Source: Dermatophagoides farinae
Lineage: Eukaryota; Arthropoda; Arachnida; Sarcoptiformes; Pyroglyphidae
Direction of reading: 5' to 3'
DNA: 64,000 bases
NCBI RefSeq assembly: GCF_024713945.1
Contig: NC_134677.1
Span: 2,421,001 to 2,485,000, forward strand
The stretch's first letter is position 1; each line of letters opens with the position of its first letter. The translations under genes and the position numbers were made by a program. The notes beneath the pieces are model-generated. The model searched no databases and was not told where the DNA came from. It worked only from the letters and a program-made list of their open reading frames with translations. Below, piece after piece: positions 1 through 64,000 of this stretch.

Positions 1-3000
1 AGAACAAGGATTTTTTTTTTGCTCTGTTTCCTTCATCATTTTTTGTTTCTTCTTGACATATAACATAAATTGTTGATCAGAAAATGAAATAAATGAGAAA
101 ATGAAATAAATCTATGTGTGTTTCTGTTTCGTGAGTGAATACAGCAACAACAACAACAACAACACATCATTGTGATTGAGAAATTGAGAAATCGATCAGT
201 GAAAGAAAAAAAAATGTTCAAATTACAAAAAAAATAATAGTAGTAATCTCCATCAGGTATAGGTTTTTTTTCTCGCACAGATTAATTAATGAGAAACAGA
301 TACGAATCTGCTTCTGCATCATTATTCATTTTTTTTTGTTTTGTTTCGAAATTGTCCAACAATCGAATTTCAGTTTTTTTTGTACCAATTTAATTCTTTG
401 ACAATTTTCTTGAATGCCAGAAAAATTTTTACCATTTTTTTGCATTAAATTAATTAGAACACTCCACACACACATGTGTGCAATGTTTTCGTTTTAATTT
501 TGGTTTTTGGTTCGGTTCGGTTTGGTTCTTCTTCAATATTTTTTTTTTGTTTTTAGCCACCAAGTATCAAATTACCAATTTCGATATATGTAGTTGAAAC
601 AGTTGAAATGACTTAAGAATAAATGAAAAATGCTGTCCGTTTTTTTTTTTGCTATAATTTTCGGCTAAACACACTCACACACACAAATCAATGTAGTTCA
701 CTTTTTTTTTCTTTTTTTTCTCTAAACAACGTATGAAAGACAGCAACGAATAAATGTGCTAAAAAACCAAAGAAATGTGCTTGATTAGCTTGATTCTTTC
801 TTGACACTTGGTAATTTTGTCATCTGACTTATGTGAGATCAGACAGACAATCAAAAAATAAAAATAAAAAAATCACATTTTCAGTTGTCCATTCATTCTC
901 ACATTGATGATGATTCGTTCATCATGTGTTTGTTTGTTGGCTTGTTTGTTTTTTTTCAAAAAGATTTTAAGCATTTTTTTTTTCGTTGTTGTTTCAACTG
1001 TTCAGCTCATGGGAACCATGTTAAAAATGTTGGCCAAAATTTATAGCCCATTGCCAAAAAAAAAAAAAAAAAAAAACGCTTCATTCGGTATTCATTTGTG
1101 AATTATCATCATCATCATCATCATCATTATTTTTTGTGACACTTGTAACATAAACATTTGATTGGTTTGGTCATTTTTTTGTTAGTCTTGATTGTTGTTC
1201 ATTTCAAAATTCAAATGCACAATGATCCAAATTTAATTTTCATATTTTTCAAAACTATAAAAAAGATTACCAAAAAGATTTTTTTCTTCATCAATTTGAA
1301 GTCATAATATCAATATAACAATGGCAACAATAATGGAAACTATTAGAAAAAATTGAGAAGTTACATGTCGTGATGATAATAATCATCATCATAATCATTA
1401 TGTATAACATGAAATTGATTGAAAATTGAATTGTGATTGAATCAAAACCATTACCACTACCGACAATGTGTAAAAACTTTTGTTGTTGTTGTTGATTGTC
1501 GCTAAACATTTTTTTTTGTTATATAACAGAAAAAATTACTGGAACGAAAATATATCTTGGCCATTTTAATGATCTCATTTGGGTGGAGCCAAAAACATAA
1601 AAAAAGAGAGAAAGAGAGAGAGAAACAATTTTCAAAAAAACGATTCGTTTCGATTCAATGATGATGATGATGATGATGATAATAGCGTGTGTGGCAATAA
1701 TGCACTACAGAATATAGCATGGATTATAATCATTGTTATATTTTGTATAGAGTAATAGTGTATAGAAAAAAAACATCATCATCATCATCATCATCATTAT
1801 GGTCAATCGTGTTGCAAAAGTGTTCTATATATATATATATTATATGAATAATCATCATTATTCAATATACGATAGTATATCTATATCTATATCAATCTAC
1901 TATACATGAAATGATTATATTGTCGATCTATTGTTCATTATGAATATGAAATGTTCAAGAATTTATTCAAGATTGGTTTAGAATACATTTTTTTTCTATT
2001 GTATAGTAAAAACATCTACTATTTATGATTTGATGTTTTGATCAAAAATAAAATGTGTGTATACGATAACAATCAAGTATTTGATGGTTTGAAAAATGTG
2101 TTTAGTACCAGTGGTCTACAGAAGCAGATAAAGATGATGGTGATCATCATCATCATCATCATCATAATCATTTATTTTGCCATGAAATGCTCAATTTCAT
2201 AGTTTGTCGATTAGATCAGCTTTTTATTATGCTCTATCTTTATCTTCTTTAGTTTCCTGATTGATATCTTATTGTTGTATAATAATATAAGTGGTGGCAT
2301 TAAATAACTGAATAATGAATACACACATACACACACACACGATATTCAGTGAATTCATTTTTTTTAGTGAAAAGAATTATTGGCTGATATGGTCATCATT
2401 GGTGTGGATATTGGTATACAGAATACATTCACGAACAATGACCTCTTTCGGAAAATTGAATGCCAAATTTCATTTTTAATTTATGTGCAATTCTTACTAA
2501 CAAGTAGTAGGAAGATGACAATAATATTTTTTCAAATGAAGAAAAAAGAATAACATCAAAAGGGTTGGTTTCTTGATTTTCGTCTTGGTCGTCGTCGTCA
2601 TATTTCTAAACTCTATGATATAGTAAATAAGTAAAGGAAAAACAATTTTCAAGCGAAAAAATGATTTGCATAAAAAACGAGTCATAAGATTAACAGCTTT
2701 TGTTGTCTGACAGCTATCGTCGGTTATCTTGGAGAAAAAAAGTAAAATACAAAATACTATCACTCGGTAGTAATGATTACACACACACACACATTCAACT
2801 CTTTCATTCCACAAATAAGTTTTGTTGTTCATCAAAGTTTCGAATATTTTTCATTTCATATTATTTTAAATTCATTCAATTTTTTTTCTTAACCAATTCC
2901 GGTACATGAATTATCGGCATTTGTTACTTTGAAGATGTCGATATTATTGCTGAAATATCAAAGTTCAATCTGAATCCATAATGTGTATGGATATGAAACT

Positions 3001-3660
3001 CTAAACCACAATCGATCTTTTGATGATTTTTTCTTGAAAAAAATGGCAATAAAAAATCAATGTGGGATATTATGAATGAATGAAAAAACATTACTAACGA
3101 TGATCATAGAATTTAAATTAGTTTAACATGATTTAAGTTTGTTTTTTTTTTTTGCTCAAAGATATTGATATCGATGATAATCGTAAAATATGTTGAATGG
3201 GATTTTTAGTATATTTTTTTTCGAATGATAGAGAATTGTTGGTGGCCATTGATAATGATTATTATTATTATGGCCATTGGTTGATCGCGCGTCTTGAGGA
3301 TTATACCACCACCAGTGTGTATATGATTGGTCGTATATCAAATGCTTGTTCATTCATTCAATATTTTTGTTCTTCTATCATCGGCATTCTTCTTTGTAAA
3401 AATACATTTAAAAAAAAAATTTTGTTTCAAGAATCAATATTATTATTCAAATACCACGAATATGAAATGAAAAAAAAATTCAAAAGAAATATTCATAAAA
3501 TAAAAATTTAAATTATGAATATAAAAAAAAAAATTCCAAAGAGTTTGATGATCATGATGATGATGATCTTTGACTTTAAATGATGATGATGTTGTTGTTG
3601 TTGTCGTTGTTGTTGTTTGTCGGTTAAATTATTCTTATGCTCACAGCAAGATATATCCAC

Positions 3661-3666
3661 CAAAGA

Positions 3667-3697
<31 letters not shown>

Positions 3698-3799
3698 TAT
3701 ATCATCTACATCATAAGCTTAATCAATGGTCCATCCTTAACCTTATGTAATAAATGTTACAATAATAAATGCCTATGTGTGTGTGTGTGTGTGTGTGCG
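3661..3799. repeat. Paired (TG)n microsatellites
   Basis: Two (TG)n tracts of roughly 25 bp lie about 80 bp apart, near 3667-3692 and 3776-3798, on the same strand. They are the densest example of the dinucleotide repeats that occur through the non-coding parts of the window. Such tracts are usually length-polymorphic. Confidence 0.85.
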
Positions 3800-4109
3800 T
3801 CTATATGATCTGATCTGATACTAACTAGATTAGTTAGCGGTTAGTTTGATATATTCAATTGATGATGTTTTTACAAAAAAAAAATCTCTTTAGTATGTGT
3901 GTGTGTATATGAATAAAATATAAAATAAATTATCCAACCTCGTTAAATCGTATATAAAAGCAATATCACTATCTAAAAGCATAGCCTTTTTTTATTGATG
4001 ATGATCATTATAATCAGATTGCGATTGAGATGATTATTATTATTATTATTGTGATGATGATGACATGATGGTTACTATCGGATATGATTATTCAACTACA
4101 TTCAACATT

Positions 4110-4119
4110 GACCACCACC

Positions 4120-4151
<32 letters not shown>

Positions 4152-4157
4152 CAAAAC
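4110..4157. repeat. Compound (ACC)n-(CAA)n trinucleotide repeat
   Basis: A run of ACC triplets passes directly into a run of CAA triplets without interruption. No coding context is visible on either strand. Confidence 0.85.
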
Positions 4158-5100
4158 CGAAAAAACCAATGATAATTCATTGAAGATATTTTGTGGGGAT
4201 TATATATAAGATCAACATGACATCTATACACACACACACAAACATACACAGAGAGAGTCAAGCCGACTTCTGAAAAATGAAATGAATTTGATTTAGATTC
4301 GAAATTAGATGAATGAATGAATGAATGAATGAAGATTGGATTAATGCTTTTTCTTTTTCGTAGAGATTCACGTACATTTATGGGGGGGAGAGGGAGAAAA
4401 AACTAACTAACTCCTCATTGATAATGAGATATCTTTTTCTTTTTTTTCGATTAGTATTATATCAAATACACGCGTAGTATATATATATATATTTAGTGAA
4501 ACATTCATTCATTTTATTTTATTTGATAGAAATTTTCATCAAATAATGATGGACATTACAGTAGGGCGCCAATTTGTGTTTTTTTTTCTCCATGTCCAAT
4601 GATTATATGGTATATAAATGTTGTCCGTGTGATCAATTTATCACACCATTGAGATAAGAGATATGAGATCATTTCTCATAACCATTGATGATGATGTGAA
4701 GAAATAATAGAGCCCAAATTTAAAATGAGATCCATTTCTTACTTGCTCTTGCTGTGTATTTGATTTGTTGGCTATTTGATTCGAATCTAATTAGACAGAA
4801 ATTGATTATATTTTATTTGATGATGAATGTTTTCCGATATATGAATTGAATTGAAATCTGTCCAACAAAAAAAAAATTTTTTTCTTGTTCGTTCTGATTT
4901 TGGTTTTCTAGCCCATCTTCATTCATTTATTTTTTGTGCAAAAAAATCTTAGTGAAAAAAAAATTTAAAAACTTGATCAAATTTTTCACTCTGTTTTTCT
5001 TCTTCTTCTACCTGTGATTGGTTTTTTTTTCATCTCATTCATTTTGACTCATTGAAATGATCAAAAATCAAAAGTGATTTATCGATTTTATTGCCCATGT

Positions 5101-5133
<33 letters not shown>

Positions 5134-8100
5134 CATCATCATGATTATTATTATTATTATTATCAAGTTCGTTGGCATCGATTTAATTCGTGTGAAAATT
5201 ATAAAAATAAAATGGATTATTTTTTCTGTGATTCGAAAAAAAGGTGTGCATTGATTTGATTCGGGTAAAGAAAAGTAAAAGACACCATTACAAATGAGTT
5301 TTTTTCCACTGTTGTTAATTAGAATAATATAATAAATGCCGACAATTTGTTTGTGTGTGTGTGTGGCAAGGATGACATATATCGTTTATCGCAATTGATA
5401 TTAATTGAAGATTGCTATGGTGAAAAAGAAAAATTCTTTCATCTTTGGTATGGTATTTAGAGAATTTTTTTTTCTCTCTTCAGAAACGATAAAATAATAT
5501 GGTGGTATGGAACTTTATAATCAAATGAAATGATGATGATGAGCAAATTTCAGAACGAAAAAAAAAATCTTATTATTCCCATTCATTTTGATTCATCATC
5601 ATTTGTCATGTCAAACACATACACACACACACACAGACACATTTGTTTCGATTCTCATCATCAACAAAATAAAGTGGATCAATTCTATGTGAATAAGTGT
5701 TTCCGATCTATCAAGTTTTTTTTTTAAAAATTTTGAAATTTTTCTTTTCATTCGCTATTCAGAAAGAAAAATTTTTTTTTATCATCAATAATCTCACATT
5801 TTCAAACATGATCAATATTACTCATATATTGATCATTCTGATGATAAATTGATTCTATTTTTGAAAACAAAAAATGAAAAAAAATTTTTTTTTTTTGACA
5901 GATTTCATCCATGTATAGTTTATGTTTTGTATCGAGTGATGATGTTAAATGATTTGTATTTTGAACAGGGAAAATATTTTGTTGTTACACAACAACAACA
6001 ACAACAACATATATCATAACACAAAAAATCATATTTATAAGATGATGATTATGATGGCAAAGATCCAAATTGCCATTACAGTTGATATATATTAGTAACA
6101 CCAAATGTGACACAACGAATATTGATTAATGTTTTTACAAGACGAAAAAAAAACTGTGTTCATAATGAATCGTCGATCAGAGTGAAAAAAATTACAATAC
6201 AATGCTTCGATTATTGTGGTTCAAAAGAAAAAATGCACTAATCAATTGATGATTTAAAAATAGTTAACATTTTCTTTTTGGTTTGACTCGAGTTTTATTG
6301 ATCGATATGTGTGTGTAGGCGTATTTGAAATGTTTTAAATCGTGGTCAAAAAAAAAAATAATGAAAATTTCCAACGGAAAACCAATGTAAAAATCATTCT
6401 AAACATCAGTGGTTATATCGTATTTGTATGGTGCGAAATTTGACTAATTTTCAAATCATTTCCGTAATATAATCTATATATGAGCAGTAGTAGTAGTTTG
6501 TGATAAACAAAAATTGATCTGAAGCAATACTTAACAAATGATCAAATTTTGATGTTTGAATCAAAATTAAAAAAAAAATATCATCGGATACAATCATTAT
6601 GACAATTGTTAATAACCTAGAAATGCTCTGTTCATCTGTTTAGCATCATTGATTGTAATTGACACTTTACTTGAAGTTTTCAACAAAAAAAATGATGCGC
6701 ATGTATTTTTTCCCTTTTTCTCATCATCATTTTCATGATGATGATGATGAAAAGACACTATATCCGGCATCATCATATTCTCCCCCGCGCACAGACAAGA
6801 AAAAAATAAAAAATTCTTCTTCAATTTGGTTGGCTGAATTTTTTTTTTCATGTGTTCGGCGTTATTAGTCAATGATAAATATGTGATGAGAAGTGACTCT
6901 ATATATACCATCATCATCATCAAGGCGCGTTAGACAACAAAAACTTTAACTTCGACTTTGCCAATGTTAGCAGTGAGAAAAGATATTAATTTATTATAAT
7001 AAATATATATACTTGAAGTATAATAATATGTACACTGAATTCCTACATGAAAAACATACAGCTTACAAATTACACACACACGCAAACTAAATGATGAGTG
7101 ATTTTTTTTCCTTTCGCGAATGGGTTCTAATAATGATGATGATGATGATGATGATGGAGATGAGTTATATATGTGTTAAATGACCCGAAACGATTAGTAG
7201 TGAGAAACAAACAACACATTACACATATTATACAACAATTGGAAGAAAATAGTTCCAGAATCAAATTCTTGTTGGAAATATATAGGAAATCCGATTTGAA
7301 TGAATGGTATTCGTTTTTGATTTTTTTTTAGGTTTTTTTTTCTGAGCACAACGACCATAATGAACAGGAAAAAAACGTTTGATCCATCTATGCTTGGAAG
7401 TTTATGCCAAATATGTCAGCAGTTCTATTCTCCATCGATTCATTCATATAAGAATCATACATTCACATTGCCATCCACTGGTGCTTGTGTTGTCATTTTT
7501 TTTTGTTCATCGTTTCTCATCCGTAACCAGTAAAAAAAATGGAAAGAAAAAAAATATTTTTTTCATCCAATTGTGAATAAATAAAGCTTTTTTAGATGTC
7601 AGAAAAAATTTTCATCTATCATAGTTGATGATGATGATGAAAATAAAAATAATGTAATGTAATGATGATCAAGATCCAAGAAAATTTAAACAATTTTTCA
7701 GTTTCCACAATAAGTCTGGAACCCAGATGATAATAATGATGATTGTCTGCATTTTTTGTTGTTGTTGTTGTTGTTAGGCTGGAATAAAAGCAACGCTTCG
7801 CCACATCTAACCAAATTGATTCTGGATCATTCTATTCAACAACAATTACCAGCCCAAATAATGATGATGATGATAATAATAATTGGCCACAACATGGATT
7901 GATCTTCATTTTAAAATACAACAACAACAGCAGAAAAAACAAATTCAAACGACAGCATGTACGATGCCACAGCAGGCATTCTAAATAAAATATCCTATCA
8001 ATTGATCAAATTGAATTAACTGAATTGATCATAAATCATCATCATCATCAAGAAAACGTGTTCACACATAAAACATATATCAAATCAATATTATTGATCT

Positions 8101-8874
8101 GTGTGTTCCTTTTTTTTTTGTTCAAAATGAAAAACATTAAATTGCTTGTTCCACATTATTATCATCATGACAGAATTAATTCACATCAAATCAAAAATAA
8201 TATAGATTGATTAGCTATTTTTTTTCATTTCATCTGAATTGCGTTTTTTTTTCTTGACAACTCAAACTCGAAAATCATTCACCCACACACATACAATTGT
8301 CATTGTGTGTGTACATACATACAGTCCAATTATCATTATTTACGATACCAATGACCACGGATATAATGATGATGATGATGATGATACTTTTGTTGGTGAT
8401 AATCAATCATTTACCATGGTAAAATGGACCTATCATCAACCTGTGTGTGTGTGTGTGTGTGTGTGTTTGTGACGTTTATCACTATCATCATCACCAACAA
8501 TTGTACCATCAAAGATAATTGAATGTCTAGTTAGATTTTTCTTTTTCTGAATGAAAAATACCAATATGATGATGATATCTTTGCGTGATTTTTTTTGTTG
8601 TTGTTGTTGTTGTTGTTGAACGAAATTGCTGAAGAATATTATGAAATTTTAAAATAATTTTATTTTTATCTCGTTATTTTTTTTTTGAAAATATCAATTT
8701 AAATTAGAAAGAAAATTATCATCAGATAATAATAGAAAATAATTAGATGTGTCAATTTATTATTATCATCAGAAAATATAATATTTTTACAAATAAAATT
8801 TTTTTTTAAAAAATACATGGTTCACTGCTGCCATCTATACGTAAGGAATAATAAATTAAAGAATAAAATGTTAT

Positions 8875-9169
8875 GTGTGATATGAATGTCTCTCACAAAA
8901 AAAGCGATATTTTATTAATTAAAGGCAATTCTTCATTAACTTGCTGTCAATTTTTCAATACAATAAAAAATGATGAAAAAATATTGAAAAAAATTCTATC
9001 GCCCGAAAAAATATTGTTAAATATTGAAATTTATTCAGTATTTGTGGCCAATTTTTTTGAAAGTAACAACGAAAAAACAAAGATTACAATATTGTTGTAT
9101 ATTATACAAAAAATTAAACAGCAAATCATCAAGACTAAATTATTTCATCATTTCTATTTTAAAAAATAA
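8875..9169 (+). CDS. Doubtful small ORF (about 98 codons)
   Basis: This open frame starts near 8875 and ends with TAA at about 9167-9169. Unlike most frames nearby it is not a microsatellite translation. The predicted peptide is Lys/Ile/Asn-rich with a short Cys-Cys pair (SSLTCCQFFN), no clear signal peptide and no domain I recognise. It lies just downstream of the 3' end of the divergent SIX gene, which is on the other strand. In DNA this AT-rich a frame of this length can arise by chance, so I list it only as a possibility. Confidence 0.15.
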
Positions 9170-9273
9170 TTTTTTTTTATATATATCGAAAATACATTGA
9201 ATAATTGTGAAAAATTTTAAAAAATTAAAATTATTTTTAAAAAAATGTTGAAATTCGTTGCAACAATATTTAT

Positions 9274-11085
9274 TCATCCAATTCGATTGCGTCGATTTTT
9301 AAAAAATGTCGAAACTATTTATAATCATAAAGAAAAGTAATGAGACATTAAGCCAATCAATGGAAATTTTTTTTTGTTACAAATAACATACCTTGTTTAA
9401 CCGTTAATCTAGTTTTTTCAGCCAATTTTTCTTTATCCAAAGGCGATGGATGTTTATTCACTTTATCATAATAATTGATTAACATCTTTTTAAATTTCAA
9501 TGGTATACCATATTTAACTCGATCACCAATGGTAATTGTTTCTGGATACGGATTTCGTTGTTTCAAACGAAATCTTTGTACACAGGTCAATTTCAGGACA
9601 CCTTTTCTCCGTATTTCCAATTGTTCACATGAATGGTCCCAAATTTGTTGTAATTTACGATGAAATTTTAATGGCATTTTTGTCATTCTACATAATTCAA
9701 TAACATAATCATAATTTTGATCAAATTGAAATACAATGATGATAAAATAATACATAAGTCGTGGTGAATTTTGAATTAATTTCAATTTTAATTTGCTTAG
9801 ACAGAATTTTATCTGTTTTAAACTTTCTCCACTGTTCATATCCAACAATTCTTGACAACGTTTTTCAAGTGGTGTCATCGTATTCAAATTCTCTATGTTT
9901 TCATTTTCATCATCATAATCATCGTAGTCATCAAAATCCAAATAATCATCATTTATTTCATTTTCTTCCTTTTTATAATAATTGTGATTTTCATCGATGA
10001 TATATTCCATAAGTGATTCGGATTTTATTGATACGTTGCCATTGATTTGATTATTGTTTTCATCATGAACAAATTTGGTTTCAGTTTTTGTTTCCGAATC
10101 TTTTGGAATTTTGCAATTAGGAAGCACATTTTGAAATGAATTATCATCATTCTTCGTGGTGGAATTCATTTTATCAAATTCATTTGAAACTGATTTATAA
10201 TCAGATATTTCCACTTGTTTACCAATCCAAATTTGTTCAGGTTTGATTTGCAATTGTTCATCATGATTGATGGATGATTGTTCATCGAAATTCTTTACAG
10301 GATCATGATTTTCAACGTCGAATATTGACATCATTTGTTCATCAGTTGATGGATTTGAATTCTTGGCAATAGTCGATAAATTAGTTCGGCAAATAGATTC
10401 ATGCCATTTTGTGAGAAAATTCTTATTGTTTTCTTTAAATTTATCTTGAACACATTTTTCAACAACGAAAAATGGTTTCTTCACAATATCATTACGTTTT
10501 TGTTTATTTTCAATCGATTGCATCTTACGTAATAATTCATATTTTTCAAAACATTTTGCTTCTGATTTATCCACAAAAGCTTCTTCATTATTTTTACACA
10601 ATGCATATTTATAAAGTTTGAGACGAAAATTAATAAACAATTGTTTACGATCATTGATTTGTTGTTGATTTTCAACAGATGACATTGGAGCTGAATTGGA
10701 AATGGTTGGATTTTTTTCCAAATTTTTTGTTGGACAAATTTTTTCATCATTTTGATCATCATCATCGTCATCACCATTATTAGAGCCAAAAATGTCCAAC
10801 TTTGAAAAACAATTTGAAAAGTTTTATTCAGTTAGCAAAAGAAAAAACGAACAAACAAACAAAAGTCACAAAATTACTCACAAAATTATCGCTGAAATCA
10901 TAGATTGATGCGTCATAAAGGTGTGGTAGGTAGTGATGGTTTGTTACGTCATCATCAAAATTTTCCTTTATTATTTATAAGATCAGAATCAAAAAAAAAA
11001 ATTTTTATTTTTTGTGATTATATGATCGTAATTGAATCAGAATAGGCATAAAAATACTAATTACCAAAACTTGATTGGAATACAT
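9274..11085 (-). CDS. Divergent SIX-family homeodomain protein
   Basis: Likely a nuclear DNA-binding regulator derived from the SIX (sine oculis) family. Proposed exons, minus strand: 11085-11065, 10965-10882, 10799-9392, 9314-9274. All phases close and give 517 aa. The large exon begins without ATG behind an AG acceptor, so two small upstream exons with good donors were added; these are inference. Residues 36-330 are acidic and Asn/Lys-rich. A degraded SIX domain lies at about 335-450 (motif HRKLQQIWDHSCEQ matches the SIX HPKLQQLW block). The homeodomain follows at about 455-517, and its helix 3 lies in a 41-bp last exon reading QVSTFFKNRRNRIG then stop. The intron falls exactly where Six4 next door is split. 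The invariant helix-3 Trp is Phe, the WDGE motif is lost, and no C-terminal tail follows the homeodomain. Asn51 and Arg53 equivalents are kept. Homology is firm; function is unknown. Confidence 0.75.
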
Positions 11086-11479
11086 TTAGAGTGGCAAACG
11101 CTTATCTGATAACAGATCAATTGAAAATGGATTATCAATGGATAAAAACGGTAATCCTAAACAGATGAAACGATTAAAAAAAATTAATATTTCTCACTAT
11201 TCACTGAAATCTGATCTTGATTTTAACAAACACTTTAAAATTCGATTAAATTCAAAGATGGTAATGATTATGATTATTCAATCAAATAAACGTCTAAACC
11301 GTATGACCAGGGAAAAACAAATGATCATCACAATCATTATGGATGTTGTTCATCGACCAAACACAAATACAACAACCCGATTTTAATTTTTAATTTTTAT
11401 TTTTTTTTTTCGTTTGTTTTTTCTTTCTCTTTTTTTTCTCTGGTTTCATTATCATCATCATCATCTGGGATTTGAAATA

Positions 11480-11499
11480 ATGATGATGATCATCATCAT
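11480..11499. repeat. 20-bp perfect palindrome of (GAT)n/(ATC)n
   Basis: A run of GAT triplets switches at a central GATC into a run of ATC triplets, giving a perfect inverted repeat with no spacer. It could extrude as a small cruciform. The same structure recurs at 55955-55980 and 59539-59564. Confidence 0.9.
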
Positions 11500-11540
11500 C
11501 ATACTTGTTGCATTTTTTTATGGTGCACTTTTTTCAACCC

Positions 11541-11566
<26 letters not shown>
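11541..11566. repeat. 26-base poly-A run
   Basis: This is the longest uninterrupted homopolymer noticed in the window. No target-site duplication or element body was recognised next to it, so it is reported only as a homopolymer. Confidence 0.9.
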
Positions 11567-11571
<5 letters not shown>

Positions 11572-14500
11572 CGATATCATCATCATCGTCGTCGTAACCA
11601 TAGTAATGATTCGCGGTCGAAAAAAAAAATTAAATGGAAAAGAATATATATATGTATTGCATACACACACATTAGTGAATTTTTCAATTTTTTTTTCTTG
11701 TCCCCTCTCTCTCACCACTTATATGTTATCTAATTTGGTTAATGTTTTTTTTTTGTTTCAAACATCATATTTAATCGCACAATAAATGAAAGAGAAAATG
11801 TGTGAGTGAAGGAGAAAAATTGATTTTTTTTTGTCTATTTTGCTCATCTGGGCATAATACACCACATAATAATAATAATGATGCATATCATTGAACCATT
11901 CAACAGCGGAGAATCCGAATGGCCACGGATAACCTTGTTGAATATTACCAACAACAACAACAACAAAAATCATTTTACCACTTCTCAACATAAACATTAA
12001 ATTTGATTTTTTTTTGTTTTACGAAACAACATTCATGGTGAAAAACTGTCATTGAAAGATTTATTTGCATGATTTAAACAACAACAACGAAAAAAAATCG
12101 CTACAGTATCAAATCCATTTAGCATCCATTTTTAGTTTCTGCCAATTATTCATCTCATCATTATTTTTTTGTGGAGTGAAACAAAAACCAATTTAAACGA
12201 TATAGATTCAAATTTTTTTTTGTCCATTTCATTGTTTAATTATTATGCCCATTCTCAACTTTCCAATTTAGTTGATTTTTTTTTCCAAAACTAACAAAAT
12301 AATTTGGCTAAAGTTCAGGACATTCACACAAGATGGACACACAAGCATCAAATCAATTATCACTTATGTAATTGGTGGTGGATGAATGAATAATTTCTCA
12401 TTTCTTTTAACTCTATATATGTGTTTTGTGTTTTGTATTTGTCTCAAATTTCAAATCATCATGGCAAACAATTAATGGATTAGATTGAATGCAAAAATAA
12501 AAATCAGTATCGGATTTTAACACCTTTTCATTGAATATTACCGTTCAGCCGATAGATCAATCATTGTTTCGTTCGAAACGGTTGTTCATTTTGATGACAA
12601 TAATAAGTAATTGGAGAAGTGAATTGAATACCGAATTCATAGCCAACATTGAATGTATGTAAAGGCAAGTATATTTTGTCTCTTTTTTTTCTGATCAATA
12701 TATACAAAGTGTTGGCTATTCATTCATAAAATATTCGCGCGAGCATTAACACCGATTAAACACACACAAGCATACAAAGAGAGATTATAACACCGAATTT
12801 GATTTGAATAAAAACAAATGACGACCTTGTTTTTTTTTCATTGTCCTAGTATTCTTCTTTCTCATGATCAAAAGGGACAAGAACAACAACAACAACAAAA
12901 AGACCAACAGCAATCAGACGCCGTTATTGTCATTTTTTTTTCTAGTAGAAAAAAAATGTAATGAACAATGAAACAAATGAATGAATTTGTCCAAAAAATA
13001 TTTCATGGTAAAAGGTGTCTGGACAATTCAACTCTGTGCATATAAGCCAGACAGCTAGATCCGACAGGAACAAAATAAAAGTGTCGCGACATTTTTGTTC
13101 CAGAAAAAAAAATAAAGAAGACCATTGGTTTCCAATTATCGTGTGGCCGCCGCTGTCGCCGAAAAAAACAACAACAAAATCTTACATCCCAAATTATTAT
13201 CATTAATAATAATAATAATAGGAAACAATCGAACAAAAGAAAAAAAAATGGTCAAAACAAAAAAAAAACAATAGAAAAGGTGTTAAAAAGCACGCGGTAA
13301 ATTTTTGAATAAATAACAATCGATTCTATGGCCATTTGTTGTTGTTGTTGTTGTTGATCTTCATTATATTTATTCATATTTATATAGCATATAAATTCAA
13401 GCGACAATGACAATATTTTTTATTGTTCATTTGATCATGTGTGTGTTGTCGTCGTATACGACAAAATAGTTAATGTTTCTATATGATTGCTCTACATTTA
13501 GTAAATCCATCTATTCATATTGTACAAACTATACAATGAAACACACACACACACACACAAATATATATGTAACGAGACTAGAGACAGACACAAATGCATG
13601 TTGTACACACCTCTTTTAACTGGGTTTCCTCCAATAAGAATTCTTGCAAGTCCTATCGATATTTTGTTTGTGTGTGTGTGTGTCTTTATGGTACCAAAAA
13701 AATTGTTTATCAAATGTTGGGATTTAAGAAAAAAAAACCATACCCATAACCAATTTTACCATATCATTATTTCAATTTGATTCAGCTCATTCACCTAAAA
13801 TATGTAACCGTAGCCAAAAAAAAAAATTGACAAAATCAAAAAGCGAAAAAGATTCAATGATGATGATAACATTCATTTTTTTTTAGTTGTTTCATTTATC
13901 GAGTTTTTTATTTCGGGTTGAAATTGCAAACCAACAATTTTTTTTCTGTGTAAAGTTAGATCATAATCATCGACCGACCAAACCGAAACCAATATCATCA
14001 ACATATGAAGAAGAAAAAAAAAATTGGAAGACAATACAATTGGATCAGATTTTTTTTCTCTTCATCATATCTGATCTTGTGATCAGAATCAACCAAAAAA
14101 AAGGATCGTATTTTACCGCCGCCGCCGCCACCACTGATTGTATGTGTTGTCCATGTGTGTGTGTAATGTGTGAATTTAATTAGCTTTCAAATACTGATCG
14201 AATAACCAAAAAAAATAAAAAATGATACAATTCTAATTTGATCCGTGGTCAATTTGATCGCTATCACTAATAAAATTTGATCTTTGATCATTGTGAATAC
14301 AAGTTGACGACAACAACAACAACAATAATAATGGTAAACTAAGAAGAAAAAGAAAATCTTCAAGTTACTAATAGTTACCGAACACGAGCCAAATTTGAAA
14401 GATAACTCTTTTTTCATTGGATCATCATCATCATCATCTTTTGTTGTAATTCAATGCAACCATTGAAATGTTATCATGTACTTATTGAGATATTATTATT

Positions 14501-14984
14501 ATTTCTTTCATTCTTATCATCAACATCATCATCATCATCATGAACAACAACATTCGAAATGAAACCAGAAAAATAATATTACATTCTACAGTTGCTTATT
14601 ATTATTATTATTGTTGTTGTCGTTAATGTAATATTAGTACGGCTTCGATGAATAAATAGTAATTGAGAAGTGATAAGAAAACATAGACAAACACACGAAA
14701 CGAAACCAAAGAACTTTTTTTTCAGATAATTCGATCCAACAGCAGATTTTTTTTTCGCAAACAAGAGTATCATGTTGTTGCTGATGTTATGTGTGTGTGT
14801 GTGTGTGTGTAATTTATTTAAATCAAATTTATAGATCATCAATTTACACAGGAAAGAAAAAAAAATTAATCATATTCTTTTTCCTGATTTTACTGTCTTA
14901 AATTATCAATTGATTGATAAAAAAAAACTATCATCATCCTACTATAAATGAAATATTAACAATAAATAAATAAATAAATAAACA

Positions 14985-17119
14985 ATGAGAAGTGTTGTCG
15001 ATAATTTGAGACCAATGTTGGGTGATCAATTTCATTCGCCTACATCATCCGCATCCGTATCACCAATAATGGCTAATATGTCGGTCCATCATCCTCATTC
15101 TCTTCATCATCATCATCACCCACATACACAAAGAATCACAAATCAACAACAACATCATACACATTCACATCCGCATCATTTGGATCATCATCATCATCAT
15201 CAACAACAACAACAACAACAATCATATGGCCATAATTTTAATTCAATTAATGTACATCAATCACAGCAGCAGCAGCCAAATTCATTAGATCTTAGTTTGC
15301 GTAATACAACAGCAACAGCAGCAACAACAAATGATCTAATTATTTGTGGTCAATCATTATTATCATTGGATAATAATAATCGTTCAATAGCTAGATCTAT
15401 GGCACCTATATCATCATCATCATCATCTTATAATAATCCTTTTATTTTGCATCAAGATGATGATAATAATAACATAACAAGATTTAATAATCATCAAAAT
15501 AATCATGAAAATGAACATCAACAACGTGCAATACGATCCTATTATCAACCGTTACCACCATTATCATCATTAATGGAAACATATCATCAATCATTACAAA
15601 TGATTAATATGGCACCAACAACAACAACTACAACAACAATACCATTAACAACAACATCAACAACAACATTATCATCATCACCATTATCAACACCATCAAC
15701 ATCACCATCGAATCCATATGAAAGTTTGAATCAAAAACGTGAAAGTGTTATCACATTTAGCCATACAAATTTAAGTCAAAATGATCAATCACAACTACTA
15801 CTACAACCACAACAACAGCGATTAACATCAATTACAAAATTATATTCCAATGCAATTTTACATCATCAAAATAATGGTAATGATGATGATGTGGATTCAA
15901 ATGAAGATCAACAAAACATTGTTGACGATGATGATGACAATAATAATCGAACAAAATCATCATCAAAATTCAATGGATTATTATTATCCAAGTTAGCCAG
16001 TATTGGTATGAGAGGTATAAACATCAGCAATAATAATAATAATAAATTGAATGATGAACAACAACAAGAACAAATTATACTTGTCAATAATATACCATTA
16101 ACAATTGATCAAATAATCTGTATTTGTCAGGTATTACAAAAATGTGATCTACAAAAACTAGAAAAATTCATCTATGATCTTCCAAATGATTCTCTTTGTA
16201 ATAAAAATGAATTAATTATACGTGCACGTGCTATTGCTGCATATCATTCAGGTAATTTTAAACAAGTTTATGATCTACTTGAAGCAAATTCATTTCCAGT
16301 TAAATATCATCAAGAATTACAATCATTATGGAATAATGCCCATTATAAAGAACATGAAATGAAACGTGGACATCCACCTGGTGCGGTGGAAAAATATCGT
16401 ATACGGAAAAAATATCAATTTCCTCGTACAATCTGGGATGGTGAAGAATATGTTTATTGTTTTAAAGAGAAAAATCGCCGTATTTTAAAAGAATTTTACT
16501 TGAAATGTAATCTACCTACACAGGAAGATAAATTGAAACTTTCAAATGAAACACAGTTGACAGTTGTACAAAGTAAGTCGATAACGGTTTTTTTCTTTTT
16601 TTTTTGGACAGAAACATTTCCTACATATCAAATATTTTTGATCTGATCTTTTATTGATGATGGTGGGGGTATTTAACTTTGAATCAAAAAAAAAAAAAAA
16701 TTAACTTGAATTTTTTTTCCAATCTTTTCATTTCTCACACAGTAAGCAACTGGTTTAAAAATCGACGTCAACGAGATCGACAGCCGCATCTTAATCATCA
16801 TCATCACCACGATAATCACCACCACCACCACCATCATCAGCATCATCATCAACAACAACAACATCAACATCATAACATTCATGAGGATCAAGAATTACCA
16901 TTACAGCATCATCATCAACAACAATGTCATGATGATGGTGATGATGATAATGATGACGATAGTGAACATGAAAAAAACGGTAGTAACCATCAACACCAAC
17001 ACCATCATCATCAACAACAACAACAACAACAAAATCAGCATTTAGTTCATGATAATAATAATGAGAAGTTAGTAGATGATACTTTATCTAATGAAATACC
17101 TAAATATTTTCTAAGATAG
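14985..17119 (+). CDS. Six4: SIX homeobox transcription factor, Six4/5 class
   Basis: A nuclear transcription factor; Six4/5 proteins act with Eyes absent in muscle, gonad and sense-organ development. Exons 14985-16572 and 16743-17119 encode 654 aa. An in-frame TAA lies one codon before the ATG, which fixes the start. Residues 1-365 are low complexity with His, Gln, Asn, Ser and Thr runs. The SIX domain is at about 367-480 and the homeodomain at about 483-542. Class-diagnostic blocks are RTIWDGEEYVYCFKEKNRR and, after the intron, QISNWFKNRRQRDR. The EEYVYCFKEK stretch is closer to Six4 (EETVYCFKEK) than to Six1/2 (EETSYCFKEK) or Six3/6. The 112-residue C-terminus is almost entirely His, Gln, Asp and Asn. 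The 170-bp intron interrupts the codon just before SNWF, as in the divergent SIX gene upstream. A polyadenylation-like AATAAA lies near 17469. Confidence 0.88.
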
Positions 17120-17301
17120 TTTGATAGATTCCAGTTATATATTAAATAGGATTAGCCTAAATTCTTAATGATTTTCATATAATCATCATATTAGCGTTTG
17201 CATAATAACACATTTGCCATTTAACTATAGTTAGCCGCACAAAAAAAATAATAATAAACAAATAGCATTATTATGTGACACAATTCTGAATTGACCTTAA
17301 T

Positions 17302-17328
17302 ACTTGTGACCTTGACAAGGTTACAAGT
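17302..17328. promoter_or_regulatory. 27-bp near-perfect palindrome in the Six4 3' region
   Basis: Two 13-base arms flank one central A, with a single G:T mismatch (17308/17322) that becomes a G-U pair in RNA. The minus strand of 17307-17315 reads TCAAGGTCA, the extended half-site known for FTZ-F1/SF-1 and ERR-type nuclear receptors, and the other arm carries a one-base-different copy. It lies about 185 bp downstream of the Six4 stop, so it may act as a DNA site, as an RNA hairpin, or not at all. Confidence 0.45.
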
Positions 17329-19152
17329 TATTATACGAACACTGTTTTTTTTTGTACATCTGTACCCATAAATTGAAAACAGGCTTGTTGGTTTGCGTGA
17401 ATGTAAAATGTAGATTCACATTTACATTGATAATCGATTCGTAATACATATGAATTTCGATTTGGAAAAATAAACATTCGACAATATATATTCATTAGAA
17501 GGTTATGTCATAGGCAAAACAAAGAATAATTGTGAAAAACATAAACATTCGCACACATGTCCATCTGTTTTTGGTTCGATCATCAATCAATACTATTGGT
17601 TACAACAAAAAACAAAAAAAAAAAAAAACAAAAACCGAAACAAAAAATTGTCAATCCATACTGGACATTTATCCGATGGTCAAAACAATTTGACAAATGA
17701 TGATTGTTTTTAGATTATAACGACAACAGCATCCTGGATCAAACAACATCGATTGCTATCGACTACCGCTGTGCTCACCAACACCATCATATTTTCTAAT
17801 ACATCAGCAACAACAACAATAATCATTATTATAATATCCAATCATGATCAATCATATTTGATTCTTTTGGTTTTTTTTATCTATCATCCTTATCCATTAT
17901 TCTATCCCCTGTTTGTATAATAAACATTGTTTATCTAAAAAAAAAAAATAATAATAACAGCTATAAAATCTTATTATATTAATGATAATCAATTACTATG
18001 GTTGTTGATGCGAAGGCAACCAATAATTTTCTTTTTTTCACTTTGTCATTTATTCCGTTTTTTCTCTCTCTCTCTCTCATTCCCTTGATAATTATTGACA
18101 TTATCCATGCACACACACACACACGATGTTTATAAAAACTGACTGCGCGTCAAAAGAGACTGTCATCATCATTGGTGGTTGCCTAGCGCCTATACGTAGA
18201 GATCCATTCTCTAATTCTATGAATTCAATTTTCAATCCATGAATCTAGGATACCCTCAGCCTGAACTTATTTGATGGTGATGAATATATGGTCGACATTA
18301 TTATTCTGTTATATGTTTGTTTATAATTAGATCACACAGATTGACAGATGATATTGAATCCATCAATCATCACTATAATTGGCCCATCAACTATTATTAT
18401 AACAATGATCTCGATTATTATCGTTGGTTGGTTAGTTGGTTGTTTGGTTGGTGAAGTGGTGAATCGAAAATAAGTGAAACAAAAACAAAACAAAAATCAC
18501 AGCCTATTTGACTTTGGCCTGTTATTTTCCATTCCATTTTTGTTTGTTTTTCGAACATTCGTCGATCCAATTCATCATTTTTATTCTGTTACAGAAGCAA
18601 AAAAAAAAGAGCGAGAAAAAAAACCTAATTATTATTATTATCTTGATACTGTTAACAAATCTCTGTACACAAAAGCTATTTATTCTGGAGTTGATGATGG
18701 TGATTATGATGCAAAACTCATCATCGTCATCATCATCTTGGTTAGTATATGAAAAATTGATGGCAAAAACAACCAAGTAACGGACCTATCGACCATTGTT
18801 GCCATTTCGATTATTATGATTTGGACAAAATGCGAATCGTTTGTGGTGGAAAAAAAGTGGAATTTTTATCATTTTGACAAAATGGGATGCTGTTTTGTGA
18901 TGATGAAATTTGATCATCCAAAATTTTTTCTTTTCTCAATTCATCCATATATTGTGAACAATAACAATAATAATAATGACAATAACAACAACAACAACAA
19001 CAACAACAAATTCACAGTCTTGTTTTGTCATTTTGAAATCTACCATACTCTATAGATTCTTCTGTCTGTGTGAGTGTGTGTGTAGGACATATAATAATGA
19101 TAATAATAAAAATTATAATTGAAAAAAATCGACGTTAAAGAGACAGACCAAG

Positions 19153-19175
19153 TAGATAGATAGATAGATAGATAG
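19153..19175. repeat. (GATA)n microsatellite
   Basis: About five to six uninterrupted GATA units lie in non-coding DNA between Six4 and the small secreted-protein gene. Confidence 0.9.
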
Positions 19176-21153
19176 AGTAACCCAACACCATTCGAAAGAC
19201 ATTGGATCTCTTCTCTTTCTTTCTCTCTTTCTTTTTTTTTCTTTTATTCCTTTCTCCATCATCATTCAAAATGTTGTTCCGTTTTTTTTGTATGCATTTT
19301 TTTCATGGATATTTGAACAAACGGTAGCTGCTACAACAACAATAACAATAATAGTGGAAGGTACAATGAATAATAAATGATAAAAGAAGAAAGTGGATCT
19401 TCATTCACCAAATGGTGATAGTGTGTATGGATTGAATAGGAAAATTCTTCAAGTTTCATATTCTCTATTATTGTGTTTGTGTATGTATATGGGTGTGTGT
19501 GTGTGTGGAAATGGATGGATAAAATTAATGACTTTGTCATCACATCGTAATCATCATCATTTAAACATGAACATTATTATGGATTATGGACTGCGTCGAA
19601 GCCTGACGATAAATTTGGCACTATATATTAAATTCTAGAATGTTATAATTGAATTTTACTCTAAGTAAACTCTCATCTAACTGGCCGAATTCTTCAACAA
19701 AAAAAAACATCAACAACATTTTCAATCACATCACATTGACCTGTTTGTTCATTATCATTGAAATTCATTGGAAATTCAACCAGATAAAAATACCAATCGC
19801 AATATATTTGAATATGTATGAATTGTAAACTTGAATTTCATTTTGAATATTTGATATCACATTGATCTTTTCATTTAGGTAAAATGAGATGATGTTTGCA
19901 AGATGATCTTCATTTCAGGGGCGAGAAAAAATTTGATCTTGTACGATGAAGATGATATCGATCTGCATATATGTTAAAAAGTTGAAAATCAAACCCCGAA
20001 AATCTCAGTGACTAAATATTCAACGGCATGAATAACATTAACATTAAGTTTGAATTTTAATTATTACAATTTAAATGACCACTATCTTTACAAAATGGAC
20101 AAAAAAATCTAATAAATTCTAGTTTATACTTTGATCAAAGTACAATTTCTTAATAAAAAAAATTCAATCCATTCAATCGTTGTTTGTTTTTTTTCAAAAA
20201 AACAAATTTTTTTTTGAATTTTTTTATATGCATATGCGTCACGGATGTATGAAATGAAAAAAAAAAGATTGAAAGAGTAAATGATAACTTCGGGAAGAAA
20301 AAACTCTATGAAGTTCGATGACCTAATCGGTTGATGATAAACCGAATAAGGGTGAACATGCTGATGATCGGATCGTCATCAAGGTTAGTGAGTTGAATAA
20401 GTTGAGTGATGGATGACATACCTACCCTTACTGGTAAGGTTTGTTATTAGCTGCTTTGCTGTTCAAATAAATATATTGAAAAAAATGATGGCAATTATAC
20501 AGGAAAATGGTGATTATTTCTATCTTTCTTCGTTCCTGATCACAGGTATGATGTCTCTAACTAACCTAACTAAAAAAAGAAATAAAATGAGAAATTTGAT
20601 CGAATAAAGCTAATCAGGCTGAACGTCTAATGTGTTGTTGTTCATCAATGTGAATGGCGATAATTATGATGTACTTCTTCTTCTTTGAATTTTCATATTT
20701 GATGATGATGTACATCGATTTGAACATGGCTAATCATTCAGGGTTGACCATCGACCGAATTCTTGTTCGACTGCTTAACGGTATTTAGGTTTGAAGAGAA
20801 ACCGGCACTAAAATGGCGGCTATCTTTTGCAACTTTTTCAATGAAAAATAAACCTTAACCTTGAATGATTATAATCTGGATACCTGTTTGTTTGTTCGTT
20901 TCACTACTGCCTTAGTAAATAATTATTTTTGATCATATGGTTATAAAGTAAAAACTGGCAACCAGAATCATTTTGACTGTCTATCGACAAACAACATCAA
21001 CGACGTTTTGTGTGTCAAAAAAAAAAAATTCAAAATCGGTTTGCAATCGATTTTTTTTTGCTGTATTTGTTCAATGATATACGCCATTATAATATAACTG
21101 TGTTCGTTGATCGTTTATTGTTCGTGTGTCTGCGTTATTTCGATGCATTAACC

Positions 21154-21805
21154 ATGATGAAACCAGTACATTGTAAGTTTTTTTTTCAAACAAAAATTCT
21201 AATTGATTATAAATTCTATTTTCTTTTTTGTTTATGGAACCAAAAAAATTAAAATAAAAGTTATCCTGTTGGCGTCATTATTTTGTCCGCTAGTTACGGG
21301 AACTAAAACCGATGAACATCATCAACCATTATCATCACAAACACAACAGAATGATAATCAAAAACTTCGAGCACAAAGTAGAAATTCAGATTATGGAAAA
21401 AAATCCAATGATATGAAAGCGGTAGCAGATATGCATTCGGTTTATCAACAACATCTGGTTGGACCAAATGTAGCGTCAGCTATTGCACCACATGAATCGA
21501 ATAAAAATGAAAAAAAAGATCTTTGGTCACGTTTCGGTGGTAAAGAAGCATCGAATTCAGCTACAAGTGAAAGCAGTAATGGTAAAAAAGGAAAATTACA
21601 AACAGTTGGATCGGTTATTGGTGATATAATCGGTGTATTAGTATCGGAAATTGCAAGATTTTTCGGCTCCATTGTCAGTGATGTTGCACGTGAAGTAACG
21701 GCACATGGTTTTGTTTCATTATTTAAACAGATTGCTGATATTACCGGGATTTCTCGAAATGGACATCAAGATCATGGAACAGCAATGGGCTCAACATTAT
21801 CGTGA
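21154..21805 (+). CDS. Small secreted protein of unknown function
   Basis: I do not recognise this family. Exons 21154-21172 and 21261-21805 join in phase (donor GTAAGT; acceptor ...AAAAG) to give 187 aa. The join creates a clean signal peptide, MMKPVHFILLASLFCPLVTG, which supports the tiny first exon; without it the second exon has no sensible start. The mature part is hydrophilic and Ser/Asn/Lys-rich to about residue 120. A C-terminal block of about 55 residues then alternates small and hydrophobic residues (VGSVIGDIIGVLVSEIARFF) and could form an amphipathic helix. There are no cysteines in the mature part and no obvious dibasic prohormone layout. A polyadenylation signal AATAAA sits at 21980-21985. 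It converges tail to tail with the repeat-protein gene, 283 bp away. Confidence 0.7.
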
Positions 21806-21979
21806 AACAGGAAAAAAAATCTTAAATCTCACAATCCAGCAAATTCCTTTCCTAATTTTTTTTCTTATTAATTGATAATCTCTCTTTTTTTCGCTATAAA
21901 AGACACGAATTTATTTTATTTATTTATTTATTTTTTATATTCGTAATACATTCATCAGTTTTTTTTTGTTATAAACATA

Positions 21980-21985
21980 AATAAA
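21980..21985 (+). promoter_or_regulatory. Polyadenylation signal AATAAA
   Basis: A canonical hexamer 175 bp after the stop of the small secreted-protein gene, in an A-rich 3' region. Confidence 0.5.
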
Positions 21986-22053
21986 TACACATACATTCTA
22001 TTATAATCCGAATAAAGTAGAAAGAAATAAAGATGGTGCAAGTATTATCAAAT

Positions 22054-22059
22054 TTTATT
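22054..22059 (-). promoter_or_regulatory. Polyadenylation signal AATAAA (minus strand)
   Basis: The forward strand reads TTTATT. It lies 30 bp beyond the stop of the eight-repeat protein gene, so the two converging transcripts probably have short 3' UTRs that nearly meet. Confidence 0.5.
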
Positions 22060-22088
22060 TACAAGAGAAAAAACCATTCAATAAATTT

Positions 22089-23399
22089 TCATTTTTTTCG
22101 ACTAAATTTTCGTTTGGATTTTGATAAATCATTATTGCCATTATTGCAATCATCACTTTGACTTGTTGTTGAATCTTGCTCTTGTAGCTGTTCATTAATA
22201 CTTAATGATTGTTGTAATGTTTGTATCATACGTAATAATTGAAGTAGATGATGTGCATTATTCAAATCGATCATTACTTTACCATCCTGCATAACTTGTG
22301 GTTGAAATTCTGGTGTTGATTGTTGTTGCTGCTGTTTTTGAATCATCATCTGTTGTGTTGACAGTTGTTGTTGTTGTTGTTGTGGCATGGACTGCTTTTT
22401 ACCTTTTGAATAAATATGTTCATAATCATCAGGTGCAATGAGAGCTGTTGGTGCATCGGATGGAAATTCAAGAGCATTATTCTGTTGTTGTTGCTGTTGT
22501 GGCTGTTTGCGTGATAGAACTTTTTTCTGGAATAATGTTGTCTTTGATGGTTGATCTTTTTGTCGTTTATAAATGTGTTCATAATCTTCGGGTGCGATTA
22601 ATGCTGTTGGAGCATCCGATGGAAATTCCAGAGCTTCCACTTTTTTCGGTTGTATTGTTGCTGCTTTTTTTGTTTGAATCTGTTGCCGTTTATAAATATG
22701 TTCATAATCTTCCGGTGCAATCAATACTGTCGGTGCGTTGGAATCGATTTGTAAATCTTTCACCACTTTTTTAGCAGCAGTATAAATATGTTCATAGTCT
22801 TCGGGTGCGATTAATGCTGTAGGTCCTGCCGATTCCAATAATGGCAATAGTGCTTTTGCCTGTACTTTTACCGATTGTTGTTGTTTCTTCATTAATTGTT
22901 CTTTTCTTTTAGAAAAAATATGTTCATAATCATCCGGAGCTATTAATGCGGTTGGCTCGTCTGAACGTATTTGTAATGGAGTTTTTGCTTTAGTCGTTAT
23001 GATTTTCTTTTTATTTGAAAAAATATGTGCATAATCTTCAGGCGCTATCAATGCAGTCGGTTCGTCTGAACGTATTTTCAATGTTGTTTTATCTTCTTTA
23101 GCTTTTACTTTGTTTTTTGTTTGTGTTTTAGCTGAGTAAATATGTTCATAATCCTCTGGTGCAATAATAGCTGTCGGTGCATCCGATGGTATTCTTTGTG
23201 TTCGCTGTTCTTTGGGTCGTGTTCGATTTTGCTTAGACGTAAAAATATGTTCATAATCGTTTGGAGCAATCAATGCGGTTGGTGCATCCGACGGTATACG
23301 TGGCGAAATTGGTTTTCGTTTTTCTTTATCTTTTTCACTTCGACGGCCACCACCTCCTCCTCTACGAGCTTTCGATCTTCGTCGTTCACTATGAGCCAT
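22089..23399 (-). CDS. Basic protein with eight PTALIAPEDYEHIY-type repeats
   Basis: I do not recognise this family. It is a single-exon frame of 436 aa; the start is the ATG at 23399, since the codons just upstream in frame offer no ATG. The N-terminus is strongly basic with a Gly run (RRSKARRGGGGGRR) and could be a nuclear or nucleic-acid-binding tail. Eight copies of a motif with consensus SDAPTALIAPEDYEHIY begin near residues 37, 72, 111, 146, 190, 220, 261 and 313, separated by 13-36 residues of Lys/Gln-rich, variable linker. The conserved core is PTxLIAPxDYxHI(Y/F). The C-terminal third is Gln-rich with a possible helix (about 375-405, NAHHLLQLLRMIQTLQQ) and a basic end. There is no signal peptide or membrane segment. 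The layout suggests a multivalent scaffold carrying a docking motif, possibly with Tyr phosphosites; this is inference. Confidence 0.8.
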   Translation of the reverse strand: MAHSERRRSKARRGGGGGRRSEKDKEKRKPISPRIPSDAPTALIAPNDYEHIFTSKQNRTRPKEQRTQRIPSDAPTAIIAPEDYEHIYSAKTQTKNKVKAKEDKTTLKIRSDEPTALIAPEDYAHIFSNKKKIITTKAKTPLQIRSDEPTALIAPDDYEHIFSKRKEQLMKKQQQSVKVQAKALLPLLESAGPTALIAPEDYEHIYTAAKKVVKDLQIDSNAPTVLIAPEDYEHIYKRQQIQTKKAATIQPKKVEALEFPSDAPTALIAPEDYEHIYKRQKDQPSKTTLFQKKVLSRKQPQQQQQQNNALEFPSDAPTALIAPDDYEHIYSKGKKQSMPQQQQQQLSTQQMMIQKQQQQQSTPEFQPQVMQDGKVMIDLNNAHHLLQLLRMIQTLQQSLSINEQLQEQDSTTSQSDDCNNGNNDLSKSKRKFSRKK

Positions 23400-23764
23400 T
23401 TCAAACAAATCGATCCGAAATAATAATATTTATGGCATAATATTTATATTTTGAATGTAGTTAGTAACATATTGAATTTTTCATTATTTATTGTTAAAGT
23501 TTTAATTAATTTTAATTAATAACCAATAATTGAATTTCTTTCGGAAAAAAGAATCCCTTTTTTATACATTTGCCATTAATAATACTAGATGTCGTTAGTG
23601 TATCAGAAGAAAAAGTTTTATTCACAAAAAAGCGGTAAATTCAAATTTATAAATTTAATTGCTTATTTTACAAAAAAAAAATCAAATTTAAAGTGGTGTT
23701 AATGTTATAACATTGTTGTATGACTAGAGATGATTTCGGATAAACAAATAGTCAATAATCTTGT

Positions 23765-25423
23765 TTATGTTGTTTGGCCATTTGATTGTCCATTAATTTG
23801 GCTCAATTCATTATCAAGATCATTATCTTCATCGTCATGATTATTATTTGTAAATTTTTGATTAATATGTTCATAAATATGTGAATGATTTGTTTTCGAT
23901 GTTTTTGAATGATTTTTTAGGTAAACACATGCCGTATAGGAACAAAATGAGCCGACAACAATCACGATAGCAAAGCCTAATAGAATCCATATTGAAGTTA
24001 GATTATTCTCATTGGCTAGTCGAGTAATTTGAAAAAAACAATTAATATTTCAATGAAAACATTAATCATAACTTTTTAAATACCTGGTCGTTGAGCACCA
24101 TGATCAGATTCTATCAATTCAACTTTTGTTTTTGGAATTTCTTTACATTTACATAGCTGACTATGATTGTCAGTGGAATTGATTTGAAAACCAAATGGAC
24201 ATTTTAAATTACATTCACATTTATCACAGCATTTATCATTCTGCCATTCACGTCGTTCATTCTCTGTACATGGACGATCACAAAATTGTTGACCACCATA
24301 TGGTGAATTACAGATGATTTTCTCATTTTTACATTCACAACGTCGACAATTATCGATCCATGCAGATGAATCATCATGTTTGATTCCTTTCTCATCGATA
24401 CAAGCTAAGAAGAAAATTTTGTTTAAAAAAAATTACACCAAACTATTCGAACAAGCCATACCTTTGCAACGTGGACAACATTGTTCTGAATCAAGTTTTT
24501 CAGTGTGATTGACCGGTAAACATTTAAATGGACAATTTTTAATACTTTCACATTTTTGTACACCATCAATGCATTTACAACGATGACAATCATCTAATTT
24601 AAGCCATGAATCACCAGGATTATATTGTTCGCCATTTAAACCAATACATTTTTTCGGTATATCTATAAGGCCCAAAGAAATTTTTTAATAAATTTATTGA
24701 ATTGAATAATTTTATTTAACATTTAAAAACTCACATGGATTACATTCAATTTGATCACAACATTTACTGGGAATTTTCATTGCTTTTTTCAACACTACCG
24801 GACGTGAACCGGGACATTTTTGTACAGTACATTTGGTTTCATCACAGTTACAACTGATGATCAATAATAAGTAAAGAAAAATGAACAGAATTAATCATGA
24901 CCATTTCCTGATTGCAAAAATAAATAACTTACAAATGGAGACAACATTTTTTTCCATTAATTTCAATCATCTGTTGAACAATTTTACTATCAGTAGGACA
25001 AAAAATTTCATGATAATTTGTACAATTCATACTACAATCAACTTGAACACAAACACTAAATCGTTCATCATAATGTGGTAATGATCGACATTCAAAATTA
25101 GCAGGACAATTATATTCAGTCCCAAAAATACAACGATGAGTCAGATTCAATTGAATATCGAACATTGGATTATCATTATCGATCGTTATAATATCTTCAT
25201 CGAGATTTGTTTGATTCGATTTTTTACGATTGAAAAATTGTGTTATATAACCTTCAGAATATTCACCTGGTTTCGGTATAGGAACCGGCAATGTTGATTT
25301 CCAATCACGTTTTGATCGATTCAATCGGTGACTATCGATAGTTGTTGAATGGATAATCACAAAACAGAATATAATAAAAGTGAATAATAAATTTTCGATC
25401 GATATATTGGACCACTTGATCAT
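23765..25423 (-). CDS. CRIM1-like VWC-domain membrane protein
   Basis: Probably a cell-surface regulator of BMP-type ligands, as CRIM1 and chordin-like proteins are. Minus-strand exons 25423-24933, 24853-24735, 24662-24462, 24404-24084 and 24015-23765 close in frame to 460 aa. The ATG at 25423 opens a signal peptide (hydrophobic LLFTFIIFCFVII), followed by a furin-like RSKR. Next come an N-terminal Cys-rich module (CIFGTEYNCP...), a half VWC (CNCDETKCTVQKCPG), two full VWC modules (each with YxxGDSW/DDSSAW, CxxCxC and CCPRC/CCDKC signatures) and a short antistasin-like piece (CPFGFQ...CKCKE). One membrane segment (IWILLGFAIVIVVGSFC) precedes a 50-residue acidic cytoplasmic tail. Vertebrate CRIM1 is about twice as long with six VWC modules, so this is a reduced member. 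Each middle exon carries roughly one module and all introns from exon 2 on are in phase 1. Confidence 0.75.
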
Positions 25424-28400
25424 GATGATAATGATGATGATGATGATGATGATGATGATAGATGAATAATATAATGAAGTTTTCCTATACAATTAATGAT
25501 GGTGTTTTATATCACAAAACTAAATGGAACAAGAAAAAAGAAAATTAATAAAAAAAAAATCAATCGTTAGAATTATTGTGAAAATTACAAAATATAATAT
25601 ATGAATGTGTTATGATTATGATGATGATGATGATGATGACGATGTGTAGAGTTAATGCAAAAAAAAAATTATTTTTTTTTTGATAGATCTTTGTTTGCGT
25701 AAGGATTGAATCGGATCTCTGATCTGATCTGATGATGACAAATGGTGAAATGAATTTGTTGTGTATATTTATATAGATTATCACTATGATGATGATAATG
25801 ATATGATGTCTATACAAACAATATTTTCTTGTCTATAATATAAAAAAAGACCATATGAGAAAAAGGTGAAATTACCTAGGTCTTAGATTGTAGTTGTTGT
25901 TGTTGTTGATCTCATCTGAATCTCTCTATTCTCAAACTATATGATGTTATTATAAATTTTGGGAGATTAAAATTATAATAAAGTTTTGGATGTAAATAAT
26001 AACAATTTTTTTCTGTGGAAAAGACGTTCGTTGACGAGAGAAAACAGAATTGAAATAAAAAACAGAGAAAGAGAAAGAAACACAAGAGAAGAAAAATATG
26101 TCAGTTTAACAGTGCATCACTCTTTTTCATTTTCTTGTCTTTTTTTCACTTGATGAAATGATTACTATAGTTTTTTTGGTGTTGACAAGATATGGCAAAA
26201 ACAAATAATAACATTAATTCAAACGTTGTTAAATGGTACTGGTGATGGTGATCGATTATTGATAATGATTATGAAAGTTGCGAAGTTATTATTATTATTA
26301 TTATTGATGTTTTAATTTAATGTGTCAATTGTGTTGGAATATAGATGAAAAAATCGATTACTAATCGATGATTAGAATCAATGATTGATTGATTCTAATT
26401 TATATATAAATTTGATCCAATAGTTTGTCGATGAACAACAACAGCAACAACAACAACAAACATACACATTAATCGGGTAGGTAAACATACTCGACGCAAA
26501 AAAAATGGAAAAAAATCTGTATGAAAAAAATTTCTTTTTTTTTGAAAGGATAAAAAGGGTGATGACGTTTGTTTTGCTGCTGAAACAATAATGATAATGT
26601 TGACAAATGGTATCCCAAACAACCGTTCGACTAAAAATCAAAATGAATGATCAAATCAATATTTATACATATAAATGTGTGTGTGTGTGTGTGTGGCATA
26701 AACATTCCCACCACCACCACCACCGTTTGAATCATATGAAAATTTTGTCATCATCATCATCATCTTTAATATAGAGACATAGTGTTTTAAGTATAAGAAA
26801 ATAAAGGAAAAAAATGACTGATCATTGATCAATGATCATCGATCTATTTGTACAATTTGTCGCCAGAAACAAAATAAAACAAAAAAAAATTGAAGTGTTT
26901 ATTTTGAATGAATCACTCACTCATTCGTACACATAAACACAGTTCAGGACCGGGGCGTCAATCAATCAATCAATCAATCATTTATCATTTAATTTGGTGA
27001 TGAATCTAATATTAGAACATGTGCGTATTTGGTTGTATATGTTTTGGATGAATGTGATAATGTTTGATATCAAATTTCTAATCACAAACACACACACATA
27101 CATGAATATGGTGAAAAAAAATTGTTGATGTTTTATCTATCGTAGTCGTTTTGAATGTCCAGTTTTGTCGTCATTGATCATCATCATGAATTTGTTGTTT
27201 TTTATCTTGTTGCGCAAATTCATTCATTCAATATTTAACATCATAACAAGAATTTTGTTGACATTGATACACATAAACCGGTTGATAAAGATGAGATATA
27301 TAATCAAATCGGAACACACACACACACACACACATTCATCATAAATTTAGCATCATTCAATCAATATATGGTGTCAATGTTTTTCGTTTCAATCAACAAA
27401 TATACATACATACACACACACACACACATATGGATCAATAACATTTACGGAATGGGGTAAAAGTTGATAATAATAATTTTGTTTGAAGGAAAAAAACGTT
27501 TGCTTTGCTCAAAATTTTTTTTTTGGCATCAATCGACATTTGTCGACTGTTTTTTACTCTTTTGATGATGATGATGATTATGATGAAATATTTCAATCAA
27601 ATTAAAATCATAGGTTTTACACAAAAAAAAACACAATGAAGGAAAATTAGTTATTTTTTTTTAAATATCATGAATCGAATGATTTCTTTGTCTATTGAAT
27701 TTCATCGTCTTCTACCAAATCTTGTCTCATCACAAAATATATAGGAATGTATTGTTGTTATGATAAAATGAAAATATTGCATTGGTGGCCACCACTACAA
27801 TCAATGATAACTTGGAAGAAAAATATTTTTTTTTTTTGAAGTTTGAAGAGAGAAAGTGATATCATTGAAACACACAAACACACAGGATCAATATGGCTAC
27901 CGTTGCTATGATGATCATCAACCTCAAGATAATGGTAATGGTGATGACGATTGATATATGATGATGGATTTAAATGTTTTCTATGGCAACACACACATAC
28001 ACACACACACATTAATCACAAACATCAAAATGTTATTTTTTTCAGGTCTATTCCATTTCAAATGTCGAAATTAATAATCATTTGATCCGATTTCGTTTAA
28101 TATCAAAAGTTGTGTGTATGTGTGGTTTGTGTAATCGTAGAATCTGTATAACTCATTTATCGAATATTTATCATCACCACATTGTGTTTATTGTTGGATA
28201 ATGGATTGGATTTTTTTTCTACAGGGAATTAAAAAAAACCAAATAAATAACCACCCACCTGTTAGTATTGTTTTCAATTTTGTTCTATTTGTTGTTGTAA
28301 GGTCATTTTTAATCATCAAAAATAACAACAATGAACGAACAAACATGGCAAGAATTAATGAGTGGCAAAGTCAGGAAAAAAAATTAGGTCAAAATTTAAC

Positions 28401-31400
28401 ATATTAAACAAGCTGAAAGAAAAATCATTAAAATATTTTTAGCCAAAGAAGAAAAAAAACGGAATAAATATTCAATTTGAAATGATGAAAAAAAAACAGC
28501 AGCAGCAGCAACAACAACAACAACAAATGGAAATTATGGAAATGAAGAGTTAAAGACACACATACACACGAACAGAGAACACAATAAAATGATAAATGGT
28601 GGATATGTACTAATAATAACCATATTCACGACTGATGGCTGATGGCATATTCAATAGAAAAAAAACAGGTAATTATTATGAACAGCTAATGGCAATATTT
28701 TTTTTTTGACGATATATTGTATTTAGTCTGAATCCCATGCATTCATGTTGAAACTCAAACAATTGTCATAATCACATAGACATTTGGCACAATAACAACA
28801 GAAAAAAATCCGATCATCATTGAAAACATTAATGTAGCCAAAATAATAATAATAATAAATTCTACAATCAACGGTAAATAAAAATAATAATAACGGGATA
28901 AATGATAATGTCTATGTCTAGTCTATTCATGTAGGCAATCAAGTGATGATGATGATGATGATTGTGAAATGCAATTGATGATTGACTTTTTTTTTTGGCG
29001 TTGCCAGTTTTTAAATATTATTTTAGACATAATGTTATCTATATTTCAAGATTGTTGTTGCTGTGTTTGTGTGTGTGTGTTTTTTTTAGATGCAAATGAT
29101 TTAATTGGTTGGTTAGTTATCATTCAAGTTTTCAACAACAACAACAACAACAACTACAATAATAATACTTAATGACAAATAGGTAACTTTATAAAGTAAA
29201 TATTTAATTTCAATTGTAATATATTGATGACGATTGATTGATTCTATTCGATACTGTATGTGTGCATGTGTGGTATAGACACAATACAATAGTGACTGAT
29301 GATGATGATGATAATGATGATAAGTGGTGTATGAAACATTAACAGAATGATGATAATTCTTATGTGTTAAGTAATAAATACACACAATAGAAAGCTATAA
29401 AACAAAACAAAAAATAGAGTCACTACTAGCAGCAGCATAAGCTGTCAATTAGCATCTATCTATAGATTCTTCATATGAAGAATATGGCATTTTTTTTTTT
29501 GGTGAAACCAGATTTTTCACACAAGCAATATTTGTAAATGCAAATATTTGTCAACCCATGCACACACACACACACACACTATATTTTGATTTTGCCGTCG
29601 TTTGCGTATACGCATCTGGTACATGGTATAAAAAGTTTCAAACTATCAATATTTCATAGATAAATAGAATTTGAATAACAAATAAAAATTACAATTTTGG
29701 GACTTTTTTTTCAGTGTAGAAACAAAACAAAACAACAAAAAAAAAAACACTAAACATCGGAATAATGCGGAAGAAACAAGAGAAAAAAAACAATTTATAT
29801 ATTGACGATTTATATCTCGAATCATTTATATCAATTAAATTGCTGATGTTTTCAATGTGTGTGTTCCGGACAGAAAATGAACAAAATTTTTGTCTACGCT
29901 GCTGAATTGGATTCAAGTTATTATAACAACAGTCATCGGTTCTTGGCTTTTGATTTGAATTTCTATTTCTTCACTCATTCAATCAATTCATTTATTCTAA
30001 TTGAAATTCACACTTCATAAGTGCAAGCATTTAAAAAAACAGAAACATTATTGAAACAGCATTCTTTATATTTGAGAAACAAAATCAATGAAAAAGAAAA
30101 CAACATTCACATTTGGAGCTAAATAATTTTAAAGTTTTTGTGTGTGTGAGAGTACATTTTGTGTGTTGATGAAATCGAAAATCATTTTCTCGGCAAAATG
30201 CCATACTCAAAACAAAACAAAAAATCAATATAGAAAAACAAGGAGCAACTGATATTTGTGTGTAGGCGATTCATCAATGAATTTCGAAATCAATTGAATA
30301 ATTTGATGAATCAAAAAAAAAATGACGATGTAGGAAAATCCAATACTTGTTGTTGTTGTTGTTGTGTTGTTAAATTTTCCAATTTCCATTTTATTGATTT
30401 GTTTGTTTGTTTGTTTACAATTTGCTGAGTGTATAATATTGTTCGATTGCACAAACGAAAATCTCAACAAAATCTTATTGTGAATCGGATGATGATGATG
30501 ATGATGATGGATACAAATGACCGTTATTAATAATGATAAAACAAGTTGATGGTTGTTAACATGAACATATAACACTACCTATCCAATATAGCGGTACATT
30601 AAACAGTTTTTAAGACGTATCCAAGAAAAAAAAACAAGTTTCAAGAGATGAACAACACAGTCAGTTGTGGTTGAATATGTTAATGTTTGTTTCAAGAACA
30701 TCAGTATCATTGACAGATTGAACATTCACATATTTTGACGTTTGAAAGTAAAAGACAAATGAAAAAGTTATTCAATTTAAAATCGTTTTGCCGTGGGCAA
30801 AAAAAACCACATTTCCGTCATTCAATGACAAAACTTTATTGTCTAATTGAAATTGATTGATGAAACTTTCATTAATGATTTGCGATATAAAAAACACTAT
30901 ATTTTTGATGATTGAAAAAAAATTATTCAATTTGATGATTTTTAATTAGAACTCACCTAATTTAGGATGACATTTGTTGAAAACATTATCGAAACAAATA
31001 AACGAATAACTTTTGATCAGAAACCACGCACAGATTCGAGTTGACATACTTATGGTCTGGAAACTTATGGAAATCAACAATGAAATTTGATTCGAAGAAT
31101 TTTTTTGTCGTTTAATGCAGTATGAAATGTCAATTTTAAAATCTTTTTGAAAATTTTGTATAAATTTTTTAATTTTTTTTTCAAAATAAGATAAAAATAA
31201 TAATGTAATAACATAACGATGACTGAAAATTGATGATCAATCGCAGATTCGAATAAATATGAACACACATATGTATTCAAAAATATTTTTTTTTTCATCA
31301 TCAACGCCATCTAGTAAATTTAATTCGAATATATAACTTGAAATGATGGTAATATTTTCACAATGAATGAATGACAATGAATATAAGCAAAACAAAATGA

Positions 31401-33077
31401 GAAAAAAAAGAAGGAAATAAACAAGCAACAAATATACCAAAAATGAATGACAAAAATTTTTTTTTTGTTGATTGATTTGATTGACATATTGTGAATGTGA
31501 ATTTCAATAATGAATTTGAATTGAAGAAAAAATTGTTCATTCATATCATATTCAATATACATCATACGTCATCTGTCAATTAATTTGTAACAATACAACA
31601 AAAATTCATTTTTAAACATTTTTTTTTGAACATGACATATTCTTGTTATTATTATAATTTCATATATCAGACTTTTTCAAATTATAAGATGTTTGAGTTT
31701 GTGTGCATGTGTGTGTGTGTGTGTGTTATACTTGTGTTTTTGATTCAAAATTCAATATCCAAAAAAGAACGAGAGAAAAAAAATTATTCACATTTTACAG
31801 AATTTTGAAAGGAAAAAAAATTCCAGTTTTTTTTTGCAAATATATTTTCATCATCATCATCATGATCATTAACACAGAATTAGACAGTGCACATCATCAT
31901 CATTATTATTATTATAATAAAAAAAAGATTCTAAATTCACTTCTATACAATGTAATTCAAATTCTATATAACCAATCTCAATTCTCTCTCACACTGATTT
32001 TAGTTCTTTGAATTGTTTCTGGCAATAGTGTGTTTTAGGTTTTTTTTTAATATTAGAAAAAAAAAGAATAGAATATACATACAGTTCATAAGTAAATATA
32101 ATGAATGAATGAATGAACGAATAATTTTAGTTTATGGATTTTCAACAACAACAACAGGAACAACAACAACAACAACAAAAAATGTGGCTGGAGTTTTTAA
32201 TTTTTTTTTCAATCCAATTTCCAACACACACACACACACACGCATTCCACCCTTGTTTTTTAAAACTCTGATGATGATTGATTTTAAAGGAGAAAAAAAA
32301 TCTTTTGTTTCTGAAAAAAATAACCTGAGCCTGGGTGTTGGTTGTGTGTTGTTTTTTTTTTGTAAAAAAAAAGAAATGAATCAATCATCGAAATTCATTT
32401 CATGTTTGTTACACAACTTTTTCAATCATCGAATTTATCAATCGAATAATAATAATTTCAGAATTGTTGTCGTTTCTTTTTTTTTCTGTTAAAATTATAA
32501 TTATTAAGAACAAATGAAGCAATTATAATAATAAAAATTAATTTGAAATGTATATAGACACATCGACAATCGAAAGGGAAAGGGGCAGATAAAATTCAAT
32601 TGAATTTTTTTTTGTGTCTGTGTTGTGTGATTCGTGTGTTTGTGTTTGATGTGTAATGTAACATTTTTTTTTTCTTTCTTTTTTTTCACTCTCAATTTTT
32701 TTTTCGTAGATTTATATATTTCATCGAAAATATAATTTTGTTTTTTTTTCTGAAGAAAAAATAATAAAAATTTGTTGGCATATTATATCCGTTATTATTA
32801 TTATTGAATGTGTGTATGTATGTTTGTTGTATGTTGGGTGTGTGTGTGTGTTTAGTTTGCACATCGCTCAAAATCAATAAGGGGGCTGAAAAAAAATCGA
32901 TTACGTCATTGGCCATTATTTACTCTGTTATTACGTTTTTCAACTTGTCGTCGTTGTATTTCTTCGATCAGTGTCCGTCTAAATTTTTTTTGTTTGTTGT
33001 TGTTATTAAAAAAAATATAGAAAAAATGTCAAAATTAAACGTCAATTAATCAAATAATATAATGTGTTTATCTTAGC
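25424..33077. other. Gene-poor repeat-rich region
   Basis: No convincing gene was seen over about 7.6 kb. It begins with the 5' UTR of the CRIM1-like gene, which contains an (ATC)n run directly before the ATG. Repeats include (GAT)n near 25620, an ATT-type run near 26290, (CAA)n near 26440, (TG)n near 26680, (AATC)n at 26958-26980, (CA)n near 27316, 27415 and 29565, and CAA runs near 28510, 29140 and 32160. Open frames are composed of repeat translations or Phe/Lys/Asn-biased random frames. Confidence 0.6.
26958..26980. repeat. (AATC)n microsatellite
   Basis: Nearly six uninterrupted tetranucleotide units preceded by a short GC-rich patch (CCGGGGCG) that is unusual for this AT-rich region. 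Confidence 0.9.
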
Positions 33078-34659
33078 TTACTTTGCATCTAAACCACCGC
33101 CAGGAGGTAGATTATCAAATTTAATATTTTTAAGCGATTGCATTAAAAGATATATTGAATTATACAATTCCATATTACGAAACAATTGACCTTATTCGAT
33201 GGAAGGAAAAAGAAATTGATTTAGTTAGTTATATCTGTCGGTTGATAAAAAAAATGAAGAATTAACAACAAACATACAAACTACTTCATTTTTGATTTTT
33301 TCATTCAATTCTTCATCTTTACGTTTAGTTTCTTCACATATTGGTGGTGCTCCAGGAAATGTAACCAGAACTACACTCATATTATCTGTACTTCCCTATA
33401 ATAATGATGATAAAAATCATTGATTATTTTGAATTGTTTTTTTGTTTTGTTTTCATACCTTATGAAGACATGTATCGACGATTGTGGAACAAACTTCACC
33501 AACATTTGAATGTATACGTATTTGATGACGAACAAAATCACAAAGATCATCATTGTTCATTACATCCCATATACCATCGCAAGCTAGAATTAAAAATTCA
33601 TCGGCACTTGGATCACGTTCAACGATGGTTATTTCTGGTTCAGGTGAAACCAATTGTTCACATGGTCCACGACCAACAACCTGTAAAAAAAAACAAACAT
33701 TCATTAACAATTTTTTTTCATAGAAATCCAAATAATAATAAAAACATACCTGTTTATATTGATAATCACCAAGTGCTCTGGACACGGCCAATGAACCATT
33801 GACACGTTGAATCATAACGCTACCACCAGCAGCTTGAATTCTTTCTCTTTCCTGTGGATTTACTGGCTTATGATCTTTTGTAGAGAATATAGCCTGGCCA
33901 TTACGGGAAAGTACGGCACGTGAATCACCACAATTAGCAAAAAATAAGTGTGTTGGTGATATTAAACAGGCTACTGCCGTCGAACCAGATATATCTTCCC
34001 CGGATTCTACTTCTGGCAATGATTTCATTTTTTCATCAAGTTTCAAGAATGCTTCCCGTATGTTTGATTTGATACGTTCTAAATTATGATCACTGCCATC
34101 ATCAGTGGCTTGTGAATTCATCATTGTTTCCAATTCATTTTCGGTTCGATCACATTCTTGATTTTGTTGTACTTGTTGATTGTTTTTGTTGCTATTTTCA
34201 ATATTATTATCACCAACAATAGATGTTGTTGGTGTTGGCGATGATGATGATGATGTTGTTGTTTGTTGAACATCACCATTATTCGTATTGTTTTCTTTGG
34301 ATAACTTTGATGCAGCAGCAGCATAATCAAGAAAACTATCCGTTTGTAATATTGTATTAAGAAGATTTTCAGCACAATGTGCCGATACATAGGCACCAGC
34401 GTGACCATCAAACACTTTTTATATAGTAAAGATAGAACAAAAAAATATAGATGAATTATAACCAAACATAAAAAAAATCTATCCACATACCGGCAAAAAA
34501 ACTCCATTCAGGTAGACCAGGTAAACCAACTTTAGCACAATGAGCATCTTCCATTTCAACTCGCCATCCTTGCATTGAACATACACCATAACGTAGATCA
34601 TTACCCGTACCGGTATCGGTCGTTTTCTCTGTGTGTGGTGTATCCAATATGGCTCCCAT
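33078..34659 (-). CDS. PP2C-type protein phosphatase, PPM1A/PPM1B class
   Basis: A Mn2+/Mg2+-dependent Ser/Thr phosphatase of the cytosol and nucleus; PPM1A/B relatives damp stress-kinase signalling. Minus-strand exons 34659-34491, 34414-33750, 33680-33459, 33395-33278 and 33190-33078 close in frame to 428 aa. The N-terminus [12 protein letters not shown] keeps the myristoylation-type MGA start. Catalytic motifs seen in order: [74 protein letters not shown] and [11 protein letters not shown]. The C-terminal helix ends [11 protein letters not shown], aligning with PPM1A ...LPPGGELASK. A low-complexity insert of about 65 residues (Asn, Thr, Ser, Gln) sits at about residues 98-165, between DGHAG and the [12 protein letters not shown] helix. 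The last codon is followed by TAA, but that TAA overlaps a GTAAGC donor, so a longer C-terminal isoform is possible. Confidence 0.9.
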
Positions 34660-36689
34660 GTTTTTGTTTTTTATTATTATTATTTCGAGTCAATCAATTG
34701 TAGTTGGAAATATGAGAATAATAATAACAGCGATAAAAAAATGATAACCACGAAAATCAACGTTTTTTGGATGGAAAAATAGATTCTATATAAATGAAGA
34801 AAAATTGACATTAGAATTTTGTAGGAACAAACAAACAAACAAAACAGAAGAAAATTTAATTCATAACCAATAATTTAATTTTCTATTCCATACAAAAAAA
34901 AACAATTTTTTTTTGCCTCAACAATAATTGATTGAAAGCAAAGGCTCGTGATAATTTTCTAGTTTTCAGATATAATATAATATATATATTGAATTGAATA
35001 TATTTCATCAATATCAAATATCGATGGTAATCGATTACTACACACATACACGCACACATACACACACATCATACAAAAAAATTACTATAACATAAAAACT
35101 TATGCAAAAAAAAAAGATAAGATTCCATTATCTAATATGGTGGCGCATTATAATTTTCTCATTATCAATCTTTTATATTGATGTTCAGTGATGATGAGAT
35201 TAAATGAAATGGAATCAAATATGACACATCCATAACAAAAGACAATGATTGATGAATCGATATCTTTGGCGTCCTATCAACAACAACAACAACAACAAAA
35301 CAAAAAATACCCAAGAATGACATCACAAACACTCATCACTAGCAGTCAAAACAAGGGACATATGAAGTGTTGTAGCTAATAATGATAATGATGATGCTTT
35401 TTGAAAAAAAATATGTTCAACAACAACAATGCCTAAATGCAATCTTTTTTCTCTGAATTCATTATCTATCGTAGAAAATATGAATATGAATCATCATCAT
35501 TGGAACAAAAAAAAAACAACAAATAAAACATTGAATGTTAATTGTAGTAAAAATTTACCTAAATAATTTTGATGATGATGATGATGATGATGATGTTGAT
35601 GATTTGTCAATGTAAATGTCTTCTTGGTGTTGTTGATGATAATGTTGTTAATATTAATGATATATAATGTAAAATTTATTAAGGCCACACAATTATGATG
35701 ACGAATGATGATCAATGATTAAAATGATGATTTTTCACAGATGTTTGATATTGATTATTTTATATCCAATCCACAATGGAATTCTACGATAATCTCTATG
35801 ATGTAAGAATGGTAAAATATTACTATAACCTTTCAATTGTTCTTAGTGATGATAATATCATCATCATTATTATTATGACTGGTTAAATTCAATGTCTTTA
35901 ATGTTAGAAAACAAATGCTGCTAATACAATCATACACAAACACAAAGATTCTATTATAATCATTACAACTGTATACTTGTTATCATTCATCTTCATGTTC
36001 ATTTGTTTGTTTTTTTAATAAATCAAAAATAATTATAGTTATGAAACATGAGTACTAATATAATGAGAGGGAAAATTGTATGATCGAATTCGTACATTCG
36101 AATTATTTTGTTCATCATCATCAAATAGGAATTAACAAAATATATAGAAACAAAAAAAAAAAAAAAACAAACCAGAATTCTTTGGTTGATATTCGAATCA
36201 TTGAATGAAAATACCCAAATGAATGAATGATTATCATTCAAAAATAGTCGATGGTCGCGTATTGTCGTTGTTATTGTATATATTGATTTTATGTATGAAA
36301 TGATAAACAGAAAAAAAGGAGATTCTCGATGATTATTGATGGTGGTATTATCTTGTTTTTAAGTTTTTCGTTTTTTATTGATCGTTGTCTTTTCACTTTA
36401 TCTTTGCGTTCGTTGTCTTCGTAAAGAAACAAAAAAAAATTACGATGGATTTGGATGTTTTTTTCTCTTTCTCGTGTCTGTTTTTTGGTTTTTATGGATG
36501 ATGTTGTTGTTATTGATGATGATGATGATGATGATGATGACGGTAATATTTGATGAATGTTGGATGGATGGCTCTTGTCGTCAATACTGCTGATGATGAT
36601 GATCGTTGATTTGGTTGGTTGTATCGTTGTTTTTTTTTCTCGTTGGTGGTGGCAGGCTTTTTTACTTGATATTCAATGATTATGGTTTG

Positions 36690-36722
<33 letters not shown>

Positions 36723-37544
36723 GTGTGTGTATCTGTATGTATGTTATTGAGTTCTTCTTCGCAAATAGAAAAAAAAATTGAATGGCAAGAGCATTGCTTC
36801 TCCCCCATTTATTTTTGTGTCTTTCTTGTTCTTTTTTATTTTTATTTTTTTACCCAATTTATACGTTGCATGTATCTTCAACACATCTTGTTAATTTTTC
36901 AATCAAAAAAAAAAAAAAATTCTTAATGCACTTTTCTTAGGAAATTTTTTTTTTCACAAAAACAAATTCATCTCAAAAATAAAAAAAAAAATAATTGAAT
37001 CAATGGAATATACCGGAATCTTTTCGTGGGCGATTCAGTGAAACAAAAAAAACATGATTTCTATTCTGTAAATTTTCCTAATTTATGGTTTTTTTTATAA
37101 AAAAAAATGATATCATAACATTACTTTTTTTTTAATTGAACACACTACACTAATTTTGATTCCATTACATATATAATTAAAAAATGACGTACAATGATGA
37201 TGATGATGATGATAATGACATTAAAATTTTCATCAATGTTTGTAATATCAACGTTTTGCTTTCCAATTCCACCATTTTTTTCTTGCCATTGTATTTTACT
37301 TGATTGAATGGAAATGTAATTTTTTTTTATATATTCAATCTTTATAAAACATATGGTTAACCATATATATATTAGTTTTAAATGTGTATTGATTGATTGA
37401 GAATTTTTTTTTTATTTTTTGCACATCATAGAAACGAATAAAATTGAGCAAAAAAAAAAATTAATGAATGAATTTTTGTTTTTGTTTGGTCGATAAATAT
37501 TATTGATTGATTGTGATTATCATCATTATTGGTCTTTAGTGTAA
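34660..37544. other. Intergenic region, repeat-rich
   Basis: No gene was recognised. It contains the presumed upstream region of the phosphatase gene, (CAA)n near 35280, (GAT)n near 35572 and 36520, a pure (TC)n tract near 36690-36717 running into (TG)n, several A runs, and a 16-bp palindrome ATATGGTTAACCATAT at 37351-37366. Open frames here are repeat translations. Confidence 0.6.
36689..36732. repeat. (TC)n-(TG)n compound microsatellite
   Basis: About 27 bp of alternating C and T, a polypurine strand on the opposite side, joins a short GT run. Such mirror-symmetric polypurine tracts can adopt triplex structure and are often length-variable. Confidence 0.85.
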
Positions 37545-39381
37545 TCATATTTGAAGCATCAATCCGGAAGCTATATTTATAAGAATAAAGTTGAAAAAAA
37601 CATTGTTTTAATTGTATACAATAATGTTTTTAAATATCATCAAAAAAAACTTACCAGAAATATTATCACCAGCACCAACAGTTTGTACAACATCCGTACA
37701 AACCATACCGATTGCCAGACAAATTTGAACACGTGTTTTATTGAGAATTAATTCGGATTCAATATTTTCTTCCCAACATCTGATTGCTTGATCTAATTCA
37801 ATTCTTTCAATATTTGTTTCATCCATAGTCATGGCAAATGAATCATCCAAAAGTATATTCACTCGTTTCAAATCAATTTCAGGCAAATTACACTTGAGAA
37901 AAATATTTGAAAAAAATGATTGAAATGTATGAAGAAAGAAAAAAGCCATTCAACTTACAGTGTAACGATAAGCTGTTAATGATGCTTTTGCCATGGCCGC
38001 TTTGTTTGATTTCCAAATCGATTGTTTGGATTTCGAATCAATTCTGGTCATCACTACTTGATAGGCTAATGTATGAACATGAATTCGACTTACACGTCCA
38101 TTTCCAATCGATTCTAATAATGCAAACAATTCACGCATTTCATCCAGAACATGTGCAACACGTGGAAAAGGATTCGATGAATAGGAAATGTTACCGAATT
38201 TCATTAATGATAATAAATTAGCGGCCTCTTGTTCGTTCATGCCAAAGGAATCCATATGTGGAAATATCTGATTCACAACGGAATCTAATAATCGATTTTC
38301 AGTAAATGCTGCCATTTCAAAATGTGTACGGAATGCTTGATTATTTTCACGGAATCGTTCTAAATCTTTGGCAAGATTTTCAATAGCTTGTGTTCGTATA
38401 TGAAAATCAATAGGGCTATTGTCCAACATATGTAAACCGGTAAGAACTAATATATCTGGTTTGAAATGTCTTAATTGTTCGAAAAATTTGGTCCTCGACA
38501 ATAGCTTAACATTATTATCATCACTATGTACAATCAATCTATTCGCTCTTGGACTTTTGTATTGGTCCCATTTTTCATTTGTATTATATTCCAATATCAC
38601 ATGATAATCATCTTGATCGATTATTGGGCCACTGATTTGAATGTTATTTGGAAATTTTTTCGACAATTTATCAGTTATTTGAGCACCTAACAAAATATTT
38701 TCGAAACCTTCACGAGCGAAACGTATCGATATTAGCGGTGCATTGCTTCCGATTGCTTCATTCTTTTGAATTTTTTTCTCATCAATCAAACTGATCAATT
38801 TGTTGAACACTTCTTTGGATTCTATATATCGCCTAAGAATTTAAAAAGTATTTGAAATTAAATAAAATTACACCAAAATAAACACCTTACTCGGAAGCAA
38901 CACCACGTTGAAAATAATAGGCAAATAGTTCAATAAATTTATTCCAGCTATCAATATGATCATGTGGTTTAGCATCGATAGGTGATTTAAATTGATCCAA
39001 CACATCAAGTGCTCTGATAACCAAATCCGTACAAACACCTAGACCGATGGCAATACGAGATGATTTTGATATGGAAACATTATGTTCAGCTTCTAACAAT
39101 TGTTCAAGGATCACATTTAAACGTGTTCGATCGTTGTTGTAAAATAATTTATTGTAAATCACATTTGTGCTAAATGACAGTGTATACCAAGTTTCGTAGA
39201 GAAATTCTTTTAATTTATCATTTAATGGTTTTAAACTTGTAGGCATTTCATGGTGATATTCTTTGATAATATAATAAATACCAATAGAAATGAGCAAGAC
39301 AAGCAACGATAATTTCCAGAATCGATTAGCCACAGAATGAACGACTGATTGTTGTGATTGTGTTTGAATTTTTTTGGCCAT
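37545..39381 (-). CDS. ADPGK: ADP-dependent glucokinase
   Basis: Phosphorylates glucose to glucose-6-phosphate using ADP as the donor; in animals the enzyme is bound to the ER membrane. Minus-strand exons 39381-38891, 38832-37959, 37892-37655 and a tiny last exon 37570-37545 close in frame to 542 aa. The start is the ATG at 39381 (MAKKIQTQ); an upstream in-frame extension reaches only a TTG. A membrane anchor (FWKLSLLVLLISIGIYYII) lies at about residues 20-38. The ribokinase-like core shows GLGVCTDLVIRALD, ILVLTGLHMLDNSP, DSFGMNEQEAANL and the catalytic VQTVGAGDNIS, whose Asp is the general base. The GAGD loop is split by the last intron and the final exon supplies only ASGLMLQI then stop, so ORF callers would clip the enzyme in its active-site loop. 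It diverges from RCL1 with 278 bp between start codons. Confidence 0.9.
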
Positions 39382-39659
39382 CACGTTGTTTGATTTGTTC
39401 TCACATTCATGGCACAAACATTAACCGATATTTAATTGCTACGAAGAGATTAAAATTTTGAACCCATAAATGATAATTAAAAATTTTCTTAAAAAAGTGA
39501 TTACTCAAGTGGTTAAACTCATCATAACTACATTCTGCTTATTTTGCAAGTCTTACAATTGAATTACGTACATTATGAGTAGCTATAACCACGTTTTTTT
39601 CGTTCAATACGAATTCTTGTGTTTCAACAAAAACAGAATTTATCGCTAAATTAATCGAC
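39382..39659. promoter_or_regulatory. Shared divergent promoter region of ADPGK and RCL1
   Basis: Only 278 bp separate two ATGs on opposite strands, so both core promoters and 5' UTRs must lie here. No TATA box stands out. A bidirectional housekeeping promoter is inferred from spacing alone. Confidence 0.5.
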
Positions 39660-40861
39660 ATGGATTTTATCGAATTTCAAGGTAGTAATTGTCTCCGTCA
39701 AAGAATTATTCTTGCTACATTAACAAGAAGAAAAATAATCATCGATCAGATACGTGATAGAAATTCCTCCTCATATGGTGTGCAGAAATATGAAATAAGC
39801 TTGCTGAAATTATTGGAAAAAATTACCAATGGTTCGTCGATTCTGGTTGATAAAAATGGCACCCGAATCACATACAAACCTGGAATACTATACGGTGGCT
39901 CTGTGGAACATTGGTGTTCTCTTGAACGATCTATTGGGTATTATCTGGAAGTTCTTATACCTTTGGCACCGTATTGTAAAACTCCTATCGAAGCTCGATT
40001 ACATGGAATAACAAATGATACCATTGATCCATCTGTCGATGCTCTTCGACATTCTTCAATCCCATTATTGAGACAATTTTTTGGCGTTTTCGATGAAGAA
40101 CAACTTGAATTGAAAATAATTTCACGTGGCCTTAAACCGGGTGGTGGTGGAATTGTTTCGTTCAAATGTCCTGTTCGAAAAGTTTTAAAACCCGTTCAAT
40201 TATTGATGCCTGGAAAAGTTAAACGAATTCGTGGCATTGCATTCGCAACAAGAGTATCACCACAGATAGCCAATCGAATGGTCGATACAGCTAAAGGAAT
40301 GTTGTTGAAATTCATTACAGAATGGTCGATACAGCTAAAGGAATGTTGTTGAAATTCATTACAGACATTTATATTTATACGGATCATCTTAAAGGAAAAA
40401 ATAGTGGTAAATCTCCCGGTTTCGGATTGTCTCTGGTTGCCGAAACAACTGAAGGAGTGTTCTATGTGGGTGAATCAATGTCCAAACCTGCTGAATCAAA
40501 TAGTGGTGTATCGATTCCAGAAGATGTTGCTAAATTAGCCGTATCAAATCTTTTCAACGATATCTATCGTGGTGGTACAATCAATACGATCAACCAAGGA
40601 ATGGCCGCTATATTCATGTCATTCACCGATCGTGATCTGTCTAAAGTAATATTTGGACCATTAAGTCCATATACTATACAATTGTTGAGACATTTACAAA
40701 CATTTACATCATTAACATTTAAATTAGAATCGGAATCATTGAATAGAAATGATGAAGATAATCAAAACGAAACGAATATAATGATGAAAATTGGATCGAA
40801 AAAAATTATTGCCGCATGTATTGGTATTGGTTTTATGAATATAAACAAAACTGTTAAATAA
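39660..40861 (+). CDS. RCL1: RNA 3'-terminal phosphate cyclase-like protein, frame broken by a tandem duplication
   Basis: RCL1 acts in the nucleolus in early cleavage of pre-rRNA for the 40S subunit, with Bms1. The gene is a single exon starting at 39660 (MDFIEFQGSNCLRQRIILAT). Family blocks are clear: EARLHGITNDTIDPSVDAL, RGLKPGGGGIVSFKCPVRK and RIRGIAFATRVSPQIANRMV. After residue 220 the frame runs into a second, perfect copy of the preceding 44 bp; 44 is not a multiple of three, so translation shifts and stops nine codons later, at 40350-40352. The rest of the protein (DIYIYTDHLKGKNSGKSPGF... to ...GIGFMNINKTVK) continues in another frame to the TAA at 40861. Counted without the extra copy the product is 385 aa, close to the usual about 370. 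Either a sequence or assembly error or a very recent mutation explains this. AATAAA lies at 40916-40921. Confidence 0.88.
40277..40364 (+). repeat. Perfect 44-bp tandem duplication inside RCL1
   Basis: Bases 40277-40320 and 40321-40364 are identical. The unit encodes the conserved MVDTAKGMLLKFIT segment of RCL1, so one copy is original and the other is an insertion. It is not an intron: no GT-AG pair removes a length that restores the frame. Confidence 0.97.
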
Positions 40862-41591
40862 TTCTCACATATTTCTGTAAAAAAATTTTCATAATTCATT
40901 TTTTTCTTTTTTGAAAATAAAATCAATTCATCATTTAAATAAATTAAAATTCTTGTTACTGATTTTATGAATCGGATATATCATTAATAATAAATCCCGC
41001 CCACTCGATGAAACTCGTCCATTGGCATTCGAATATGTATGTGATTCATAGCATAGCTCCAGCTATTTTTTTAATATTTATATGCAGAGTAAATGCCAGG
41101 TTGTCGTTCTGTTCATATATATAAAAATGAACAACAATTGAAATTCATACACAATTATTACCGTTTTTGATGATGATGATGTTTTTTATCAATCAAAATC
41201 GAATAATAATAATTAATAAAATATCATTATTTTCATTCGTTTTGATTTATCAATAATTGTGATTTTTTTTCTCAGCTATTAATTTTTTCTTCTTGCACAC
41301 TCACTCACCCACAATATACAAACAAACAACGAGCAAGAGCTTTAAAAAAAATTTATATATATTACAAATTGGAAAAATACTGATTTGATTATCGTTGTAT
41401 ATGATCGTTATTTATAGTGATAACAAATAAATAAACTTTATGCTTACATTTTCACTATCGACGACGAATTAATCAATCAACGCCTCAATGCTTCATCATT
41501 GTAATCGTTCAATCATCTAGTGAAATAGAACGGCATCAACAAAAAAAATTTTGACCATATATTGATATACTCGAATTATAACATTAACAAA
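40862..41591. other. RCL1 3' region and AP-3 delta upstream region
   Basis: No gene is visible in this 730-bp spacer between two genes on the same strand. It contains the RCL1 polyadenylation signal and, presumably, the promoter and 5' UTR of the AP-3 delta gene. No TATA box or other site is obvious. Confidence 0.6.
40916..40921 (+). promoter_or_regulatory. Polyadenylation signal AATAAA
   Basis: A canonical hexamer 55 bp after the RCL1 stop codon. Confidence 0.55.
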
Positions 41592-44500
41592 ATGAACATC
41601 CGTAAAGTGAAAGGAAATTTTGATCGAATTTTCGACAAAACATTAACCGATCTTGTCCGTGGTATTCGTAATAACAAAGAAAATGAGGTACATTATCCAT
41701 GATTTTTGTTCATTATTCAATCCATTTCTTTTTTCTCTATACAGACAAAATACATTCAACAATGTATTGAAGAAATTAAAGAAGAATTACGACATGATAG
41801 TCTTTTTATTAAAGCTAATGCAATTTCCAAATTGACTTATGTAAGTAAAACGTTTCATTTGCATTTTTTTTGTTCATCTCTAATTTATCATTGAAATCAT
41901 ACATAGCTACAAATGTTAGGTTATGATATAAGCTGGTCGGCTTTCAACATCATCGAAGTGATGAGTTCGACAAAATTTTCACACAAAAGAATCGGTTACC
42001 TAGCTGCATCGCAATCATTTCATGAGAATACCGAAGTGATGATGTTGACGACAAACATGATCCGTAAGGATTTAAATTCACAAAACATGTACGATGCTGG
42101 ATGTGCAATGAGTGGCCTAGCATGTTTTGTCACTGCCGACATAAGCCGAGATTTAGCCAATGATGTGATGACATTGTTGAGTTCAACAAAACCATATCTA
42201 CGTAAAAAAGCAATATTGTTGATGTATAAAATTTTTCTCAAATTTCCTGAGGCACTTAAACCAGCATTCCCAAGATTGAAGGAAAAATTAGAGGATCCCG
42301 ATCCAGGTGTTCAATCAGCAGCTGTCAATGTTATCTGTGAGCTTGCAAGAAAAAATCCAAAAAATTATCTTTCATTGGCACCTGTATTCTTCAAATTAAT
42401 GACCAATTCAACAAACAACTGGATGCTTATCAAAATCATCAAATTGGTATTTTTCTATTGTCCATTTTCGAATTCTTTATTATTTGATATTTAATTGAAT
42501 AGTGTAATACGTTTAAAAAATTAGACATTAGGGTTTATTATTATGCTCTATTAATTCAATTTTTGATCCATTTTTTTTGCTATCAAAAAGTTTGGAGTAA
42601 TGACTAAATATGAGCCATTGCTTGGTATCAAGCTAAGCAATCCTCTCATATCGCTGATTCGAAGGTAAAAAAATTCATCTCACATTCGATAATTATTCAA
42701 TGAAAATTGCATCTATTATTATACCCGTAGATTTGTTTTTTTTTAATTTCCTTGCACACTTGATTCAATTAAATATCAAATAATGATAGGTCATTGCATT
42801 CATTTTTTTTTAAATTTTTTTTGTTAATTTTTTTTTCTTTTGTTTTTCATTTATTTTCATTTCGTTCCATTTTTATCCATTAGTTCGGTGCACTTACACC
42901 ACTTGAACCTAGACTAGGAAAAAAATTAATAGAACCTTTAACGAATTTGATACACAGGTAATCACATTTGTTTTTAGTTGATTTTTATTTTCATAATTTA
43001 AGCATGTGAAAAATTTTTGAATACAAATTCTAATCAATCAATGAAATTTAATTAGCACATCGGCCATGTCATTATTATATGAATGCATCAATACTGTGAT
43101 TGCCGTTTTGATTTCAATCTCATCTGGTCTGCCCAATCACAATGCATCCATACAATTGTGTGTACAAAAATTGCGAATATTAATTGAAGATTCGGATCAA
43201 AATCTTAAATATCTTGGATTATTGGCTATGAATAAGATATTGAAAACTCATCCAAAAAGTGTACAAAGTCATAAAGATTTGGTACTCGCATGTTTGGATG
43301 ATAAAGATGAATCGATTCGTCTTCGTGCACTCGATCTTCTTTACGGTATGGTTACCAAAAAGAATTTAATGGAAATCGTACAGAAATTGGTCAAAAATGT
43401 TACCGAAGGTCAGATTGGGAATAAATTTCGTGATGAATTAATCCTCAAATTGATTGAAATTTGTTCACAAAGCGATTATCAATTTATTGTCAATTTTGAA
43501 TGGTTCGTATTTTTTTGTGCAAATCGTGATATGTATGATAATGACTGTTTTGAATCTATCAGGTATTTAAGTGTTTTGATTGATCTTGCACGTGTCGATG
43601 GTGGCACCATTCATGGTGTTTTGATTGCACAGCAAATATTAGATGTCTCTATTCGTGTAGATGCTATTCGGTCGTTTGCAACCGAACAAATGGTATAAAT
43701 TAACAATTTTTATTATCATTTTCTAATCATTATAATTTTTTTCAGTTCATTTTATTGGAAAATTCTTCTCTATTCATGAATAATTCCTCAGTCTGTGAAG
43801 TGCTATATGCAGCTGCCTGGATATGTGGTGAATTTGCCGAGTAAGTTTTCAATATGAATTTTAATTGATTTTTTTAAGTTAATCTTACAAATATCAAATC
43901 TTTGTTTTTTCAACAGTTATTTGCCTGACAAAGAAAAAACAATTCGAAATTTGTTATCCATTGATAATTTTCAGCCACATATCATAGCAGTTTTTATTCA
44001 AAATGCATCTAAAATATTTTCCAAACTAGCAGCTGATCCGAATTGTAATTCGACCAAAACATACAATCTTTGTTCCGAAATTGAAGAACTAATTAAACCG
44101 TATTTAAAAAATCAAAATTTGGAAATACAAGAACGCGCAACAACATTATCCGAAATAATAGCTATCGTTAAATCAATGAAAAATGAAAATATCGGTAAAC
44201 AGGCGAATTTATTGATGAATGATTCGAACGAACATTCAGAGGAAATGGCTAATGGTGAAACGAATGGCAATGAATCTAATGTGATGATTGATCTACAATC
44301 ATTTTATTATGCTTATCCATTGAATCCGGTTGCTGCAAAAGCACAACGTAAAGTTCCAATACCAGTCGGTTTAGATTTGGATACACTATTCGATTTGCCT
44401 GAAAGTGAATATGAATCTGATGATTACAATGATGATTATGAAAAAGTTATTCATTTAGTTGATGATGAACAAGATGGTGTAGAATCGTCAGATGAATCGG

Positions 44501-45318
44501 ATAAAAGACACCAGAAGAATAATGACAATGAACAATCGAGAAGATTTGAACAGGAAAATAATCCAAATTATTTAAGGACAACAAAATCGAAGCAAACAAT
44601 TAAAAAATCTAAACGAAAATCAAATAAACACGATGAGAATTTGAATGAAAACGTCGAGGACGCAGAAGAAAATGAAACATACTTGCATGAATCATCTTCA
44701 GCCAAACAAAAAGCTCTCATTCCTGGATTAACCTCATCAGAAAAATATTTAATCAAAATGAAAAAGACGGATAATGTGAAAAAAGATGATGGTAAATCTA
44801 AAAAGAAAACACCAAAGAAAAAGAATACAAAAATAAATGTCATTGAAGATAATGAAGATGATGAAGAGATTGACAATAAAATTTCAATTCGAGCATTAGA
44901 AATGCCCGAAGGTGTCGATCTGAATGACAATGATGAAGAGGAAGAAGACTCCTTCAAATCAACATCTGATCCACATAAAGCTTTAGCCAAAGTGAATCTA
45001 GATGATGTGATTAATGATTTGAATAAAATGCGAAACAAAAAATCGGATTTGAAAATCATTGAATCGACGGAAAAAGCTAGTAAAAAGAAAAAATCAAGCA
45101 AAAAATCTGTCAAAACTTCTGTGGTTGATGATTTGATAACCGGAAAGAAAGTGGTTAAAGTAGCTAAAGCTAAAAAAACTAATAAAAAGAATGACGATTC
45201 GAGCAATAAAGTGAACGATAGCCCAGTCAAGATGAAGCCAAAAAAATCTAATAAAACAAAGAAAACAGAAGATTCGAAAAATCGTGATGAATACGAAGAA
45301 ACGTTGGACAAAATTTAA
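41592..45318 (+). CDS. AP3D1: AP-3 adaptor complex delta subunit
   Basis: Large subunit of the AP-3 coat that sorts cargo to lysosomes, pigment granules and synaptic vesicles (Drosophila garnet). Exons: 41592-41687, 41745-41840, 41907-42446, one of two alternative 74-bp exons (42591-42664 or 42884-42957), 43056-43502, 43563-43692, 43746-43840, 43917-45318; 959 aa. The adaptin trunk is strongly conserved: MNIRKVKGNFDRIFDKTLTD at the start, then GYDISWSAFNIIEVMSS, ILIEDSDQNLKYLGLLAMNK, DDKDESIRLRALDLLYGMV and VLYAAAWICGEFAD. NPVAAKAQRKVPIPVGLDLD marks the hinge, followed by an acidic/Lys-rich segment. The frame ends at DKI, with no sign of the C-terminal appendage found in the roughly 1150-residue human protein. 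Intron 43503-43562 is 60 bp, in frame and without stop. The gene converges with the carboxypeptidase gene; the stops are 86 bp apart. Confidence 0.92.
42591..42664 (+). other. AP3D1: AP3D1 alternative exon 4a
   Basis: Flanked by AG (after a T-rich tract) and GTAAAA. It encodes 24 codons plus two bases, beginning FGVMTKYEPLLGIKL and ending ISLIR. It aligns without gaps to exon 4b, with 14 of 25 residues identical counting the shared Ser at the junction. It is the less conserved version compared with AP-3 delta of other animals. Confidence 0.8.
42884..42957 (+). other. AP3D1: AP3D1 alternative exon 4b (canonical)
   Basis: Flanked by TTAG and GTAATC, 74 bp, same phase as exon 4a. It encodes FGALTPLEPRLGKKL followed by IEPLTNLIH, essentially identical to the AP-3 delta trunk sequence I recall from vertebrates, so it is the ancestral form. 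Confidence 0.9.
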
Positions 45319-45404
45319 CAAAGATGAATTATTTCCAATAATGATATATTGAATTGTAAATATTAATCATCCATATTTTTTATTTATATTTATTGCTACT
45401 ATTT

Positions 45405-48400
45405 TTATTCATTCACAAAATGTGAGTCCATTTCGATGAGATCTGGATATAAGTTTGTAATCATTTGTTTGATTTTTTGTTGTTTCGGCGTTGTCGATTT
45501 GTCCGGAGTTCTTGATCGTGCACATCTGTTCAAAATGGTATTGCTATGTATAGAAGGTTTGAAAGTAAAAAAAAAGTAATTAATAAATCAAAAATTCCAA
45601 CTATTAATTCCAAACTCACCTGACAGAAATTTTCCCTTTGTTTACATTTTGTTGATAAATAGATTTTTGACAATCTGGTAATTGTATCAATGGAAAATGT
45701 TGTTGTGAACAATAAACGAATTGAATGAAATTGAATGATTTGGCCAGAAATTGTCCCATTTCTTCCATTTCTATTATCGATAAATTTTGTCCAGCATATG
45801 GACCTTTATCACAACCACTGGCCGAACATTCGATTGTATAAGTCAAAACAATTCCATATTGGCGACATGCTACTAATCGAGCAGTTTGTTCACGATCTCG
45901 TTGCATGGCAAATGAACAATAATCCAAATCAAATGCAGGCGATTGTTGATATTTTAGAATCAATGGAATTGTAAGATACGGCGGCACTGCTAAATGTACG
46001 CGATCATCCATATTGTTTTTAACGGATTCTAGTTGATTATTCAATTTACACGTTGTGCTATTCATACAAACACACATATGATTTTGTAGATGTTTTTTAT
46101 AATAATTTTGTTGGTCAGATTTTTTCCATGATAACATTGGAAAACAACTATATGAAAATATATTATTTCGTCTTGAATGGCCATGCATGTCAAGAAATGC
46201 GACGGGATTTCGGCCACCCGAATAAGTGTGTAAACATTGTAGCAACATTTTTGAATGATATATGGTTGGATGTAAAATAGGTGATGGATCCCCCCAATGA
46301 CGATTTAAATCTTCTGTTTGTAGATCGGTTCTAGTGCTTTATGAAAAATAAAAAAAAATTGAATTTAACGATTAGATTAGAATAATAATCACATACCAGC
46401 CATTGATAACGCCATCCGGATTCAACATTGGAATTATTTTGAAAATGTATTTATCTAATAAATTTTTCCTCGCCACATCGATTGATTGATCATCAGATGA
46501 TTGTAATAGAAAATCAATGAAACCTTTTAGTATCCATGATGAATTTGATTCAGATGGATGAACTCTGGCAGTGATCATTATGTAATGTTTCATATTGAAT
46601 TCAGCATTCGATGTTATCGTAATCACTGGAAGATCGTTGCCTTTTAATGTTGAACATAATGTTTGTGAAGCGAAAAAAATTTGATAACCAGAATTTTCTG
46701 ATTGTCGTCGATTATGATTATCGGCCATATAAGACCAATAAGAGATACAGGTTTTTAGTTGACTAAAACTGAATGGAACATTGAAAGCAAAATAGCAATC
46801 ATCATTTTCATATGGAAATTCGAATGTAAATTCCAATGTATAATATAATTTTCCTTTGAGCAAATTTTTAAATTCTTTATTTTTAACATAATGATTTCGG
46901 TAATAAGCCACCATATAACGATTGTTTTTCATTGGCTCATCATCATGAATTCTTTGCCAACTTTTTCCCGATTTTTCAAATTCTCGACACGAATAAAATA
47001 ATGGTTGTTGTCCACTGTTGAATAGAATACTTTTCTTTTCACAATTTATTATTTTAAATCGATATTTTTGATTTTTTTGCATTTGTCCAACGTAAAAATA
47101 AAACCATTGGGTATGTGATGTACAATTAACATCAGAATTTAGGATTAAAATGTATTCTTTTTCATTATTATTATCATTATTTGCGATTGAGTGTATGAAC
47201 GCTTTGCGAAGATTACCGCATTCAAAACGTGATTCGAATTTCAAATGATTTCTATCGATCATATCGTTCGGTTTTTCAATATCATAGACAATCTCATATT
47301 TTGAATTTTCATCGGAAAACAATCGTTGGCCAACATGATCCAATAATTTTATATGATGATAATTCTTGAGACGAATCGCTTTCCGTAGAAATGGATATGT
47401 CATTGGATGAAACAATGAATTATTTTGATGAAAATTCAATTCTGGTGCCGGAAAAACTTCTTTAGGTATGACAGTTTTAATTGAATCATAAATTGCTGTA
47501 AAAGTATCTTTCCAATTAAAATCCTCAATTTTATTGTGTTGGTTGACAGAATTTTTCGATAAACAAGCTTCATTATTATTTTTTGATTGTTGCATTTCGG
47601 TTTCGCTACGATCCTGATCACATGAACAACTTAGTTTAAGTTCATCGTTTGATCGATCATTCAAATGGAATTTAGTCTCGGGAAAAAAACATAAATAAGA
47701 TTTTGCAAGTGAGCTATCAATTTCTTTAGATTTTTTATTTTCACTAGTACTAGTATCTTCAAGTTCACTTTCGGAAAATAATTCCGATTCTAAACATTCT
47801 TCATCACTACCACCTGGAAAGATTAACAAATCTTCCTCTACTTCATATTCTTGATCTTCGCTTATTTGTTTGACAATTGTTTGCGAATTCGGTGCATATT
47901 GAAATCGAAATGGATTACGAATATCTTCGATTGGTAATATTATAGACGGTAGTAAACGTTGTATGAACATACTGGACATGACGACTAGACGATTTCCATA
48001 GTGTATTACACGATCAAATTGCTTTCGATAGAAATTCGATATTTTATAGGCTTCAGATATTGTTTCAATGTTCATATTGTATCGATAATCATCATTTATA
48101 TTGGGGTCATCATTTTCTGTTCCATTCAAAGAACATACAAAAGGATGCATAAATTTTTGAAATAATACTTCAGCCATTTTTAATGATCGAAAATATTCAT
48201 TGGTGATTAATGATTCGGTAAACGTGAGCAATAACGATACAATTCCATAGATATCACGTAACACTGAAACATAAAACTTTAGCTGACTATCTTTTTCTAT
48301 CAATTTTTCTCCAATTTCTAATTGAATGATATCTTCTTTTCTTAAATTTAATAATGATTTTTGTTCACATATTTCCATATGATATAGATTACAATGTCCC

Positions 48401-49837
48401 AACAATTCAATGAGTGTCGGTGACAAGATCAATGCAGTGGTGAAACGATCAGAATCATATCTTACTAATTTATGAATAAAATATAAAACGAGTGAATATT
48501 TTATAATTTAAAAATTTTTTTCCAACATCTTACATTTACGGCAAACATTAAACAACATTATTATTATACGAGATCTAAGTGTTGATTTTTCCATAAACCT
48601 GTTTATCGAACAAAATTTTTCAAGCACCAATTTACCGAATCGGACTAGATTGATTTGTGATGATAAATGTTCATGATTATGTTGTTTTAAATATTCACAA
48701 ATAATATGACAATTTCCATCAAAATCGAATCGATTCTTGTCATTAACAACAAATTCCGGTATGATATTGTTGAAAATATTTTCTTTAAAACATGACAATT
48801 CTAAAATAGAGAAAAAAGTTTTAAAATTTTAGATAAAATTAACACAAGAATAATTGTACCTAATCGATTCAAAATAATCACATAATCCAAAATGATCACA
48901 ATGGATCTATTGTTAATGATTGAATCTAATATTTCCTGTTGTTGTTTATTATTGCCCGAATTTTCATGATTCAATTTATTATCGATCAATTCAAAATATT
49001 GACACAAAATACCCGAAGTAATTGTTGAGGATTGCTGATGTAATATTCGTACTAATTGAACAAATTGTGATTCTAAACAATAAATGAATGAATATTAATC
49101 ATTTTTTAATAGTAAAAACAAGGGAAATACTCACCATAAGAAAGTTTGATTATCAATGCATAATAACTTCGAAATAAACATTGTAGTTGAGATAATAACA
49201 CATCTTGTGATAATGTACTACGTGTTGGAAATGTTTGTTGAATACATTTCAAATAATGGAAAATGATACATTCAAAATGTACTAATTGTAGGAACAAAAA
49301 TCGATTGCTCATTATTTGATTAATATAACCATTATAAGTAGATTGGCAGGATGTGGAATCTTTTCGACTTTTCTTTCGTTCACTGCTTGATGCAGCTTTA
49401 AGAACTAGAAATTTTTTAATCTTGACTAGATCACATTGAATCAAATTAGATTTTGAAAAAAATGAATTAATTACTTCACAGTTGGTTGAATTTTTGTTCT
49501 CATTGAATTCCATTTGGATATTCCGAATATTGTTTGATAATGATGATATGATTCTATTGAATTCAACATCCGATTCGAAAGTTTCATTTGGTTCACATTC
49601 ACCATTTAGGAATGTTTTTGATCGTAAATGTTTTTGTGAAAAATTTGTTGTTGTCGAATTTGAAACAGTTTTTGTGACAGAATCATGAATAGTGAATACA
49701 TCATCGGATGAATTGTTGAGAAAATCACAGAATTTTTTCAATAAATTTTCATCATTATTATCTAAACAATGAAATAATTGTTTTACTTGTTCGATCGTAT
49801 ACAAAGATTCATCAAATTTATTCATGTTTGTATCCAT
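45405..49837 (-). CDS. Cytosolic carboxypeptidase, CCP1/AGTPBP1 type
   Basis: A zinc metallocarboxypeptidase of the M14D family that removes glutamates from tubulin tails and other proteins. Minus-strand exons 49837-49135, 49072-48860, 48800-48534, 48464-46397, 46336-45620 and 45543-45405 close in frame to 1368 aa. The first about 750 residues are the weakly conserved helical part, with an acidic Ser/Glu stretch (SELFSESELEDTS). A beta-sandwich domain with FNVPFSFSQLKTCISYWSYM precedes the catalytic domain. Zinc ligands are His and Glu of ARVHPSESNSSW and His of FLDMHGHSRRNN; DLNRHW carries the substrate-binding Asn-Arg pair; the catalytic Glu is in YTIECSASGCDKG. NPDGVINGC spans an intron. 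All key residues are present, so it should be active. CCP1 and CCP4 are hard to tell apart here. AATAAA candidates on the minus strand lie at 45389-45394 and 45379-45384. Confidence 0.88.
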
Positions 49838-51175
49838 TGTGTGCGTATTATATGTGTTTTATTATGTCGATATTGAAAAATTGATGAATGGTTTAACGCG
49901 ACCGAAATATAATGTAATTATATTTGATTGAAATTGGAAAATTTTCCGTAGCCACAATTTACTTTCGATATGATGATGTGATAAAAATTAATGCTGTAAT
50001 TTTGTTGATTTGCATTCTTTTATTTTGTTTATTTAAACATTCAAATCATTATGGTTGCCATAGTATTTGATGATGTGGAATAAAAAAAATTTTTTTTTTT
50101 GCTTTCGTATAAAAATTTTTCATAGAAAAAACATTGGCAACAAAAAAAACTGTTAAGTCATAGCTTTTTTTTGTCATCATTCCTCCAATATACACATTGA
50201 AGAGGTTCTATTTTTAAAAACCATATAGAAATTTATTCTTTCTCTTGAAAAAATTGTAATTAGAATTTTGTTTTTTGTACAAAAAAAAATCTCGAATTTT
50301 GTCAAAAAGATTTTACGATTTCGAAGAACTCGAATACATTTATCATTTTTAAACCATAATTTAGAATTATGTCACGGCATGATTATCGTGGATTTTCACA
50401 AAACAAAAAATCACAACCCAAAATCATCTTCACCAAATAAGAATATCATGGAAGAGTGAATTCCAACCTGAATTTTATGAAAAAAAAATAAAAACAAAAA
50501 CATTCTGAAATCGCGTCATCAACAATGTAACATTCATAAATTCTGTAAATTAAATCTACCTGTGTAAGAATGACATTACTGGATTTAATTATTGAAATCA
50601 AAATTTTTTTTTTTGTATTGAGAACAACGAAAAAAAAAATTCAACAAGTAATATAATTAAAATTTTTGACTGACGAAAAACAACTAGCATTAGACATATG
50701 TGCAATGGGAAAAATTTTGATAAATAAAAGGAATTCAAACAAGTGGCATCTAATCCGGAACATATTGATTATCAAATGAATAAATAAAATTCACTCATAG
50801 TGGCAACAAATGAAATGAAAGATGATAGCCTTGAAAGTGTTTACTTGTTTTATCAGTTTGATGTTGATGAAAAATTGTGATGGGGAGATCCGTTATCATC
50901 AAGGCTTTATGATCGTAGATTTCTTCATACATACAGCAGCAAATGTAAATGAGAAACTATAGCAAAAATAAGATATATATTTGATCATTACAACATTCGA
51001 ATCCTTTCAATAAACATATAAGAACAAGATTTCTTTTTTTTTTCTTTCCAATTTCTTTCTCCTGATGACATGACAATATTTTATACGATTCAGATTCGAT
51101 TATTTAATATTGTCGAAAACCACATAGATTTTTTCCCATCATCATCATCATATTATTACTGTATGGGTGGTCAAA
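49838..51175. other. Divergent spacer between CCP1-type gene and BCKDHA
   Basis: About 1.3 kb without a supported gene. It holds the two upstream regions of divergently transcribed genes. The one open frame on the plus strand (about 50268-50459) has no recognisable feature. An out-of-frame ATG lies at 51163, 13 bp before the chosen BCKDHA start. Confidence 0.55.
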
Positions 51176-52724
51176 ATGTTAAAACTTTATCGTTCTACTT
51201 CATTTGTCTGTAACATCTGTAAAAATGGATCAAAATTTTTATCACAACATTCTAGTTCATCATATTCCAATAAAATTCGAACAACATTCAATGTAAACAA
51301 TATCAATTTGTTCATAAACCAAAGAACTTTTTGTGCTGAATCTCAACAACAACAACAACAACAACAAAGTCAACAAAGCATATTACAAGAATCGCACAAT
51401 GTTTCGATTATTAATGATCAAAATGAAGCAGAATTTCCAGGTGCACGATCAAAATTCGTAACGAATCTTCAATTTTTTGATCCAGATCATTTTGAAAACA
51501 TACCAGTTTATCGTGTTATGAATCGTGATGGCTTAGTATTGGATGAGAAACAAGATCCGAATCTAGATAAAGAATTTATGACCAAAATATATAAAGGAAT
51601 GACTCTACTGAATTCAATGGATCGTGTTCTCTATGAATCACAACGACAAGGAAGAATATCATTTTATATGACCAACTATGGTGAAGAGGGAACACATTTT
51701 GGATCAGCTGCAGCAATTTCCAATAATGATCTTGTTTTTGGACAATATCGTGAAGCTGGTAGAAATTTTTTTTTGCATTCTAACCAAAAAATGTTAATTG
51801 TTTTTATTGTAGGTGTACTGATTTGGAGAGGATTCGAAATTGATAAACTAATGGCTCAATGTTATGGAAATAGTGAAGATTTACATAAAGGTCGATCAAT
51901 GCCTGTTCATTATGGAACAAGAGATCTTTGTTTTGTATCAATATCATCACCATTATCTACACAGATGCCACAAGCGGTTGGTGCTGCATATGCATTCAAA
52001 CGACAGAATCAACAACGTGTCGTCATTTGTTATTTTGGTGAAGGTGCTGCATCCGAAGGTGATTTTCATGCTGCATTGAATTTTGCCGCAACATTATCAG
52101 CACCTGTAATATTTTTTTGGTACGTACACGATTGTTTACATTTGATAAAAATTAATTCAATTTCATAAAATTAGTCGGAATAATGGCTATGCCATATCGA
52201 CACCTACACATGAACAATATCGTGGTGATGGTATCGTTTGTCGTGGACCAGCATATGGTATACCATCAATTCGTGTAGATGGTAATGATGTTTTGGCAGT
52301 TTATAATGCAACATTAGCAGCGAAAAAAATTTGCCTAGAAGAATCACGACCAGTTTTAATCGAAGCAATGACATATCGAATTGGCCATCATTCAACATCT
52401 GATGATTCAAGTGCATATAGAAGTGTGGATGAAGTTAGAAGCTGGGATCAAAAAGATCATCCAATCACACGATTACGTAAATATCTTGAACAAAAAGGAT
52501 GGTGGGATGAAGATCTTGAAAAATGTTGGAAAAATGAAGCAAAACGTTTAGTGATGACTGCATTCGTCAAAGCTGAAAAATTACCAAAACCAAATTATAT
52601 GGAAATGTTTGAAGATGTTTATGATGTGATGCCAAAATCGTTGATGCAACAAGCTGAAGAGCTTAAAGAACATCTGAAAATTTATGGTGGCAATTATCCA
52701 ATTTCAAATTTCAAACAAAATTAA
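51176..52724 (+). CDS. BCKDHA: Branched-chain 2-oxoacid dehydrogenase E1 alpha subunit
   Basis: Thiamine-diphosphate-dependent subunit of the mitochondrial complex that oxidatively decarboxylates the 2-oxoacids of leucine, isoleucine and valine. Exons 51176-51758, 51813-52119 and 52175-52724 give 479 aa. The start is the ATG at 51176 ([18 protein letters not shown]); the codons upstream in frame lack ATG. Residues 1-55 are Arg/Ser/Asn-rich and act as a mitochondrial presequence, followed by an unusual run of eight Gln. Family blocks: [38 protein letters not shown], the ThDP motif GEGAASEGD through CRNNGYAIS, and the regulatory loop [20 protein letters not shown], whose first conserved Ser is the BCKD-kinase target. 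Its introns are only 54 and 55 bp. AATAAA lies at 52860-52865. It converges with PGK. Confidence 0.93.
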
Positions 52725-52859
52725 TGATTTTTCTATTTGTCTAGAATGTTTCTAATATTTTAATAATAATGTAAATTCGATTTTGCTGTTGTTGTCGTTG
52801 TTAAAATATGTGTTTCACAAAGCAAATGATAAAAGAAAAAAAAACAAAACAAATTTTCG

Positions 52860-52865
52860 AATAAA
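52860..52865 (+). promoter_or_regulatory. Polyadenylation signal AATAAA
   Basis: A canonical hexamer 136 bp after the BCKDHA stop, just short of the end of the convergent PGK gene. Confidence 0.5.
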
Positions 52866-52923
52866 ACTAGAGATAAATTGTACTAAGATTAAAAGTGAAA
52901 TGTTCCAAATTCCAGATGATCAT

Positions 52924-54321
52924 TTATTTTGTTTCAGAAAGGGCTGCAATACCTGGCAATAGTTTGCCTTCCAATAATTCCAAACTAGCTCCACCACCAG
53001 TACTAACATGACTGACTTTATCTTCGGTTCCCCATTTTGCACAACAAGTAGCCGTATCACCACCACCAATGATGGTTGTAGCACCACGTTGTGTAGCTTC
53101 CACAACAGCATCCATAACAGCTTTGGTTCCTTTGGCGAAATTATCAAATTCAAATACACCAACAGGGCTATATAATGTAAAATGTAAAATATCAATAATC
53201 TATAGATTTAAAGGAAAATTGAAAATGTATTTACCCGTTCCAGACAATAGTTTTGGCTCGTGATAGAGGTAATTTAAATAGCTCTACTGAAGCCTGACCA
53301 CAATCTAATCCCATCCATCCATCGGGAATGCCTTGTTCTAAAGTGGCATGACCTACAGCAGCTGTTTCAGAAAACTTATCACCGGTAACAAAATCGATCG
53401 GAAAATGAAGTTGGACATCATTCTTTTTAGCTTTGTCCACCAATTTTTCAACAATTTCAGCTCCTTCATTGTCATACAATGAGCTACCAATGGACATTCC
53501 TTTCAATCTCTTCAAAAAAGTGAAAGCCATACCACCGACAATGATCATTTCATTCACTTTGTCCAATAAGTTTTCAATTAATTGAATTTTATCCTTGACT
53601 TTGGCACCTCCCAAAATAGCCAAAAGTGGTCGTTCCGGTTCGTAGAGAATTTTAGAAAAGTAATCCAATTCTTTTTTCATTAAAAATCCACAAGCTCGCT
53701 CTTCAAGAGCAATTCCAACGATCGATGAATGAGCTCGATGAGCTGTACCGAAAGCATCGTTGATATAAACATCTCCCATACGAGTTAATGATGCTCGAAA
53801 AGCTTCAATCTCTTCTGGTGTTGCTTTGACTTTTTCCTGTGTTTCTGGATTGACTCCTTTTCCTTCTTCTTCAAGATGGAATCGAAGATTTTCCAACAGG
53901 ATTACCGAACCGGGTGTAGGATTGGCACAAGAATTTTCAATTTCAGGACCAACACAATCGTTCAGAAAGGTGACATTTTTGTTAAGCAATCGGCTAACTT
54001 CTTCGGCAACTGGTCGCAAAGAGTATTTCGAATTACGAAAACCATCCGGACGACCAAGATGGCTCATCAAAACTACAGCTTTGGCTCCATTATCAAGAGC
54101 ATGTTTGATGGTTGGAATTGCAGCCACAATACGTTGATTATTTGTGATTTTTCCATCTTTCATTGGAACATTGAAGTCAACCCTATTATTAATTGATAGA
54201 TTTTTTATTAATGAAAATTATCCACTAATTTAATCAAATACTACCTGGTAAGAACACGTTTGTCTTTCAAATTCAATTTGTCAATGGACAATTTTTTAGC
54301 AAGAACATTTGGTACAGACAT
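52924..54321 (-). CDS. PGK: Phosphoglycerate kinase
   Basis: Cytosolic glycolytic enzyme that transfers phosphate from 1,3-bisphosphoglycerate to ADP. Minus-strand exons 54321-54245, 54182-53235 and 53167-52924 close in frame to 422 aa, close to the about 417 of human PGK1. The start is the ATG of [20 protein letters not shown]. Conserved blocks: [14 protein letters not shown] (substrate loop, split by intron 1), [75 protein letters not shown] (split by intron 2) and the nucleotide-binding [15 protein letters not shown] with [14 protein letters not shown]. All catalytic features look intact. Introns are 62 and 67 bp. Codons are richer in C/G than in neighbouring genes, as expected for a highly expressed gene. 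The stop codon overlaps AATAAA. Confidence 0.96.
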
Positions 54322-55954
54322 TTTTCGGATATTCACAGAAAAACCTAATTAAAAATGAATATAATTAAAATAAATTGATTGAAATAAAAATTGAAGGTCA
54401 CAATGACGAATAATATAAACAAAAAGTATATTTACAGTGATATTGTGTTTGAAAAAATGGAATCGGCAACGTTGAATATTGGACTAGAAATCTATGAAAT
54501 ATTATGACTAACGGAATAAAACGTTTTGGTAGAGATCAAAAAAAATTATCAGTCAGTAAAAATGTAAAAAATGACAAAGTTCAATGATGGAAAAGACAAA
54601 TTCCCAATGGTTTATACATCAAAAAAAAAAAAAATTCGAGTGTAAAATCACAAACATAATTTCCGGAAATTTTTCCTTTCAATAATAGAATAAAATTCCT
54701 TGGAAATTATCCAAAATAAATATCAAAATTGAATCAAAGGAAAATATGATGATATTTGCACCTATATTTAATTATAATCATCTTTTACGATCATTTATTG
54801 TTTTTATTTGTTAACAAATTTAAAAGATTAAAATAATGTGTGTGGGATGATACAATATTGAAAGTAATGGACCAATCAAAAAAAAAAAAAGAAAAAACTC
54901 ATCAATAAAAAACGTTTTTTAACGCGTAATTGACATTTTTTTTTTGATGAACCTATAAAATCTTTTTTTTTCCATACTAATATTTGTTTTCTCTCTCTCT
55001 CTTTTTTTTGTTTCTCACATTTTCACAAGATATCCGAAAGTTTAATTTGATTTTTTCCGTTCATCAAAATTATATTCACCATGTGTGTGGTCAAACGTAT
55101 TCAAATTAGTCATGCAAAAATTGTTGAATATATATATGTTATATTCATATATCGTATATATGATTTTTTTACGTTTTTTGTTTTGTTTCTAAATGCATTT
55201 ATAACATGATGATTAAAATAATAGCAATCCATTGTCTCTATATAGCCCAGTGTCATGACTTTCATCTAGGTCAAACGTCATGGAGAAAGAAAGAAATAAA
55301 ACAAAAACAAAATATTAAAAAAAAAATATGAAAATATTTGGAACCAGTTTGTCGATTTGAGTGATGATTGGAAACAAACAAGTTGTTTGCGTTTTTTTTT
55401 TTGTTTTTCTTTTCCTTTCGTTTTAGAGATCAATTAAAATTAAAACAAGTTGTTGATGTTGATTTGCCCTATAGGTGCAACAAACATCTATCGATTTCAT
55501 AGTCGATGAATTTCATTTGGAAAATTTTTTTACTTCTCAGATATAAAAAAAAAATTCTGTATAGCAAACTTTGTAGATGAATTTCATAATAATTGCAATG
55601 TGTATATAATTAATGATGTTTGTTGTGGGTTGTTTAATTTATTTGGGAAATTTTTTTAAAAAAAAATATCATCAGCTGAATTTATTTCTCCATATATCGA
55701 ATGTTGTAGTATTTTGCATCGGTTGTCCCTTCAATTATCATCATAATAATAATAATAATAATAATAATCATTAATAATGTGATTAGATAAATTTACGTCA
55801 CACCAATAATGTGATGAATAATGTTTATTCATGTTAAACAAGAAAAAAAAATCAAATGAACTCATCATCATCAGATCGATAAATTAATAAATTATCAAAT
55901 AAAAATTTCGTCATTCATCGTCTGGTTTTTATTCGATGATAATTTTCCTTTCAT

Positions 55955-55980
55955 ATGATGATGATGATCATCATCATCAT
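55955..55980. repeat. 26-bp perfect palindrome of (GAT)n/(ATC)n
   Basis: GAT triplets flip to ATC triplets about a central GATC, giving 13-base arms without mismatch or spacer. Confidence 0.9.
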
Positions 55981-57852
55981 TATTATCAATCGAACAACCA
56001 AAGAACGTTCAATTTTAGGTTCATTTTTTCCCGTATTTATTCAACGAATATTTTCCTTTGAAAAACAATCAACAACAAAGCGCAAACTGCAATCATGCAA
56101 GACGTTTGTAGAGAAAAAAAAGATTCACAAAATTATAATTACAATGGGAAATATCAATCTGATCGATTTTTTTTCTCTTTTTCGTTCCAAACAATTATCA
56201 TTGTTGTTGCTGTTAGTTTGTTATTGTTTTTGTCGTATGATGATGATGATGATTGTATTTTTCCTTTCTATAATAATTTCTTCTCTTTTCCATGATTCTC
56301 CCTCCCACATACTTATCCACCCTCTCGTATGATCAAAAACACGTTAGATTTTCAAACGTCATCAAAATCTGTCATTTGTTTATTTTATATTTGTTTTACT
56401 TTACATACAATTTATAAAAATTGCATCATTGAAATGAAAAATATTGGATTTTTTTTCCTGTTTTTTCTTTTCGGTTGTTGTTGACGATAATCATATTGGA
56501 AATCGTATGATTTTTTTTTCATGCCATTATCGAATGAAACGAACACAAACAAAAACGATCGATGGAAATGGAAATAAAAAATCAAATGAAGAACCCAAAT
56601 GATGAAATGTTTGCAAACAATTACAAGAGAGTGAGCCACAGGACACATTCAACAGGATGGAAAAATTTCAAATTCTTTCTTTTTTAGTTAGTCAAATTCA
56701 AAATAATGACCACATTTTTAAATAAAATTCATTTTTTTCTACTTTTTTTGTCGAATAAAATTCGACGATTGCAACATAAAACGATTATGTATGTCCCTGT
56801 GTATATGTGCTTTTAGGTCGTTAAATTTTTTTTTAATATTAATTTTTTCCTGTTTTTGAACGATAACGACAATGGCCAACGCAAACAAAAAAAAATTTCA
56901 TTTTTTTTCGCTCTTGACATCTAGCATCAATCGATAATCATTTTAGCATATGAAAGTATGACGTTTTTCTTGGGTCCAACATTGCATGCAATGTTTTTTT
57001 TTCAAAACATCATCATTGAAAGTGAATGACAGAAATGAAAGGACAAATTTTAATGGGCAAAAAAAAAAAAAAAAAATTCACCAATCATTCACTAATTATC
57101 AACGATTATTAGTACTTTATCTGGATAATAATCGAATGATTTGGCAGAACAAATTTGTTTGTAATCATTGATCATGATTCGTCACACGAACAAACATTGA
57201 TCACACATGAATTGATCATATGAATCGAATTGAATTTTTTTATTTCTATTTTCTGGTTAACAAAATTCACAATGGATAATAATGTTTACTTTTGTGTAAT
57301 ATTATCCATAGGTATGAGATACGTGTTGATGATGATGATGATGATCAATCGATTGATTGATTGGAACAATGTCAAAATAAATGATTTGTTATTATTTATA
57401 TTGTGTTCATCAATGTCATCATCATCAATACACACAGCAAACAACAAAAGGAATCAAATTTTCTGTTTTTACCGAAAAATAACAACAACAATCAAAACAA
57501 ACAAACAAATATTAAAGGGGAAAAAAAAATTTCCTCTCGCTTTCTTTTGTTAATATTGACGATAAGATAAACGGGTTGTAAAAAAAACCTTGACGAATAA
57601 ACCAATGATGATCACCTGATGTGTACGTGTGTTATTTAATGTTTTTTTTTTTGTTAAACAATTTGTCTTATTTGTCGTGATTGTTTTTATCGATTGGTTC
57701 AGTTGTTGTTATAAATGGTTATTTACCTAACGATTTTTTTCCCTATTTGATCGTTTCAGTTTGATCGGTTCATTTTTTTATCATCATTATTTGTAATCGA
57801 ATATATTCGATATTTTTGTTCGAATACCAAACTTCATGATTGACGTGTATAT

Positions 57853-57887
<35 letters not shown>

Positions 57888-59538
57888 TTGATTAACGTCA
57901 TTTTTTTCTGAAGAACAAAAAAAGGAAATCCAATCATTGTTTTCGGTATTCAAGAATAGTTCATTGGAAACAAAATTCATCTTGTCTGATGATGATGATG
58001 ATGTAATCGAAATTGTTGTACCTAGAATCTGTACTTAATATAATGAACTTGTCAAATATGATCATTTTAGATTCAGTTTAGTCAATGACAATGCAGAAAA
58101 AAATAATGATAAAGATGGCACATCTGAATTTCCGATTGTAAAGACGAAATGAAATTTAATCAATTGGAATTTATTTGTTCATGAATTGTCAACAATACAG
58201 AAGAAGAAAGCAGAGAATTTTCTTTTCTTTCATTTCGTAAGAAATTATCTTTATCTATTATTATGGATCTCTCATCGATATTGGGGAGAAAAAATCCAGT
58301 ACAAGATGATCGATATTGCGCCAGCGTCAAACACTGCAACGTGGTCAGTGGGTTTTTTTTCTGCATGAACACAATTTTTTTTTTTGGATCATTCGTGAAT
58401 AAAAAGAGAACATTGAACTTTGGAAATTCCAACAAAATTCTAATGTTATGGCTGTGGTCTCGCCATTTAATAAGACACACACACACATGATACTGGTGAC
58501 TTTCTAAACTACTTATTATTATACAACACATTCGGGTATCCAACACAAATGTTATAGAAAATGGGAAATAAAAATAAAACAAAAGTCCGTCCATTGGTCG
58601 GTATCCAATGGACACCACTATTTTCAACCTAATTCTCATTTTGTTTTTATTTCATTGGAAAATATTAATTATATTAAGAGATGATGATGATTTGGACAGT
58701 TGTTAGTTGTTGTTTTTGTTCGAATGACCGGCTTTTTTTCCAATAATCCTAGTGACTATATATAGCGGACACGGAACTTGTTTTAGTTTTCATTTTCTAA
58801 AATAGCTAAATGTCTAAAACAACAACAACAACAACAACAACTACAAGTCAGTTTGTATCTATTTGATTTCGTATATACCAACAACAACAACAACTAACCA
58901 AGGTGATGATGATGATAATAACTTATGTGTCTGTGGTGTTTGTGCACAAAATTTTCTCTCATATCCGTTTCTCTATTAAGCTATATTTGTGTGAAATTTT
59001 TTCATTTCATTTTATTTCATGCAAAAATGAAGGAAAAATAAAACACTTGGTCTCTTTGTTGTTGTTCATTGGACACATATATGATTATTATTATCATTTC
59101 AAATAAAATTTGGACCTGAAAAAAAGCAGCATTCATATATTCATGTCTAAGACAAACGGTAATGTGTTATTCATTTGAATTGAATGATAATAATAATGAA
59201 ACAAGATCAAAAAAAAAGAGTAAAATGTTGGTATGCACCATGTTATAATGATGATGATGACGATGACATCAAATGTGCAATTGCATCGAAAAAAAACAGG
59301 AGATTCTTTCTCTCTTTTTCCCACTTTGTTTTTCATTCCCTTATTTCTTTTTGTCTATTTGGTTTGTTGTTATTTATTGGCTCCACCTCATCATACGAGT
59401 TTTTTTAACCATTTCAAAAAAAAAAAAATCGTTGTATGTTGAAAACTCTTCTGAATATTTAGACATGTGTCTGTCTGTCTATGTGTGTGTGTGTGTTAAA
59501 TACAAACTCAAATGTGTAATGATAATAAACTGATGACG

Positions 59539-59564
59539 ATGATGATGATGATCATCATCATCAT
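59539..59564. repeat. 26-bp perfect palindrome of (GAT)n/(ATC)n
   Basis: Same architecture as at 55955-55980: 13-base arms meeting at GATC, embedded in a longer imperfect GAT/ATC stretch. Confidence 0.9.
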
Positions 59565-60669
59565 TGTACAACACCGTTTTTCTCTTTCTTTGTCCGCGCG
59601 ATACATTTCATCGGATTTTTATGTTGTATGTTCTGTATTTATTGTTGCATGGTATGAACACAACAACATTCAATGGAAAATGTAGCTTGCTTAACATGAT
59701 GGAAAAAAAATGGTTATAATTTTTTTTTTCAAGAGAAAAAGAAAAAGATACTACCACCACCACCACCACCACTACTAATCATGATAATAAGTGTGTATAT
59801 GGTGTGTATTAGTCATTCATTCAATGTTTTTAACCATTTCAGTGATTGAGGGCGGTTATAGTTTGCAGTAGTATATTTTGGATGTATCGATGGTTGGATT
59901 GTATGTGTGTGTGTGTGTAACTTGGATGGATTCTGTGTTTTAGTTTAATGATGATGATAAATATAATCGGTTGAATTTTTTTTTATTTTTTCTTTTTCTT
60001 GTTTGATGATTTGTTGTTATCGTTACAAGTATATGATGTGTGTACACATTTTACCGGCATTTTCCAAAAATGTTCCTTGTGATTATTCAAGATAACAAAT
60101 AAAACATTATCATCATAGAGATAACCAATTTGTTATTGATTAGGTATTGTAGATCGTTTATTTTTTTTTTATATTTAAAAGTCGAAAGCAAAACATTTAT
60201 ACTCAAATCTTCCGATTCATATCAATTATATCGCCCATTGCTACATCATCATTATAAACAACCTGGTTTTTTGGGTGCCGTTTTTTTATAAATTTATTTA
60301 AATTCAAATTCGAAATTACAGCTAGTCCTAAACATTCAATTGTTTTTCATCTACTCAATCAAAAAAAAAAATCATTGTTATTTATTTATTTATTATTGTC
60401 ATCATCATCATCATCATGATCATCGTGTGTGTCTAATTCAGAAGATTTTTTTTTCTTCATTAAAATTTTGGTCATTTCAACAAAATGCTGTTGAGAACAA
60501 ATTCATTTTGATTTTTCCATGTTGGAATCTCATTCAATCATCAACAAATAATCAAACAACGACAACAAGTTACCCGGTGCATTTTATTCTTTAGTTTGCT
60601 CAAAAAAAAAAAATCAAAAAATTATTGTGATAATATTCAACAGAAAAAAATAGTCATCCTTTGAAGACA

Positions 60670-63319
60670 ATGAGACCACCAGTGAAAAATCAATCACTCG
60701 GTAACCTGAGCCGTGATAGCGGTGTCCTAGAAATGGACAATCGTTCTAGTGGACATTCTAGATCTGCATCGAATGCTACATCTTGTTATTCCAATGATAC
60801 CGGATTCAATGATCAAGTTTACATTGATACAACTTTGCCAAGAATTGGTCAAAAAATTAATTGCCGTATTAATTCCAAATCATGGATCATTCTTATAGCA
60901 TTCATAATATCATTATTATCATGTCTGTGTTATGCTTATCTACCTTTAATAGTGACCAAAATTTTACAAACATTCATTAATATCAAACCAAATGGAGAAT
61001 TTTATAATTTTTGGCTACAATCAGTTGAACCAACTGAAGTTGGTATACATTTTTTTCATATTGAAAATCCATGGGAAGTTGAAAATGGTCTAGAAAAATT
61101 AAAAATCAAAGAAACTGGACGATATTATTTTAAGTAAGTTTTTGTTTTTGTGTTCATTTTATAAAAATTCTTCACATTATTTATAATAAAAACATTTTTA
61201 TTTATTTTTCAATTTCAGACAACGTTTCATTCATGAAGTTCATGGTTTCAATGATGATAATTCTATTGTAAATTTTACCGAACGAAGATATTTTTATTTT
61301 GATGAAGAAAAAAATGATTTATCATTAGATGCCAATATCACTGTTGTCAATGTGCCATTTGCCGTATGTATTTGTTCATTCATTTCCTATAGAGAAAAAA
61401 CAGACATGAAAATTAATTTTGATTTTGATTTGTTTTTCTTTCAAATTAAAAAAAAGGCTATGAGTACACTTGTGCCGAATTATTTGGAAAATTCTTTTGG
61501 TTTAAATCTTTTCTCACATTTTTCATATCGAGGAATCAATGAATTTTTCGTTTCACATAATCAAACATTATTCATTAATACAACGATTCGTGAATTACTT
61601 TATGGTTATCGATTAAATATTCTGGATACTGCCGAATCATATAATTCCATGTTCAATAAATTTGGTTTCGATATTATGCCTACGGAATTTTTTCCAAACA
61701 ATTCATTTGGCATTATGAATGGCCGTAATGGAACACCGGATGGACCATATGAAATGTATACGGGTCTTGCTAATACTCAAAATAAATTTGGTTATATAAA
61801 AACATGGAAAAATAAAACGTAATTTGCTTCATACAATATATTTTTTTCAATTGCAATCGAATAATTTACATTTTTTTGCTTGTTTAAATTTTATAGAAAA
61901 CTTGATATTTGGAAAAGCGATTCTTGTAACGCTATCAACGGAACGGATGGTACAATCTTTCCAGCCGGTGTTAGCATGAATGATAGGCTGGATTTTTTCA
62001 TTCCCGACATTTGCAGGTAAGCAATGTTTGAATATGATGAATATTCCGAATAGTTAAACTAGTTATACGATGAGATTTTTCTTTATTGAATAAAACAAAC
62101 TAAATGAACTTGACATTTTATGTCTGGGAAATGAAATATTTTTAGCTTTATGCATTGAATTCTGAATAATTCTTTATGATCACTTGTTTTTTCACTGCCA
62201 AATTAAGTTAACCTTCATGATGAATGTGCTTTTATTAAATTGTGTCTGTTATTTCTCCCATAGATCGTTGTTCATTACATTTCAGGAAAAGTCATCCTAC
62301 AAAGGCATTCAAACATATTTATTCTCTGCGCCGAATGACGTACTAGCCGGTCGACATACTAATCCAGATAATGAATGTTTTTGCATCGAAGAAGATGAAG
62401 AACTGGCAGAGAAACGATGTGTAGACGGAATATTTGATCTAGCCGGCTGTCAAAATGGCATTCCATTAATAATATCATTGCCACATTTTTTGGGCGCTGA
62501 TCATAGGGTCGTCGAACAAATCGAAGGTCTTAAGCCTGATCCGGTAAAACATCGTCCTGAATTACATATTGAACCGGTAAGTTATAAATAAACCAAATAA
62601 TTCAATTGTTTAAATTATGATTTTTTTTATTTCACAGACAATGGGGTTAGTCATTCATGGTGATAGTAGACTTCAAATGTCTATCCGGGTTGTTCCAAAT
62701 GAAAATATGAATGGTTTTAATAAACTACGTGATGAACTTTACATCCCAATTTTTTGGGGCTATAAAGTAGGTTATTAATAATTTGTTTTCAAATGAAATC
62801 GAGATTTTAATCGTGATGAAATCGAAATTATTTTTTTTTTGTTTGTTTTTAGAAATTAGGCATGTCTGATGAAACGGCTCAAAGCCTTAAAAGCAGACTT
62901 TTTACTCCAGTTAAAATAGTTAAATTTACTTTAATCTCATTAATAGTGGGTGGATTGATTTTAGCCATCTATGGATTTTTTCGATGGGTCATATTCAATA
63001 AAAAGGTAACATAATATACAAAATTATTATCAATTTTTTTTTGTTAAACGGCCTAATAACCTAGATATTTTTTTCCTATTTATTTTTGCATATATAGATT
63101 ACCTATTTTAATAATGAATATGATACTGAAAATGCAGCCAAACAAATGGATGAAAAATATTTCAGTGAAACGGCAAAAATGATTCCACGTGTTGAAAGTG
63201 CAACAAGTGATTTTGTCGATAGTAAAAGTGTTACCGGTAATAATTCATTGGAAAATTCTCCACAATCTTCTGAACTGGAACTAAAAAGTCTGGTCAATTG
63301 TGTTGAGACCGATATATGA
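60670..63319 (+). CDS. CD36/scavenger receptor class B family membrane protein
   Basis: Two-pass membrane receptor or transporter for lipids and lipoproteins, at the plasma membrane or in lysosomes. Exons 60670-61133, 61219-61363, 61457-61818, 61897-62016, 62264-62576, 62638-62766, 62853-63005 and 63098-63319 close in frame to 635 aa. The cytoplasmic N-terminus is long (about 75 residues, Ser/Arg-rich, MRPPVKNQSLGNLSRDSG). TM1 is WIILIAFIISLLSCLCYAYL. Family signatures in the ectodomain: NPWEVENG, GRYYFKQRF, TGLANTQNKFGYIKTW, GTDGTIFPAG, the Cys-rich NECFCIEEDE...KRCVDGIFDLAGCQNG, and LPHFLGAD with EPTMGLVIHGDSRLQ. TM2 is VKFTLISLIVGGLILAIYGF. Many N-glycosylation sequons lie in the loop. The 90-residue Ser/Glu-rich C-terminal tail is longer than in CD36. 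Which subgroup (SCARB1, LIMP-2, croquemort, SNMP) cannot be fixed by eye. Confidence 0.9.
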
Positions 63320-64000
63320 TGGCCATTTTTCTTTTACACTCAAAGAAAAAAAATATGATTCCAAAAAAAAACAAAAATCAAACGAACAAAATTATCATCA
63401 TCATCATCATCCATTCATATACATCAAACATAAAAAACATTGTTGAACAATGTTACAAATGAACATAATCTCGAATCATGTTATTTCATTTCATAATTAT
63501 TTATTTATATATTCTCACTCAACCAAATACATCCGATGATCTCATAATTTTGAAAATGATGCATTTTCTTCGGATGTATATTTTATATATTCATGTATAT
63601 GGAATACTTATTCATTCAAAAATGGGTTTTATGGGTTTTTTTTGGTGGTGATTACTATGAAACTACTAAATTATTACTCAATCGGTCCAATGTCATTCAA
63701 TCGATGAACCAAACAAACATCAATATCAATTATTACAAAGATTAATCTGGAATTTTTCAATTGGCCATTTTTACTTATATTTTTTATAACTATTCATTCA
63801 TTATATTTCATTCATTATTCAAGTCCGAATTGATTGCATCCATAGATGTTTGGATGATTTTTTACAGTCCAATTTTTTAAACTCTCTACTCGTCTGTAGT
63901 CATCTTCATTACATGAATTGCCTTTTGAATATATGCAAATGATCAATCGTCGTGATATCAAAAAAAAGAAGAAAATTTTTCTTCCTATACTCATCTCTGT
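63320..64000. other. 3' flank of the CD36-family gene
   Basis: AT-rich 3' UTR and downstream sequence with an (ATC)n run near 63395. No further gene is visible before the window ends. Confidence 0.6.

Follow-up and report, generated by a model that had tools for sequence, protein, structure and literature searches.

Tandem mutually exclusive exons are known, for example, from the Dscam, Mhc and 14-3-3 zeta genes of insects, and a frame-breaking exon length lets decay enforce their exclusivity (accessible part of PMC6071210). In the docking/selector arrangement treated in the same text, a left docker pairs with an element located before the second exon, and the first exon is thereby looped out and skipped. 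Tandem-duplicated exons as such are common; a 2002 estimate, quoted in the accessible part of PMC9013439, places them in about 10% of animal genes.

Here we describe a candidate pair of this kind in the AP-3 delta gene of the mite Dermatophagoides farinae, situated in a stretch of 64,000 nucleotides that we refer to as the window. Diversity of adaptor complexes is usually credited to paralogous subunits. If our assumptions are true, a large subunit present once in the genome gains its second form by an exon swap instead. We suggest that two neighboring exons, designated 4a and 4b (Table 1), are probably tandem duplicates used in a mutually exclusive manner, with exclusivity enforced by the reading frame and with 4b set as the default by an RNA stem.

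The AP-3 delta gene and its exon pair

The identity of the gene follows from comparison of exon 3 with AP-3 delta-1 chains of PDB (E 5.8e-100). AP-3 delta chains are the best PDB matches of the mite gene, and the protein spliced in silico contains both the adaptin trunk (Pfam Adaptin_N, 466 bits with 4b and 450 bits with 4a) and the AP3D1 domain (55 bits). Borders of exons 6-8 were picked by frame. A scan of viral contigs (viral_contigs) for AP-3 delta turned up no relative. The whole genome (62.4 Mb, 22 contigs) was searched as well. Among the best candidates scored, exon 3 matched its own locus and three further places at 23-31% identity, and the 4a peptide joined to the start of exon 5 matched solely its own locus at E of 10 or lower. 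The protein stops at residue 959, approximately 110 residues past the AP3D1 match. This tail (plus strand, 44900-45318 of the window) is rich in Lys and Asp/Glu. No ear family is present among the eight Pfam matches of the 4b isoform, and the mammalian-type delta ear seems to be missing from the predicted mite protein.

Table 1. Positions of the AP-3 delta gene, its exons and the intronic inverted repeat within the window
Feature	Positions	Strand	Details
AP-3 delta gene, coding part	41592..45318	+	in-silico splicing; PDB AP-3 delta-1 chains; Pfam Adaptin_N, AP3D1
AP-3 delta coding exons, first part	41592-41687, 41745-41840, 41907-42446, then 4a or 4b	+	
AP-3 delta coding exons, rest	43056-43502, 43563-43692, 43746-43840, 43917-45318 (stop included)	+	
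Exon 3, common upstream exon	41907..42446	+	donor TTG|GTATTT
Left arm of perfect 22-nt inverted repeat, in intron 3-4a	42479..42500	+	
Exon 4a, diverged version, 74 bp, FGVMTKYEPLLGIKLSNPLISLIR	42591..42664	+	acceptor AAAAAG|TTTGG, donor CGAAG|GTAAAA
Right arm of perfect 22-nt inverted repeat, in intron 4a-4b	42763..42784	+	
Exon 4b, conserved version, 74 bp, FGALTPLEPRLGKKLIEPLTNLIH	42884..42957	+	acceptor CATTAG|TTCGG, donor CACAG|GTAATC
Exon 5, common downstream exon	43056..43502	+	acceptor AATTAG|CACATC

Exon coordinates, equal lengths of 74 bp, shared phase and 14 identical residues out of 25, all given in the original prediction, were reproduced exactly. Both exons start in phase 0 and end with AG, and the first C of exon 5 completes a Ser codon in either case. 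The resulting peptides, FGVMTKYEPLLGIKLSNPLISLIR(S) and FGALTPLEPRLGKKLIEPLTNLIH(S), align without gaps; on the nucleotide level, 38 of 74 positions are identical. When spliced in silico, a message with 4a or 4b alone stays open for 959 aa. Inclusion of both exons leads to a stop after 279 aa with four exon junctions downstream, and omission of both to a stop after 252 aa with three junctions downstream. The earlier claim that exactly one exon must be used thus holds for the full-length protein; it does not extend to a demonstration that both get used. The sequence thus gives good support to a mutually exclusive architecture.

Introns of the cassette (144, 219 and 98 bp) are longer than the remaining five introns of the gene (53-76 bp). 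Because the internal one reaches 219 bp, a purely steric block is unlikely. Judged by eye, the donors do not resemble the U12 type. Both exons are preceded by T-rich stretches (42554-42582 and 42798-42826) that are 79% alike over 29 nt, with spacing of 244; they might be what is left of the intron that was duplicated, or mere low complexity.

How exceptional the pair is was assessed in a sample of 264 kb, consisting of the window and 20 loci of 10 kb, both strands of which were scanned for neighboring homologous open frames. Positions 22.0-24.5 kb of the window, which code for a tandem-repeat protein, were dropped before counting. The scan gave 25 hits, and 4a/4b was the 12th by score. Judged by eye, the other hits consist of low-complexity sequence, one exactly repeated piece of DNA in tandem, or domains that recur within one frame. 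A single hit could not be assigned to any of these classes (locus L013, minus strand, 8671, score 51): two adjacent frames, 269 bp apart, with a common QTNKxKxFSP-like stretch. Several further observations were made in the sample. On the minus strand of the window, at 22400-23400, a PTALIAPEDYEHIY-like peptide recurs many times in tandem within a reading frame, neighboring copies being about 90-160 bp apart. At L017:4326-4510, DNA is repeated exactly in tandem with a spacing of 118 bp, and this repeat is partly open on either strand. A gene of the Blo-t-5 family at locus L007 codes for 111 residues in a row that agree fully with PDB chains named Der f 21, as expected for D. farinae, the American house dust mite, or a species very close to it.

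The original prediction described the splice borders of both exons as good. All of them are canonical GT-AG, and this part of the description stands; the acceptor of 4a (AAAAAG), having no pyrimidine at -3, is not clearly good. Splice-site matrices were built ab initio from the 264 kb in three versions that yield 17, 21 and 29 introns, many of them plainly false. Introns of AP-3 delta were not recovered by the 29-intron matrix, nor are they among the introns listed for the 17- and 21-intron ones. One rough matrix assigns the 4a acceptor a score of 3.19, which is less than 4b (5.56) and more than exons 3 and 5 (-0.3 and -1.9), and another one a score of -0.75, the lowest of the five acceptors. 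Because of this conflict, the matrices decide nothing. In the predicted fold of the cassette, unpaired values are 0.13 for the 4a donor and 0.46 for the 4b donor; with a donor that is paired for the most part, 4a could be hardly ever used.

An inverted repeat around exon 4a

Exon 4a is flanked by two arms of an inverted repeat, 22 nt long and 100% complementary, that the original prediction had not noticed. A count of exact inverted repeats of at least 18 nt with a gap of 3-600 gave 131 in the 264 kb; 130 of them are simple repeats, as set by our own filter, and the remaining one is that around 4a. Non-simple inverted repeats of at least 12, 14 and 16 nt amount to 133, 29 and 9, respectively, including the one around 4a. 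Extrapolating these counts, we would expect a 22-mer in a cassette of 600 bp well under once per thousand. With two mismatches at most, the 22-mer occurs at five places of the genome, namely the two exact arms and three places with two mismatches. A transposon origin of the arms, which was considered, is not supported by this distribution.

Introns 3-4a and 4a-4b are predicted to pair with -47.8 kcal/mol, compared to -25.0 (sd 3.95) for shuffled sequences, none out of 300 being as good. Predicted pair probabilities are 0.81-1.0 along the length of the stem, and the fold of the whole cassette has z of -3.46 (0 of 20 shuffles as good). The AU-rich duplex is predicted to weaken with heat: its energy is -42.3 kcal/mol at 10 C and -26.2 kcal/mol at 37 C. 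A stem that would loop out 4b was also sought. By eye, intron 4b-5 seemed to offer such a second stem; it was dropped, because its pairing falls within the range of shuffles both for the internal intron (32 of 300 as good) and for the right arm taken by itself (48 of 300). The same applies to the left arm with the remainder of its intron (126 of 300). As no significant pairing favors 4a, we limit the claim to a one-sided loop-out, not a two-way switch. Nothing relevant was found by a bacterial promoter and terminator scan of the cassette, by Rfam at gathering scores or by a tRNA scan of the window.

The pair of exons might be real and the inverted repeat still have no relation to exon choice. 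The arms would then be a neutral inverted duplication, or they would promote formation of a circular RNA from exon 4a. Flanking inverted repeats are known to promote back-splicing, and the lack of a competing stem would suit such an explanation. An exon of 74 nt is nevertheless small for a circle, and arms that are very rare in the 264-kb sample flank exactly the alternative exon. We consider an unrelated repeat rather unlikely, and it is the strongest of the competitors to stem-guided choice.

Probable coding constraint on exon 4a

The original prediction regarded 4b as the conserved version. This is confirmed by 25 of 25 residues equal to the delta-1 chains 9c5c, 9c58, 9rtw and 9rtx of PDB, which we take to be mammalian; the chain 7p3x is presumably yeast Apl5. 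Identity of 4a to the delta-1 chains is 14/25. The proposed change of PRLGKK to LLGIKL was out of register, as PRLGKK in fact pairs with PLLGIK. Divergence was further said to lie mainly on the charged surface. In about five of the 11 changes, at least one of the two residues is charged or is His (P6K, R10L, K13I, E17N and H24R).

The two exons differ at 16 of 17.8 synonymous sites and at 20 of 54.2 nonsynonymous ones, which indicates that the duplication is old. If as many differences per codon position as observed are scattered randomly on 4b, the observed similarity without any stop appears with a frequency of 5e-5 (20,000 runs). Because the silent differences could stem from 4b alone, a harder null was simulated, with silent sites of 4b randomised and 4a left free; only runs that differed at 17-19 of the 50 first and second codon positions were kept (18 in the real pair). 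With composition and rates assumed and a single genome at hand, this neutral decay gives a stop-free frame with 14 or more identities in 0.8-3.5% of runs. The proportion drops to 0.1-1.0% when both splice dinucleotides have to be intact and no indels occur, and to 0.002-0.31% when 5-10% indels per substitution are added to the dinucleotide requirement (0.002-0.1% at 10%). Depending on the assumptions, a relic as intact as 4a thus arises about once in 100 to once in 40,000 runs. Further, 4a retains 7 of the 8 exon-encoded positions common to 4b and the yeast delta chain, compared to 6 of the 16 others (one-sided Fisher p 0.027, with one distant sequence as reference). We see in this moderate evidence that 4a is translated.

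The same data bear on the possibility that 4a is merely the relic of a former duplication, no longer spliced in and not yet broken. Its 11 differences from the PDB delta-1 chains over 25 residues, where 4b has none, its weak-looking acceptor and its mostly paired donor would all be in accord with such a fate, and the mildest null still produces an intact relic in 1% of runs. The other nulls, however, give 0.3% to 0.002%, and substitutions in 4a avoid positions common with the yeast chain. Moreover, the rare perfect stem sits precisely around 4a, and a dead exon needs none. We therefore regard a relic as unlikely, clearly more so than an unrelated repeat. Another possibility is a poison exon: 4a would be joined to 4b so that the frame is lost and nonsense-mediated decay reduces the amount of AP-3 delta, with no second protein involved. 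This agrees with the stop and four downstream junctions of the double-inclusion message and with an internal intron long enough (219 bp) for splicing. We find it very improbable all the same: for a poison exon, a matching phase, the same length, retained residues and constraint on the protein are all unnecessary, and 4a displays the first three together with moderate evidence of the last.

Proposed mechanism and comparison with known systems

A possible course of events under the reading we prefer, mutually exclusive exons with a stem-set default, is as follows. Tandem duplication of the exon for AP-3 delta trunk residues 245-269 would have given rise to 4a and 4b, which would serve as mutually exclusive alternatives, each full-length message holding exactly one. 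The 22-nt stem would loop out 4a and draw exon 3 near to 4b, making 4b the default. There are two conceivable situations in which 4a might be chosen. Firstly, the stem may be unformed or opened by a protein. Secondly, 4a and its donor may be transcribed, and spliced, ahead of the right arm. Messages containing both exons or neither would presumably be cleared by nonsense-mediated decay. The 4a isoform would then be an AP-3 whose delta trunk is locally altered in its surface or packing.

A bolder version of this model is a coat switched by RNA structure. The 22-bp stem would set 4b, and once it is opened, whether a regulator, the speed of transcription or temperature is responsible, a mite-specific AP-3 with a different trunk segment would become available to a certain cell type, stage or lysosome-related organelle. 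Temperature is listed because the AU-rich duplex weakens on warming. We offer this version tentatively; it is conceivable and falls well short of being our expectation.

What the swapped segment does in AP-3 can be approached through published mutants. In the accessible part of PMC13178560, which deals with the AP3:ARF1 coat, the mutated AP-3 delta residues are F77, M110 and L111; H157, K159, R163 and R187; E313, D314 and D316; and K342, K371, K378, K379 and K386. All of these lie outside 245-269, so they lend no direct support to an altered coat surface. Such an alteration by 4a is possible, and changed trunk packing or an unknown partner is as likely. Placement of exon 4 in a named AP-3 interface was rejected for want of support in the accessible part of PMC13178560, as was its placement in a hinge with regard to that of PMC8591511. 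The latter source describes an extra loop of yeast delta at aa 399-421; exon 4 aligns to approximately 260-284 of the yeast delta chain, away from this loop. Residues 245-269, which the mutants available from PMC13178560 leave untouched, may be a tunable part of the trunk.

Among the matches listed in open-licence literature, mite splicing papers included, there was no AP-3 delta exon pair. Term searches in the accessible parts of the respective articles found no "adaptin" in PMC9741552 and PMC3303723 and no "adaptor" in PMC9741552 and PMC9013439. Within these matches the AP-3 delta pair is new; tandem exon duplication itself is already known. If true, it would show in compact form, and in an animal other than an insect, how an RNA stem can guide the choice of an exon; the swap would affect a segment identical residue for residue between mite 4b and the PDB delta-1 chains. 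The unchanged 4b, the affected coat subunit and the rare stem add to its interest.

Like AP3D1 and yeast Apl5, the mite protein possesses Adaptin_N and AP3D1 domains; unlike them, its gene carries a second version of residues 245-269, and the mammalian ear seems to be absent. With respect to the docking/selector types in the accessible part of PMC6071210, the mite cassette differs in that the search for a pairing by which 4b would be looped out or 4a activated gave nothing significant. It resembles the left-docker type (Dscam exon 6) and the bidirectional one (srp) in that an element of the upstream intron is predicted to pair before 4b and loop out 4a, which is half of either scheme. Finally, in comparison with Dscam, Mhc and 14-3-3 zeta as treated there, our case concerns a mite and the trunk of a vesicle-coat adaptor and involves just two exons, both of them putatively used; what it has in common with them are adjacent exons that are homologous, agree in length and phase, and would enter a message one at a time.
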